Source: Chloroflexota bacterium
GTDB taxonomy: Bacteria; Chloroflexota; Limnocylindria; Limnocylindrales; CSP1-4
Assembly (NCBI GenBank): GCA_003158675.1
Contig: PMKN01000057.1
Location: forward strand, 1 to 54,169
DNA: 54,169 nt
Direction: 5' to 3'
Shown: positions 1 through 54,169 of the stretch, piece after piece
Layout: the number at the start of each line of letters is the position of its first letter
Position numbering within the stretch: the stretch's first letter is position 1
Position numbers and translations under genes: made by a program
The notes under the pieces: generated by a model
Databases searched by the model: none
What the model saw: only the letters and a program-made list of their open reading frames with translations
Told to the model about the DNA's origin: nothing

Positions 1-1003
1 GCACGTCGAAGATCGAAAGCAGCTCCTGGAACTGCTCTCGGACCGCGGCGACCCGCTCTTCCCAGCGCTCGCGGCTGGTGCCGAGGGTCGCCAGGACTGT
101 GTCACCCTCGATCTGGCTGTCGGACTCATCCACGACCGCGGGGTAGCTGAGCTCGCGGACGAGCACGTCGGCTGCGGCGATGAGGGCGCCCAGCGACCCG
201 GGTGCAGGCATGTGGTGGTCCCATAGAACCCGGGCAATCACTGGCGGGAGGTTCCACTCGTAGGCGAAGACTGCGCCGACGTCCTGGTGGGTCGTGCCGG
301 CGAGATCCACCTCCATGTCCAGTTGGCCGGCTCCGCTGCCGGTGTCGTGGGTATGCGGATCGAGCAGGTAGGTCGCGTATCGCTCGCCGACGTCGTCGAG
401 CAGGTATACATGGCCGAGGTCGTGGAGCAGACCAGCGGCGAAGGCCGTGTCCGGGTCGGCGGTCCGCGACACCTGGGCCAGGGCCTTGGCGACGACGGCG
501 CCTCGAACCGCATCGCCCGTCAACCTCGCTGCGGCCAGGGCCTCGCGCGGGCTGCGGTTGCCCGCTCGACGTGAAACGATGAGCGAAGTGAGGACGAGCT
601 GGCGCAGGACCGTGTCGCCCAGCAGCGCCACCGCCCGCGAGAGAGTGGTGACCGGTTCCGCCGGTGCATAGAAGGCGGAATTGGCCATGCGAAGCACCCG
701 GGCAGCCAGGGCCGGGGAGCCGTCGATCAGTTTCGCCAGCTGGCGAGCGTTCGAATCGCCTTGCCGGAGCTGCTGCTCCAGGCGGAGCAGGCTGGCGGAG
801 GGGCTGATGGCGTGCGCGTGCTGGACGATCTGGCGCGCTCGATCGAGAGTAGCTGAGGTCAGGACTTCCACGGAAAAGGTGTCGGCTCCGGGACCGGCGG
901 CTTGAACGAGATAGAGGCGCGAGGACGCGCCAGTCCAGGCGGTCCAGGGCCTCAGGGGCGGTTCGCCGCCACGCGGCACGGAGCCCGTCCGGGCCGCTAT
1001 CAT
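1..1003 (-). CDS. HDOD-domain protein (3' end outside window)
   Basis: The minus strand is open from an ATG at 1003 to the window edge, giving 334 codons with no stop, so the C-terminus is missing. After a variable N-terminal 45 residues, residues about 55-300 look like an HDOD domain: a helical segment with SPALAARVLRMANSAFY (about 97-112), the AVALLGD stretch typical of HDOD, and an HDLGH motif at 194-198. HDOD proteins are relatives of HD phosphohydrolases, usually lacking catalysis, and act in signalling or regulatory complexes. The gene is divergent from the ABC transporter operon, with only 38 bases between starts, so the two promoters must overlap. Domain call is good; exact role unknown. 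Confidence 0.75.
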   Translation of the reverse strand, partial: MIAARTGSVPRGGEPPLRPWTAWTGASSRLYLVQAAGPGADTFSVEVLTSATLDRARQIVQHAHAISPSASLLRLEQQLRQGDSNARQLAKLIDGSPALAARVLRMANSAFYAPAEPVTTLSRAVALLGDTVLRQLVLTSLIVSRRAGNRSPREALAAARLTGDAVRGAVVAKALAQVSRTADPDTAFAAGLLHDLGHVYLLDDVGERYATYLLDPHTHDTGSGAGQLDMEVDLAGTTHQDVGAVFAYEWNLPPVIARVLWDHHMPAPGSLGALIAAADVLVRELSYPAVVDESDSQIEGDTVLATLGTSRERWEERVAAVREQFQELLSIFDV

Positions 1004-1041
1004 GGGCTCTCCTCCGCGTTCTGGGGTGAGCGAGTGCACGT

Positions 1042-1962
1042 ATGGCGTTGATCGAGACGGCCGGCCTGACCAAGGAATACGGCCAGGTCAAGGCGCTCAA
1101 CGGCCTCGATTTCCAGCTGGAACCGGGGATCATCGGCCTCGTCGGGGCCAACGGTGCCGGCAAGAGCACGTTGATCAAGATCCTTCTCGGCCTGGTGGCA
1201 CCCACGAGCGGCCGGGCATCGGTGCTGGGCATGGATGTCGCGGCCGAGGCGCGCGGCATCCGCAAGGTAGTGGGCTACATGCCGGAGCACGACTGCCTCC
1301 CGCCCGATGTCGGCGCCACTGAATTCGTCACCCACATGGCCCGCATCTCCGGGTTGCCGCGAACGGCCGCGCGAGAACGGACAGCCGAAGTGCTGCGCCA
1401 TGTTGGACTGTATGAGGAGCGCTACCGGCAGATCGGCGGCTACTCCACGGGCATGAAGCAGCGGGTCAAGCTGGCCCAGGCACTCGCTCACGACCCCAAG
1501 CTGCTGCTGCTCGACGAGCCGACGAACGGTCTCGATCCCACCGGTCGAGACGAGATGCTGGACCTCATCAAGCGCACCGGCACCGAATTCGGGATCTCGG
1601 TCGTGGTGGCGTCGCACCTGCTGGGTGAGATCGAGCAGGTATGCTCATTTCTTCTCGCCATCGATGCGGGCCGCGTGCTGAAGGCTGCCCCGATCTCGAC
1701 CTTCACCCAGCGGACGTCGGTCCTGGCGGTCGAGGTCGAAGAGGGCGCCGATCGGCTCGCCGCCGCCTTGATGGGACGCGGTTTCAGGGCCAAGCAGGAC
1801 GAGGCCTGCGTCCTGATCGCCCTCGAGGACGAGGCCCTGTACGACGCGGTCCGCGACGCGGTCGCGGACCTCGGCCTGCCACTGGTTCGGATCCAGCAGG
1901 AGCGTCGGCGTCTCGAGGACATTTTTCGCGAAGCCGTCCCGGCTTCGGCGGGTGCGCAATGA
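1042..1962 (+). CDS. ABC transporter ATP-binding protein (ABC-2 export type)
   Basis: A 306-residue single nucleotide-binding domain. Walker A is GANGAGKST, the signature region is YSTGMKQRVKLAQAL, and Walker B is LLLLDEPTNGLD, followed by the switch histidine in VASHLLGE. The C-terminal 80 residues form the variable extension usual in CcmA/NatA-like exporter ATPases. It would hydrolyse ATP at the inner face of the membrane for the permease encoded next; the stop overlaps that permease start by four bases (ATGA). Substrate cannot be told from the sequence. First gene of a four-gene unit ATPase-permease-ATPase-permease. Confidence 0.93.
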   Translation: MALIETAGLTKEYGQVKALNGLDFQLEPGIIGLVGANGAGKSTLIKILLGLVAPTSGRASVLGMDVAAEARGIRKVVGYMPEHDCLPPDVGATEFVTHMARISGLPRTAARERTAEVLRHVGLYEERYRQIGGYSTGMKQRVKLAQALAHDPKLLLLDEPTNGLDPTGRDEMLDLIKRTGTEFGISVVVASHLLGEIEQVCSFLLAIDAGRVLKAAPISTFTQRTSVLAVEVEEGADRLAAALMGRGFRAKQDEACVLIALEDEALYDAVRDAVADLGLPLVRIQQERRRLEDIFREAVPASAGAQ

Positions 1963-2885
1963 GCACCGCGAATCGCGTCACGGCCAGCTCGCCAACGGGC
2001 AACATCTACGACCTTGGGTACCGTCACTACGATGGCAAGCGCCGCGGCCGCTGGTACGCGGCATGGTCGCTCTACGTGGATAGCCTGCGCGGCATATGGG
2101 GTTTCGGCCGGCCGATGAGCGCCAAAGCGGCCCCGTTCATCCTGGCCGGGCTGTATGCGTTCCCTGCCGCCATCCAGTTGGCTTTCTCATCGGTGATCGC
2201 CCAGTCGGTCAAGGAGGGGAACGCGGCCAATCTCTTCGAGTATGGCAACTACTTCACGGGTCTCGGGATCCTGATGATCTTGTTCTGCGTGGCTCAGGCG
2301 CCGGAGGTGGTCTGTCGCGATCAGCGATACCAGGTGTTGCCCCTCTACTTCACCCGGGCAATGGGCCGGTCCGACTACGCTCTGGCCCGCCTGGCGTCGC
2401 TCTCGACGGCTCTGTTCCTGGCGCTGATGGTGCCGATGTTCGCGCTCTTCGTCGGCGATGTGCTGATGGGCGCGGACGCCTTCGCGGCCATCGGCACTGA
2501 ACTGCCAAAGTCGCTGCCTTCAATCCCGGCGAACCTGCTCGTGGCCGTCAGCATGGCCTCCATCTCTCTCGCTCTGTCGTCGTATTCGCCCAGGCGGGCC
2601 TACTCGGCCATCGGTCTGGTCGCCTACTTCCTGCTCATGGAGGCGGTGCCAGCGATCATCTACGGTGTCGGCCAGCATGCCGGTTGGACGTGGGCTGACA
2701 AGCTCGTTCTGACGACGCCAATCACGTCTCTCCAGGCCGCGACAGACTGGTTCTTCGGCAGATCTCTTACCGCGCGGGGCTTCCCAGATACGCTTGGCCC
2801 GGACGCCTACGTCCTAGCCTGCATCGCAAGTGCGGCCCTCTTCACAGGGATACTGCTGTTCCGATACCGGAGGGTTGCGGCATGA
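1959..2885 (+). CDS. ABC-2 type transporter permease
   Basis: A 308-residue integral membrane protein. The start chosen is the ATG at 1959 overlapping the upstream ATPase stop; an open frame further upstream belongs to the ATPase gene in another frame. The N-terminal cytoplasmic part contains a YRHYDGKRRGRWYAAW stretch, followed by about six hydrophobic segments (roughly residues 57-80, 98-118, 150-170, 195-220, 225-245 and 285-305). This is the size and shape of ABC-2 permeases paired with single-domain ATPases. The 3' end overlaps the next ATPase start by four bases. Substrate unknown. Confidence 0.85.
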   Translation: MSTANRVTASSPTGNIYDLGYRHYDGKRRGRWYAAWSLYVDSLRGIWGFGRPMSAKAAPFILAGLYAFPAAIQLAFSSVIAQSVKEGNAANLFEYGNYFTGLGILMILFCVAQAPEVVCRDQRYQVLPLYFTRAMGRSDYALARLASLSTALFLALMVPMFALFVGDVLMGADAFAAIGTELPKSLPSIPANLLVAVSMASISLALSSYSPRRAYSAIGLVAYFLLMEAVPAIIYGVGQHAGWTWADKLVLTTPITSLQAATDWFFGRSLTARGFPDTLGPDAYVLACIASAALFTGILLFRYRRVAA

Positions 2886-3838
2886 CCGCCGAGGTACTGC
2901 CGGCCCCCGTCGCCGCTCCGGTCGCTGCTCCCGCCATCGAGCTGGCGGGCGCTGCGCGGTGGTACGGGAACGTGGTTGCCGTCAACGACGTGAGCTTCAG
3001 CCTCGGTGCTGGAGTCACCGGGCTGCTGGGTCCGAATGGGGCCGGCAAGACGACCCTATTGCACATGCTCGCAGGATTCCTGGCGCCGTCGGCCGGGACG
3101 GTCAGAGTCCTCGGTAGGAGCCCCCATCGCGATCCCTCCGTCTACCGCCAGATCGGGCTCGTCCCGGAGCGGGAGTCGGTCTACTCATTCCTGACCGGCT
3201 TCGAATACGTCCGCTACAACGGACGTCTGCAGGGCCTGGCGAATGCCGACTCGGCCGCTCGCGTAGCCATCGCCCGCGTGGGCCTCGAAGACGCCGCGGA
3301 TCGCCCAATCGGCACCTACTCGAAGGGCATGCGCCAGCGAGCGAAGGTTGCGGGAGCGCTGGTTCACGAACCTCAGGTTCTACTGCTGGACGAGCCCTTC
3401 AATGGCATGGACCCGCGTCAGCGCCTGGCCATGATGGACCTGCTCGGGGAGATGGCCAATGCGGGCAGGACGATCCTGTTCTCGTCCCATATCCTCGAAG
3501 AAGTCGAGCGCATCGGGACGGAAATCCTGGTGATGGTGGCCGGACGCCTGGCCGCCTCCGGGGATTTCAGGGCAATCAGGGCCCTGATGACCGATCGTCC
3601 GCACACCGTCACCATCCATTCGAGCGACGACCGGAAGCTCGCGACAACGCTCATGGCGGACTCGGCAGTCTTTGCCGTGGAGCTTCAGCCGAACGGGCTG
3701 TCGGTGCGAACCGCTCATCTGTCGGCATTCCGCCGAATCGTCGCGACCTCCTGCCAGGCGGCACAGGTACGCTTGCTGGAGGTGCTGCCAGCCGACGAGT
3801 CGCTGGAGAGCGTGTTCGACTATCTGGTTCGACGATGA
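2882..3838 (+). CDS. ABC transporter ATP-binding protein (second copy)
   Basis: A 318-residue ATPase with Walker A GPNGAGKTT, signature YSKGMRQRAKVAGAL and Walker B LLLDEPFNGMD, then SSHILEE containing the switch His. The first 20 residues are Ala/Pro-rich and precede the domain. It is related to but clearly distinct from the ATPase at 1042, so the operon encodes two ATPase/permease pairs, either two exporters or one heteromeric complex. Start and stop both overlap the neighbours by four bases. Substrate unknown. Confidence 0.93.
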   Translation: MTAEVLPAPVAAPVAAPAIELAGAARWYGNVVAVNDVSFSLGAGVTGLLGPNGAGKTTLLHMLAGFLAPSAGTVRVLGRSPHRDPSVYRQIGLVPERESVYSFLTGFEYVRYNGRLQGLANADSAARVAIARVGLEDAADRPIGTYSKGMRQRAKVAGALVHEPQVLLLDEPFNGMDPRQRLAMMDLLGEMANAGRTILFSSHILEEVERIGTEILVMVAGRLAASGDFRAIRALMTDRPHTVTIHSSDDRKLATTLMADSAVFAVELQPNGLSVRTAHLSAFRRIVATSCQAAQVRLLEVLPADESLESVFDYLVRR

Positions 3839-4602
3839 CGGGAGTCTCCATGCCCGCACCCGTGTCGGTCCTGCCGGAGATCGTCCGGATCACTTTCCGC
3901 CAGCTTCTCGGACGGCGCCGGACACTGCTTCTGCTGCTCCTCGCCGCGCTGCCCGTGCTGCTCGCAGTGATCTTCCGCCTGGCCGGGCAGGTCGACGTCA
4001 AGGAGTACAGCACGGGGGTCTTCGACACCGTGTCGCTCACGATCGTCCTGCCGCTGACGGCGGTCCTTTTCGGGACCGGCGCATTCGGTGCCGAGAACGA
4101 CGAGGGCACCATCCTCTACCTTCTGGCGAAGCCGATCCCGCGCTGGATCATCGTGGCGTCGAAGGCACTCGCCGCGGTCCTGTTGGCGGTCTCGCTGACG
4201 GTTGCGTCGGTGGTCCTGGGTGGGTTGGTGGAACTGTTCCCGGCCGGCCCCGACGGTGTCGCGGCAACGGAGGCCCAGGTGGTGGCGATGGTCGTCGGGT
4301 CGATCTGCTACGTGGCCCTCTTCGTGCCACTGAGCCTGTTCACGCGCCGGGCGCTGGTCATCGGGATCGGGTACATGCTGGTTTGGGAGGGCGCGCTCTC
4401 CTTCATGCTGCCAGGCATTGCCAACCTGTCGATCCGCCAGTACGCAATCGGCGCTTCGACGGCGATCTACCGTCTGCCACTGGAGGAAACGCGCCTGCCC
4501 GCAGACACGGCCTTCGTCCTGTCGGCGATCCTCGTCGTGGTGGCGATGGCGATCGCCACCTGGCGCCTCAGGCGTTTCGAGCTGTCAGGCGGCTCCGACT
4601 GA
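3835..4602 (+). CDS. ABC-2 type transporter permease
   Basis: A 255-residue membrane protein with about six hydrophobic segments, starting with RRTLLLLLLAALPVLLAVIF near residues 27-46. The stretch GTGAFGAENDEGTILYLLAK is the conserved ABC-2 permease region (gene families of NosY/multidrug type carry similar sequence). It is the last member of the translationally coupled four-gene transporter operon. Partner is presumably the ATPase at 2882. Substrate unknown. Confidence 0.87.
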   Translation: MTGVSMPAPVSVLPEIVRITFRQLLGRRRTLLLLLLAALPVLLAVIFRLAGQVDVKEYSTGVFDTVSLTIVLPLTAVLFGTGAFGAENDEGTILYLLAKPIPRWIIVASKALAAVLLAVSLTVASVVLGGLVELFPAGPDGVAATEAQVVAMVVGSICYVALFVPLSLFTRRALVIGIGYMLVWEGALSFMLPGIANLSIRQYAIGASTAIYRLPLEETRLPADTAFVLSAILVVVAMAIATWRLRRFELSGGSD

Positions 4603-4636
4603 GCTGCCGGACTCTTGGCCGTAGGTCGGTGACTGC

Positions 4637-5131
4637 GTGACGGGTCTCGCCGTCTCGGCGTATTGGAAGTCGTTGCTGGCATGGGCCGCGGTTGTCGTGT
4701 GGGCGGCGTTCATCTTCGCCCTGTCGGCCGTGCCGGACCTCACGGTGGCGTCCGTCGGCGCCCACGGCGGCGTCTCCGTCGGCGGCGTTGTCGTCACCAG
4801 AACGTCGGGCCTGCCGGTGTCCGCCTCGGAGGCGGTCGACTTCGTTGTCCGCAAGTTCGGCCATGTGGCCGCCTTCGCCGTTCTGGCGACGCTCCTTTGG
4901 CTGGCGTTGGCCCGCAGTCGACGCCGGAACGCTCCCGTCCTCGCGTGGGTCCTGACTTCGGCATATGGAGCCACGGACGAGTTCCACCAGCTGTTTACGG
5001 CCGGCCGCCACGGCACCCTTGAGGACGTAGTCTTCGACGCGATCGGAGCGCTCCTGGCCGTCCTCGCGATTGCCGCCTCGCTGCGCCTGCGAGCCACTAT
5101 TCGTCGGCGACGGGCAGTCCCAGGATATTGA
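4637..5131 (+). CDS. VanZ family membrane protein
   Basis: A 164-residue protein starting with GTG, with hydrophobic segments near residues 10-30, 72-92, 97-112 and 128-148. VanZ features are FALSAVPDL after the first helix, FGHVAAFAVLATLLW, and ATDEFHQLFTAGRHGTLEDVVFDAIGA. The family is linked to teicoplanin resistance and cell-envelope functions, but most members have no assigned role. It may be the last gene of the ABC operon (34 bases after it). Its final 35 bases overlap the 3' end of fabI on the other strand. Confidence 0.85.
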   Translation: MTGLAVSAYWKSLLAWAAVVVWAAFIFALSAVPDLTVASVGAHGGVSVGGVVVTRTSGLPVSASEAVDFVVRKFGHVAAFAVLATLLWLALARSRRRNAPVLAWVLTSAYGATDEFHQLFTAGRHGTLEDVVFDAIGALLAVLAIAASLRLRATIRRRRAVPGY

Positions 5132-6017
5132 ACCCGCCATCGACGTAGATCGTCTCGCCGGTCGTCTGGCGCGACAGGTCGCTGGCCAGGTACACGGCAG
5201 TGCCGGCCACATCCTCGATCGTGATGTTCGAGCGCAGCGGTGCGACGTCCTTGTATGCGCCGTACATCGTCCGGAAGCCCGCGATCCCGTGGGCGGAGAG
5301 GGTCCGGACCGGTCCGGCGCTGATGGCGTTGACGCGGATTCCGCTCGGGCCGAGGTCAGCGGCCAGGTAACGGGTGGATGCTTCCAACGCGGCCTTGGCC
5401 ACGCCCATTACGTTGTAGTGGGGCAGAACCTTCTCGGCGCCGTAGTAGGTCATCGTCATGATCGAGGAGCCCGGCTTCATGTACGGACGCGCCTCGCGGG
5501 CCATGGCGATGAGCGAGTAGACGCTGATGTCGAAGGCCGTGTGGAAGCCGTCGCGGCTGGTGTCGGCGAAATGGCCGGTCAGGTCTTCCTTCTCGGCATA
5601 TGCGACGGCATGGACCAGGATGTCGAGATCGCCCTGTTTCGCCTTCCAGCGCGCGAAGACACGTTTGATTTCATCGTCATCGCGGACATCGCAGCCCTCG
5701 ACGAAGGTCGAACCGATCGACGCGGCCAGCGGCCGCACGCGGCGCTTGATGAGCGAGGCCATCGAGCTGAAGCCCACCTTCGCGCCCTGCTCGTGCAGGG
5801 CCCTGGCGATGCCCCAGGCGATCGAGTGGTCGTTCGCGACGCCGAAGACGAGCGCCTTCTTGCCCGCGAGCAGGCCCTCGTGGTCGCAGTCGTCCGACGG
5901 GCGAATGAGCCTGCCGGCGACGCGGGGCTTCCGAACGACTGTCGGAGCCTCGACATTTGCGGCTTCTGCAGCGTCCACGGCGGCGGATGTGGCCGTCGTG
6001 GCCTCAGCTTGGTCCAT
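5097..6017 (-). CDS. fabI: Enoyl-[acyl-carrier-protein] reductase (NADH), FabI type
   Basis: Catalyses the last reduction of the fatty-acid elongation cycle (trans-2-enoyl-ACP to acyl-ACP). It is an SDR-fold protein with the nucleotide loop GVANDHSIAWGIARAL, the FabI-specific substrate region SIMTMTYYGAEKV, the catalytic YX6K motif (YNVMGVAK), and NAISAGPVRTLSAHGI. I use the ATG at 6017, which has a GGGAG ribosome site, giving 306 residues; the open frame reaches 6104 but that start lacks a site. Even so there are about 45 extra N-terminal residues (Ala/Thr/Glu-rich) before the usual FabI beginning. A strong inverted repeat lies about 120 bases upstream. Confidence 0.92.
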   Translation of the reverse strand: MDQAEATTATSAAVDAAEAANVEAPTVVRKPRVAGRLIRPSDDCDHEGLLAGKKALVFGVANDHSIAWGIARALHEQGAKVGFSSMASLIKRRVRPLAASIGSTFVEGCDVRDDDEIKRVFARWKAKQGDLDILVHAVAYAEKEDLTGHFADTSRDGFHTAFDISVYSLIAMAREARPYMKPGSSIMTMTYYGAEKVLPHYNVMGVAKAALEASTRYLAADLGPSGIRVNAISAGPVRTLSAHGIAGFRTMYGAYKDVAPLRSNITIEDVAGTAVYLASDLSRQTTGETIYVDGGFNILGLPVADE

Positions 6018-6137
6018 GGTGGCCGCTCCCGCTGGCTGAAATATCATCTGGCGCCGGTACCTCCGCTGGCCGTGGCCGAAGAGGACTGCTCCGTGCCATT
6101 CCAAACCCCGTGTTCCGGAATCTGTTACTCAGAATAA

Positions 6138-6158
6138 CGTGTAGTTGCGCACTACACG
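6138..6158. promoter_or_regulatory. Perfect inverted repeat upstream of fabI, probable operator
   Basis: Arms CGTGTAGT and ACTACACG (8 bases, perfect) flank a TGCGC spacer. The site sits in a locally AT-richer stretch. On the fabI strand a TATTCT hexamer (possible -10) begins just after the right end. A symmetric 21-base site overlapping a promoter fits a dimeric repressor such as a TetR-type fatty-acid regulator. Which protein binds is unknown. Confidence 0.5.
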
Positions 6159-6197
6159 CATCGACTGCCTTTGGGGAATGGCCAGCGAGGCGGACGA

Positions 6198-6232
6198 AGG
6201 CGGGGCGGCCCCTACTGGAGGCCACCCCGCCT
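6198..6232 (-). terminator. Hairpin terminator after the YCF48 lipoprotein gene
   Basis: AGGCGGGGCGGCC at 6198-6210 pairs with GGCCACCCCGCCT at 6220-6232 (12 of 13 Watson-Crick, one G-T type mismatch) around a 9-base loop. It lies 40 bases beyond the stop of the minus-strand gene at 6273. There is no clear U-run, so it may be a weak or factor-assisted terminator. Confidence 0.5.
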
Positions 6233-6272
6233 GACCGAACGACCTGGCGGCGGCGGGCCGCCGGCGCTCGAA

Positions 6273-7295
6273 TTACGCCTGGTACCGAAGCAGCGTGATG
6301 GTGTTGAACGCGTCGAGCACTGTCAGGCTGACGCCGTCATGGGCGAGGTAGAGGGAGACTGTGTCGTCGCCGCTGCCGAAGACCAGGCCGATCTGTTCGG
6401 TCTGCCAGGTGGCGCCGCCGTCCGAGGTATGGAACGCGACGAGCTTGGGGGCGGTGCCGGCGAGTCGGGCCACGACCACGCCATGGGTCGCGTCAGTGAA
6501 ATTGATGCCCGCCAGCTGCTGCTTGGCCGTGGCGATGGTGCCGCCGGTCAGTCCCAGGGGTTTCGAAGTCCAGGTGTTGCCGCCGTTTGCGGTGGCCCAA
6601 ACGGTTCCGGCCGAATCCAGCACGTAGCCGTCAGTGGCGGTGCGAAGGTCGATCGCCGCGATGGACCCGCCCATGCCGGCCGGCAGCTTGATCGCGGTCC
6701 AGGTGTTGCCGCCGTTGTCGATGCGGGCCAGGTCGCTGTCATTGGCCGCCCAGCCGGTCGTGGCGTCGAGGAAGCTCAGGAAATGGCAGGGGAAGGAATC
6801 GGACGTGCTGTAGGTCCCCTTGACGTTCGTCCACGTCTTGCCGCCGTCGGAGGAGAAGCCGATGCCGCCGTTGCCGCAATGCCAGGCGACCTGGGCGCTG
6901 ACGACGTCTAGCCCGAAACGGCAGAGACTCGTGTTTGCGCCCGCCGGCCAGGTCTTGCCGCCGTCGGTGGTGTAGTGGACCTCGCCGCTGTAGCCGACAG
7001 TGATGCCGTGGGTCTCATCGAGGAACCCGGCCTCGTACATGGCCATCGCGGGGTCCACGGCCTTCTGGTAGGCGATCTGCCAGGGGCCGGAGATGGTCGG
7101 CTGGGAAGCGGAAGCAGCCGAGGGGGCGGAAGCAGCGGCCACGGCGGCGGTCGCTGCGACGGCGGTCCCGGCTGTAGCTGCGACCGATCCGGCGGCAGTC
7201 GGCGCAGCGGATGGACTCGTCGTTGCCGCGGCCGAGCAGCCCGACAGAGCCACGAGCAAGGCCACGAGAGCGACAGTGAATGAGGGCTTCAACAT
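6273..7295 (-). CDS. YCF48/BNR-repeat lipoprotein
   Basis: A 340-residue exported protein. I start at the ATG at 7295, which places a lipoprotein signal correctly: hydrophobic MLKPSFTVALVALLVALSGC with lipidated Cys20. A low-complexity Ala/Ser/Thr region (21-70) follows. The rest is a beta-propeller with at least five Asp-box-like repeats: TTDGGKTW, SSDGGKTW, NGGNTW twice, and TSDGGATW. YCF48/HCF136-like propellers help assemble photosystem II in phototrophs, but in heterotrophs they are widespread secreted proteins of unknown role. An in-frame ATG 13 codons upstream is possible. Single-gene unit with its own terminator. Confidence 0.82.
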   Translation of the reverse strand: MLKPSFTVALVALLVALSGCSAAATTSPSAAPTAAGSVAATAGTAVAATAAVAAASAPSAASASQPTISGPWQIAYQKAVDPAMAMYEAGFLDETHGITVGYSGEVHYTTDGGKTWPAGANTSLCRFGLDVVSAQVAWHCGNGGIGFSSDGGKTWTNVKGTYSTSDSFPCHFLSFLDATTGWAANDSDLARIDNGGNTWTAIKLPAGMGGSIAAIDLRTATDGYVLDSAGTVWATANGGNTWTSKPLGLTGGTIATAKQQLAGINFTDATHGVVVARLAGTAPKLVAFHTSDGGATWQTEQIGLVFGSGDDTVSLYLAHDGVSLTVLDAFNTITLLRYQA

Positions 7296-7567
7296 CGGTA
7301 TCCCACTTATCGCTACCGATTTGGGTCTGTTCATCGCTTCGTAAGCTCCCTTTCGTCTTGACTGCGCCGTGCATTCGTTGTTCGGGCATCCAGACGAGGC
7401 CGCGCCAGGGTTTGTTCAAACGCTTGTGTGGTGCGGGTTCGCAGAGGGATCGATGGGCTGCGCGGGCACTGCCAGGGAGCCGGCTGGCCTCGTCACGTGA
7501 AGTCCGAGGAAGAGGGAATGCAGCGTCCTCTGCGACTCTTCTCCGGCCCGTGACATAGCCACCGAGG

Positions 7568-7590
7568 TCCCGAGAGTCCGCGCCGAATTC
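7568..7590. repeat. Direct repeat copy 1 (23 bases)
   Basis: TCCCGAGAGTCCGCGCCG plus AATTC matches 7910-7932 at 22 of 23 positions (C for G at position 14). The copies are 342 bases apart in the gene-free stretch. Confidence 0.7.
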
Positions 7591-7700
7591 ACTCCGCCCC
7601 GAACGGTCGATCAGGGCCCCCAATTCCAGACCAAGGCCGAGTCGAAGCTCCCGACAGGCTGGCGACCCGGCCGTCGCCTGATGTCCGGCATCGCCTTCTG

Positions 7701-7729
7701 GTCCAACTTGCTTGGAGCGAAAGTTGGAC
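7701..7729. repeat. Inverted repeat between the direct repeats
   Basis: GTCCAACTT at 7701-7709 and AAGTTGGAC at 7721-7729 are perfect 9-base arms with an 11-base spacer. It lies between the two 23-base direct repeats. Function unknown: operator-like or part of a relic element. Confidence 0.6.
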
Positions 7730-7909
7730 ATTCGAGGCGGCCCTGACTCGAATGGTGGAGCGGCGGCCGGGCTCCGGCAGGCGCGGCGCACGCTCGGGCG
7801 CAGGCTCGAGGAACCCCCGATGACCCGATCCGCACCGTCGAGGCTGGCCCTGCGCATGCTCGCCTGCTCGAACCTTCATGTGAGGCCAGTTCGGCCAGAT
7901 GTGGCCTAC

Positions 7910-7932
7910 TCCCGAGAGTCCGGGCCGAATTC
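7910..7932. repeat. Direct repeat copy 2 (23 bases)
   Basis: Second copy of the repeat at 7568-7590, 22 of 23 identical. Downstream bases also share a CCGCCC/CCCCAG-like context, but the similarity fades quickly. Confidence 0.7.
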
Positions 7933-7994
7933 GCCCCAGATTCCACCCCGCCAGATGTGAATCGAGGCGCCGGCCGCCGCGTGCGGAAGAGTGC

Positions 7995-8026
7995 AGCGGC
8001 CGCCGGGCGAGAGCCCGGTGGCCGCT
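7995..8026 (-). terminator. Terminator of the etfB-etfA-acyl-CoA dehydrogenase operon
   Basis: AGCGGCCGCCGGGC (7995-8008) pairs with GCCCGGTGGCCGCT (8013-8026), 13 of 14 pairs, around a GAGA tetraloop. It starts 17 bases after the stop of the minus-strand acyl-CoA dehydrogenase gene and is followed on that strand by a short CT-rich run (CACTCTTCC). Confidence 0.7.
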
Positions 8027-8043
8027 AGAACTGCGTGGAACCT

Positions 8044-9765
8044 CTACGCCAGGAGCGTCGCGATGGCGGCCAGCGGAACTGGATTGGAGGCGACCACGAT
8101 CTCGGCCGAGGCGCGGATACGCGGCGCGACCGAGGCGATATACGCCCGGGCGATCGGCTTCTTGGCGTCCAGGACGGTCGTATCCCGGAGGACCAGCCAC
8201 GAATTCACCAGCCACACTGCCGAATCGACCAGGTCGCAGGCGTAGTAGTCGACGCGGTCACGTTCCGGCTGGGCCTTGAGCGCGTCGACAGCCCCCTGGT
8301 AGACGCCGGTCAACTCGACCAGCAGGGCCTTCTCGGCGGCCATGTCGGCCGGGTATTCCGTGGCGGCCCACTCGGCAAGGAGCGGATCGAGCGTGCGGTT
8401 GAGCAGCTTGCCGATGGCCGCGACCACCTGTAGCTGGCTTGTTCCTTCATAGATGTTCGTGATTCGAACATCGCGGAAGAGCCGCTCGATATTGAATTCC
8501 TTCATGTAGCCCACGCCGCCGTGGACCTGCATCGACTGATAGCAGACGCGGTTGCCCATCTCGGTGGAGCAATACTTCACCATGGGCGTGAGCGTCTCGG
8601 CCAGCGCCTGGCATTGCTTGAGGCGGGCTCGGGTCGCCGGATCGATGTCCGACTCGCCTTCGCCGACCGACTTCTCGTACACCTTCCACAGGTCCACCCA
8701 ACGGGCGGTTTCGGCCAGGAGCGCCCGCGTGGCCTCGATGTCGGCCCTCATCGAGAGCAGCAGCCGGCCGACCGCCGGCAAGACCCGGATCGGCTTGCCG
8801 AACTGGACGCGCTCCTTCGAGTAGTCGTCGGCCTCGCGGTAGGCGGCCTCGGCGATGCCCATGGCCTGGGCCGCGACCGCCAGACGGGCGCCGTTCATGA
8901 GGTTCATGGCGTATCGCATGAGCCCGAAGCGGCGCTTGCCGAGTAGGATCGCCGGCGTGTTGTTGTACTGGATCTCACAGGTCGGGGAGGAGTGGATCCC
9001 CATCTTGTTCTCGATGCGGCGGATCTTGACTGTCTCATCGCGCTCCACCACGAACATCGACAGGCCGCGGGCGTCCCTGGAGCCTTCTTCGCTGCGGGCC
9101 ATCACGACCGAGACGTCGGCCAGGCCGTTGGTTATGAAACGCTTCACGCCGTTGAGGTGCCACTGCCCCGTGGCCTCGTCCAGCGTGGCGCGCGTCGCCA
9201 CCGAGCCGAGGTCCGAGCCGGCATCCGCCTCGGTCAGGACCATCGCGCCCGAGATCTCGCCTCGCGCGAACCTTGGCAGGACGCGGGCTTTGGTCACGGG
9301 GTCGCCGTATTCGTCGATCAACGAGGCGATCTCCTGGAGTCCGAAGACGGTCATGAGGCCGCTCTCGGCCCGGGCGACAACCTCGACGAGCATCTGGTAG
9401 ATCGACTCGGGCAGGTTCAGGCCGCCGAATTCGCGCGGCAGCATCGCCCCGAAGAGCTCGGCCTGGCGCAGTGCCTCGATAGCGTCCTGCGTGGGAGCGG
9501 CGTACGTGACCTCGCCGTCGGAATAATGCGCTCCCTCCTCGTCCGCCTCCGCTGCGCGAGGGGCGACCCGCTCGGCGCAGATCTCACCCAGGACCTCGAG
9601 AACGATCCTGTAGTTGTCCATGGCGTCGGCGTAGTTGCGCGGCGCCTCCCTGTACTTGTCGGTCTCCGAATAGCCCTTTTCCTTGAGCTCGAGGACTTCC
9701 CGCAGGTCGAGCTGCTGGAGCCGGAACTGCAGGTCCTCGTTGTCGAAGAAGAAGCTGTCGCTCAT
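8044..9765 (-). CDS. Acyl-CoA dehydrogenase
   Basis: A 573-residue FAD enzyme that oxidises acyl-CoA to enoyl-CoA and passes electrons to ETF. Seen in order: N-terminal helical domain with EFGGLNLPESIYQMLVE; middle domain with AMVLTEADAGSDLGSV (flavin/substrate region) and WHLNGVKRFITNG; C-terminal domain with ERVQFGKPI, QVHGGVGYMKEFNIERLFRD and YEGTSQ, whose Glu is at the position of the catalytic base of MCAD/SCAD. It is longer than the usual 380 residues: an N-terminal extension of about 60 and a C-terminal domain of about 110 residues, as in FadE/AcdA-like long forms. Start overlaps the etfA stop by four bases, so enzyme and electron acceptor are co-made. Substrate chain length not evident. 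Confidence 0.92.
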   Translation of the reverse strand: MSDSFFFDNEDLQFRLQQLDLREVLELKEKGYSETDKYREAPRNYADAMDNYRIVLEVLGEICAERVAPRAAEADEEGAHYSDGEVTYAAPTQDAIEALRQAELFGAMLPREFGGLNLPESIYQMLVEVVARAESGLMTVFGLQEIASLIDEYGDPVTKARVLPRFARGEISGAMVLTEADAGSDLGSVATRATLDEATGQWHLNGVKRFITNGLADVSVVMARSEEGSRDARGLSMFVVERDETVKIRRIENKMGIHSSPTCEIQYNNTPAILLGKRRFGLMRYAMNLMNGARLAVAAQAMGIAEAAYREADDYSKERVQFGKPIRVLPAVGRLLLSMRADIEATRALLAETARWVDLWKVYEKSVGEGESDIDPATRARLKQCQALAETLTPMVKYCSTEMGNRVCYQSMQVHGGVGYMKEFNIERLFRDVRITNIYEGTSQLQVVAAIGKLLNRTLDPLLAEWAATEYPADMAAEKALLVELTGVYQGAVDALKAQPERDRVDYYACDLVDSAVWLVNSWLVLRDTTVLDAKKPIARAYIASVAPRIRASAEIVVASNPVPLAAIATLLA

Positions 9766-10820
9766 TCCGTCTCTCGCTGGTCCATGGAACGCTCCCGGAG
9801 GGTCTTGATGATCAGCGGCAGCACTTCCGCCACGTCGCCCACGATTTTGTAGTGGGCGATCTGGAACATCGGGGCGTCGGGGTCGGTGTTGATGGCGATG
9901 ATCTTGCTCGACTGGTCCATCCCGGCGCGGTGCTGGATTGCGCCGGAGATGCCCGCTGCAACGTACAGGCGCGGCCGGACCGTGGTTCCGGTTTGGCCGA
10001 CCTGGTGTTCGCGGCCGATCATGCCCGCGTCCACGGCCGCTCGGGAGGCGCCCACCTCTCCGCCCAGCAGGTTGGCCAGGTCGCGTAGCAGGGCGAAGTC
10101 CTCGGCGCTGGCGACACCCGCGCCGCCGGACACGACAACCCTCGATTCCTTGAGGTTGACCGTGGAGTGGCGCATCTGGCGGCTCAGGACCTCCAGAGCG
10201 AAGTCGTCCGGCTCGAACCGGGGTACGAGCTTCTCCACCGCACCGTGCCGGCTCGGCTGAGCAGCAGGCATCCGCATCACGCCCTCGCGCACGGTTGCCA
10301 TCTGCGGCCGCGTCTTGGGGTTCACGATCGTGGCGATCAGGTTTCCGCCGAAAGCGGGCCGGATCTGGAAGAGCAGGTCGTGGTAGGTCTTGTCTTCCTT
10401 CTTGACCGTGTAATCGCCGATCTCCAGGTCAGTGCAGTCCGCGGTGAGGCCGCAGCGCAAGGCGCTGGCGACGCGAGGGGCGAAATCGCGACCGTTGGGG
10501 GTGCCGCCGACGAGGAAGATCTCCGGTTTGCGGGCCCGAGCCTCGGCGATTGCCACTCGGGCGTAGGGAAGGGTGCGGTAGATCGCGAGCTCGGGATGAT
10601 CGGCCAGGAGCACGCGATCCGCGCCGTGGGCGATGACCTCGTCCGCCAGAGCCTCGACATGGTGGCCCATGACCAGGCCGACGACCTCGTGCGCTCCGCC
10701 GGACGCCCCGCCCAGTCGATCGGCCAGCTCGCGCGCCTTGCCCGTGAGCTCGAGGCTGACGTCCGCGATCTTGCCGTCGGTCTGCTCGATGAAGACCCAG
10801 ATGCTGTTCGGTGTTGTCAT
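9762..10820 (-). CDS. etfA: Electron transfer flavoprotein subunit alpha
   Basis: A 352-residue ETF alpha. The C-terminal FAD domain carries the family signature RVVVSGGAGVAS..., then GASRAAVDAGMI, GQTGTTVRPRLYVAAGISGAIQH and INTDPDAPMFQIAHYKIVGD. The N-terminal half is the Rossmann-like ETF domain. With EtfB it forms the soluble carrier between acyl-CoA dehydrogenase and the quinone pool. The gene lies between etfB (6-base gap) and the dehydrogenase (4-base overlap). Nothing indicates an electron-bifurcating Fix/CarE type; no ferredoxin domain is fused. Confidence 0.95.
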   Translation of the reverse strand: MTTPNSIWVFIEQTDGKIADVSLELTGKARELADRLGGASGGAHEVVGLVMGHHVEALADEVIAHGADRVLLADHPELAIYRTLPYARVAIAEARARKPEIFLVGGTPNGRDFAPRVASALRCGLTADCTDLEIGDYTVKKEDKTYHDLLFQIRPAFGGNLIATIVNPKTRPQMATVREGVMRMPAAQPSRHGAVEKLVPRFEPDDFALEVLSRQMRHSTVNLKESRVVVSGGAGVASAEDFALLRDLANLLGGEVGASRAAVDAGMIGREHQVGQTGTTVRPRLYVAAGISGAIQHRAGMDQSSKIIAINTDPDAPMFQIAHYKIVGDVAEVLPLIIKTLRERSMDQRETE

Positions 10821-10826
10821 CTCGCC

Positions 10827-11732
10827 CTACCCGACGATGTATTCGTGGACCAGTTCCTGGATCATCGCCGCGATTCCTTCGGGCGTTGCAGGAACGGTCT
10901 TGCTCTCGGTGCTCTCCAGGACCACGAAGTTGATCTTGTGGACCTGTGTTGGAGAGCCGGCCAATCCGACCTGGTCCTCTGAGGCGCCGATATCGTCGGC
11001 GGTCCAGACCGCGATGTTCAGGTCATGGGCGTTCAGATAGTCCTGTAGCTGCTCGTCAGACGCGAATTCCGGCCAGCGGGCGCGAACGGCGGCGAACTCG
11101 GCCGGCGCGGCGGCGAGCTTGCGCTCGATACGGCGGCGGACAGAAGCCGGACGGGGCGTGTTGGCCGAGCCGACTACGGTAAGCAGGCACGGCAGCTTGC
11201 AGCGGACGATCTCCGAGCCGGAGTCGAGCGCGCGCTCGGCCACGATCTGGTCAGCGCTCACCTCGACGAACGTTTCGGCGTAGGTGATCTGCGGGATGCC
11301 GAGCTTCTCGGCGAGCTGCGGACCGACCTGGGCGGTGTCGCCGTCGATGGCCTGGCGACCGCAGAAGACGAGGTCGAATGGTCCGGCCTTCTCGACGGCG
11401 CATTTGAGGACGTACGAAGTGGCGAGGGTGTCCGCGCCAGCGAATTTGCGGTCGGTCAGCAGGATCACCCGGTCCGCGCCTCGAAAGAGGGCCTCGCGCA
11501 GAACGCCGGCCGCCTTGGGCGGGCCCATCGTGATGACGGTCACGGTGCCGCCGAGGCGCCCCTTGATCTGGAGCGCCATCTCCAGGGCGTTGAGATCCTC
11601 GGGGTTGAAGATCGCCGGCAACGCATTGCGATTCATGGTGCCGTCTTTGGTCATCACCTCGCCGGTGATGTTGTGCGTGTCCGGCACCTGTTTCACAAGC
11701 ACTACCGAGTGAATTGGTCTCTGGTCGGTCAT
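10827..11732 (-). CDS. etfB: Electron transfer flavoprotein subunit beta
   Basis: A 301-residue ETF beta: SVVLVKQVPDT at the N-terminus, FNPEDLNALEMALQIK, VITMGPPKA, LREALFRGADRVILLTD, and the signature GRQAIDGDTAQVGPQLAEKLGIPQ, followed by the CLLTVVGSANTPRPASVRRR loop near AMP. The start is the ATG at 11732 with a GGAG site 8 bases ahead; an ATG nine codons upstream is less likely. The protein is about 40 residues longer than typical (about 260), with the extra length after residue 210. First gene of the operon etfB-etfA-acyl-CoA dehydrogenase. Confidence 0.94.
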   Translation of the reverse strand: MTDQRPIHSVVLVKQVPDTHNITGEVMTKDGTMNRNALPAIFNPEDLNALEMALQIKGRLGGTVTVITMGPPKAAGVLREALFRGADRVILLTDRKFAGADTLATSYVLKCAVEKAGPFDLVFCGRQAIDGDTAQVGPQLAEKLGIPQITYAETFVEVSADQIVAERALDSGSEIVRCKLPCLLTVVGSANTPRPASVRRRIERKLAAAPAEFAAVRARWPEFASDEQLQDYLNAHDLNIAVWTADDIGASEDQVGLAGSPTQVHKINFVVLESTESKTVPATPEGIAAMIQELVHEYIVG

Positions 11733-12037
11733 CCTGTTCTCCGGGAGCCGCCCGGTCACGCCCGGGCGGGAGGATCGCGATGTGGGGCTCTCCCGGGGCT
11801 GACGCGCCTCCCGGGCGGCGCGGGCCGGCGGGCAGTCTCCCCCCGCCCGCTGGTCCGGCGCGAACTATAACCCGCCGCGGGGCCCGGTCGTCGGCCGCCG
11901 CGGACTCCGCGGACTCCGCGGGAGAGCCTCCGGGCCACCGCGCGCTAGACTGGCACCCGATGGCTGTGCCCTGCTGCGGGCGCGCGGCTCGAGGCGGCTC
12001 AGCCGGTCCAGGTGCTCGGCACCAGGAGGGCGTTCGG
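11733..12037. other. Divergent intergenic region, etfB / aldehyde dehydrogenase
   Basis: A 305-base very GC-rich spacer holding promoters for both directions. On the etfB strand TATAGT (plus bases 11864-11869) is a good -10 but has no good -35 partner. On the plus strand TAGACT at 11946-11951 is a weaker -10. A 9-base tandem, CCGCGGACT repeated about 2.6 times, lies at 11898-11921. No gene seen. Confidence 0.45.
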
Positions 12038-13618
12038 ATGGCAGCGACGTCTGAGCCCCGGCTCAAGATCACCTACGCCACGCTGCGAAACGACAACGAG
12101 CAGCTGCATGCCTCCTACGATGCGGGCCTGGCGACCGCGCGCGGAGAGCTCGGCGGAACGCACGGCGTCTACATCAGCGGTGAGTGGCGCCCGGCGCGAG
12201 AGACCTTCGAGAAGCGTTCTCCGATCGACGGCGCGCTTGTCGGCCACTTCGCCAGTGGCACGCGCGCGGACGTGCGCGAGGCCATCGCCGCCGCCCATGC
12301 CGCCGCGCCGGGCTGGGCCCGCACGCCGTGGCTGGAGCGGATCGCGATCATGCGCCGCATGGCTGATCTGATCAGCGAGCGCCAGATGGAACTGGCTGCC
12401 CTGATGGCGATCGAGGTCGGCAAGAACCGCCTGGAGGCGCTCGGCGACGTAGAGGAGACGGCCGACCTGATCCGCTACTACTGCGACCAGATCGAGGTCA
12501 ACGACGGTTTCGACCGCCCCATGGGAAACCTCGGCGACTCGACCGTCCACACCCGATCGGTGCTGAAGCCCCACGGCGTCTGGGCGGTCATCAGCCCCTT
12601 CAACTTCCCGATGGCCCTTTCCGGCGGGCCGGCCGGCGGGGCGCTTGCCGCCGGCAACGCGGTCGTATACAAGCCCTCCAGCGACGCCCCGATGTGCGGT
12701 GTGAAGCTGGCCGAGATCGCAGACCTGGCCGGCCTCCCGCGAGGCGTATTCAACATGGTCAGCGGCCCGGGCGGAGTGGTTGGCGCAGAGTTGCAGGAGA
12801 ACGACGCGGTCGACGGCCTGCTCTTCACCGGTTCGTTCGAGATCGGCTTCGACTCGATCTTCAAGACCTTCAGCAAGCGGTTCCCAAAGCCTGTCATCGT
12901 CGAGATGGGCGGCAAGAATCCGGCCATCGTGAGCGCCCATGCCGACCTCGAAGAGGCGGCTGAGGGTGTCGTTCGTTCGGCCTTCGGCTACGGTGGCCAG
13001 AAGTGCTCGGCCTGCAGCCGGGTCTACGTCCAGGCTGAGGTCTACGAAGAGTTCCTCGACCAGCTCGTGGCCAAGACGAAGGCGATCACGATTGGCGACC
13101 CAACCGACCGCCGCAACTGGCTCGGGCCGCTTGTGAATGCCGAGGCGCTGGCCAAGTACGAGGTCGCGGTGGCCGACGCCCGCCGCGACGGACGGATCCT
13201 CTACGGCGGCAAGTGGCTGAGCGGCGCCGCTTACCCCAGCACGCTGTACGTGGCCCCGACGATCGTCGTCGACCTCCCGCCCGAGCACCGCATCTGGCAC
13301 GACGAGTTGTTCGTGCCGCTGGTCGCGGTCGGCAAAGTCCAGTCGCTGGACGAAGCATTCGAGCGTGCCAATGAGACGATCTATGGCCTGACGGCCGGCT
13401 TCTTCAGCGAGGATCGCGAGGAGGTCGCCCGCTTCGAGGAGGCGATCGAAGCCGGCGTTATCTACATCAACCGCCGCGCCGGGGCCACGACCGGGGCCTG
13501 GCCCGGCATCCAGCCGTTCGGCGGCTGGAAGGGTTCGGGTACGACGGGCAAGGCCTCCGGCGGCCTCTACTACGTCCAGCAGTTCATGCGCGAGCAATCC
13601 CAGACCCTGGTCGACTGA
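12038..13618 (+). CDS. Aldehyde dehydrogenase, L-glutamate gamma-semialdehyde (P5C) dehydrogenase type
   Basis: A 526-residue NAD(P)-dependent ALDH. The start is the ATG at 12038 behind AGGAGGG at 8-base spacing; the open frame upstream is non-coding. Motifs: ISPFNFPMALSGGPAGGAL (cofactor fold), general base E289 in EMGGKNPAIV, nucleophile C323 in GGQKCSAC. EVGKNRLEALGDVEETADLIRYY and the C-terminal PFGGWKGSGTTGKASGG with YYVQQFMREQS resemble P5C dehydrogenases, which oxidise glutamate semialdehyde to glutamate. The adjacent aminotransferase could supply that semialdehyde (from ornithine) or succinate semialdehyde (from GABA). General ALDH call is firm; the substrate is inferred. Confidence 0.85.
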   Translation: MAATSEPRLKITYATLRNDNEQLHASYDAGLATARGELGGTHGVYISGEWRPARETFEKRSPIDGALVGHFASGTRADVREAIAAAHAAAPGWARTPWLERIAIMRRMADLISERQMELAALMAIEVGKNRLEALGDVEETADLIRYYCDQIEVNDGFDRPMGNLGDSTVHTRSVLKPHGVWAVISPFNFPMALSGGPAGGALAAGNAVVYKPSSDAPMCGVKLAEIADLAGLPRGVFNMVSGPGGVVGAELQENDAVDGLLFTGSFEIGFDSIFKTFSKRFPKPVIVEMGGKNPAIVSAHADLEEAAEGVVRSAFGYGGQKCSACSRVYVQAEVYEEFLDQLVAKTKAITIGDPTDRRNWLGPLVNAEALAKYEVAVADARRDGRILYGGKWLSGAAYPSTLYVAPTIVVDLPPEHRIWHDELFVPLVAVGKVQSLDEAFERANETIYGLTAGFFSEDREEVARFEEAIEAGVIYINRRAGATTGAWPGIQPFGGWKGSGTTGKASGGLYYVQQFMREQSQTLVD

Positions 13619-13629
13619 GGGTCCTTGGA

Positions 13630-13658
13630 TTGGGAGAAACGCCCGGCTCGGCTATACT
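13630..13658 (+). promoter_or_regulatory. Sigma-70-like promoter for the class III aminotransferase
   Basis: TTGGGA at 13630-13635 (4 of 6 to TTGACA), a 17-base spacer, and TATACT at 13653-13658 (5 of 6 to TATAAT). It lies just after the aldehyde dehydrogenase stop and gives a leader of about 80 bases, so the aminotransferase has its own promoter. Confidence 0.6.
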
Positions 13659-13745
13659 TTGACCACTATCCAGCCTGCATAAACGCTATCCGCTCTGCGG
13701 CAGCTGCGCCCACTCAACTGCCCGTGAAATCCGTCGAGGTGCATC

Positions 13746-15047
13746 GTGACCCAGGCTCCCGGCAAGCTCGCCCCGGCTCCCGTCGTTCCGCACGTCGTCA
13801 CCGAGCTGCCGGGCCCAAGGGCGCGCGCCCATCTCGATTTCGATCGCCGGTGGACTTCGCCAAGCGTGCCACGGGCCTATCCGGTGGTGCCTGTGCGTGG
13901 CGAGGGGTGCACGATCGAGGACATCGACGGCAACCTGTTCCTCGACCTCAACGCGGGCATAGCCGTCGCATCCACGGGCCACTGCCATCCGAATGTGGTC
14001 TCTGCCATCCAGGATCAGGCCGGCAAGCTGATCCACTACAGCGCCGACTTCTACCTGCCTATTTACGCCGAGACATGCGCCGAGCTGGCTCGCCTGGCGC
14101 CGATGAAGGAGAAGTGCCGAGTCTTCCTGACCAACTCCGGCACTGAGGCCGTCGAGGGTGCCATCAAGCTGGCCCGTTTCGCGACCAGGCGGCAGTATCT
14201 GGTCTCGTTCCTGGGCGCCTTCCACGGCCGGTCGTACGGCTCCGTGTCGCTGACCGCGTCCAAGGCCAAGTACCACGCCGGTTTCGGGCCGATGCTGCCG
14301 GGCGTCTTCCATGCGCCGTTCGGTCACGTCGCCGACCTGCGCTGGTTCGACGAAGTGCTCTTCGACCGACTCGTGCCGCCGAGCGAAGTGGCGGCGATCG
14401 TCGTGGAGCCGATTCAGGGCGAGGGCGGCTATGTCGTCCCCGAGGACGGCTTCTTGCAGGGGCTGCGGGCGATTTGCGACAAGCACGGCATTCTTCTCGT
14501 GGCCGACGAGGTGCAGTCGGGCGGAGGCCGGACCGGCAAGATGTGGGCCATCCAGAACTGGGACGTGGAGCCGGATATCGTCGCCACGGCCAAGGGGATC
14601 GCCAGCGGCATGCCCCTGGGAGCGTTCATCGCCCGCGACTCGCTAATGACGCTGTGGGGCCCCGGTGCCCACGGAACCACATACGGTGGCAACCCAATAG
14701 CCTGCGCGGCGGCGCTCGAGACGATCAAGCTGCTCGAAGGCGGGCTGATGGCCAACGCAGCGGCGCGGGGCGACGAGCTGCTGGCCGGGCTTCGAGCCCT
14801 GCAGGCGCGTTTCCCTGGTCTCATTCGCGACGTCCGCGGCATCGGGCTCATGATCGGCGTCGAGTTCGACTCGCATGAGCACGCGGCGGCCGTCGAGTGG
14901 GCCAGCTTCCAGCGCGGCGTCCTGGTCCTCGAGGCCGGGCACACGGTGGTGCGCATATCGCCGCCGCTCGTGATCACCGCCGCTGAGGTGGCGACGGGCC
15001 TGCGGATCTTCGGCGAGGCCGTCGCCGAGGTCGCGGCCAAGGCCTGA
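13746..15047 (+). CDS. Class III aminotransferase (4-aminobutyrate/ornithine-type)
   Basis: A 433-residue PLP enzyme starting with GTG. Motifs: DLNAGIAVASTGHCHPNVV, NSGTEAVEGAIKLAR (phosphate loop), GAFHGRSYGSVSLT, VEPIQGEGGYVVP, ADEVQSGGGRTGKMWA, and the Schiff-base Lys283 in ATAKGIASGMPLGA, then THGTTYGGNPIACAAAL-like GTTYGGNP. This is the GabT/acetylornithine aminotransferase group. With the preceding semialdehyde dehydrogenase it would convert an omega-amino acid (GABA or ornithine) plus 2-oxoglutarate into the semialdehyde and then the acid. Substrate is not settled by sequence. Confidence 0.88.
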   Translation: MTQAPGKLAPAPVVPHVVTELPGPRARAHLDFDRRWTSPSVPRAYPVVPVRGEGCTIEDIDGNLFLDLNAGIAVASTGHCHPNVVSAIQDQAGKLIHYSADFYLPIYAETCAELARLAPMKEKCRVFLTNSGTEAVEGAIKLARFATRRQYLVSFLGAFHGRSYGSVSLTASKAKYHAGFGPMLPGVFHAPFGHVADLRWFDEVLFDRLVPPSEVAAIVVEPIQGEGGYVVPEDGFLQGLRAICDKHGILLVADEVQSGGGRTGKMWAIQNWDVEPDIVATAKGIASGMPLGAFIARDSLMTLWGPGAHGTTYGGNPIACAAALETIKLLEGGLMANAAARGDELLAGLRALQARFPGLIRDVRGIGLMIGVEFDSHEHAAAVEWASFQRGVLVLEAGHTVVRISPPLVITAAEVATGLRIFGEAVAEVAAKA

Positions 15048-15288
15048 GGCCGGGACCCGGACGACTGCTGGAGCCGCGGCCCGACTTCCGGCCGACGTAG
15101 ATGGGGATTGCGGGTGGCCACGTTACGGGCACTTCAAGGTCCGATCAGCGTGCGCAAGCGGCCCGTGAAACCCCGGGCTCAACTCGGCGCGTGCCACCAC
15201 GGTTTGCAGATGGCAAGATGTCTCCGCAGCAGCTTGGCCCAAACCAGCGCAGCGTTTTCGACACTCCCCGCGATAAGCGGCAGGCAAC

Positions 15289-15321
15289 CCGCAGATAAGC
15301 CGCAGATAAGCCGCAGGTAAG
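15289..15321 (+). repeat. Three tandem 11-base repeats before the CoA-transferase start
   Basis: CCGCAGATAAG at 15289-15299 and 15300-15310, then CCGCAGGTAAG at 15311-15321. A degenerate CGCGATAAGCGG precedes them at about 15270. The array ends 5 bases before the start codon, so the third copy, with its AGGTAAG, probably acts as the ribosome site. Confidence 0.7.
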
Positions 15322-15326
15322 CGCCG

Positions 15327-16271
15327 ATGAGTAAGGTCATATCGATGCGCGACGCCGTCGCCGCGAATGTCCATGACGGCGACGTCGTCGCCATCGAAGG
15401 CTTCACGCACCTGATCTGCTTTGCCGCCGGACACGAGATCATCCGGCAGCGCAAGCACGACCTTACCCTGGCCCGCCTGACGCCAGACCTGATATACGAC
15501 CAGATGGTTGCGGCCGGCACGGCGCGCAAGCTCGTGTTCAGCTGGCTTGGGAACCCGGGCGTGGGCGGACTGCACGCCATCCGCAGGCGGGTCGAGGAGC
15601 CGGAAGGCGGGGCGCCAGCGGGCGCCTCGGATCCAAGGCCGCTCGAACTGGAGGAGTACAGCCACTTCGGCATGGTCGGCCGTTACACAGCCGGCGCCTC
15701 TAACCTGCCGTTCTTCCCGCTGCGCTCTTACTTCGAGACGGATCTGCCGAAGGCGAACCCTTTGATCCGGCCCATCCGCTCGCCGTACGGCGAGGAGACG
15801 GTGTATGCGGTGCCGCCGCTGAAGCCGGATGTGACAATCGTCCACGCCCAGCGCGCCGACGCCGCCGGCAACACTCAGATGTGGGGCCTGCTCGGCTGTC
15901 AGAAAGAAGCCGCATTCGCCGCGGAGCGGGTCATCGTCGTTGTGGAAGAGCTGGTCGAGGAGTCGGTTATTCGTGCCGATCCCAACCGCACCGTGATCCC
16001 GGGCCTGATCGTGGATGCGGTCGTGTTGGAGCCGTGGGGTGCCCACCCCTCATACGTTCAAGGCGCCTACGACCGCGACAACCGCTTCTACCGCGACTGG
16101 GACGCCATCAGCCGGGATGAATCGAGCACCGCGGCCTGGCTCGACGAGTGGGTCTACGGGGTGAATGGTCGAGCCGAGTACGTCGAGAAGCTCGGCCGCG
16201 AGAGGCTGGCCGACCTCCGGCCTTCGGGCCGGGCGCCTTCGGGCTCGGTCGACTACGGAGTCTACGAATGA
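15327..16271 (+). CDS. CoA-transferase subunit A (glutaconate/IpdA-like)
   Basis: A 314-residue class I CoA-transferase alpha subunit. It begins KVISMRDAVAANVHDGDVVAIEGF, continues with the conserved LVFSWLGNPGVGGLHAIRR and ends with the WLDEWVYG region used in subunit contact. VTIVHAQRADAAGNTQMWG is typical of the GctA/IpdA branch. Together with the next gene (four-base overlap) it should move CoA between dicarboxylic or ring-cleavage acids and an acyl-CoA donor. Exact substrate unknown; glutaconate, 3-oxoadipate-like or steroid-ring acids are all possible. Confidence 0.85.
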   Translation: MSKVISMRDAVAANVHDGDVVAIEGFTHLICFAAGHEIIRQRKHDLTLARLTPDLIYDQMVAAGTARKLVFSWLGNPGVGGLHAIRRRVEEPEGGAPAGASDPRPLELEEYSHFGMVGRYTAGASNLPFFPLRSYFETDLPKANPLIRPIRSPYGEETVYAVPPLKPDVTIVHAQRADAAGNTQMWGLLGCQKEAAFAAERVIVVVEELVEESVIRADPNRTVIPGLIVDAVVLEPWGAHPSYVQGAYDRDNRFYRDWDAISRDESSTAAWLDEWVYGVNGRAEYVEKLGRERLADLRPSGRAPSGSVDYGVYE

Positions 16272-17059
16272 GCGCGCCATCGGACGCGGCCGCCTTCTCG
16301 AAGTCGGAGATGATGATCGTGGCTGCCGCCCGCGAGCTGGCGGGGCAGCGCGTCTGCTTCGTCGGCGTCGGGCTGCCCAACATCGCGGTCAACCTGGCTC
16401 GCCTTACTGTCGCCCCCGAGCTGGAGCTGGTCTACGAGTCGGGCGCGTTCGGCGCGAAGCCTGCCCGGCTGCCCCTCTCGATCGGCGACCCTACGATCGT
16501 GACCGGCGCGACCGCAGCCGTTTCGATGTTCGAGCTGTTCAGCTTCTACCTGCAGGGCGGGCTCGTGGACGTCGGCTTCCTCGGCGCCGCCCAGATCGAC
16601 CGCTTCGGCAACATCAACAGCACAGTCATCGGCGACTACGAACATCCTAAGACGCGGCTGCCGGGCTCGGGCGGGGCGTGTGAGATCGCCATCAACGCCC
16701 GCCGGGTCTTCGTGATCATGCGCCAGTCGAAGCGCTCGTTCGTGGATCGGATCGACTTCCGAACTTCGCCCGGCAACCTTGGCGGGGCGGAGGCCGCGGC
16801 CCGCATCCGGCGCGAAGAGGGCTGGCTCGGGCGTGGGCCCTCGGTCGTGGTGACGGACCTGGGCATATATCACTTCGACGAGTCGGGCGAGATGCGCCTG
16901 GACTCGATCCACCCGGGTGTCACGCTCGAGCAGGTCCGGGAGACGATCGGCTGGGAGCCACGGGTAGCCGACCCACTCGCCACGACACCGGCTCCCACCG
17001 CCAAGGAACTGCGCCTTATCCGCGAGGAGTTGGATCCGGAAGCCGCATACACGAAGTAG
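16268..17059 (+). CDS. CoA-transferase subunit B (glutaconate/IpdB-like)
   Basis: A 263-residue beta subunit, start at the ATG overlapping the subunit A stop. The covalent-intermediate glutamate should be E57 in LVYESGAFG, matching Glu54 of GctB. Other family features are GQRVCFVGVGLPNIAVNLARL, FLGAAQIDRFGNINSTVIGDY, LPGSGGACEIA and the TDLGIYHFDESGEMRL region. Forms the heteromer with subunit A. The gene ends convergently with uspA, 22 bases apart. Confidence 0.87.
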   Translation: MSAPSDAAAFSKSEMMIVAAARELAGQRVCFVGVGLPNIAVNLARLTVAPELELVYESGAFGAKPARLPLSIGDPTIVTGATAAVSMFELFSFYLQGGLVDVGFLGAAQIDRFGNINSTVIGDYEHPKTRLPGSGGACEIAINARRVFVIMRQSKRSFVDRIDFRTSPGNLGGAEAAARIRREEGWLGRGPSVVVTDLGIYHFDESGEMRLDSIHPGVTLEQVRETIGWEPRVADPLATTPAPTAKELRLIREELDPEAAYTK

Positions 17060-17081
17060 GTGACAGGCGCCCCGCGTCGCC

Positions 17082-17549
17082 CTAGTGGCGGTTCGACTCA
17101 GGGCGTCCGCGGACGGGTTCAGGGCGGCCGCGGACCACCATGACGGGGCAGTGGGAATGGCGGACCACGTAGTCAGAAACCGAACCGATGAAGAAGCGAC
17201 TGACGCCGCTGCGGCCGTGCGAGCCGACCACGATCAGGTCCGCGCCTTCTGAGTTCGCGGCGGCGATGATCGCCTCCCCGGCGTCCCCCTCCCAGACCAT
17301 ATACGTTGCGTTTGCGCCCGCGGCCCGGGCCCGCTGCACGATTCCCTGGGCTCGAGCGGCCATCGAGTCGCGCGATTCTGGGTCGGCCACCGACGCCGCC
17401 GCCTCGGACGGCTGGCGCCCCGAAACGTGCACGCTGACGACGAGCAGACGTGCCTCGATCTGAGTGGCGAGGTCGATGGCCTGTTCGCTGGCCGGCTCCG
17501 ACGCGGGCGAGCCGTCGGTGGCGAGCAGAATGGTTTCGAGTCGGGGCAT
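17082..17549 (-). CDS. Universal stress protein (UspA family)
   Basis: A 155-residue single-domain Usp. Begins LETILLATDGSPASEPA and carries the ATP-binding signature G-x2-G-x9-G-S in VVGSHGRSGVSRFFIGS, followed by SHCPVMVVR. The start is the ATG at 17549 behind GGAGGAG; longer frames lack a site. An ATP-binding Usp beside a DevS/DevR-like pair recalls the mycobacterial dormancy regulon, where Usp genes are among the main targets. It is divergent from the kinase gene, with a candidate regulator box about 100 bases upstream. Confidence 0.92.
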   Translation of the reverse strand: MPRLETILLATDGSPASEPASEQAIDLATQIEARLLVVSVHVSGRQPSEAAASVADPESRDSMAARAQGIVQRARAAGANATYMVWEGDAGEAIIAAANSEGADLIVVGSHGRSGVSRFFIGSVSDYVVRHSHCPVMVVRGRPEPVRGRPESNRH

Positions 17550-17646
17550 CGGGCTCCTCCGGCGCCTTGCGGAGCGCGCCGGTCTCTTCCAGCGATGGTG
17601 GGCGCGCTTCCGAGGGATGGCCAAGGGACATGCGGCCCGTTCGCGG

Positions 17647-17660
17647 GGGCATTAGGTCCC
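17647..17660. promoter_or_regulatory. DevR-box-like sequence between usp and the sensor kinase
   Basis: GGGCATTAGGTCCC matches the DevR/DosR core GGGACTWWAGTCCC at 11 of 14 positions. It is placed about 100 bases from the usp start and 120 from the kinase start, suitable for divergent control. GGG-N8-CCC is common by chance in GC-rich DNA, so this is only a candidate. Confidence 0.3.
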
Positions 17661-17779
17661 CGTGCCCGATTCGGACCGGGCGGACGTATTCCCCCGCCGG
17701 CCACGCCTCCTCGTTTCGAGTGGGCGAACGGAAATGGCCGCGTCCCACGCTCAGAGTGGCCGGCTGCTAGGCTGGTTGC

Positions 17780-19366
17780 GTGTCCGCTCGGAATTCCGCC
17801 TCCAAGCCAGGCCCGGCGTCCCCCGTGGCCCACGACTCCTCCGGCTTGCTGGGCCTGCGCGATATGGCCCAGGCGCTCGACGCGTGGCAGCACGAGCCGA
17901 ACGCGGCCAGCCACGGGCTCTTGAGCGAGGCCTTCGGAGGAGTGGTCGTGAGTGCCGGCCTCGGCGGCGGCTCCATCCATATCACGGCGCCGCCGCTCGC
18001 CGAGGTGGAACTGCGAGCCGGAAGCATGCTCGACGCTGAGGCCGAGACGGCTGGTCTGCGCAAGTACGACCTTCAGTTCGGCGACCGCCAGGTCGCGAGT
18101 TTGGCGCTGGATGCGCCGCCCGCGGCCGTCTTCTCCGTGGACGAATGCGCCCGCGGCCTCGAGATCGTCATCGGCGCCGCCTGGTCGGAGGCACGCGCAG
18201 GCCAGGCCGCCGGCGAACTGGCAGCCATCGACGTCGCAACCCGCGGCATCGCCGGTGTACTCGACCTGGACCGCGTCCTGCAGCTGATCACCGACCGCGT
18301 TCGCGAACTGGCCCACGCTCAATACGCCGCGCTTGGGATCGCCGACCAGGAAGGCGGAATCGAGCGCTTCATCACCAGCGGTGTCGGGCGGGCGGAGCGC
18401 GAGCGAATCGGCCAGCCACCGCATGGCCACGGTCTGCTGGGCGTCATCATGGCGTCAAGCCGTCCCATTCGCGTCCACGACATCGGCAGGGACTCGCGCC
18501 GGTACGGCTTTCCGGCCCACCACCCTCCGATGCACTCACTTCTCGGGGTCCCGGTCGGAGCCCGAGGCCGCTCCATCGGGCGGCTGTATCTGACCAACAA
18601 GCAACCCTGGGGCGACTTCACCGAGGACGACGAGCGGTTGGTCGAGATGTTCGCCCTCCACGCCGGTATCGCCATCGAGAACGCCCGCTTGCACGAGCAG
18701 GTCCAGCGCCTGGCAATAGTGGAAGAGCGCGAGCGGATCGGTCGCGACCTGCACGATGGCATCATCCAGAGCATCTACGCCGTTGGTCTTTCGCTCGAGG
18801 ATGTTCCCGAGCTGATGGCGGACGAGCCAGAAGTGGCCCGCGCCCGTGTTGAGCGCGCCATCGACTCGCTCGACCAGTCGATCCGCGACATCCGCAACTT
18901 CATCTTTGGCCTGCGGCCGGAGCTGCTCGAACAGGCCGGCCTGATAGGCGGCCTGGCCGCCCTGGCGGACGAATTCAGGGTCAACAGCATGGTCGACATC
19001 GACATCGAGACACTGGACGTCAGTGAGATAGACCTGCCGCCCGATCAAACTGGTCAGCTACTCGCGATTGCCCGGGAGGCCTTGAGCAATATCGCTCGCC
19101 ACTCCAAGGCCACCCGTGGCAGCGTCAGAGTCGAGGACGTCGAGGGCAAGCTGCGGCTGATCGTAAGCGACAACGGCGTTGGGTTCGACGCCGATCGGCA
19201 GCGCGGCCCAAGCCATCAGGGCCTGGTGAACATGCGCGCCCGGGCCTCCGAAGTTGGTGCGGCCTTCGAACTTCAGAGCGCGCCGGGCGCCGGCACGCGT
19301 ATTATCGTGGAGGTGGCGCGGCGCGAAACCTCGAACGCCGACGCCGGCCAGGTAGGAGACGAATGA
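17780..19366 (+). CDS. GAF-domain sensor histidine kinase, DevS/DosT-like
   Basis: A 528-residue NarL-family kinase starting with GTG. Residues about 20-150 are a divergent domain; about 160-315 is a GAF domain containing YGFPAHHPPMHSLLGVPVG and LYLTNKQPWGDFTEDDE, very like the GAF domains of mycobacterial DevS/DosT. The HisKA_3 helix has EERERIGRDLHDGIIQS with phospho-acceptor H325, and the ATPase domain has LLAIAREALSNIARHSKA and DNGVGFD. No membrane segments, so cytoplasmic. It should phosphorylate the regulator encoded next (four-base overlap). Whether the GAF holds haem (candidate His247/His248) and senses O2, NO or CO is inference. Confidence 0.88.
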   Translation: MSARNSASKPGPASPVAHDSSGLLGLRDMAQALDAWQHEPNAASHGLLSEAFGGVVVSAGLGGGSIHITAPPLAEVELRAGSMLDAEAETAGLRKYDLQFGDRQVASLALDAPPAAVFSVDECARGLEIVIGAAWSEARAGQAAGELAAIDVATRGIAGVLDLDRVLQLITDRVRELAHAQYAALGIADQEGGIERFITSGVGRAERERIGQPPHGHGLLGVIMASSRPIRVHDIGRDSRRYGFPAHHPPMHSLLGVPVGARGRSIGRLYLTNKQPWGDFTEDDERLVEMFALHAGIAIENARLHEQVQRLAIVEERERIGRDLHDGIIQSIYAVGLSLEDVPELMADEPEVARARVERAIDSLDQSIRDIRNFIFGLRPELLEQAGLIGGLAALADEFRVNSMVDIDIETLDVSEIDLPPDQTGQLLAIAREALSNIARHSKATRGSVRVEDVEGKLRLIVSDNGVGFDADRQRGPSHQGLVNMRARASEVGAAFELQSAPGAGTRIIVEVARRETSNADAGQVGDE

Positions 19367-20034
19367 CCGACCAGATCGAAGCACGCCCGCTGCGGCTGCT
19401 CGTGGTCGACGATCACGAGCTTGTGCGCCAGGGCCTTGTGTCGCTGCTCGACAGACGCGAGCATTTCCAGGTCGTCGCCGAAGCGGGTACGGCGGCCGAG
19501 GCTGTGGAGATGGCCCGCAAGTTCGAGCCGGATTTGGTGGTCATGGACGTGCGCCTGCCGGACGGCTCCGGTATCGAGGCGTGCCGCGAGATTCGCGCCG
19601 AATTCCCGGCCACGCGGGTGGTCATCCTGACCAGCTACCCGGACGAAGAAGCCGTTCTATCGGCCATCATCGCCGGCGCCTCCGGCTATCTGCTCAAGCA
19701 GATGCGCAGCCGGGATCTGGTCAGCGCTCTCGAATCCGTGGGACGAGGCGAATCGCTGCTCGATCCGGCGGTCACCGAGAAGGTGCTCGATCGCGTTCGC
19801 CGGATTGCCACGGGCACGTACACGGACGAGATGGCGCAGCTGACGCAGCAGGAGCAGAAGATCCTGCTGCTCGTGGCAGAAGGCAAGACGAACAAGGAGA
19901 TCGCCTCCGATGTCTTCCTGTCAGACAAGACGGTCAAGAACTACGTGAGCTCGATCCTCTCGAAACTGAATTTGGAGAGACGAGCTCAGGCGGCCGCCTT
20001 CGTAGCGCGTCACCGCCTCAAGGGCGGCGCGTAA
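19363..20034 (+). CDS. NarL/DevR-like response regulator
   Basis: A 223-residue regulator. Receiver: acidic pair D16-D17 in LLVVDDHE, phospho-acceptor D62 in LVVMDVRLPDGSG, T90 in VVILTSYPDEE, K112 in YLLKQM. C-terminal LuxR-type HTH (about 150-215): LTQQEQKILLLVAEGKTNKE, then SDKTVKNYVSSILSKLNL and ERRAQAAAF, closely resembling DevR/DosR. It would bind DNA as a dimer on phosphorylation by the adjacent kinase. Its receiver resembles the one fused to PFOR at 21979, with matching residue positions at the N-terminus. Confidence 0.92.
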   Translation: MTDQIEARPLRLLVVDDHELVRQGLVSLLDRREHFQVVAEAGTAAEAVEMARKFEPDLVVMDVRLPDGSGIEACREIRAEFPATRVVILTSYPDEEAVLSAIIAGASGYLLKQMRSRDLVSALESVGRGESLLDPAVTEKVLDRVRRIATGTYTDEMAQLTQQEQKILLLVAEGKTNKEIASDVFLSDKTVKNYVSSILSKLNLERRAQAAAFVARHRLKGGA

Positions 20035-20116
20035 CTCCGCAGCCGTAGCGGCTGGCACACCCCGTCGGGACCCGATCATCCTGTCGATCGGGCGACGCAC
20101 CCACCGCGCGGCGGCG

Positions 20117-20143
20117 TCGGGTGGTCGGGTGGTCGGGTGGTCG
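20117..20143. repeat. 8-base tandem repeat, about 3.4 copies
   Basis: TCGGGTGG repeated three times from 20117 to 20140 followed by TCG. It lies in the 257-base spacer between the response regulator and the CoA-transferase, which otherwise holds only a small 6-base-pair hairpin (20040-20054) and the hairpin at 20260. Confidence 0.65.
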
Positions 20144-20259
20144 CCCTCAGGTTCTCGACGGTCTCTGCCAGCCAGCCCCCGATCGCCCGGATACCGTCGA
20201 CTTCCGGCGGCCGGCTTTGTCATAGCTCGTTGGTGAGCGTTCGGCCCAAACGGCCCTCG

Positions 20260-20296
20260 CGCATAGCGACGCGCCCATTAAACTCCGCGCTATGCG
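20260..20296 (+). promoter_or_regulatory. Inverted repeat covering the CoA-transferase start codon
   Basis: CGCATAGCG at 20260-20268 is the exact complement of CGCTATGCG at 20288-20296, whose ATG is the start codon at 20292. In mRNA a 9-base-pair stem with a 19-base loop would hide the start; as DNA it could be a repressor site. No good Shine-Dalgarno sequence is visible before this ATG. Confidence 0.5.
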
Positions 20297-21563
20297 AATC
20301 GTCAGCGCCCAAGAGGCGGTTTCAGGTATCAAGTCAGGCCAGCAGATCTTCATGCACGCCGCCGCGGCCACGCCGGAAGTATTACTCGAGGCTCTGGTGG
20401 CCCGCGCTCCGGAGCTCGAGGACGTGAAGATCGTCCATATGCACGCGGAGGGTCCACATCCGCACCTTGCCCCGGACATGGTGGGTCACTTCCGCCACAA
20501 GGCTCTCTTCATCGGCCCGAACGCACGCAAGGCGATCAACGAAGGCCGGGCGGAGTTCATCCCTGTCTTCTTGTCAGACATTCCCGTCTTGATCGAGAAG
20601 AAGTACCTGCCGCTGGATGCCGTCCTGTGTAACGTCAGCCCGCCCGACGAACACGGCTTCTGCTCGCTGGGCACTTCTGTCGACGCGATGCTCGCCGCGG
20701 TGCGGAACGCCAGGACGGTCATAGTCCAGTTCAACAGGAGCATGCCTCGGACGCTGGGCGACAGCTTCATCCACGTCGATCGGATCGACTATGCCGTCGA
20801 GGTCGACCAGCCGCCCTACGACCACTCCAGCGGCGAGCCCGACGAAGTTGAGTCTCGGATCGGGGAATTCGTCGCGGAGCTCGTGGCCGACGAGGCCACG
20901 CTGCAGATGGGCATCGGCGCGATCCCGAGCGCGGTGGGCAGGAAGCTCTACGACAAGAAGAACCTCGGCGTTCACACAGAGATGTTCACCGACATCCTGG
21001 TCGATCTCGTCGAGCGCGGCGTCGTGACCTGCACGGCCAAGGAGGTCAACTGCGGCAAGGTCGTGACCTCCTTCATGATGGGCACGCAGCGCCTCTACAG
21101 ATTCGTCGACAACAACCCGATGGTCGAGATGCGGCCGGTCGACTACACCAACGACACCTCGATCATCCGGCGATTCAAGCGCATGACCGCCATCAACTCC
21201 GCGATCGAGGTGGATCTAACCGGGCAGGTGTGTGCCGACTCGATCGGACACCGCATGTATAGCGGCGTGGGCGGTCAGATGGACTTCATGCGGGGCGCCG
21301 CCCTCGCCGAGGAAGGTAGGGCAATCATCGCTCTGCCGTCCACTGCCGCCGGCGGAACGATCTCGCGGATCACCATCGCGCTCAAGGAAGGCGCCGGCGT
21401 CACCACGACGCGTTCGCACGTGCGCACCGTGGTGACCGAGTACGGCGTCGCGGAGTTGTTCGGCCAGAGCCTCCGGGAGCGGGCGCGGCAACTCATATCG
21501 ATCGCTCACCCGGACTTCCGCGACGAGCTGACGGCCTACGCTCGGAAGCACCACGACCTGTAG
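20292..21563 (+). CDS. 4-hydroxybutyrate/acetate CoA-transferase (acetyl-CoA hydrolase family)
   Basis: A 423-residue class I family protein of the AbfT/Cat2 type. Motifs: N-terminal FMHAAAATPEVLLEALVARA, SPPDEHGFCSLGTSVDA, GIGAIPSAV, the catalytic glutamate E230 in LGVHTEMFTD, and C-terminal SGVGGQMDFMRGAALAEEGR with EYGVAELFGQSLRERARQL. It would transfer CoA between acetyl-CoA and 4-hydroxybutyrate or another short acid; acetate-forming acetyl-CoA use is also possible and would suit the PFOR operon immediately downstream. No 4-hydroxybutyrate dehydrogenase or dehydratase gene lies in the window. Confidence 0.87.
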   Translation: MRIVSAQEAVSGIKSGQQIFMHAAAATPEVLLEALVARAPELEDVKIVHMHAEGPHPHLAPDMVGHFRHKALFIGPNARKAINEGRAEFIPVFLSDIPVLIEKKYLPLDAVLCNVSPPDEHGFCSLGTSVDAMLAAVRNARTVIVQFNRSMPRTLGDSFIHVDRIDYAVEVDQPPYDHSSGEPDEVESRIGEFVAELVADEATLQMGIGAIPSAVGRKLYDKKNLGVHTEMFTDILVDLVERGVVTCTAKEVNCGKVVTSFMMGTQRLYRFVDNNPMVEMRPVDYTNDTSIIRRFKRMTAINSAIEVDLTGQVCADSIGHRMYSGVGGQMDFMRGAALAEEGRAIIALPSTAAGGTISRITIALKEGAGVTTTRSHVRTVVTEYGVAELFGQSLRERARQLISIAHPDFRDELTAYARKHHDL

Positions 21564-21623
21564 GCCGCCGAACCACCCGGCCCAGCTCGCCTGCCCGCCC
21601 ATCCGCCGCCCGACGACGAGCAC

Positions 21624-21663
21624 AAAAAAGGACGAACGCCGGGCGTCCCCTCCGGCGTTCGTC
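21624..21663 (-). terminator. Perfect hairpin with A/T run
   Basis: GACGAACGCCGG (21631-21642) pairs perfectly with CCGGCGTTCGTC (21652-21663) around a 9-base loop; six A residues lie at 21624-21629. Read on the minus strand this is a classic intrinsic terminator (stem then U-run). For the plus-strand CoA-transferase it is a hairpin 68 bases after the stop but without a U-run. It may work in both directions. Confidence 0.65.
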
Positions 21664-21904
21664 ACGACCGCAAGTCTCGGGGTTGCGGCCGCTCCATGCG
21701 CAGTGCCGAACGGCCCTCCGTATCAGGCAACTGGACCCCTCGCCGAGTCTGGCCCAATCCGTTTCAGGCGGCAGCCTGCGCGGCCGGCTGAGATCCCCGA
21801 ATCGGTCCGGCGGTTGCCCGCCAGATCTCGATCGGTCTCGGACCGCCACCGTGCGGCGCCCCCTCCTTTGGGCAGGCCGCTCCCAACCCGGCCCCTCCGC
21901 GTGC

Positions 21905-21918
21905 GGGCCATATGGCCC
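21905..21918. promoter_or_regulatory. Perfect palindrome upstream of the receiver-PFOR gene
   Basis: GGGCCATATGGCCC is a perfect 14-base palindrome 60 bases before the start codon. It agrees with the DevR-type core GGGACTWWAGTCCC at 10 of 14 positions and with the usp/kinase box at 10 of 14. Plausible binding site of a dimeric regulator; identity unproven. Confidence 0.35.
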
Positions 21919-21978
21919 CCGGCATTAGGGAGCCCTGTCGCTACGGGCGGAGAGGGTCCAGCGCGCACGCTATGCACC

Positions 21979-24315
21979 ATGCTCGCCGATACCAATCTGC
22001 CTTTGCGTCGACTGCTCATCGTCAGTCAGCACCCCGCCGCAACCGAGGCCTTGTGCGATCACCTTTCGCGCCACGGCTTTGCGATCGTCGCCCAGGCGAC
22101 GTCCGCTGAGTCCGCGGCGCGAGATTGCGCTGCCTCCAACCCGGACGTGGTGCTGCTCGATGCGGACGTTCCAGGCGGATGGCGGCCGGTAGTAGCGGCA
22201 TTGCGCGACTGCATCCCCTCGGAGCGGATCGCCGTGCTCGCCTCCTACTGGCATGCGGACGAGCAGCGCGAGGCGGTCGCCAGCGGGATTGGCGGCACCC
22301 TGCTCAAGCACTTGGACGGAAGCGCGCTGGCCCGCCAGTTGCGCGCATTGGGTGAACCGACCATCGTGACGAATTCGCCGACTCCCGAGTTTCCAGGCAT
22401 CCCGGCCATCATCGACGGCTCGGAGGCCATCGCCCACGTCGAGTCGCGGATCAGCGACGGCGCCTGCGCCTACCCGATCACACCCTCGACGACTATGGCC
22501 GCGGTCTATCAGGTCGCAGTGGCCAACGGCACCCCGAACATCTGGGGTACGACTCTGAAGTTCATCGAGCCCGAGTCGGAGCATTCCTCCGCCTCAGCGG
22601 CCGAGGGTTTTGCCCTCGCCGGCGGTCGGGTCACGAACTTCACCGCCGGTCAGGGACTCATCCTCATGAAGGAAGTCCTGTACGTCATCGCCGGCAAGCG
22701 CCTGCCCGTGGTCTTCCACGTGGGCGCCCGCGCGCTGACCAGCCAGAGTCTGAACATCCATGCTGGCCACGACGACATGATGGGCGTCGCGGACTGCGGT
22801 TGGGGCATGTTCTTCTCCCGTAACTGCCAGGAAGCCGCCGACCTGACAGCGATCGCCCGACGCGTTGCCGAGGACGGCGAGACGCCGTGGTTCGTGGCGC
22901 AGGACGGGTTCCTGACGACCCACACCATAGAGAACGTCCAGCTGCCCGAGGACGAGTTGCTCAAGCGGTTCGTGGGCGATCCTCGGATCACGGTCCGCGA
23001 TCTGTTCGATCCCAAGGACGCTCTGATGACCGGCGTCGTCCAGAACCAGGACGCCTACATGAAGGGGCGCATCGCTCAGCGCGCCTGGTACGACCAGCTC
23101 GTCGACATCACCGAGCGCGCCATGGCCGAATGGACCGCCCTCACCGGACGCCCGTACGGCCTGATCCAGGCGTACAAGACCGAGGACGCCGACTACGTCA
23201 TGGTCTCGATGGGTACCATGGCGGACACGGCCCTCGCGGTCGTCGACCACCTCCGCGCCGCCGGCCGCAAGGTCGGCTGCATCACGGTTACCTGCTTCCG
23301 TCCGTTCCCCGCCAAGCAACTTGCCAAGGCTCTGGCCAACGCCAAGGTCGTGGCCGTCGTGGAGCGCACGGACGAGCCCGCCGCCGCGGACAACCCGCTG
23401 ACTCGAGAACTCAAGTCGGCCCTCGCCGATGCGGCGATGGACGGCGCCCGCCTGCCGCGTGTCGTGTCGGCCTCGGCCGGCCTCGGCTCGCGCGACATCC
23501 AGCCCGGCGATCTCGCGGCCGTCTTCGACTGGATCGCCGATGAGAAGGCCGTCGCAGCGCGGAAGCACGTCGTGCTCGGCATCCGCCACCCGCTCGCCCT
23601 GGCCAAGAGCGACGTCAACATCCGCCCCCGCGGCGCCTACAGCCTGCGCGGCCATTCGGTCGGCGGCTTCGGCTCGGTCACCACGAACAAACTCGTGGCA
23701 ACCACTGTTGGCCAGCTCTTCAACCTCTACGTGCAGGCCTATCCGCGCTACGGCTCCGAGAAGAAGGGTCTGCCCACGACCTACTTCCTGACCATCGCCG
23801 AGGAGCCGATCCGGCTCCACAACGAGCTGACGGAAGTGGACTTCGTGCCGCTCTTCGACACCAACTCGTTCAAGCAGGGCGATCCTCTCGCCGGTCTCGT
23901 GAACGGTGGCACGGTCTTCGTGCCAACGCCGCTCACCGATCCGGACGAGATCTGGGCCGCTCTCCCGCCGTCGACCCGGGCAGAAATCCTGGCTCGCAAG
24001 ATCCGGCTTCTTGCCCTGGACACGGCGGCGCTCGCCATGAAGTACGCACCACGCGCAGACCTCGAGATCCGTATGCAGGGCGTCGCCCTAGTCGGCGTCT
24101 TCCTGCGAGTCTCGCCCTTCGCCGAGCGTGCCGGTCTCGACCGGCCCGCCCTCATGGCGGCCGTGCGCGAAAACCTCACTCGCTTCTTCGGGAAGCGCGG
24201 CACATCCGTCGTCGACGCCAACCTGGCGGTTATCCAGGGCGCCTACGACGGTGTGATCGACGTCACGGCGTCGATCACTGCCAAAGTTGCCGCTCCTGCA
24301 GCGGCGTCGCGATGA
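21979..24315 (+). CDS. Receiver domain fused to pyruvate:ferredoxin oxidoreductase alpha/gamma chain
   Basis: A 778-residue protein. Residues about 10-125 form a NarL-type receiver domain: RRLLIVSQHP, phospho-acceptor candidate D61 in VVLLDADVPGG, LASYWHADEQ, and K110 in GGTLLKHLDG. The acidic pair is replaced by S16-Q17 and the conserved Thr by A88. Then follow PFOR domain I (about 150-370: GACAYPITPSTTMAAVYQVA, FTAGQGLILMKEVLYVIAGK, LNIHAGHDDMMG), domain II (about 395-490) and the gamma domain III (about 530-760: GAYSLRGHSVGGFGSVTTNK). Iron-sulphur and TPP halves are in the gene at 24729. The start ATG at 21979 is placed just before the receiver; its ribosome site is weak. Together the chains should interconvert pyruvate (or another 2-oxoacid) and acetyl-CoA with ferredoxin. 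Confidence 0.85.
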   Translation: MLADTNLPLRRLLIVSQHPAATEALCDHLSRHGFAIVAQATSAESAARDCAASNPDVVLLDADVPGGWRPVVAALRDCIPSERIAVLASYWHADEQREAVASGIGGTLLKHLDGSALARQLRALGEPTIVTNSPTPEFPGIPAIIDGSEAIAHVESRISDGACAYPITPSTTMAAVYQVAVANGTPNIWGTTLKFIEPESEHSSASAAEGFALAGGRVTNFTAGQGLILMKEVLYVIAGKRLPVVFHVGARALTSQSLNIHAGHDDMMGVADCGWGMFFSRNCQEAADLTAIARRVAEDGETPWFVAQDGFLTTHTIENVQLPEDELLKRFVGDPRITVRDLFDPKDALMTGVVQNQDAYMKGRIAQRAWYDQLVDITERAMAEWTALTGRPYGLIQAYKTEDADYVMVSMGTMADTALAVVDHLRAAGRKVGCITVTCFRPFPAKQLAKALANAKVVAVVERTDEPAAADNPLTRELKSALADAAMDGARLPRVVSASAGLGSRDIQPGDLAAVFDWIADEKAVAARKHVVLGIRHPLALAKSDVNIRPRGAYSLRGHSVGGFGSVTTNKLVATTVGQLFNLYVQAYPRYGSEKKGLPTTYFLTIAEEPIRLHNELTEVDFVPLFDTNSFKQGDPLAGLVNGGTVFVPTPLTDPDEIWAALPPSTRAEILARKIRLLALDTAALAMKYAPRADLEIRMQGVALVGVFLRVSPFAERAGLDRPALMAAVRENLTRFFGKRGTSVVDANLAVIQGAYDGVIDVTASITAKVAAPAAASR

Positions 24316-24707
24316 CCGAACCTCGCACGGTTGGGGATGTCATGACCCCCAACCCGGTCTCGGTCCCAGAGGCGGCCTCCCTCGCGGAAGCCGCCGGCCT
24401 GCTCGACAGCAGGCACATCTCCGGCCTGCCCGTCATCGACGCGAGCGGGTGTCTGGTCGGGGTTCTGAGTCAGATCGATCTCGTAAGGGCGCAGGCCAAC
24501 CCCCAGCTCCACGCGAACTGGCGCGGCCTCGCCGTCGGAGAAATCATGACAAAACCGGCGCTGACAATCCTTTCGACCGCTGGCCTGGACGAGGCCGCGC
24601 GGCTGATGGGAGAGCGCCGGGTCCACCGCCTGGTCGTAACGGACAAGGCGGCCACCCCGATCGGCATCATCTCGGCCAGCGACCTCGTCCGGTCCTGGTT
24701 GGGATAG
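24312..24707 (+). CDS. Tandem CBS-domain protein between the two PFOR chains
   Basis: A 131-residue protein made only of two CBS motifs: VGDVMTPNPVSVPEAASLAE with SGLPVIDASGCLVGVLSQID, and VGEIMTKPALTILSTAGLDE with HRLVVTDKAATPIGIISASD. CBS pairs bind adenine nucleotides or related ligands and usually regulate a partner. Its start overlaps the receiver-PFOR stop (ATGA) and the second PFOR chain begins 21 bases later, so all three are co-expressed. It resembles mycobacterial Hrp1 (a DosR-regulon CBS protein) in size and layout. A direct role as nucleotide sensor for PFOR is inference. Confidence 0.9.
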   Translation: MTEPRTVGDVMTPNPVSVPEAASLAEAAGLLDSRHISGLPVIDASGCLVGVLSQIDLVRAQANPQLHANWRGLAVGEIMTKPALTILSTAGLDEAARLMGERRVHRLVVTDKAATPIGIISASDLVRSWLG

Positions 24708-24728
24708 AACCCGAAGACTGAGCGAGCG

Positions 24729-26429
24729 ATGACAGAGACGATTGCCACCCACAAGAACGGAAAGGGCCAGCTCGTAGGCTCGCTGGCCAACCTTGCCGCA
24801 GGTCCGGGGCTCATTGCCCCGCAGACCTTCGATCCCGATGCGTACATCAAAGACTTCAACACCACGGTCATTGATGCGTACCGGACCGGCGTTGCCGATG
24901 TCGAGCTGCCCGCCGACATGGGCGTAGGCCGAAGCATCATCGCCCCCGGAACGGCCGGCGTTCGCGACTTCAGCAGCCTGTCGCCGCTGATCCCGCAGTT
25001 CGTGGCGGACCAGTGCGTAGGCTGCATGGCCTGCGTCAGCGCCTGCCCCGACAGCGCCATCTTCGCCACTGCCCAGCCCAAGGCCGCGCTGGCCACGGCG
25101 ATCGACACGTTCGCCGCCTCCCAGCCGAACCCGGCGCTTGCCGGCGAGACGGCGAAGCAGCATTTCGTGCACACCACCAAGTACGGCGACGTGCCCGCCA
25201 AGCGTGGCATCGAAGCCGCGGACTTCGGGCTGTTTATCGATCCCTACCACTGCAAGGGCTGCGCCGAGTGCGTGGACGTCTGCGTGGCTCAGGGCCACAA
25301 CGCTCTGGTCATGGCGGAGAAGAGCGACTGCGAGTCGAGCGGCGAGTGCACGCTCGATCGCTACCGCCGCGACATCGCCTTCTACAAGAGCCTGCCCCCG
25401 ACGCCGGTTGAATACCGCAACGAGAAGGCCCTGGCCGACATCATGCTCGGCGAGCACGCCTTCGGCTTCGTGGGCGGCGGCGGCTCGTGCTCAGGCTGCG
25501 GCGAAGGCACTGCCGTCCGCATGGTCATGGCCGCGACTCTGCAGGTCCACGGCCCGGAGAGCATGGGCATCGTGGCCGAGACCGGCTGCAATACCGTTTT
25601 CGCGAGCACATATCCGTACAACCCGTTCACCGTTCCGTGGACCAACTCGCTCTTCGAGAACGGCCCGGCCGACGCCCTCGGCATTCGGCTGCGCTGGGAC
25701 CAGTCCGGTCATCCGGAGCGGCGGCTGTGGGTCTTCGGCGGCGACGGCGCCATGTACGACATCGGCTTCCAGTCGCTCTCGCGCCTGGTTGCCTCGGGCA
25801 TGGACATCAAGGTCCTAGTCCTCGATACCGGCGTCTACTCGAACACGGGTGGTCAGGCCTCCACGGCCTCGTTCACCGCCCAGGTTTCCAAGCTGGCCGC
25901 CTACGGCAAGGCCGAGCACGGCAAGCAGGAGAAGCGCAAGGAACTGGGTAGGATCCTGATGGCCCACGGCGATGCGTACATCGCCCAGGTTGCCGCCTGC
26001 AACATCAACCACTTCTACAAGGCAGTGATCGAGGCCAACGCCTATCCGGGCCCGGCCGTAGTCATCGCCTACACGCCCTGCATGCCGGAGCACGGCATTG
26101 CCGACGACGCGGCCAATCGCCAGGCCAAGCTCGCCGTCGAGTCGCGCGCCTTCCCGCTCTTCACCTACGATCCGCGCCGCGGCGACTCATATGCCGAGCG
26201 CCTCTCTCTCCAGGGCAACCCGGCGGTCAAGGAGGACTGGTCGAAGAACCCTGACGGGACCACCTTCGACTTCATCTCCTTCGCCCGCACGGAAGGCCGC
26301 TTCGGCCAGCATTTCGACAAGGAAGGCAATCCCTCTCCCGAGCTGCAGGCTTCTCAGGAAGACCGCCTCCATGACTGGCGGATCCTCCAGGAGATGGCCG
26401 GCGTGCTGCGGAGTCCGGCCGGCCATTAG
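24729..26429 (+). CDS. Pyruvate:ferredoxin oxidoreductase, ferredoxin plus TPP-binding chain
   Basis: A 566-residue protein corresponding to domains IV-VI of one-chain NifJ. Two 4Fe-4S motifs: CVGCMACVSACP (about 97-108) and CKGCAECVDVC (about 175-185). The TPP domain has CSGCGEG (C254, C257), ETGCNTVFASTYPYNPF, GDGAMYDIGFQSLSRL and DTGVYSNTGGQAS; with AYTPCMPEHGI these supply the four Cys of the proximal cluster found in PFOR. The order matches NifJ exactly, so the enzyme has been split at the III/IV boundary. A perfect hairpin terminator follows 55 bases after the stop. Confidence 0.92.
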   Translation: MTETIATHKNGKGQLVGSLANLAAGPGLIAPQTFDPDAYIKDFNTTVIDAYRTGVADVELPADMGVGRSIIAPGTAGVRDFSSLSPLIPQFVADQCVGCMACVSACPDSAIFATAQPKAALATAIDTFAASQPNPALAGETAKQHFVHTTKYGDVPAKRGIEAADFGLFIDPYHCKGCAECVDVCVAQGHNALVMAEKSDCESSGECTLDRYRRDIAFYKSLPPTPVEYRNEKALADIMLGEHAFGFVGGGGSCSGCGEGTAVRMVMAATLQVHGPESMGIVAETGCNTVFASTYPYNPFTVPWTNSLFENGPADALGIRLRWDQSGHPERRLWVFGGDGAMYDIGFQSLSRLVASGMDIKVLVLDTGVYSNTGGQASTASFTAQVSKLAAYGKAEHGKQEKRKELGRILMAHGDAYIAQVAACNINHFYKAVIEANAYPGPAVVIAYTPCMPEHGIADDAANRQAKLAVESRAFPLFTYDPRRGDSYAERLSLQGNPAVKEDWSKNPDGTTFDFISFARTEGRFGQHFDKEGNPSPELQASQEDRLHDWRILQEMAGVLRSPAGH

Positions 26430-26484
26430 CCGCCGCACCGCCACTGGCGGCACGACGGCCTCCACTGGCTCACTCGCCGTCACG

Positions 26485-26518
26485 AAGAACCGGGGCTCCG
26501 CGAGGGGCCCCGGTTCTT
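26485..26518 (+). terminator. Intrinsic terminator of the PFOR operon
   Basis: AAGAACCGGGGC (26485-26496) pairs perfectly with GCCCCGGTTCTT (26507-26518) around a 10-base loop, followed by GATTTGAG. It ends the receiver-PFOR/CBS/PFOR unit and separates it from the radical SAM gene. Confidence 0.85.
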
Positions 26519-26556
26519 GATTTGAGAGCGGCGCGGGCCGCACTCTGAGGTCCTTC

Positions 26557-27777
26557 ATGGACGATACCAACTCACCGGGCAGGCGAGAGACCTTCACCAA
26601 GGCGCCCTCCGTCCCGTTCGATCCCACCGCCACGCCGCCGACGCCCGTTCGGGCGGCATTCCCGGGCGAGCAGCCGCCGCCAGGGCTTCGGGTCGAAGAC
26701 CTCGGGCCCGCGGATGGTGCACAGCCGAACATCCGGCCCGCGGTGCTGGGCGAGCCGTTCGATGATCCCTTCGTGTCGGGCAGCGTCCGCTGCATCGCTT
26801 GTGCCCACCGCTGCGTCCTGCGCCCCGGCCGCATCGGCATCTGCGGCGTCCGCCAGAACCGCGGCGGCTCCCTGTATACGCTCGTCTACGGTCAGGTCGT
26901 GGCTTCGCGTGCCGAACCGATCGAGAAGAAGCCGTTCTTCCACTTCCTGCCCGGAAGCACGGCCTACTCGGTCGCCACCCAGGGCTGCAACTTCCATTGC
27001 GCCTATTGCCAGAACTGGGAGATCTCACAGGCTCATCGCGAACGCGTGGTGCCCGAAAGCCGCTTCGTCCTGCCCGAAACCGCGGTGTCGGAGGCGGTGA
27101 GGGCCGGGGTCCGCAGCGTTGCCTACACGTATGTCGAACCGACCGTCTTCATCGAATACGCCCTCGACACGATGGCACGGGCGCATGCCGCCGGCCTGCG
27201 CAACGTCTTCGTGACCAACGGCTACGAAAGCCCCGAAGCGCTGGACCTGCTGGGACCTTTGCTCGATGCGGCGAACGTCGATCTCAAGGCCGCGAACGAC
27301 GGCTTCTATCGGCGCGTCTGCGGTGCCCAGTGGGAGCCGGTGCGCGACACCTTAGTGGCGATCAAGGAGCGCGGCATCTGGCTCGAACTGACGACGCTGA
27401 TAGTTCCGGGGCTCAACGACGATCGCGGCGAGCTGCGCGCGATGGCCGAGTGGATCGCCGCCGCCGTGGGACCGGAGACGCCCTGGCATCTGACTCGCTT
27501 CCAGCCCGCCTACCGACTCCCCGGGCTGGAGCCGACGCCAGCCGCCACGCTCGTGGAAGCGGCCGCCATCGCCCGAGAGGTGGGTCTGCGTCACGTCTAC
27601 GTGGGCAACGCTCCCGAGGCCGAATGCGCGGTCACGCTGTGTGCCGACTGCGGGGCACGGCTCATCGACCGGGCTGACTTCGCCGTGACGGAGTGGCGCC
27701 TGGTTCGCGGCCGCTGCCCGCGCTGCAACCGCTCTCTGGCGGGGGTTGGGTTGGAGGCTGCGCCGGCCGCGGTGTAG
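26557..27777 (+). CDS. AmmeMemoRadiSam-type radical SAM protein (AmrS-like)
   Basis: A 406-residue radical SAM enzyme. A Pro-rich N-terminal 65 residues precede an outer Cys cluster (CIACAHRCVLRPGRIGICGV), then the radical SAM motif CNFHCAYC (CxxxCxxC) within YSVATQGCNFHCAYCQNWEI, and later YTYVEPTVFIEYA and LVIFVTNGYE-like NVFVTNGYESPEAL. The C-terminus has two CxxC pairs (CADC, CPRC), a possible zinc site. The family is related to pyruvate formate-lyase activases and usually occurs with AMMECR1 and Memo proteins, neither of which is here. Substrate unknown. It has its own spacer and is separated from hypA by 210 bases. Confidence 0.87.
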   Translation: MDDTNSPGRRETFTKAPSVPFDPTATPPTPVRAAFPGEQPPPGLRVEDLGPADGAQPNIRPAVLGEPFDDPFVSGSVRCIACAHRCVLRPGRIGICGVRQNRGGSLYTLVYGQVVASRAEPIEKKPFFHFLPGSTAYSVATQGCNFHCAYCQNWEISQAHRERVVPESRFVLPETAVSEAVRAGVRSVAYTYVEPTVFIEYALDTMARAHAAGLRNVFVTNGYESPEALDLLGPLLDAANVDLKAANDGFYRRVCGAQWEPVRDTLVAIKERGIWLELTTLIVPGLNDDRGELRAMAEWIAAAVGPETPWHLTRFQPAYRLPGLEPTPAATLVEAAAIAREVGLRHVYVGNAPEAECAVTLCADCGARLIDRADFAVTEWRLVRGRCPRCNRSLAGVGLEAAPAAV

Positions 27778-27864
27778 GGCGTGGGCCGCTCCGCCATGGC
27801 GGCTGCAGACCCCGGCGGTTCCGGTCATCCCCGCCCGAGCCTAGCATGCGGGAGGGCAGGGTTT

Positions 27865-27878
27865 GGGACCTTCGGCCC
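27865..27878. promoter_or_regulatory. DevR-box-like sequence upstream of hypA
   Basis: GGGACCTTCGGCCC matches the DevR core GGGACTWWAGTCCC at 11 of 14, and with flanks 15 of 20 to the extended consensus. It lies 110 bases before hypA. Chance occurrence is quite possible at this GC content. Confidence 0.3.
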
Positions 27879-27896
27879 GAGCGGCGGGCCGCTCGG
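27877..27896 (+). terminator. Short hairpin between the radical SAM gene and hypA
   Basis: CCGAGCGGC (27877-27885) and GCCGCTCGG (27888-27896) are perfect 9-base arms with only two bases between, 100 bases after the radical SAM stop. The minimal loop would force the inner pairs open. No U-run follows; it may terminate, or be an operator for the hyp operon. Confidence 0.35.
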
Positions 27897-27987
27897 CAGG
27901 CGGAAGCAAGAGCGATAAGGTGTGAGATAGTGGCGTGCGGCGCGCTGCCTGCGCGCCCTGGTCCAAGACCGCTGGAGGTTCGATCGG

Positions 27988-28326
27988 ATGCACGAGGCAG
28001 TCCTGGCGCGAGGTCTGGCGAAGACGTTGAAGATCCGGGGCTTGAGCCTGGCTGACGTGCGTCTGACGGTCCGCGGCGGCCACCGGGACCCCGCCGAGTT
28101 CGAGGCGGATCTGCGGATCCACCTGCTCCAGGCGATGCCGGACCAGGCCAAGGCGGTCCCCGGTCTCGAGATCAAGCGCGTCCCGTTCGGCCATCTGTGC
28201 CCCGGATGCGGCAATGAATTCGACTCGGCCCAGATTGCGGCGTCGTGCCCACGTTGCCACGCCGAGTCGCTGCCCGAGCTGACTGACGAGCAGGTCGATA
28301 TCGAACGTCTGGAGCGCTATCGGTGA
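27988..28326 (+). CDS. hypA: Hydrogenase nickel-insertion protein HypA
   Basis: A 112-residue protein that helps deliver nickel to the large subunit of [NiFe]-hydrogenase. It starts with the invariant MHE nickel-binding end (MHEAVLARGL) and has the structural zinc site CPGC-x12-CPRC at about residues 71-90. First gene of hypA-hypF-hypC-hypD-hypE; its stop overlaps the hypF GTG start by four bases. The usual GTPase partner HypB is not in the window. Confidence 0.95.
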   Translation: MHEAVLARGLAKTLKIRGLSLADVRLTVRGGHRDPAEFEADLRIHLLQAMPDQAKAVPGLEIKRVPFGHLCPGCGNEFDSAQIAASCPRCHAESLPELTDEQVDIERLERYR

Positions 28327-30776
28327 CCTCGGCCGGGCCGGGGGAGCGGGTCGCTCGCGCGCTCGAAGTTCGAGGCTTGGTCCAGGGCGTCGGCTTTCGG
28401 CCATTCGTGTGGCGACTCGCGACCGAGCTCGGCCTCGACGGGACCGTCGTCAATCGAGCCGGCCAGGTCGAAATCGAGGTTGCCGGCTCGGCCGAGGCGG
28501 TCGAAGAGTTCGCGGGTCGACTTCGAAGCGACGCGCCTCCGCGCGCCAGGGTAGAGGAAGTCGTGGTTCGGGTGTTGGAACGGGCGCCCGCGGCCGAGGC
28601 CGGTTTCACGATCGAGGAGAGCGAGGCTGTTGCTTCCACCGAGCGGCTCTTCCCGCCCGATATCGCCACCTGCGACGACTGTCTGCACGAACTGTTCGAT
28701 CCCGCCGATAGGCGATACCGATACCCCTTCACCAACTGCACCAATTGCGGCCCAAGGGCCACGATCATCGCCGAACTGCCCTACGACCGCGCCCGGACTT
28801 CGATGCGGTCGTTCCCGCTCTGCGTCGCGTGCGAGGCCGAGTACCGCGACCCGGCGAACCGACGCTTCCATGCCGAACCGGTCGCATGCCCCGATTGCGG
28901 GCCGCAGCTCTCGTATCGGCGGCCCGGCGACGCGGCCCCGGCGGCGCATCGGGAAGCGGCCTTGCAGGCGGCGCTCGCGGATCTGCGCGCCGGGAGGATC
29001 GTGGCAGTCAAGGGGCTCGGCGGCTACCACCTCGCCTGCGACGCGACCGATCCGGGGGCCGTGGCGCGGCTGCGCGACCGCAAGCACCGCTGGGCCAAGC
29101 CGTTCGCGGTGATGGTCCGGGATGTGGCGGCGGCCCGGGCCCAGGCCGAGATGTCTCCCGAGGAGGAGGCGCTGCTCGCTTCGCCGGCGCGGCCCATCGT
29201 GCTCGTGGAGCGTCGGGCCCATGCCGAGCCGGCCGCGCCGCTCACCCAAGGCGCGCCCTCGCTCTGCGATGGCGTCGTCAACTCCGAGCCTGGCCGGTCC
29301 GCCGCCTTGAACCGACGCGTGGGCCTATTCCTGCCGTATGCGCCGCTCCACCATCTGCTCGTCGAAGGGCTTGGCCGACCGATCGTGCTGACCAGCGGCA
29401 ACCTCTCGGACGAGCCGCTGGCCACCGACGACGCCGAAGCGCTGGAGCGCCTGGCGGGGATTGCTGATTCGTTCCTCGCCCACGACCGCGAGATCCGAGC
29501 CCGCTACGACGACTCGGTGACGCGGGTCGTGGCCGGACGGGAAAGCCTGATCCGCCGAGCCCGCGGATACGCCCCGGAGCCGCTCCCGCTGCCGATCGCC
29601 GCGCCGGAGCGGGACACGATCCTGGCGGTCGGCGCGGAGCTGAAGCACACCTTCGCGCTCGTGCGCGGCGGGCGGGCTCACCTGGCGCCCAACACCGGCG
29701 ATCTGGAGGACCTGCTCACGTATCGGGCCTTCGAGACGAACCTGGCCCACCTTGAACGGCTGCTGGACGTGGAGCCGGCGTACGTTGCCCACGATCTGCA
29801 CCCGGCGTACCTCTCGACCCAATATGCGGTGGGCCACTTCCCGGAGAGCCGGCGCATCGGCGTGCAGCATCACCACGCCCACGTGGCGTCGGCCGCGGCC
29901 GAAGCGGGGCTCACGGGCCAATTCATCGGTGTCGCCTTCGACGGCCTGGGGATGGGCGACGACGGGACGTTCTGGGGCGGCGAGGTGCTCGTCGCCACTC
30001 TCGCCACTTACCGGCGCGTGGCGCGGTTCGGTCGGGCCCGCATGCCCGGCGGCGCGCTCGCGGTCAAGAAGCCGTACCGCATGGCGCTCGGGTACCTGCT
30101 CTCGGCCGAAGCCTTCGGGCCGGCGCCAGCCAGGCTCGAAGCCGCCGTCGCCGGGTGGATCGACCCCGAGCTGACGCGCGCCTTCATCGACCGACTGGAC
30201 CCGCGTGAGGTCGAGGTCGTGCGAGTACAGCTGGCCCGGGGTTTGAACGCGCCCCTCGCTTCTTCGGCCGGTCGCCTGTTCGACGCCGCCGCGAGCCTGC
30301 TCGGAATCCGCGACGTGGCCGAGTACGAGGCCCAGGCCGCCGTCGAGCTGGAGCTGCTGGCGGAGGAGGGGAGCGTCCGCCCGCTCCCTTACGAGATCGT
30401 TCGGGCAGAGCAGAGCGACGGCACGTCGATCCTCGTCTACGACCCGCGGCCAACCTTGCGGGCCATTCTCGAAGGCCGCGCCGAGGGCGCCACTCCGGAG
30501 CACCTTGCGGCGCGCTTCCAGGAGACCGTTGCCGCTGTCACCCGCCAGCTGTGTGGCGACGTTCGAGCGGCCACCGGGCTCGCCACCGTCGCCCTTTCCG
30601 GGGGCGTCTTCCAGAACCAGTGGCTGGCCACGGCCCTCGTCCGGCGCCTGACTCGCGACGGATTCGAAGTCCATACCAACGAACAGGTCCCCGCCAACGA
30701 CGGCGGGATCAGTTACGGTCAGGCGGCGGTTGCGGCCGCGCGTCTGGCCTCGGCGCCACGCGCCGCAGCGTCCTAG
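28323..30776 (+). CDS. hypF: Carbamoyltransferase HypF
   Basis: An 817-residue protein that makes the thiocarbamate/cyanide precursor of the hydrogenase Fe ligands. Domains in order: acylphosphatase (about 10-95, VRGLVQGVGFRPFVWRLA), two zinc fingers each C-x2-C-x18-C-x2-C (CDDC...CTNC and CVAC...CPDC, about 117-195), YrdC-like carbamoyl-adenylate domain (about 215-390, GLGGYHLACDAT), and Kae1-like C-terminal domain (HHHAHVASAAAE, AFDGLGMGDDGTFWGGEVL, LSGGVFQNQ). Start is GTG, coupled to hypA. Complete and slightly longer than the common 750-770 residues. Confidence 0.96.
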   Translation: MTSAGPGERVARALEVRGLVQGVGFRPFVWRLATELGLDGTVVNRAGQVEIEVAGSAEAVEEFAGRLRSDAPPRARVEEVVVRVLERAPAAEAGFTIEESEAVASTERLFPPDIATCDDCLHELFDPADRRYRYPFTNCTNCGPRATIIAELPYDRARTSMRSFPLCVACEAEYRDPANRRFHAEPVACPDCGPQLSYRRPGDAAPAAHREAALQAALADLRAGRIVAVKGLGGYHLACDATDPGAVARLRDRKHRWAKPFAVMVRDVAAARAQAEMSPEEEALLASPARPIVLVERRAHAEPAAPLTQGAPSLCDGVVNSEPGRSAALNRRVGLFLPYAPLHHLLVEGLGRPIVLTSGNLSDEPLATDDAEALERLAGIADSFLAHDREIRARYDDSVTRVVAGRESLIRRARGYAPEPLPLPIAAPERDTILAVGAELKHTFALVRGGRAHLAPNTGDLEDLLTYRAFETNLAHLERLLDVEPAYVAHDLHPAYLSTQYAVGHFPESRRIGVQHHHAHVASAAAEAGLTGQFIGVAFDGLGMGDDGTFWGGEVLVATLATYRRVARFGRARMPGGALAVKKPYRMALGYLLSAEAFGPAPARLEAAVAGWIDPELTRAFIDRLDPREVEVVRVQLARGLNAPLASSAGRLFDAAASLLGIRDVAEYEAQAAVELELLAEEGSVRPLPYEIVRAEQSDGTSILVYDPRPTLRAILEGRAEGATPEHLAARFQETVAAVTRQLCGDVRAATGLATVALSGGVFQNQWLATALVRRLTRDGFEVHTNEQVPANDGGISYGQAAVAAARLASAPRAAAS

Positions 30777-30815
30777 CGGCCGCGGTCCGTCGCACGGCGA
30801 CAAGGAGATCCTCGA

Positions 30816-31163
30816 ATGTGCCTCGGCATCCCAGGCAAGGTGGTTGAGATCAACGACGAAGGTCCGCTGCGCATGGCCCGCGTCGACTTCGGTGGCGTGC
30901 GCAAGGAGGCTTGCCTGGCGTACGTGCCCGAGGTCGTGCTGGGCGACTACGTCATCGTCCACGTCGGCTTCGCGATCAGCCAGCTCGACGAAGAAGAGGC
31001 GATGAAGACGCTCGAGATCCTGCGCGCGATCGACGCCGAAGGTGTGGCCATGGAGCTCGGCTCGATGGCGGACGACGGGACGGTCGAGGCTTCGGGCGCC
31101 GCAGTTCCGGGCGCCCCAACGCCGGGCGCCGCGGCGCCGCCAGCGGCAGGCGCGTCGGCGTGA
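30816..31163 (+). CDS. hypC: Hydrogenase maturation chaperone HypC
   Basis: A 115-residue HypC/HybG protein. [12 protein letters not shown] carries the essential Cys2 that binds the Fe(CN)2CO unit with Hyp[31 protein letters not shown] is the OB-like barrel. The normal protein ends near residue 80-90; here a 30-residue Ala/Pro/Gly tail is added. The start has an ideal AAGGAG site, and the stop overlaps hypD by four bases (GTGA). Confidence 0.95.
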
Positions 31164-32296
31164 AGTACATCGACGAGTACCGCGCCGCGCCGCTCGCCCG
31201 CAAGCTCCTGGACGAGATCCACCGCACCACGACCAAACCATGGGCGCTGATGGAGATCTGCGGCGGACAGACCCACACGCTGGTGAAGCAGGGGATCGAT
31301 GAGGCCCTGCCGGCCGGAGTGCGGATGATCCACGGCCCCGGCTGCCCGGTTTGCGTAACGCCGCTCGAGCAGATCGACAAGGCGCTCGCGATCGCCGCGC
31401 GGCCCGACGTCATCTTCACGAGCTACGGCGACATGCTGCGCGTGCCCGGCTCCACAACCGACCTGCTGTCGCTCAAAGCCCGTGGCGCAGATGTGCGGAT
31501 CGTTTACTCGCCGCTCGACGCCGTCCGGATCGCGGCCGCCAATCCCGATCGGCAGGTCGTCTTCTTCGCCATCGGCTTCGAAACGACCGCGCCGGCAAAC
31601 GCGATGGCAGTCGCGCAGGCAGCCCGCCTGGGCCTCGACAACTTCACGGTGCTGGTGTCGCATGTCCTCGTGCCGCCGGCGATGGAAGCGATTCTCCAGT
31701 CGCCGACTTGCCAGGTCCAGGCGTTCCTGGCGGCCGGACATGTCTGCGCGGTCATGGGCTGGACCGAATACGAGCCGATCGCCGAGCGTTACCACGTTCC
31801 GATCGTCGTCACCGGTTTCGAGCCGCTCGATCTGCTCGAAGGGATACTGATGGCGATCCGCCAGCTCGAGTCGGGCCGGGCCGTCGTCGAGAACCAGTAC
31901 GCCCGAGCGGTCAAGCGCGAAGGCAACCGCGCGGCCCAGGAAACGGTCTTCCGCGTGTTCGACGTCGGCGACCGCAAGTGGCGTGGCATCGGCATGATTC
32001 CGGCGTCCGGATATCACCTGCGGCCGGCGTTCGCGCGGTTCGACGCCGAGGCGCGCTTCGACGTGGGGACGATCCACACATCGGAGCATCCGGCCTGCAT
32101 CGCCGGCCAGATCCTGCAAGGGACGAAGACGCCGCTGGATTGCACGGCCTACGGCGTGCTGTGCTCGCCGCAGAAGCCGCTCGGGGCGCCGATGGTCTCA
32201 AGCGAGGGCGTTTGCTCGGCCTACCACGCCGCGGGGCGAGGAATTGCCAATCCCCTGGCGGTGCCGCTCTACGAGTTGGCGCGGAGAGAACCATGA
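31160..32296 (+). CDS. hypD: Hydrogenase formation protein HypD
   Basis: A 378-residue iron-sulphur scaffold on which the Fe(CN)2CO group is built. I start at the GTG overlapping the hypC stop (VKYIDEYR). Motifs: [36 protein letters not shown], and the C-terminal 4Fe-4S ligands C-x14-C-x6-C-x16-C beginning in EHPACIAGQ and ending in SEGVCSAYH. All expected cysteines are present. Stop overlaps hypE by four bases. Confidence 0.95.
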
Positions 32297-33411
32297 CAAC
32301 AGAGCGCCGTCTGCCGGCAGTCGATCCGTTCGCCGCACCGGCCGCCGCGCCGGCCGCTGCGCCGAACCCGGCGAACCTGGTCTGTCCGGTCCCGATCCCC
32401 GAACGGGCCCGCGTCCTGCTCGGCCACGGCTCCGGCGGCCAGCTCTCGGCCGCCTTGATGCGCGACGTCATCGTCCCGGCGCTTGCGTCGGCCGCGCCAG
32501 GCGGTCCGCTCAACGACGCGGCGGTCGTGGAGGTGGCCGGCCAGCGGCTCGCCTTTACGACCGATTCGTTCGTTGTAAGCCCGCTCGAATTCCCCGGCGG
32601 CGACATCGGCGAGCTCGCCGTCAACGGCACGGTCAACGACCTGGCGATGATGGGTGCGCAACCGGTCGCGCTGTCGCTGGCCTACGTCATCGAAGAAGGC
32701 CTGCCCATCGAAGATCTGCGCCGTGTTACCGAGTCGGTTGCCCGGGCGGCCGATCGGGCAGGCGTTCGGATCGTCACCGGAGACACGAAGGTTGTCGGTC
32801 GCGGAGCAGCCGACGGGATATTCGTCAACACCGCAGGCATCGGGTTGGTAGCGCCTGGCGTTTCGGTCGGAGCCGACCGCGCCCAGGTCGGCGACGCAGT
32901 CATCCTCTCGGGCCCGATCGGCCTGCACGGCATCGCCATCATGAGCGTCCGCGAGGGCCTGGATTTCGAGGTCGAGATCGCCTCCGATACGCAGCCGCTC
33001 AACGCCCTGGTGGCCGCGATCGTCACCGCGTACCCACAAGTGCACGTTCTGCGCGACCCGACGCGCGGCGGCCTTGCCTCCGCCCTCAACGAGATCGCCG
33101 CGGCCTCCGGCGTTGGCATCGAACTGCACGAAGAGGCGATCCCGATCCCGGGCCCGGTGCACGCCGCGTGCGAGATGCTCGGCCTGGACCCGCTCCACGT
33201 TGCCAACGAAGGCAAGCTCGTGGCGATCGTGCCCGCCTCCGCGGCCGAGGTTGTTCTGGCGGCCATGCACGCCGTCCCGGCGGGCGCAGGCGCGGTCGAA
33301 ATCGGCCGTGTGGTCGCCGATCATCCGTCGATGGTCACGCTGCGGACCATCGTCGGCTCGCAGCGGATCGTCGACATGCTCGTCGGAGAACAGCTGCCCC
33401 GCATCTGCTAG
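32293..33411 (+). CDS. hypE: Hydrogenase expression/formation protein HypE
   Basis: A 372-residue PurM/AIR-synthase-fold enzyme that dehydrates the carbamoyl group on its own C-terminal Cys to thiocyanate. It ends in the required PRIC tail. [50 protein letters not shown] and [17 protein letters not shown] are family motifs. Residues 10-35 are an Ala/Pro-rich insert that normal HypE lacks. Last gene of the hyp operon. Confidence 0.96.
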
Positions 33412-33601
33412 CGGCGGGCGCCGACGCGGTCCGACCCAGGCCGAGTTCGCGTTCTTTCGGCGGAGTCGCTCGTCAGTGCGGCCGTGCCGAACGGTCGCGT
33501 CTAGCGGCCGGCTCCGGCCCGGCGCCGACGCCGTGCCTGCGCGCATGGCATGCTGAAGCGGCACGCCGCGCCGGTTGCGCGGCGGCTCAGCGGAGGCGGC
33601 C

Positions 33602-33934
33602 GTGCTCTCCCCGGAACCGCGCCATCAACTGGAAGTCGACGTCGAGCGAGCCGACGTGATCCTTTCGGAGGGCGCAGCCCGGCTCATCGACGTACGAGAG
33701 GAGTGGGAGTTCCATCGTCGCCGGGTTCCGGGTGCGACGCTCGTTCCGCTGGCCCTATTGCCCTCGCGCGTCGACGAATTGCCTCGAGACGTGCGCATCC
33801 TCGTGATCTGCGAGCACGGTAGTCGCAGCCTGGCTGCCGCCGAATTCCTCCGCGGCCGGGGCTTCGATGCCGTATCAGTTGCGGGCGGCACCGCCGCCTG
33901 GGCTCGCGCCGGCAAGCCCCTCGACCAGGGCTAG
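33602..33934 (+). CDS. Single-domain rhodanese-like protein
   Basis: About 110 residues, one rhodanese domain: ARLIDVREEWEFHRRRVPGA and the active-site loop around Cys70 in ICEHGSRS (CxxGxR type), then LRGRGFDAVSVAGGTAAWAR. The Cys is present, so a sulphurtransferase or sulphur-carrier role is possible. Start taken at GTG 33602 with GGAGG just ahead; a TTG at 33575 is less likely. Five bases separate it from the methyltransferase. Confidence 0.87.
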   Translation: MLSPEPRHQLEVDVERADVILSEGAARLIDVREEWEFHRRRVPGATLVPLALLPSRVDELPRDVRILVICEHGSRSLAAAEFLRGRGFDAVSVAGGTAAWARAGKPLDQG

Positions 33935-33938
33935 GGAC

Positions 33939-34550
33939 GTGGTCTCCGACTCACGACGCATCGAATGGGACAAGCGGCATGCCGCCGGGGATTTGGAAGG
34001 GATCGGGCCGAATCCGACGCTTGTCGGCGCTGTCTCGGGCCTGGCGGGTGGTCGAGCTATCGAGCTGGCCGCCGGCAGCGGCACGAACGCCGTTTGGCTG
34101 GCGAGCCAGAGCTGGCGAGTCACGGCCGTGGACTGGTCGCCGGCGGGTCTCGCTAACGGCCGCGCCAGGGCCGAGGCGGCCGGCGTAGAGGTGGAATGGC
34201 TGGAACGCGATCTGCTCGCGTGGACGCCGCCAGCGCGGGCCTTCGACCTGGCGGTCATCGTGTACCTCCATCTTCCGCAGGCGGAACGGCGACGCGTATA
34301 CGGTGGCGCTGCGGCGGCGGTCGTGCCGGGCGGGCATTTGGTCATCGTCGGCCACGACCGATTGAACGCTACTGAAGGGGAAGGCGGCCCGCCCGATGCG
34401 GAGCGCCTGTTCACCGCCGCGGAAATCGGCCGCGAGTTGACCGCCCAAGACCCGGGCCTCACGATTGAGCGAGGCGAGGTGGTTCGACGCGTGCCGCCTC
34501 CCGGCCGCGCGCCGATCGACGCCCTTCTGGTCCTCATTCGGCGCGAATAG
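33939..34550 (+). CDS. Class I SAM-dependent methyltransferase (TehB-like)
   Basis: A 203-residue Rossmann-fold methyltransferase. SAM site: AIELAAGSGTNAVWLASQ (motif I) with AVDWSPAGL following, and FDLAVIVYLHLPQ as motif IV. It begins RRIEWDKRHA, typical of the TehB/thiopurine methyltransferase-like group. Start is the GTG at 33939 right after the rhodanese stop. The next gene is also a methyltransferase; substrate unknown. Confidence 0.82.
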   Translation: MVSDSRRIEWDKRHAAGDLEGIGPNPTLVGAVSGLAGGRAIELAAGSGTNAVWLASQSWRVTAVDWSPAGLANGRARAEAAGVEVEWLERDLLAWTPPARAFDLAVIVYLHLPQAERRRVYGGAAAAVVPGGHLVIVGHDRLNATEGEGGPPDAERLFTAAEIGRELTAQDPGLTIERGEVVRRVPPPGRAPIDALLVLIRRE

Positions 34551-34565
34551 CGTGAGGAGGAAGTT

Positions 34566-35048
34566 GTGGCGTCGCGGTCGCTCCCGGATCTCGGGCCGCG
34601 TGGCGAGGGCTGGGTTGTTGCCCAATTCGCCCTCTTCGGGCTCATAGCCGTAACCGGCACATCAGGGCCGGCCTGGAGCGGCCCCGCACGTGTCGTTGGA
34701 CTGCTGTTGGGCGCCGCGCTGATTGCCGGCGGTGGAGCGCTCGTGATCCGTGGCGCCCTCGATCTGCGCGAGAATCTGACCGCGTTTCCCAGACCGCTGC
34801 CAGAGGCCAGGCTGGTGGACACGGGCTCGTACGGCCTGGTGCGCCACCCGATCTATGGCGGACTGGTCGTCGTCACGGCCGGCTGGGGGCTGGCGACAGC
34901 CTCGCCAGTTGCGCTTGCAGGTGCCGCCCTGCTGTTCGTCTTCTTCGACCTCAAGGCCAGGCGCGAGGAGCGCTGGCTCGCCGAGCGATTCGAGGGCTAT
35001 GCGGCCTACCGGAGTCGGACCCGCAAACTCCTACCTTGGGTCTACTGA
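34566..35048 (+). CDS. Isoprenylcysteine carboxyl methyltransferase-family membrane protein
   Basis: A 160-residue membrane protein, GTG start behind GAGGAGG. Hydrophobic segments lie near residues 18-35, 42-60 and 98-128. The conserved C-terminal half has LVDTGSYGLVRHPIYGGLVV and EERWLAERFEGYAAYRSRTR, the ICMT/PEMT-like SAM-binding region. Bacterial members methylate lipids or small molecules; there is no prenylated protein substrate implied. Likely co-transcribed with the two genes before it. Confidence 0.83.
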   Translation: MASRSLPDLGPRGEGWVVAQFALFGLIAVTGTSGPAWSGPARVVGLLLGAALIAGGGALVIRGALDLRENLTAFPRPLPEARLVDTGSYGLVRHPIYGGLVVVTAGWGLATASPVALAGAALLFVFFDLKARREERWLAERFEGYAAYRSRTRKLLPWVY

Positions 35049-35126
35049 GCGCTCGCTCCCGGCTTCGCCTCCTAGCTGTTGAACCGGCCCCAAGGCGAGC
35101 GATAGCCCGGTAGACGCAGTCACCGG

Positions 35127-35516
35127 TCAGCTGGGGTTCTCCCCGATGTATGGCGTCTTCACGTTGAGCGGCGTGAAGTCCTTGTGGCCAAGCATCGATG
35201 CGAGTTGGTCCGGGTTGACGCCGATCCAGTGTCCGCCCCGGCCTGGCACGACGACACCTGCCTGCGAACTGGGGATCGGAGTGGCAGTCTGGGTCGGGCC
35301 GCTGCCCGCGCCGGAGATCGCGCCAATGATGAAATCGCTGCCGATCACCACGACTGCGATCAGGATGAGGATGACGACGAGCAGGCCGATCCTGGCGGGC
35401 GTCCCCGACGGCTGGGCGGGGTCTGAGCTGGCCGGCCCGCGCGCCTGAGCCGGTCCGGATCGGGTGGTGTTCGGATTGGCCGGCCGGCCCACCGGCTGGC
35501 GACGCTTCTCGCTCAC
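35127..35516 (-). CDS. Membrane-anchored protein with a truncated rhodanese-like end
   Basis: A 129-residue protein: a 42-residue polar Pro/Arg-rich cytoplasmic part, one strong membrane helix (IGLLVVILILIAVVVIGSDF, about 43-62), a Ser/Thr/Pro linker, then a short outer domain. The last 25 residues (LASMLGHKDFTPLNVKTPYI) look like the first strand and helix of rhodanese domains, but the protein stops before any active-site Cys. It may be a remnant or a short binding module. Function unknown. Confidence 0.65.
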   Translation of the reverse strand: MSEKRRQPVGRPANPNTTRSGPAQARGPASSDPAQPSGTPARIGLLVVILILIAVVVIGSDFIIGAISGAGSGPTQTATPIPSSQAGVVVPGRGGHWIGVNPDQLASMLGHKDFTPLNVKTPYIGENPS

Positions 35517-35549
35517 GATGCCTCTATCTCGCTCTTCGATTCCAGGACT

Positions 35550-35561
35550 CTAGCGCGCTAG
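35550..35561. promoter_or_regulatory. 12-base palindrome between divergent genes
   Basis: CTAGCGCGCTAG is a perfect palindrome 34 bases before the minus-strand membrane gene and about 150 before the plus-strand aminotransferase. CTAG is often rare in bacteria, so two CTAGs in one site is notable. Binding partner unknown. Confidence 0.35.
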
Positions 35562-35707
35562 CGGTTCCCCGGCACGAGTCGATCCGGCGGTGTGCAGCAT
35601 ACAAAGATGCGGCGCCTAGTCGTACTCCTGACCCGCCGGCCCGGTCAATCCCACCTTGGGCCGCTCCGCATCCGAGCGCCCGGGGCCGTCCGACCTACAA
35701 TCGTCAA

Positions 35708-37075
35708 ATGAGCGCCACCGACAGCACTCCCTCCGGCGAGGCCACCGGGCGCGTCTTCCAGCGGGTCATCGGCCGCGAGCTTCCAGTTGCGATCAGAGCC
35801 GAGGGCTGCACGATCTGGGATGCCGCCGGGCGCGCCTATCTCGACGCCGCGGGCGGCGCGATCGTCGTCAACGTGGGCCACGGACGCCAGTCGGTCGTTG
35901 ATGCGATGGAGCGCCAGGCGCGAGCCTTCACCTACGTCCACGGAACGACATTCACGACCGAACCGCTCGAGGCGTACGCCCGGGCGGTCGGGCGCTATCT
36001 GCCGGTCGACGACCCGGCGATCTATCCCGTCAGCGGCGGCTCCGAGGCGATCGAGAGTTGCCTCAAACTGGTCCGCTCCTATCATCTGGCCCGGCGCGAG
36101 CCAGACCGCACAGTCGTGATCGCCCGGTGGGGGAGTTACCATGGCAACTCGCTGGGCGCGCTTGACCTTTCGGGCCGCGAGCCGCTGCGCCGCCCGTACG
36201 AGCCGTGGCTGGGGCGCTTCCGCCACGTCAGCGCCGCGTATCCATATCGCGCGGGAGAGACCGCCGCGCACGCCCTGGGCGATACCGGCGCTCTCGTGGC
36301 GGAGCTAGAGGCGGCCATCGCCGCAGCGGGGCAGGGGAGAGTTGCTGCCTTCGTGGCTGAGCCGATCGTCGGTGCCACTCTCGGCGCCGTGGCCCCGCCG
36401 GACGGATACTGGCCGGCGATCGCGGACGTCTGCCGTCGCCACGGCGTGCTGCTCGTCGCCGACGAAGTGATGACCGGCTTTGGGCGCACCGGGCGCTGGT
36501 TCGGGCTGGACCATTGGGGCGTCCGGGCGGATGTGATGGCGGCCGCGAAGGGTGTCGCCGGCGGCTACTTCCCGCTCGGCCTGGCGGTCGCGAGCGGGAC
36601 CGTCTACGAAACGATCGCCGCGGGCGGCGGCTTCGTCCACGGGTTCACGTACAGCCACTCCCCGGTGGGCGCGGCGGTGGCCGCCGAGGTGCTCCGGATC
36701 ATCGAGACGGAAGACCTCGTCCAGGCCAGCGCCACCAAGGGCGAGCGGCTCCTGGCCCTCGTCGGCGACCGGCTGGCCGGCCACCCCAATGTCGGCGAAG
36801 TGCGGGGCCGCGGGTTACTCGTTGGCGTGGAGCTGGTCGCCGACCGAGCCACTCGGCGCTCGTTCCCGCGCTCGGCCCGGCTGATCGAGAAGGTCATGGA
36901 TCACGCCCGCGACGCCGGCCTGCTGATCTATCACGGCACCGGCAACGCGGACGGCACGAACGGCGACACTGTCCTGCTGGGGCCGCCGTTCGTGGTCAGT
37001 TATGACGAGTTGGTGGCGATCGCCGACCGGTTGGCCGACGCGGTTGAACGCGCTGTCGCGGGCGCTACCGCCTGA
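35708..37075 (+). CDS. Class III aminotransferase (omega-transaminase type)
   Basis: A 455-residue PLP enzyme. Motifs: GCTIWDAAGRAYLDAAGGAI, VSGGSEAIESCLKLVR, ARWGSYHGNSLGAL, FVAEPIVGATLGA, ADEVMTGFGRTGRWFG, Schiff-base Lys281 in AAAKGVAGGYFPLG, and GFTYSHSPVGAAVA. The SHSP and WGSYHGNS features place it with BioA/omega-amino acid:pyruvate transaminases rather than GabT. Not in an evident operon; the acceptor and donor are unknown. Confidence 0.87.
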   Translation: MSATDSTPSGEATGRVFQRVIGRELPVAIRAEGCTIWDAAGRAYLDAAGGAIVVNVGHGRQSVVDAMERQARAFTYVHGTTFTTEPLEAYARAVGRYLPVDDPAIYPVSGGSEAIESCLKLVRSYHLARREPDRTVVIARWGSYHGNSLGALDLSGREPLRRPYEPWLGRFRHVSAAYPYRAGETAAHALGDTGALVAELEAAIAAAGQGRVAAFVAEPIVGATLGAVAPPDGYWPAIADVCRRHGVLLVADEVMTGFGRTGRWFGLDHWGVRADVMAAAKGVAGGYFPLGLAVASGTVYETIAAGGGFVHGFTYSHSPVGAAVAAEVLRIIETEDLVQASATKGERLLALVGDRLAGHPNVGEVRGRGLLVGVELVADRATRRSFPRSARLIEKVMDHARDAGLLIYHGTGNADGTNGDTVLLGPPFVVSYDELVAIADRLADAVERAVAGATA

Positions 37076-37266
37076 CCTGCCGTTTGGGTTGCGTTCGGCC
37101 CGCTGCCGGCTCGGATGCCAGGCTTCACGAGGCCTGACCGACTCGTCGGAGGAGCGGTCTGCCCACGCCCCACCCACATAGGTCACGATCCCTAAGCTGT
37201 CCGACGCAGCCCACAATCGCCAATGTGAGTGATGGCAACAATGGCGCCCAAGACTAGTCTTTGGCA

Positions 37267-38331
37267 ATGGTCGCGACCTTCCACGAACCCGCCATGTCAA
37301 GGCGCGTTTTGAGTTCCCGCGGCAGGCGCCGCTGGTCTGCCGCTCGAGTCGTACGGCTGGCTGTGCTCGCGGCGTGGCCGGCCGTCCTGGCCCTGGGATT
37401 CCTGGCCATGGTGGACGCCTTCGACTCGGGTGCAGTTCTCGGCGTGGTGGCCTGGATGGCCGGATCGAGCCTGGCCGTGGCGACGATCGTGCTCGGCCTG
37501 CACGACCTTCGAGCGGCCGATGCACGGTCCGCCGCCGTCCCCGAGCGTGCCATCGCCGCTGAAACCGCTGAGCGCATGTTGCTCGGCAGCGACCGCGTGC
37601 AGCAGCAGCTGATCCGCGTCACCAAGCTCGGGGCCATCGGTGAGCTCGCCGCGGCCGTCGCTCATGAGGTGAACAACCCGCTTACCGGGATTATGGGCTT
37701 CTCGGAGTTGCTGATGACCGAGCTGCCGGTCGGCGACGCTCGCCACACCGAGGCCGCGATCATCAATGCCGAGGCGGTGCGCGCTCGGGCCATCATCCGC
37801 TCGCTGCTTGAGTTCGCGCGGCCGCAACCGCCACAGCGCGTCAGCACCGATCTCAACGAACTTGCGCGCTCGACGGTCGAACTGGTCCGCTTCCGGGCGA
37901 GCGAGGCGAGTGTCAAGATATCGGAGGAGTACGCCGACCTGCCCAGCCTCGAGATCGACCCGGGCGCATTCAGGCAAGTGATGCTGAACCTGCTCAATAA
38001 CGCACTGGACGCGATGCGCCGCGGAGGCGAGCTGCATGTCACCACCAGGAGCGTCGGCGATCGGATCGGCCTTGTCGTCGCCGATACTGGGGTGGGCATG
38101 GACGCGGGGACGAGGGTTCACATCTTCGAGCCGTTCTTCTCGCCGCGAGCGGGACGCGACGGTGGCACCGGCCTCGGTCTCGCCGTCAGCCTGCAGATCG
38201 TTGAGGGTCATGGCGGTTCGATTGAGGTCGTAAGCGAGCCGGGCCGTGGCGCCGTCTTCACCGTCTGGCTGCCGACTGCGTCGCAGGAGGCTGACGACCC
38301 GGTCGGCCGCCGACGAGGTGCGGCGGCATGA
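37267..38331 (+). CDS. Membrane sensor histidine kinase
   Basis: A 354-residue kinase with two membrane helices (about 31-49 and 56-77) and almost no outer loop. The HisKA domain has GELAAAVAHEVNNPLTGIMG with phospho-acceptor H133; the ATPase domain has VMLNLLNNALDAM, VADTGVGMD, and GGTGLGLAVSLQIVEGHGG. Start taken as ATG 37267; ATG 37294 is also possible and neither has a clear ribosome site. Four-base overlap with the HD-GYP regulator makes that protein its likely target. Confidence 0.9.
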   Translation: MVATFHEPAMSRRVLSSRGRRRWSAARVVRLAVLAAWPAVLALGFLAMVDAFDSGAVLGVVAWMAGSSLAVATIVLGLHDLRAADARSAAVPERAIAAETAERMLLGSDRVQQQLIRVTKLGAIGELAAAVAHEVNNPLTGIMGFSELLMTELPVGDARHTEAAIINAEAVRARAIIRSLLEFARPQPPQRVSTDLNELARSTVELVRFRASEASVKISEEYADLPSLEIDPGAFRQVMLNLLNNALDAMRRGGELHVTTRSVGDRIGLVVADTGVGMDAGTRVHIFEPFFSPRAGRDGGTGLGLAVSLQIVEGHGGSIEVVSEPGRGAVFTVWLPTASQEADDPVGRRRGAAA

Positions 38332-39599
38332 CCTGGGATTTGCGACCGCCGCACTCCGGCAACGCCCGTCCACGGGTCCTGTGCGTGGACGACGAGCCGG
38401 TGATTCTTCAGATCGAGCGCCGGCTGCTGGAGGTCCAGGGTTTCGAACCGATCGTCTGCGGCGACCCGGTGGCGGCGATCGCCCTCTTCGACCAGGCATC
38501 CTTCGATGTCGTCATAACGGATCTCCAGATGCCGGGCATGGACGGATTGTCCCTGATGAAGGCGCTCCGGGAACGTCAACCGGAACTGCCCGTGGTCGTG
38601 GTCACTGGTCACGGGACAGCGGATACGGCGATCCAGGCCCTCCGCGAAGGCGCGACCGGGATGCTGGTCAAACCCTTCACCGGCCAGGAACTGCTCGGCG
38701 AGGTGCGCCGCGCCCTGGTGTCGTCGCAGATGCGTTACGAGGCGTTGCAGTATCGGTACCTGAGCCCGGTCCTGGATTCGATCGCGCTGACTCTCTCGAC
38801 GGCGATCGAAGCCCGCAACCTCGAGACTGGCGAGCACTGCCGCCAGCTGGGCGTGCTCTCGGAGCGAATGGCCGCGATCCTCGGGCAGGACGAGCACAAG
38901 CGCATGACGATCCGGATCGGCGGCTACCTGCACGACATCGGCAAGATCGGCATCGCCGACGCGATCCTTCTCAAGCCGGGTCGTTTGACTGACGAAGAAA
39001 TGGCCGAGATGCGGCGCCACTCGGAAATCGGCGCGGCCATTCTCGAGGTTCACGAGGCGATGCGCGACATCGCCCAAATCGTGCGCCACCACCACGAGCG
39101 CTGGGACGGGATGGGTTACCCGGACCGCCTGAGTGGAGACTCGATCCCCCTGGGGGGTCGCATCATCGCCGTGGCCGACGCTTTCAGCGCCATGACGAGC
39201 GACCGGATCTATCGCCCTGCGCTGCCGATCGACCAGGCCTGGGCCGAGCTTCGGGCCCATAGTGGCACGCAGTTCGATCCGGAGATCGTGGCGGCCTTCG
39301 AGCTGATCGTCGACGACGAGGGCCGCATCCGGACTCTCGACGGGTCGGTCGAACAGGAGCTGAGTGCGCACGTCGCGGGTCCGACGGTCGCCTCGGAGGG
39401 GCCGCGTTCAGCGGCGGCGCCGGTGCCGGTGCTCCAGCCGGTGGCGGTCCCGTTCAAAAGTGAGGTCGAAACCTACCCTGTGACTCCGCCGGGCGACGTC
39501 TCCGCCGTCGCGACCAGCGTTGAGGGCTGCCAGAAGGCAGCGCCGGCTGACGGGTCGACATCGGCGAAGAATTCGCCAAACCACCGCCAGGTGGCCTGA
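38328..39599 (+). CDS. Response regulator with HD-GYP output domain
   Basis: A 423-residue protein: receiver (about 15-130) with D65 in VVITDLQMPGMDG, then an HD-GYP domain (about 150-320) with HDIGKIGIADAIL, HHHERWDGMGYPDRL and VADAFSAMTSDR. HD-GYP proteins hydrolyse cyclic di-GMP; the metal-binding HD and GYP residues are present. A 90-residue low-complexity C-terminal tail (Ala/Pro/Val-rich) has no recognised domain. Controlled most likely by the membrane kinase encoded just before. Confidence 0.93.
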   Translation: MTWDLRPPHSGNARPRVLCVDDEPVILQIERRLLEVQGFEPIVCGDPVAAIALFDQASFDVVITDLQMPGMDGLSLMKALRERQPELPVVVVTGHGTADTAIQALREGATGMLVKPFTGQELLGEVRRALVSSQMRYEALQYRYLSPVLDSIALTLSTAIEARNLETGEHCRQLGVLSERMAAILGQDEHKRMTIRIGGYLHDIGKIGIADAILLKPGRLTDEEMAEMRRHSEIGAAILEVHEAMRDIAQIVRHHHERWDGMGYPDRLSGDSIPLGGRIIAVADAFSAMTSDRIYRPALPIDQAWAELRAHSGTQFDPEIVAAFELIVDDEGRIRTLDGSVEQELSAHVAGPTVASEGPRSAAAPVPVLQPVAVPFKSEVETYPVTPPGDVSAVATSVEGCQKAAPADGSTSAKNSPNHRQVA

Positions 39600-39627
39600 G
39601 CCGCGCCGATCCCTGTCCGCTGGCCAT

Positions 39628-40350
39628 CTAGTTCAGCTGACGCGCGACGGCCAGGGCGTAGGTGTTGATCGAGTCGGACGAGACCAGGCTGCCGTATATG
39701 CCCCACGGCGGGTTGCCTGACGACACCGACTCGGTCTGATCGCAATTCGGAACGGGGCCATATAGGACCTTGACCTGCAGCCTTTTGCCTGTGGATGCGA
39801 CGAAGACCGTGAGCGCGACGGAGTGTCTGTATTTCACGACGGTTCCGATCTTGCCATCGCTGGCGCGTTTGTAGAGGCCGCATGACCCGGCGCTCTTGAC
39901 CTTGTCCGGTGCGACGCAGATCACGAGTTCCAGCGGGGTGGTCCAGGTGCGGTTGAGGAACCTGGCGTTGATGTCGTAGGTCATAGCCAGGGTTGGCTGC
40001 GTGGTGGGCGTGCCGGCGTCCACCACCACAACCGGGTGGTTACGCCCTTTCGTGTACGGCCCCGCCCCGCTCGCGGGCTGTGCCGGTCCATCGGCGCAGA
40101 TCGACATCAGGTCGACGGAGCTTGGGCCGGAGACCGTGGGCACGGTGGTGACCGACGGCGTCCTGGTCGGCAGCGATAGTGTTCGATCCGGGCCGCCGGA
40201 AGACGGCGGCCTGTCGCCCGCTGTCGGTACCTGCGTCGAGGTGGCGCCCGGCGTCTGCGGGGACGACCCACACCCGGCCGCGACCATGAGGACGGCAAGA
40301 GCCAGCGACGCCGCGGCCAAGCGCCAGACTCCTGGCGAGAAGCGGGACAT
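39628..40350 (-). CDS. Predicted lipoprotein of unknown function
   Basis: A 240-residue exported protein. The signal SLALAVLMVAAGC gives lipidated Cys27, followed by a Ser/Thr/Pro-rich spacer (28-75). The mature part has four cysteines (in SICADG, LVICVAP, GSCGLY and PNCDQT) that could form two disulphides. I recognise no family. GGGGAG ribosome site before ATG 40350. Convergent with the HD-GYP gene. Confidence 0.7.
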   Translation of the reverse strand: MSRFSPGVWRLAAASLALAVLMVAAGCGSSPQTPGATSTQVPTAGDRPPSSGGPDRTLSLPTRTPSVTTVPTVSGPSSVDLMSICADGPAQPASGAGPYTKGRNHPVVVVDAGTPTTQPTLAMTYDINARFLNRTWTTPLELVICVAPDKVKSAGSCGLYKRASDGKIGTVVKYRHSVALTVFVASTGKRLQVKVLYGPVPNCDQTESVSSGNPPWGIYGSLVSSDSINTYALAVARQLN

Positions 40351-40490
40351 TTGAGCTCCCCTGCGATCGCTACTGCGGGGCCCGGCACGGCGATGACGAG
40401 ACGGGAAGGAACTGGCGGCGTGCGCCGATTATAGGAATAGCCCCGGCTCGATGGACCGTACCGTTGCCGGCCGAAGGCGCTTCTCCGGGC

Positions 40491-41039
40491 CTATCCGAAA
40501 TAGGAACGACCGCTCCGGCTGAGAATCCAGACCCCGAGGAGCACCAGCAGCAGAGGGCCGACCAGGCGCTCCACGTCCAGGTTGTAGTAGTTGGAGGCGA
40601 TGTCGCTGCCGCCCCACAACGCGCACACGGCGCCGATGACCGCCGTCCATCGCCAGCCCCTCCCGGTCGAGGCGCGGATGGGGACCAGCGCCAGCACGCC
40701 GATGCCCAGGAACAGCGTCCCCCAGCCGCTGCCCGAGATGTATCCGGCCTCGGTGAGCATGTTGGCCAAGGACAAAGCTGCGATGAAGAGGCCCACGTAC
40801 AGGCCAACGTCGTTGTGGTCCCTCAGCCCGACGGCCACGAAGATGAGACCGAGGACGAGGAAGAAGGCCGATGCCCCGATTTGCGCTCCGCTGACCAGCT
40901 GGCCGGCTTCGAGCAGCAGGCCAACGACGATCAGGAAGACGCCGACGAACGGGAGGGCGCTGCTGCGGCCCACTCGACCGGTTTCGAATCCCCAACTGTT
41001 GACGCGGACTGCCTTGGGCTGCCGATCATTGTTGTTCAT
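40491..41039 (-). CDS. Predicted integral membrane protein
   Basis: A 182-residue protein with a polar N-terminal 27 residues then about six hydrophobic segments (near 30-48, 54-72, 78-96, 104-121, 131-146 and 158-175), suggesting a small polytopic membrane protein. A GATAAT hexamer lies 10 bases before the start, but no -35 partner was seen. No recognised family; conserved-looking features are GWGTLFLGIG and LLLVLLGVWIL. Function unknown. Confidence 0.65.
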   Translation of the reverse strand: MNNNDRQPKAVRVNSWGFETGRVGRSSALPFVGVFLIVVGLLLEAGQLVSGAQIGASAFFLVLGLIFVAVGLRDHNDVGLYVGLFIAALSLANMLTEAGYISGSGWGTLFLGIGVLALVPIRASTGRGWRWTAVIGAVCALWGGSDIASNYYNLDVERLVGPLLLVLLGVWILSRSGRSYFG

Positions 41040-41100
41040 GAGGCGAGATTATCAGTCCTCGACGCCGACTGCGACGCGGCGCTGCCAAGCGGCCCTGTGG

Positions 41101-41547
41101 TCACGGCAGGTCGAGCACGGCCTCGACGGTGAGGGCGACATTCCCGGCGAGCGCCCGCGAAATCGGACAGCTGGCTTTGGCCTGTTCTGCCGCTGCGGCG
41201 AACTGCTCGGCATCGAGCCCCTGCACGCGGCCGTGGACCGTCAGTTTGCTTGAAACGACCGTCCAATTGCCGTCGATCTGGTCGAAGGTGACCTGCGAGG
41301 TGACCTCGAGGCGCTGCGGTGGGTTGCCCGCTCTCGCTAGGGAGCCGGAGAGGGCCATCGAGAAGCAGCTCGCGTGGGCTGCGGCGAGCAGCTCTTCGGG
41401 GCTCGTTCTCCCGTCTGGTTGCTCGCTCCGCGAAGCCCATGTCACGGGCAGCGAGACGAAAGCGGCGCTGGAAACGGCGCTAACTCGGCCGGCTCCGGAA
41501 GCCAGATCACCCTCCCAGGTCACAGTGGCGCGACGAAGGGCGGCCAT
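41101..41547 (-). CDS. OsmC/Ohr-family peroxiredoxin
   Basis: A 148-residue protein. The two reactive cysteines of the family are present: Cys61 in AAHASCFSMALS and Cys127 in KASCPISRALAG. TSPEELLAAAHA is the classic OsmC motif. The family reduces organic hydroperoxides using thiol partners. It starts at ATG 41547 with AAGGAG ahead. Sequence is closer to OsmC than Ohr; protective role against peroxides is inferred. Confidence 0.9.
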   Translation of the reverse strand: MAALRRATVTWEGDLASGAGRVSAVSSAAFVSLPVTWASRSEQPDGRTSPEELLAAAHASCFSMALSGSLARAGNPPQRLEVTSQVTFDQIDGNWTVVSSKLTVHGRVQGLDAEQFAAAAEQAKASCPISRALAGNVALTVEAVLDLP

Positions 41548-41592
41548 CACTCAACTCCTTTGCTTGGCGGCGTGTCTGATGCGCGCATCTTC

Positions 41593-42921
41593 TCACGGAC
41601 GTGCGCGGCGGCCAGCCGCGCCGGATGCTCGAAACGGCGCCACCTCCCGCCGAATGGGCACCTCACGAGCCAGTGAGCGGAAGAGCGCGCTATCAGCCGC
41701 TGCCGGTGGCGGCACCAGGTATCCCGCGGCCCCGAAATGCATATAGGCGCGCAGCCCGTCGGCCAACGCGGGAACGAGCCCGGGCTCCGCGAGTGGGTCG
41801 AATCCGGGCTCCCAGTCGAGCCCCAGAAGCCGGACCGCGGAACTGGCCCTGTCGATCCGGGGTTCGACTCGCCCGACCAGCCGATCGCCGAAGAGAATCG
41901 GCAGCACGTAGTAGCCCCAGCGGCGCTTCGGAGCCGGCATGTATACCTCCCAGCGATATTCGAAGCCGTAGAGCGGCTCGAGTGCTGCGCGATCCCACAA
42001 CAGCGGGTCGAGCGGCGCGATGAAGCTGCAGCCCGGCGCAGCATCGCCGGGGCGGGTGGCCGCTCCGACGGATTCGGAGGCTACCTCGCGCTCGGCCTGG
42101 GCCAGGAGTGGCAGTTCGTCACCGACGATATAGCGCTCGCCGCGCATCCCCTCGACCGCCACGGCCACGAGCTCGCCGCGGTCGAGGAGGTCGCGCCGCA
42201 TCGCCGCCCGATCCTCGGCCTTGCCCGTACCCGGCCACAATTCGCTGCTGCCGCCGGCGCCCAGCAGGCCGTGGCCTCGGTATCGCGACAACACCTTGTG
42301 GCGCATCTGCTCACGCTCGGGGATTCGCGTCTCGAGAAGGTCTGGCGGGAAGAGGCGCTCAGTGAGGTCGTAGTAGCGGCGATTGCCGTCGCGCCGCGCC
42401 AGGTTCAGTCTGCCGCACACGTTGAGTGCGTCGAGCACGGCCCGGACGGCGCTGGTGGGTCCCCACCACCAATCGATGGCCGCCTCTCGCTCGAAGTCGC
42501 CCGAGCACTTCGGCCCCTCGGCCGTTATGGCCGCCAGCACCTTCTCGGTCAGCGCCGACTGTTCGCGCACGACCCGCCCGGCCCTGCCTTCGACGCTGTT
42601 CTGCCACGCAATCCGGTAATAGGGGAGTTCGCGCGTCGGCAGCAGGTTGAGGGCCTTGTTGTAGGCCTCGAACAGCTGGCGCCGGCCGTACAGGAGCTCG
42701 TCGGTGAGTTCGCGGCGATAACCGGCGACGCGAGCTTGCAGAACAAGGTCGTGGTTGCGGCCGGCCACTTCCAGGGGGTCGAACTGGAGCGACCCGAGCC
42801 GGTCCACCACGGCCATCACGCTCTCCGGAGCCGCCGGAAGCGCCCGCGGCGGCGCCAGCAGGTGTCGAAGCGCGAGAAAGCGTCGTGCCACGGGCAGGCT
42901 GATCTCGTCGTCCACGGCCAT
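41593..42921 (-). CDS. Winged-helix DNA glycosylase-like protein (YcaQ/AlkX family)
   Basis: A 442-residue HTH_42-family protein. LGSLQFDPLEVAGRNHDLVL contains QFD, matching the QxD catalytic motif of the YcaQ/AlkX branch (AlkZ has QxQ). The C-terminal part carries IAPLDPLLWDRAALEPLYGF, EYRWEVYMPAPKRRWGYYVL and PILFGDRLVGRVEPRID, the strongest family block. Such enzymes unhook DNA interstrand crosslinks and remove bulky alkyl bases. It starts 36 bases after glgX, possibly in the same transcript, which is likely coincidental functionally. Confidence 0.85.
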   Translation of the reverse strand: MAVDDEISLPVARRFLALRHLLAPPRALPAAPESVMAVVDRLGSLQFDPLEVAGRNHDLVLQARVAGYRRELTDELLYGRRQLFEAYNKALNLLPTRELPYYRIAWQNSVEGRAGRVVREQSALTEKVLAAITAEGPKCSGDFEREAAIDWWWGPTSAVRAVLDALNVCGRLNLARRDGNRRYYDLTERLFPPDLLETRIPEREQMRHKVLSRYRGHGLLGAGGSSELWPGTGKAEDRAAMRRDLLDRGELVAVAVEGMRGERYIVGDELPLLAQAEREVASESVGAATRPGDAAPGCSFIAPLDPLLWDRAALEPLYGFEYRWEVYMPAPKRRWGYYVLPILFGDRLVGRVEPRIDRASSAVRLLGLDWEPGFDPLAEPGLVPALADGLRAYMHFGAAGYLVPPPAAADSALFRSLAREVPIRREVAPFRASGAAGRRARP

Positions 42922-42957
42922 ATTGTCGGCGACAGCCGCCCGGATGGCTTGCGGCGT

Positions 42958-45156
<2,199 letters not shown>

Positions 45157-45233
45157 TGGCAGCCTGCCACAGCCCGCGCCGGCGGTCCAGCGCGGCTAGC
45201 GACTGCCCTGCACCGAAGACGCGTCACCGGCGT

Positions 45234-47756
45234 TCACACTGCCCCGCGCGTCGCCGTCGCCCTTCCAGAGATGGCAGATTCTCCCTCCAAGGGACTCATC
45301 ACAGCATCGACTGCGGCCAGGAGTGTCTCTGGGGAGAATGGCTTGGCCAGCATTGGGTCCTCCTGACGGTCGCTGTCGACGATCTCTTGAGCGTAGCCAG
45401 AGGCGAGGAGGACGCGAAGTTCGGGGTGCGAGATGCGCAGCCGGCGGGCCAGTTCCGGACCGCGCATGCCAGGCATGACCACGTCCGTAAGCAGTAAGTC
45501 GAACGGTTCGGGTCCGGTTTCGGCGGCGATGATGGCCTCGCCCGGGTCGGCTGCCGCCGTGACCTCGAAGCCGGCTCGGACAAGGACGCGATGGGCGATC
45601 TCGAGCAGGACTGGCTCATCTTCGACGAGCAGGATCCGGCCTGCCCGCCGCCCGACGGGACGTGGCGCCTCCTCGCGGACCACGGTCTCGCGCGCGACGC
45701 TCGGGAAGTAGAGGCGGAACGTAGTCCCACGGCCTGGCACCGAATCGACCAGGACCGAGCCGTCGGACTGCTTGATGATGCCGTAGGTCGTAGCCAGCCC
45801 CAGGCCCGTGCCCCGGCCCTGGCCCTTGGTCGTGAAGAACGGTTCGAAGATGTGATCGCGCGTCTCCGCGTCCATGCCCATGCCGGTGTCGGTCACGGTG
45901 ATGACGGCATACTCGCCCGGGATCAGCGTCCGCGGCCGCGAACGCGTCCCAGGCGTGTATTTGTGGTGAGCCGTGGTTATCGTCAGCTGACCCCCAGAAG
46001 GCATCGCATCGCGGCCGTTGAGAGCCAGATTGAGGATGACCTGTTCGAGCTGCGTGCGGTCCGCCTTCAGACATCCGGCCGCCTCGTCGAGGGAGATCTT
46101 GAGTTCGATCTGTTCCCCGATCAGGCGGCGCAGCATCGACTCGATCCCGCCGACTACATCGTTGATGTCCACGACCTGGGGCTGGAGAATCTGCCGCCGG
46201 CTGAAGGCCAGCAGTTGCTGGGTCAGACCCGCGGCGCGCTCGGCAGCGTCGCGAATGCCGACTACATACTGGCTGACATCTGCGCCGGCGGGCTCGTCGA
46301 GAGAGAGGTCGGCGAACCCGATGACGGCGGTCAGGATGTTGTTGAAGTCGTGGGCGATGCCGCCTGCCAGGCGGCCCACGGATTCGAGCTTTCGAGCCTC
46401 GAAGAGCTGGGCCTCGAGGAGTTCGACCTCGCTGGTGTCCTCCATCAGTGCGATTGCGCCCCGGACCTTGCCGAGTTCGTCCCGGATTGGAGCGAAGTGG
46501 GCTCTGACCTTGATGGCGGGGCCGTCTTTGGTCTGGCACGTCAGCTCCTGGATGGCCAGTGACTCGCCCGCGAGGACCCGGGGGATCAACGTCCGGGTCG
46601 AGTCCTGGTTCTCGCTCGGAATGATCGGCAGCTTCTTGCCCAGCGTCTCGTCGACCGCATAGCCGTAGAGTTGCTCCGCGGCGCGGCTCCAGAACAGGAC
46701 GTTGCGTTGCCGGTCTACCACCACGATCGGCAGCGGGGAGGAATCGAGGACGGCGCGCAGCGTCTCGGATGTTTCTCGAAGCGCTCCTTCGAGCGTCAGG
46801 CGTTTCTGCATTTCCGCGTCCTGCTCGCCGATGAGGTCGGCCATCGTGGCGATTACGAGGGCGACCATGGCCACGCCTCCCACGCAGATCGCCGCGAAGT
46901 CGATCCTGCCCGCTATGCCCTGGATCATCAGTACCGTGGGGGCGACCAGGGCGGCCATCATCAGGGCGGCCAGGCGCCGGGGAGTGATGCGGTGCTCTCT
47001 GGCCTCGCTAGGTCGCACGGGCAGGCCGATCGACGGATGAAGGGCGGCGGCGCCCCATAGGGCGTACTGAATCATGTAGACATGCTGGCTGAGCGTCCCC
47101 AGGTGCGAGATCACCGGGCCGGTAGAGAGTCCATCGCCGACCAGGAGCGCCACGGCGCTGGCGCCGAACAACCGGAATGCGGGAGTGCACGAAGCGGGGT
47201 CGAGGACCAGGCACGCGAGCGTGCTGGCGAGGGCTACTTCGGCCGCGAGGTAGGTCACGGACATGGCTTGACCGAGCCATCCCCCGTCGGGCGAGCCGAA
47301 TATCCGGTCTGCGAAGGTGGCCCACGCCACCAGCGCGAGGCCGACGGTTACAAGGCCGACGTCCAGCAGCACTCCGGAGCCCGGTCCGTGCGGCCGTCGA
47401 AGCACGAGCCATGCGAAGCCGAGGATGGCGATGGACAGTGCGGCAAGGTAGAGCAGATCCGTTGGAACCGGCCCAGTCTCAACGGCCGAGTTGTCGAACG
47501 ACCGACTCAGCACCTGGGAGACGGCGAAGCATAGCTGGCCCCCGGCAAGCATCAGCCACGGCGCTTTCGGCCGTGGCCCGTGAACCCAGATGCCGACAAC
47601 GACGGCCGCCGCCGAGGCGGCCGACAAGATCACCCCGATCGGCGCCTGCCATGGCCCCACCGCTGTCGAGGCGAGGAGGAGTGCCGCGGCGGCCAGGAGG
47701 TAGATGGCCCACAGCCAATTACCGATTGCCGTTGGGATTCCCGGCCGTCTGATCAC
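45234..47756 (-). CDS. Hybrid sensor histidine kinase (membrane, PAS, kinase, receiver)
   Basis: An 840-residue protein. The N-terminal 310 residues hold about nine hydrophobic segments, an integral sensor module of MASE-like appearance. A PAS domain (about 330-440, VLDSSPLPIVVVDRQRNVLF) follows, then HisKA with H469 in GGIAHDFNNILTAVIG, the ATPase (NLALNGRDAMPSGG, DTGMGMD, GQGRGTGLGLATTYGII), and a C-terminal receiver with D758 in LLLTDVVMPG and LAKPFSPE. It would pass phosphate to its own receiver; the final output partner is not adjacent. Confidence 0.92.
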   Translation of the reverse strand: MIRRPGIPTAIGNWLWAIYLLAAAALLLASTAVGPWQAPIGVILSAASAAAVVVGIWVHGPRPKAPWLMLAGGQLCFAVSQVLSRSFDNSAVETGPVPTDLLYLAALSIAILGFAWLVLRRPHGPGSGVLLDVGLVTVGLALVAWATFADRIFGSPDGGWLGQAMSVTYLAAEVALASTLACLVLDPASCTPAFRLFGASAVALLVGDGLSTGPVISHLGTLSQHVYMIQYALWGAAALHPSIGLPVRPSEAREHRITPRRLAALMMAALVAPTVLMIQGIAGRIDFAAICVGGVAMVALVIATMADLIGEQDAEMQKRLTLEGALRETSETLRAVLDSSPLPIVVVDRQRNVLFWSRAAEQLYGYAVDETLGKKLPIIPSENQDSTRTLIPRVLAGESLAIQELTCQTKDGPAIKVRAHFAPIRDELGKVRGAIALMEDTSEVELLEAQLFEARKLESVGRLAGGIAHDFNNILTAVIGFADLSLDEPAGADVSQYVVGIRDAAERAAGLTQQLLAFSRRQILQPQVVDINDVVGGIESMLRRLIGEQIELKISLDEAAGCLKADRTQLEQVILNLALNGRDAMPSGGQLTITTAHHKYTPGTRSRPRTLIPGEYAVITVTDTGMGMDAETRDHIFEPFFTTKGQGRGTGLGLATTYGIIKQSDGSVLVDSVPGRGTTFRLYFPSVARETVVREEAPRPVGRRAGRILLVEDEPVLLEIAHRVLVRAGFEVTAAADPGEAIIAAETGPEPFDLLLTDVVMPGMRGPELARRLRISHPELRVLLASGYAQEIVDSDRQEDPMLAKPFSPETLLAAVDAVMSPLEGESAISGRATATRGAV

Positions 47757-47847
47757 TTCGTCAGGATCGGGTCCGCGAGCCGATTCGCGAATAGCCCAAG
47801 CGTCCTATCGGGACCGGATGAACCCTTCTTTCGCTCGGAAAAGCGGC

Positions 47848-48471
47848 TCAGTACCAGCCGTGGTCTCTCCAGAAGGACCAGGCCGCGCACCCGGATCCGT
47901 ATTGGCTGTTCACATACCAGATGCCCCACTTCACCTGGGTGATCGGACTGGTGCGCCACTTCGATCCGAACGCAGCCATCTTGGAGCCGGGGAAGGCCTG
48001 GGGAATGCCGTAAGCTCCGCCGACGTCGCCCGCCCGCGGGTTCCATTTTGACTCTTGGCTCCAGATCGCGTTGACGCAGTTGTATTGCTTGACGCCGATC
48101 CTGAGTTTCACGTACGTTCGAGCGCCGGCCACGGTGTCAGGGATGGGCTTCGGCTTCGGTTTGGCTGTAGGTGCGGGGCTGGGGGAAGGCGTAGGAATGG
48201 GGGAGGCCGTAGGCGTGGGCGAGTCAGTTGGCGTGGGAGTGGGGGAGGCTGTCGGCGTGGGCGAGTCAGTTGGCGTGGGAGTGGCCACCTCCGGGGTCCG
48301 CCACATCTCGCCGAGCAGCGCCATGGGGTCCTGAGCGTCGGAGGCCGGCCCGGAGTCCACCGCGGACGGCGGCTCCGCCAGAACCGTCGGCATGACCGTC
48401 ACGGCAGCTCCGGCCAGCAGCACGACCGCCGCAATCGCGATCGGTCCCGCCGAACGGATGGTGAGTCTCAA
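47848..48471 (-). CDS. Secreted lytic transglycosylase-like protein with Pro/Thr linker
   Basis: About 207 residues. I favour a TTG start at 48471, behind AGGAGG (tight 3-base spacing) and just before a proper signal sequence (IRSAGPIAIAAVVLLAGAAV); a GTG at 48612 would add 47 unlikely residues. A Pro/Thr/Ser linker (TPTPTDSPTPTAS repeats) leads to the C-terminal domain: CVNAIWSQESKWNPRAGDVG, GAYGIPQAFPGSKMA, and ITQVKWGIWYVNSQYGSGCA. This is the actinobacterial-style SLT/aggregation-factor-like lytic transglycosylase, with the catalytic Glu in SQESKW, cutting peptidoglycan outside the cell. Confidence 0.83.
   Translation of the reverse strand: MRLTIRSAGPIAIAAVVLLAGAAVTVMPTVLAEPPSAVDSGPASDAQDPMALLGEMWRTPEVATPTPTDSPTPTASPTPTPTDSPTPTASPIPTPSPSPAPTAKPKPKPIPDTVAGARTYVKLRIGVKQYNCVNAIWSQESKWNPRAGDVGGAYGIPQAFPGSKMAAFGSKWRTSPITQVKWGIWYVNSQYGSGCAAWSFWRDHGWY
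48212..48284 (-). repeat. 42-base tandem repeat coding the Pro/Thr linker
   Basis: The 42-base unit starting GGCGTGGGCGAGTCAGTTGG at 48212 recurs at 48254 for 31 bases. On the minus strand it encodes a 14-residue Pro/Thr/Asp/Ser unit. Likely variable in length between strains. Confidence 0.75.
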
Positions 48472-48658
48472 GGGCCTCCTCTGGATACGTGGCGCGTCGT
48501 TTCCGGACAGACGGTCCGCTGGACTGGAGGACGAAACGACGGTGCATCTCGGAGAGGGAGAAGCGGTCGGGCGATGGCGGCCGGCAGGATACCACGCCAG
48601 CTTTGACCGCACCAGCCGCAGGCTTGCGCCAGGCGCCTCGCCCGGGCGAACGTGGGGT

Positions 48659-48687
48659 TTGACGTCACTGCGGCTAATCCCGATAAT
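48659..48687 (+). promoter_or_regulatory. Sigma-70-like promoter of the suf operon
   Basis: TTGACG (48659-48664, 5 of 6), a 17-base spacer, and GATAAT (48682-48687, 5 of 6). Expected start of transcription near 48694, leaving a leader of about 77 bases before sufB. One of the best promoters in the window. Confidence 0.75.
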
Positions 48688-48702
48688 GGTGGTCGGAATT
48701 AG
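48674..48702. promoter_or_regulatory. Inverted repeat over the suf promoter, probable operator
   Basis: CTAATCCCGA (48674-48683) and TCGGAATTAG (48693-48702) are 10-base arms with one mismatch and a 9-base spacer. The repeat covers the -10 and transcription start, so a bound dimer would block transcription. Suf operons are commonly repressed by Rrf2-type (IscR-like) or SufR iron-sulphur proteins; the repressor gene is not next to it. Confidence 0.6.
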
Positions 48703-48770
48703 ATCATCACCCTACGGCGGCGGTCCGGCGTCCCCCTCCGCTCGGACCGCCGACCCGTTCAAGGAGCGCA

Positions 48771-50171
48771 ATGGCGACCAGCCGAGAACTCGTCTCAAGT
48801 GAGTACAAGTTCGGTTTTCACGACGAGGTCGACTACCTCGAAGAGACCAAGGCCGGGCTGACCCGCGAGACCGTCGAAGCGATAAGCCGCTTCAAGCGCG
48901 AGCCGCAGTGGATGCTGGACTTCCGCCTTCGCGCCTACGAACACTTCCTCGCGCGGCCGATGCCCATGTGGGGCGGCGATCTGATGCAGATCGACCTGAA
49001 CAAGATCGTCTACTACCGCAAGCCGTCCGAGGGCGAGGAAAAGTCCTGGGACGACGTTCCAGACAAGATCAAGAAGACTTTCGAACGCCTGGGCATCCCG
49101 GAGGCCGAGCGCAAGTTCCTGGCGGGCGTCGGCGCGCAGTATGACTCCGAGGTCGTCTACCACAGCGTCAGGGAAGAGCTGTCGAAGATCGGCGTCGTCT
49201 TCATGGGCACCGACCAGGGGCTCAAGGAATATCCGGAGCTCTTCCGGAAGTACTTCGCCACGGTCGTCCCGCCCGAGGACAACAAGTTCGCGGCACTGAA
49301 CAGCGCTGTGTGGTCCGGCGGGTCGTTCGTATACGTCCCCAAGGGCGTCGAGGTGCCGCTGCCGCTGCAGGCGTACTTCCGCATCAACGCCGAGAACACG
49401 GGCCAGTTCGAACGGACGCTGATCATCGTCGACGAGGGCGCCAAGGTCCACTACATCGAGGGTTGCACTGCGCCCATCTACACCACCGACGCCCTGCATG
49501 CCGCGGTCGTCGAGGTCATCGCGCTGCCGGGCTCGAAGGTTCGCTACACCACGATCCAGAACTGGTCGAACGACGTCTACAACCTTGTCACGAAGCGCGC
49601 CCATGCCCACGCCCACTCCACGGTGGAGTGGATCGACGCGAATACGGGCTCCCGCCTGACGATGAAGTATCCGAGCATCTACCTGCGTGGCGAGGGCGCC
49701 ACCGCCGAGGTCATCTCGGTGGCGGTGGCGGGCAAGGGACAGCACCAGGACACCGGTGCCAAGGCGATCCATCTCGCCCCGAACACGCGCAGCCGCATCA
49801 TCAGCAAGTCCATTTCGAAGGATGGCGGCCGAACCACCTACCGCGGCCAGCTCAAGGTGGTGCCGGGCGCGACCGGCGTGGTGGCCAGTGTCCGCTGCGA
49901 CGCTCTGTTGCTCGACGAGGGCAGCCGCTCGGACACGTATCCCTACATCGACATCCAAGAAGACGACACGACCATGACTCACGAGGCCACCGTCGGCAAG
50001 ATCAGCCAGGACCAGGTCTTCTACCTGATGAGCCGCGGCCTGACCGAGAACGAAGCCACGAACCTGGTGGTCCAGGGCTTCCTGGAGGTCTTCACCAAAG
50101 AGCTGCCGATGGAGTACGCCATCGAGTTCAACCGCCTTGTCAAGCTCGAGATGGAGGGTTCGCTCGGATGA
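48771..50171 (+). CDS. sufB: Fe-S cluster assembly protein SufB
   Basis: A 466-residue SufB, the main scaffold subunit of the SufBCD complex. N-terminal [20 protein letters not shown], then [40 protein letters not shown], the beta-helix core, and the C-terminal family block [20 protein letters not shown] with [11 protein letters not shown]. Complete. Stop overlaps sufD by four bases (ATGA). Confidence 0.96.
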
Positions 50172-51553
50172 CGGCCGCCGCCGCTCCCAAGCCTGCGGTC
50201 GCCCGCCAGGCTCCATCCGACCTGACTCTCACGTTCGCCGACGGACCGACCGTTCGCGCAGTGGCCGCCGCCGCAGCGGACCCGGAATGGCTGCTGGCAG
50301 ATCGACTCGCCGCCCTGGCTGGTTTCGAGGCGCTGCCGATCGAGACGAACCCGCTCTACACCTCGTACGTGGACCTCCGCAACGCGCGACTGTCCGCGGT
50401 GCGGCCTCTTCCGCCCAGCGCGAGGCAAGCTGCGGCCGGCAAGGCGCCGCTGCCCGAGGGAGCGGCCGCATATGCGGAGATGACAGAGAACCGCGTGACG
50501 GCGCTCGTGCTCTCGCCCGAGGCCCGCGACGCCGGAGTGATCCTCGAGACGCTCGCAAGCCTCCAGGCCCGCGATCCCGAGCTGATGCGCCGCCTCCTGG
50601 AGGGTGGCTGCGCGTTGCCCGAGCACGACAAGCTCGCCCAGATGACTCGCGCCTTGTGGTCGGATGGCCTCCTGCTCTCGGTCCCGGACGGCGTTCGCCT
50701 CGAGCAACCGATCGTCCTGCGCTGGGCTCAGGGCGCCCCGAACAGCGCGCTCATCTCGAGGACCATCATCTCGGTCGGCTCCGACGCCGAAGTTGCGGTC
50801 GTCGAGGAGCAGGTGGCTTCGGCCGCTGTCGCGGGCGAGGCCCAATCGTTCTTCGCCGGCACGACCGAGGTCCAGCTGGGCGCCGGTTCGACGCTTTCGT
50901 TCGCCGGCCTCCAGGACTTCTCGGCTAACCAGGTAGCCTTCCAGCACCGTTCGGCGGTTCTGGCCCAGGGGGCGACCGTTCGCTGGGCGCTGGCGCAACT
51001 CGGCTGCCGGGTAATAAGGAGCCGCATCGACAACACCCTCGACGGGAACGGCTCCTCGGTCGAACAGGCGGAGATCGTCTTCGGCTCGGCGGACCAGCTG
51101 TTCGATCTGACTTCTTACACACGGCACGTCGGCCGCGACACCACCGGCAACCTGCTTTCGAAGGGTGCTTTGTCCGACCGTTCCCGGGCCTACATGAAAG
51201 GCCTCGCCACGATCGATCTTTCGGCCCACGGCACGGACAGTTACTTGGGCGAGTTCGCGATGCTGCTATCCAAGCAGGCTCGCTCGGTGGCGATTCCCAG
51301 TCTCGAGATCGACCAGCCTGATTGCCGCCGCGTCGCGCATGCCAGCTCTGTCGGCCCGATCGACGAGTCGCTGCTCTTCTACCTCGAGAGCCGCGGCCTG
51401 GATCCGGACGAGGCTCGCAAGTTCATCGTCCTTGGCTATCTCGAGCCGGTCGTGGCGAGAGTGCCCCTGGCCGCCGCTCAGGACCGCCTGCGCGATTTGC
51501 TCGAGGCGAAATGGGCGGCCTCCGCCACGTCACTCCCCGCAGCCGTGGCCTGA
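50168..51553 (+). CDS. sufD: Fe-S cluster assembly protein SufD
   Basis: A 461-residue SufD. I start at the ATG overlapping the sufB stop; a frame open upstream inside sufB is not coding. The C-terminal beta-helix with [40 protein letters not shown] and [20 protein letters not shown], then [18 protein letters not shown], is typical. It pairs with SufB and normally with the ATPase SufC, whose gene is not in the window. Confidence 0.94.
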
Positions 51554-51561
51554 GGCCACCG

Positions 51562-51915
51562 ATGACCGCCGCTGCCTCGGGCCTTCGCCGGGTCGACCTG
51601 TGCGGCCTCGAAGAGGTCCCGGCCGGCACCATGAAGCTGTGCGAGGTCGGCGACGACCTCGTGCTCGTGGTCAATCTGAACGGCCAGCTCCACGCCACCC
51701 AGGGCGTCTGCAGCCACGAGTATTTCGAGCTGGACAAGGGCTTCCTGACCGGCGAATCGATCACTTGCGCGCTGCATCTCTCGCGCTTCTCTCTGGCGGA
51801 CGGCGAGCCGCTCGACCCGCCCGCCGAACTCCCGCTGGTGGTCTACCCGGTGATCGTCGAAGGCGGCCGCGTTCTCATCGAAGTCCCCCCGGGGTCGCTC
51901 GAGGTGAGCCGCTAA
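51562..51915 (+). CDS. Rieske-type [2Fe-2S] ferredoxin
   Basis: A 117-residue protein with a single Rieske domain. Cluster ligands are C50-x-H52 in GVCSHEYF and C69-x2-H72 in TCALHLSRF. No signal or membrane helix, so a soluble cytoplasmic electron carrier of the kind found in suf operons of Actinobacteria. It starts 8 bases after sufD. Its role in cluster assembly is not established. Confidence 0.92.
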   Translation: MTAAASGLRRVDLCGLEEVPAGTMKLCEVGDDLVLVVNLNGQLHATQGVCSHEYFELDKGFLTGESITCALHLSRFSLADGEPLDPPAELPLVVYPVIVEGGRVLIEVPPGSLEVSR

Positions 51916-51923
51916 CGGGAGTC

Positions 51924-52916
51924 TCAGCGGGGGAGCAGTACGCCCAGCCCGAGCTGCTCGGCTCGCTTCAGAATCGCCGAGGCGAACACCACGTCGGCGA
52001 GACCCACTCCGAGATGCGAGACGAGGACTCGACCGGAGGGCCGCGCCATGCCCGCACGAAGGGCCTCGCCGAGCGTCGCGTCCGGGTCGGGGTAGCCGGC
52101 AAAGCCTTCGTCGGCGCGCGTGGCCAGGAACTGGTCGCGCTCATCAACCACGAAGAGGGCCTCTCGGGCGAGCGCGGCCGGGGCCTGCATGTCGTAGTCG
52201 ACGGCGACGAAGAGCGTCTCCGGTCCAAGCCAGGTCGGGTCCAGCGTCTGGTGCGTGGGTCCGAAGGAAACTACGGAGACCACCACATCGGCGTCTGCGA
52301 CAGCCTGCCGCACCTCCGCCACAACCTCCGCGGAGGCGACGCCCTCGACGGACCCGCCCCATTCCGCGAGCGCCCGAGCGCGGTCCGCGTCCAGGTCCGT
52401 GACCCGGATGGAGCAGCCGGGCAGCAGGTGACCGATGACCGGCAGGTGGCTGCGCGCCTGTGCCCCTGCGCCAAGGAGCGCGACCGCCGCGGCCCGCCCC
52501 GCGAATTGCGGCGCAAAGAGCCGCATGGCGGCTCCGCTCACCCCGGCCGTGCGCTGGGTGGTGATCGTGCCCGCATCCATGATCGCGACCGGTAACCCGT
52601 AGCGGGCGTCGTTGAGGATTACCTGGGCGTGGTACGTGGGCAGGCCGATGGCCGGGTTGTCGGGGAAGCCGACGATCCACTTCACGCCGATCAGGTCGGC
52701 GCTACCGTCCTGGCGGTCGCCCCGGAGAAGGGCAGGCATGGCGTGACCGAGCGATCCCGGCTGACGCGGATTGACGCCGATCTTGGCCGGCAGCTGCGCG
52801 CCTTCGCCGAGCGCCCGCAAAGTCAACTCGGCCAGTGCCAGCCGCTCCCCAAGCGGCGGCATGGCGGCCACCACGTCAGCCGCGGGCAGGTAACGAAGGG
52901 GAGGCGTATCCGTCAT
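51924..52916 (-). CDS. Ornithine cyclodeaminase/mu-crystallin family protein
   Basis: A 330-residue NAD(P)-binding protein. GVKWIVGFPDNPAIGLPTYH and ILNDARYGLPVAIMDAGTIT belong to the OCD dimer domain; ALLGAGAQARSHLPVIGHLL is the dinucleotide site; TQRTAGVSGAAMRLFA is also conserved. Members include ornithine cyclodeaminase, alanine dehydrogenase and ketimine reductases. It could link to the P5C-type dehydrogenase at 12038 in ornithine/proline metabolism, but substrate cannot be read from the sequence. Convergent with the Rieske gene, 8 bases apart. Confidence 0.88.
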   Translation of the reverse strand: MTDTPPLRYLPAADVVAAMPPLGERLALAELTLRALGEGAQLPAKIGVNPRQPGSLGHAMPALLRGDRQDGSADLIGVKWIVGFPDNPAIGLPTYHAQVILNDARYGLPVAIMDAGTITTQRTAGVSGAAMRLFAPQFAGRAAAVALLGAGAQARSHLPVIGHLLPGCSIRVTDLDADRARALAEWGGSVEGVASAEVVAEVRQAVADADVVVSVVSFGPTHQTLDPTWLGPETLFVAVDYDMQAPAALAREALFVVDERDQFLATRADEGFAGYPDPDATLGEALRAGMARPSGRVLVSHLGVGLADVVFASAILKRAEQLGLGVLLPR

Positions 52917-53054
52917 TTCGGCAGTCTAGCGGTTACGATGGCAGCGGCGGCGGACGCCCGATTGGCTCTGCCGCCGTGCGGTCAGGTTGGCGAAGATCGT
53001 CGTGTTGGTGGTCGTGAGCGGCGCCCATTCGCACGATATGTCTGGAGGATTCAG

Positions 53055-53444
53055 ATGCAGGCACTGCGTGGCCTTGGATCTGCCCTGATCGTCTGCGTCG
53101 TGCTGTGCGTCTTCCTGGTCGTGACCATGGGCGCGCCCTGGACCATCGCCCTGGTGGCGAGTGGAGTTCTGGGCCTGGCAATCCTGGCCGTGGTCGGTAC
53201 GCGAACCGGCGAGAAGGAACTGACGGCCGATGCTGCCTGGAGAGCCGCCGCGCCCGACCTTCCGCCCGCCGCAGACCGGCGCGAGCTGGAGGCAGCCCAG
53301 GCGCCAATGCCTGGCGCGCAACCGATCGGCCCCAGCTCTTCAGGCACACTTCGTCGGCGTCGAGGAGGCCTCCCGAGTCGCCCTCCGGCAGCGCTTCCGG
53401 GCGCGGAGGAGGCCGATGCTGTCGAATCTTCAGGGATAGGCTAG
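53055..53444 (+). CDS. Small membrane protein of unknown function
   Basis: A 129-residue protein with two adjacent membrane helices (SALIVCVVLCVFLVV, about 9-25, and TIALVASGVLGLAILAVVG, about 29-47) and an 80-residue Pro/Ala/Arg-rich cytoplasmic-looking tail. Start ATG 53055 behind GGAGG at 7-base spacing; an upstream open frame is the antisense of the OCD gene. No family recognised. Confidence 0.65.
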   Translation: MQALRGLGSALIVCVVLCVFLVVTMGAPWTIALVASGVLGLAILAVVGTRTGEKELTADAAWRAAAPDLPPAADRRELEAAQAPMPGAQPIGPSSSGTLRRRRGGLPSRPPAALPGAEEADAVESSGIG

Positions 53445-53564
53445 GCTGATCCGGCATCGCGACCGATCGCGACCATCGACGAGACCGCCTCGCCGACGAT
53501 CCGTTGGGCAGCGGACGACGGCATCCGCGGAGACAGGTCAGCACGCCTGGGGGCAAGACGAAGC

Positions 53565-54077
53565 ATGGGCTCAATCGAAAGGATCGACGAGACGGACGCT
53601 CGGATCCTCGACCTACTCCAGAGAGATGGACGCGAGTCCTACGCAGAGGTGGGGCAGTCCGTCGGCATGAGCGGCCCTTCGGCCCACGAACGTGTGAAGA
53701 AGCTGGAGGCGCGCGGCGTCATCCGCGGCTACGCGGCCCAGGTCGATCCGACACTCCTTGGGTATGGCGTCCTGGCCTTCGTCTTCATCAAGCAGGTGCC
53801 CGGCACCATCGGCACCGACCTGACGGGCAACTTCGACGACATCGACGAAATCGAGGAGTGCCACCACCTCGCCGGCGAGGCGGACTATCTCCTGAAGGTT
53901 CGAGCCACCGACACGCGACATCTAGAGCGGGTTCTGCACAGAATCCAGATCATGCCGCACGTGTTCACGACCCAAACCCAGATCGTCTTCTCGAGCGCCT
54001 TCGAGCGCCGCCCACTTCGCCCGGGCCGTGATCCGGATCACGCGTCGACCGGCAATTCCGGCAACTCGGGCTCGTGA
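53565..54077 (+). CDS. Lrp/AsnC family transcriptional regulator
   Basis: A 170-residue regulator. N-terminal HTH: IDETDARILDLLQRDGRESY, AEVGQSVGMSGPSAHERVKK and LEARGVIRGYAAQVDP. The C-terminal RAM ligand-binding domain has AFVFIKQVPGT, VEECHHLAGEADYLLKVRA-like IEECHHLAGEADYLLKVRA and a TQTQIVFSS strand. Lrp proteins respond to amino acids and often control neighbouring catabolic genes; here the closest candidates are the OCD-family gene or genes beyond the right edge. A 20-residue Pro/Ser/Gly tail is extra. Confidence 0.93.
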   Translation: MGSIERIDETDARILDLLQRDGRESYAEVGQSVGMSGPSAHERVKKLEARGVIRGYAAQVDPTLLGYGVLAFVFIKQVPGTIGTDLTGNFDDIDEIEECHHLAGEADYLLKVRATDTRHLERVLHRIQIMPHVFTTQTQIVFSSAFERRPLRPGRDPDHASTGNSGNSGS

Positions 54078-54114
54078 CCGCGGATCCCCTTCCGGCCGAC
54101 AACGCGATCGGGTG

Positions 54115-54169
54115 ATGGCCGGCGACGAGTCACCGCGCAGCCGAGGCGGCAATCCCGTGCCCGAGCCGC
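54115..54169 (+). CDS. Possible start of the next gene (truncated by window)
   Basis: ATG at 54115 opens a frame (MAGDESPRSRGGNPVPEP) without a stop up to the window end. There is no good ribosome site and only 18 codons are visible, so this may be intergenic. Confidence 0.2.
   Translation, partial: MAGDESPRSRGGNPVPEP

Follow-up and report, generated by a model that had tools for sequence, protein, structure and literature searches.

A degenerate receiver, a separate gene in sister genera, is joined to the low-oxygen enzyme PFOR in some uncultured Chloroflexota

Pseudo-receivers are defined in PMC12632262 as recognised receivers without at least one of five residues, and its abstract calls their switching mechanisms a mystery. 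CmrT of the CmrRST system, as presented in the same source, is a receiver without catalytic residues that is encoded beside a complete kinase-regulator pair. The receiver family described here shares this arrangement but differs from CmrT in being fused to, or adjoining, a metabolic enzyme and in having no output domain of its own. A second likeness is to the aspartate-less receiver joined to DsbA, in the account of PMC4395418, which is also a degenerate receiver on a redox enzyme domain; there the phospho-acceptor Asp is replaced, whereas here it is kept (Asp-61) and the enzyme is PFOR.

On the enzyme side, the closest described systems are the PFORs of Moorella (6cin) and Desulfovibrio africanus (1b0p), with which the present enzyme shares domains I, II, and III and a beta part with TPP and 4Fe-4S sites; unlike them, it is split into alpha and beta subunits with a CBS gene in between and carries an N-terminal receiver on alpha. 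NarL/DevR-type receivers (3eul; DesR, 5iuk; DevR, 3c3w) have the same fold as this receiver and are its nearest solved sequences, but the fused receiver lacks a DNA-binding domain and has lost the acid pair and the Thr. Literature searches, screened at the level of search results, returned no description of a receiver-PFOR fusion.

The fused gene and its neighbours

The window analysed here is a stretch of 54,169 nucleotides from a Chloroflexota bacterium (GCA_003158675.1, contig PMKN01000057.1, positions 1-54,169 of the forward strand; Limnocylindria; Limnocylindrales; CSP1-4). The features to which the text refers are as follows.

17780-19366, forward strand: GAF histidine kinase with HisKA_3 (Pfam)
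19363-20034, forward strand: NarL/LuxR-type response regulator (Pfam; active-site alignment)
20292-21563, forward strand: acetyl-CoA hydrolase/transferase, conserved in the locus upstream of the receiver (Pfam; locus comparison)
21905-21918, no strand assigned: conserved palindrome GGGCCATATGGCCC, probable operator, upstream of the fused gene (cross-genome comparison)
21979-24315, forward strand: receiver-PFOR alpha fusion gene, 778 open codons and then a stop (in-frame junction in 18 genomes)
22006-22353, forward strand: pseudo-receiver domain, residues 10-125, with S16, Q17, D61, A88, and K110 (Pfam, alignment, model)
22345-22371, forward strand: codons 123-131, lowest synonymous variety of the gene, surrounding GTG codon 130 at 22366-22368, a probable internal start for receiver-free PFOR alpha
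22456-23124, forward strand: POR_N, PFOR domain I, residues 160-382 (Pfam, 190.8 bits; aligned with 6cin)
23188-23511, forward strand: PFOR_II, residues 404-511 (Pfam)
23662-24249, forward strand: POR, PFOR domain III, residues 562-757 (Pfam)
24312-24707, forward strand: CBS-pair protein between the PFOR subunits (Pfam)
24729-26429, forward strand: PFOR beta, 4Fe-4S and TPP-binding (Pfam, TIGR02176 scores)

A preliminary description of this DNA had read a receiver and PFOR in one uninterrupted gene, and the Pfam search agrees with it: a single frame of 778 residues carries Response_reg, POR_N, PFOR_II, and POR. The Response_reg match (residues 13-120) had an E value of 4.8e-7 and a score of 30.4 bits, with the cut-off at 30.2, and the domain belongs to PF00072 in that it passes the curated score and matches the receiver fold; in the three relatives that were scanned, L115 scored above the cut-off (31.3 bits), and L126 (28.9 bits) and L147 (23.9 bits) scored below it. 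The receiver modelled alone (mean pLDDT 82.9) was most similar among solved structures to the NarL, DesR, and EutV receivers, with query TM-scores of 0.74-0.79 over the ten best rows. No match to GerE was found in the fused protein by Pfam, unlike in the neighbouring regulator, which places it outside the NarL/FixJ response regulator class.

Residues 144-763 can be aligned over their whole length with 6cin, of which they cover the first 613 residues (E 1.1e-81), and the model of the whole protein matches the PFORs of Moorella and D. africanus, with pLDDT below 50 at residues 127-133, a flexible linker, and at residues 197-266, which are poorly modelled. Domains I, II, and III together with the TPP/4Fe-4S partner identify the enzyme as a PFOR, and pyruvate is its predicted substrate. 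The cut-off of TIGR02176, which describes single-chain PFOR, was not reached (377 bits for alpha and 212 bits for beta against 911); the enzyme is split into alpha and beta. The 3' end of PFOR alpha overlaps with the CBS-pair gene, and beta comes after it, as in other genera of the family; the CBS-pair product is a possible nucleotide sensor of PFOR.

The active-site residues stand where the preliminary description had placed them, and its suspicion of a pseudo-receiver was borne out by the alignment, in which residues 16, 17, 61, 88, and 110 are S, Q, D, A, and K in 18/18 fused copies. The residue set of a phosphorylatable receiver (acid pair, Asp, Thr/Ser, Lys) is thus incomplete in the fused copies. 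Separate copies of the same receiver have D, D, and K at residues 17, 61, and 110 in 19/19 cases, with S (15) or G (4) at residue 16 and A (10), S (8), or E (1) at residue 88. The second acid of the pair, which contacts the metal directly according to the account of receiver chemistry in PMC12632262, has therefore been lost in the fused clade (D17 to Q). All copies, fused and separate alike, are pseudo-receivers as that source defines them because each is without at least one of the five residues. They are not aspartate-less receivers, given D61 in 18/18 fused and 19/19 separate copies. Asp-61 and Lys-110 are unchanging in all 37 receivers, and some phosphate chemistry could remain. Control of the fused form by phosphate from the neighbouring kinase is unlikely, and direct phospho-control of PFOR is not supported.

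Distribution and origin of the receiver

We compared 107 genomes of the family, 21 of them in the source genus (g1) and one in genus g18 (G063). The junction is in frame in 17/21 g1 genomes and in the one of g18, that is, in 18/18 genomes in which it is readable and PFOR is present, and the fusion-bearing records span several project names. Thirteen of the 17 g1 fusions are near full length, including that of G043, which stops at residue 741 among unread bases; in G037, G041, and G046, the frame breaks past the junction, inside PFOR, and the fusion of G048 is truncated at residue 500 by a contig end. The junction is unreadable in G042 and G050 because contigs end there, and no PFOR orthologue accompanies the receiver in G047 and G049. 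The matches of PFOR orthologues of other genera start at about residue 111-136. The preliminary description would have been contradicted by homologues that start near residue 140 beside a separate receiver gene; this arrangement was seen in other genera but not in the source genus.

A receiver profile (A1) built on 18 rows found the family in 40/126 genomes of the order at 114-203 bits, with the next listed receiver at 72.5 bits: g1 20/21, g18 1/1, g6 4/4, g11 6/6, g19 8/8, and g20 1/2. In a phylum sample, in which the best 10 candidates per genome were scored, it was found in 13/400 genomes, all of the same family. A one-genome-per-species scan over 84,980 species, which reaches only close relatives, gave 77 loci with a fused receiver in 17, all titled Chloroflexi; these loci overlap the 107-genome set and are not independent counts. 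Four other PFORs with long N-terminal frames (L079, L025, L029, and L031) gave no receiver match in Pfam (0/4).

The gene order at the locus is conserved. In 38/38 loci that show both genes (47 examined), the receiver lies 3' of the acetyl-CoA transferase and shares its strand, with a gap of 153-2956 bases (415 in the source locus); for the 15 readable separate copies, the gap is 153-386 bases in 12 and about 2.7 kb in 3. The kinase and the NarL-like regulator are upstream in the loci that extend far enough, and the regulator, which we take to be DosR/DevR-like, keeps its full active site in 22/22 rows.

The receiver is a separate gene at this same locus in 19 genomes of four genera besides the fused clade. 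Downstream of it lies a PFOR orthologue in G073 (g20), another 2-oxoacid oxidoreductase that replaces PFOR in g11 (6/6 loci, L116-L121; 30-32% identity to the source PFOR), and a universal stress protein in g19 (8/8 loci). In G073, 178 bases that include GGGCCAAATGGCCC separate the receiver from PFOR, and the two genes do not share a frame. These separate receivers are the nearest relatives of the fused one (43-55% identity). The preliminary description had seen a likeness between the fused receiver and the upstream regulator and had proposed capture of such a gene; identity to that regulator is only about 30%, and together with the gene order this rules capture out. The receiver tree also sides against capture, but on long branches (7.7 for the neighbouring regulator and 1.26 for the G073 receiver).

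Selection, an internal start candidate, and the promoter

Receiver and linker are under purifying selection, at a strength for the receiver like that on the enzyme domains: over 14 rows, the median dN/dS was 0.123 for the receiver (91 pairs) and 0.170 for the linker (90 pairs), compared with 0.097, 0.184, and 0.125 for PFOR domains I, II, and III (91 pairs). The receivers of G047 and G049 end at about residue 127, where PFOR would begin; a CBS gene directly follows the receiver in G049, and neither CBS nor beta is found there in G047. Both genomes are nested in the fused clade (98/96), G047 with L014 (99/91) and G049 without a fixed position, and both receivers retain S-Q at residues 16-17. 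Against 19 rows, their median receiver dN/dS was 0.080 (G047) and 0.067 (G049), on branches that partly predate the loss of PFOR. The receiver was kept where PFOR is gone and is therefore useful without this PFOR. The two losses have a similar junction and might be one event.

Codons 123-131 have the lowest synonymous variety of all 765 nine-codon windows in the gene (observed/expected 0.115), and 4/1000 gene-wide shuffles were as low (18 rows); in a set of 10 rows from which near copies had been thinned, they still ranked first of 758, but 85/1000 shuffles were as low. The constrained stretch spans -21 to +6 of GTG codon 130, which is kept in 18/18 genomes and lies near the start of separate PFORs, and the stretch is altered in G047 and G049. 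Codon 130 is probably an internal translation start that would give PFOR alpha without the receiver; we grade it as only probable because the ribosome-binding match before it is weak. Two other sources of the constraint were ruled out, namely an RNA hairpin (z 0.72) and a repeated DNA element, of which the genome has one exact copy and two with 3 mismatches. Synonymous variety is also low in another stretch, codons 90-99 (YWHADEQREA; 22246-22275).

The palindrome GGGCCNNNNGGCCC occurs in perfect form within 200 bases upstream of 31/38 receiver genes, and in 30 of these cases it lies at -68 to -89 (0.5% under a shuffle of two-base blocks, the null used throughout); the row of L022 is a contig-edge error, and L021 has its perfect copy at -197 and a copy with one mismatch at the usual place. 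A perfect copy also precedes 13/15 separate PFOR alpha rows (0.6%) and 4/22 transferase genes (0.6%). Nine or ten matches were found upstream of 12/22 transferase genes (12% expected), 4/6 kinase rows (11% expected), 1/16 regulators, and 0/16 PFOR beta genes. The case for a probable operator rests on this fixed place across genomes, and the neighbouring regulator may be what binds it. The fused gene and the separate G073 receiver, which lies just upstream of PFOR and has a promoter of its own, have similar promoters (GGGCCATATGGCCC, then TGTCGCTACG, in the former; GGGCCGAATGGCCC, then TGTCGCTACG, in the latter); the promoter of the G073 PFOR is unlike that of the fused gene.

Possible roles of the receiver

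The signs are that the receiver does a job of its own rather than phosphate switching on PFOR, a function read from sequence comparison. We tentatively favour an explanation in which the pseudo-receiver of the locus itself was joined to PFOR alpha and has a contact role in the kinase-regulator circuit, not that of a phosphate switch; the domain is kept both fused and alone. The pseudo-receiver gene would already have stood in the kinase/NarL-like regulator locus before the fusion. Because the fused promoter resembles that of the G073 receiver and not that of its PFOR, the fusion would most likely have come about when the stop codon of the receiver and the promoter of PFOR were lost together. 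In this reading, the domain would most likely act by protein contact, pairing with the receiver of the regulator or with the kinase, as it may have done when separate; section 19 of PMC12632262 discusses cases in which a pseudo-receiver may target the kinase or the regulator encoded in its own operon. Expressed from a promoter of the type that the circuit uses, the fused receiver could feed back in proportion to the PFOR made, and the internal GTG would probably also yield PFOR alpha without the receiver. A more specific version, which we offer as speculation that is rather unlikely to hold in full, is that part of the PFOR subunits carry a pseudo-receiver that docks on the kinase-regulator pair switching on its own gene and so reports PFOR abundance or state to a low-oxygen two-component system, with the dose set by the two start codons.

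Counting against a role in the circuit, the separate genes of g11 (6/6) and g20 adjoin a 2-oxoacid oxidoreductase, which fits a link to the enzyme. Because of this, some probability, if a low one, goes to the receiver being a direct regulatory domain that touches the alpha/beta assembly and alters activity or oligomer state on phosphate, a ligand, or a partner, and retention of the fusion in 18/18 readable PFOR-bearing genomes points the same way. However, both acids and the Thr are lost in the fused clade, G047 and G049 retain the receiver without PFOR, the g19 separate copies adjoin a stress protein, and PFOR is probably also made free of the receiver. Direct signal control of PFOR, as the preliminary description had it, is doubtful where phosphorylation is concerned, given the change of D17 to Q with A88, a receiver that outlives PFOR, and the probable receiver-free enzyme. 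A slightly smaller chance falls to a passenger fusion, in which neighbours ran together and the receiver keeps its fold and an old, small task while the joining has no function. Receiver and PFOR are indeed separate neighbours in G073, the linker is flexible in the model, and the internal start would fit, but the fusion is kept across two genera with no re-split among the 18 readable genomes that retain PFOR, and the loss of both acids is fixed in the fused clade.

That the receiver still takes phosphate, as a sink or slow switch, is improbable: D61 and K110 are in 37/37 receivers and separate copies keep D17, but acids are missing at both 16 and 17 in the fused copies, and the second of these positions is the direct metal ligand in the description given by PMC12632262. 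Least probable is a frameshift, start-call, or assembly artefact. GC-rich DNA yields long chance frames, this one stays open as far upstream as a GTG at 21703, and 3/18 fusions are broken within the PFOR part; against this, the in-frame junction in 18 genomes from several projects and the purifying selection on receiver and linker led us to reject it.

The family may be an example of a metabolic enzyme connected to the regulator that governs it. Within a single locus that has a full kinase-regulator pair, its members also form a natural series, from separate with one acid, to separate beside PFOR, to fused with no acid, to alone again after loss of PFOR, and this series makes the task of a pseudo-receiver testable.

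The palindrome pattern was not enriched genome-wide (21 sites against 22 for a reversed control), and with one mismatch it was found 11 times in the window against 10.8 expected; for the exact 14-mer with up to 3 mismatches, 9 sites were found and 3.5 expected. One-mismatch copies lie at 17625-17638, between the stress-protein and kinase genes, and at 20243-20256, before the transferase gene. On another contig of the same genome (C68, locus L158), GGGCCGAATGGCCC, the form that precedes the separate receivers of other genera, occurs at 1681-1694 and 6082-6095. One site stands 73 bases ahead of a frame that encodes an ETF domain; ETF alpha, which carries ferredoxin domains, comes next, along with an iron-sulphur CCG protein. 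The other site is 56 bases before a cyclic-nucleotide-binding frame, followed by an NAD-binding iron-sulphur protein; the genes at both sites are possible further members of a low-oxygen regulon.
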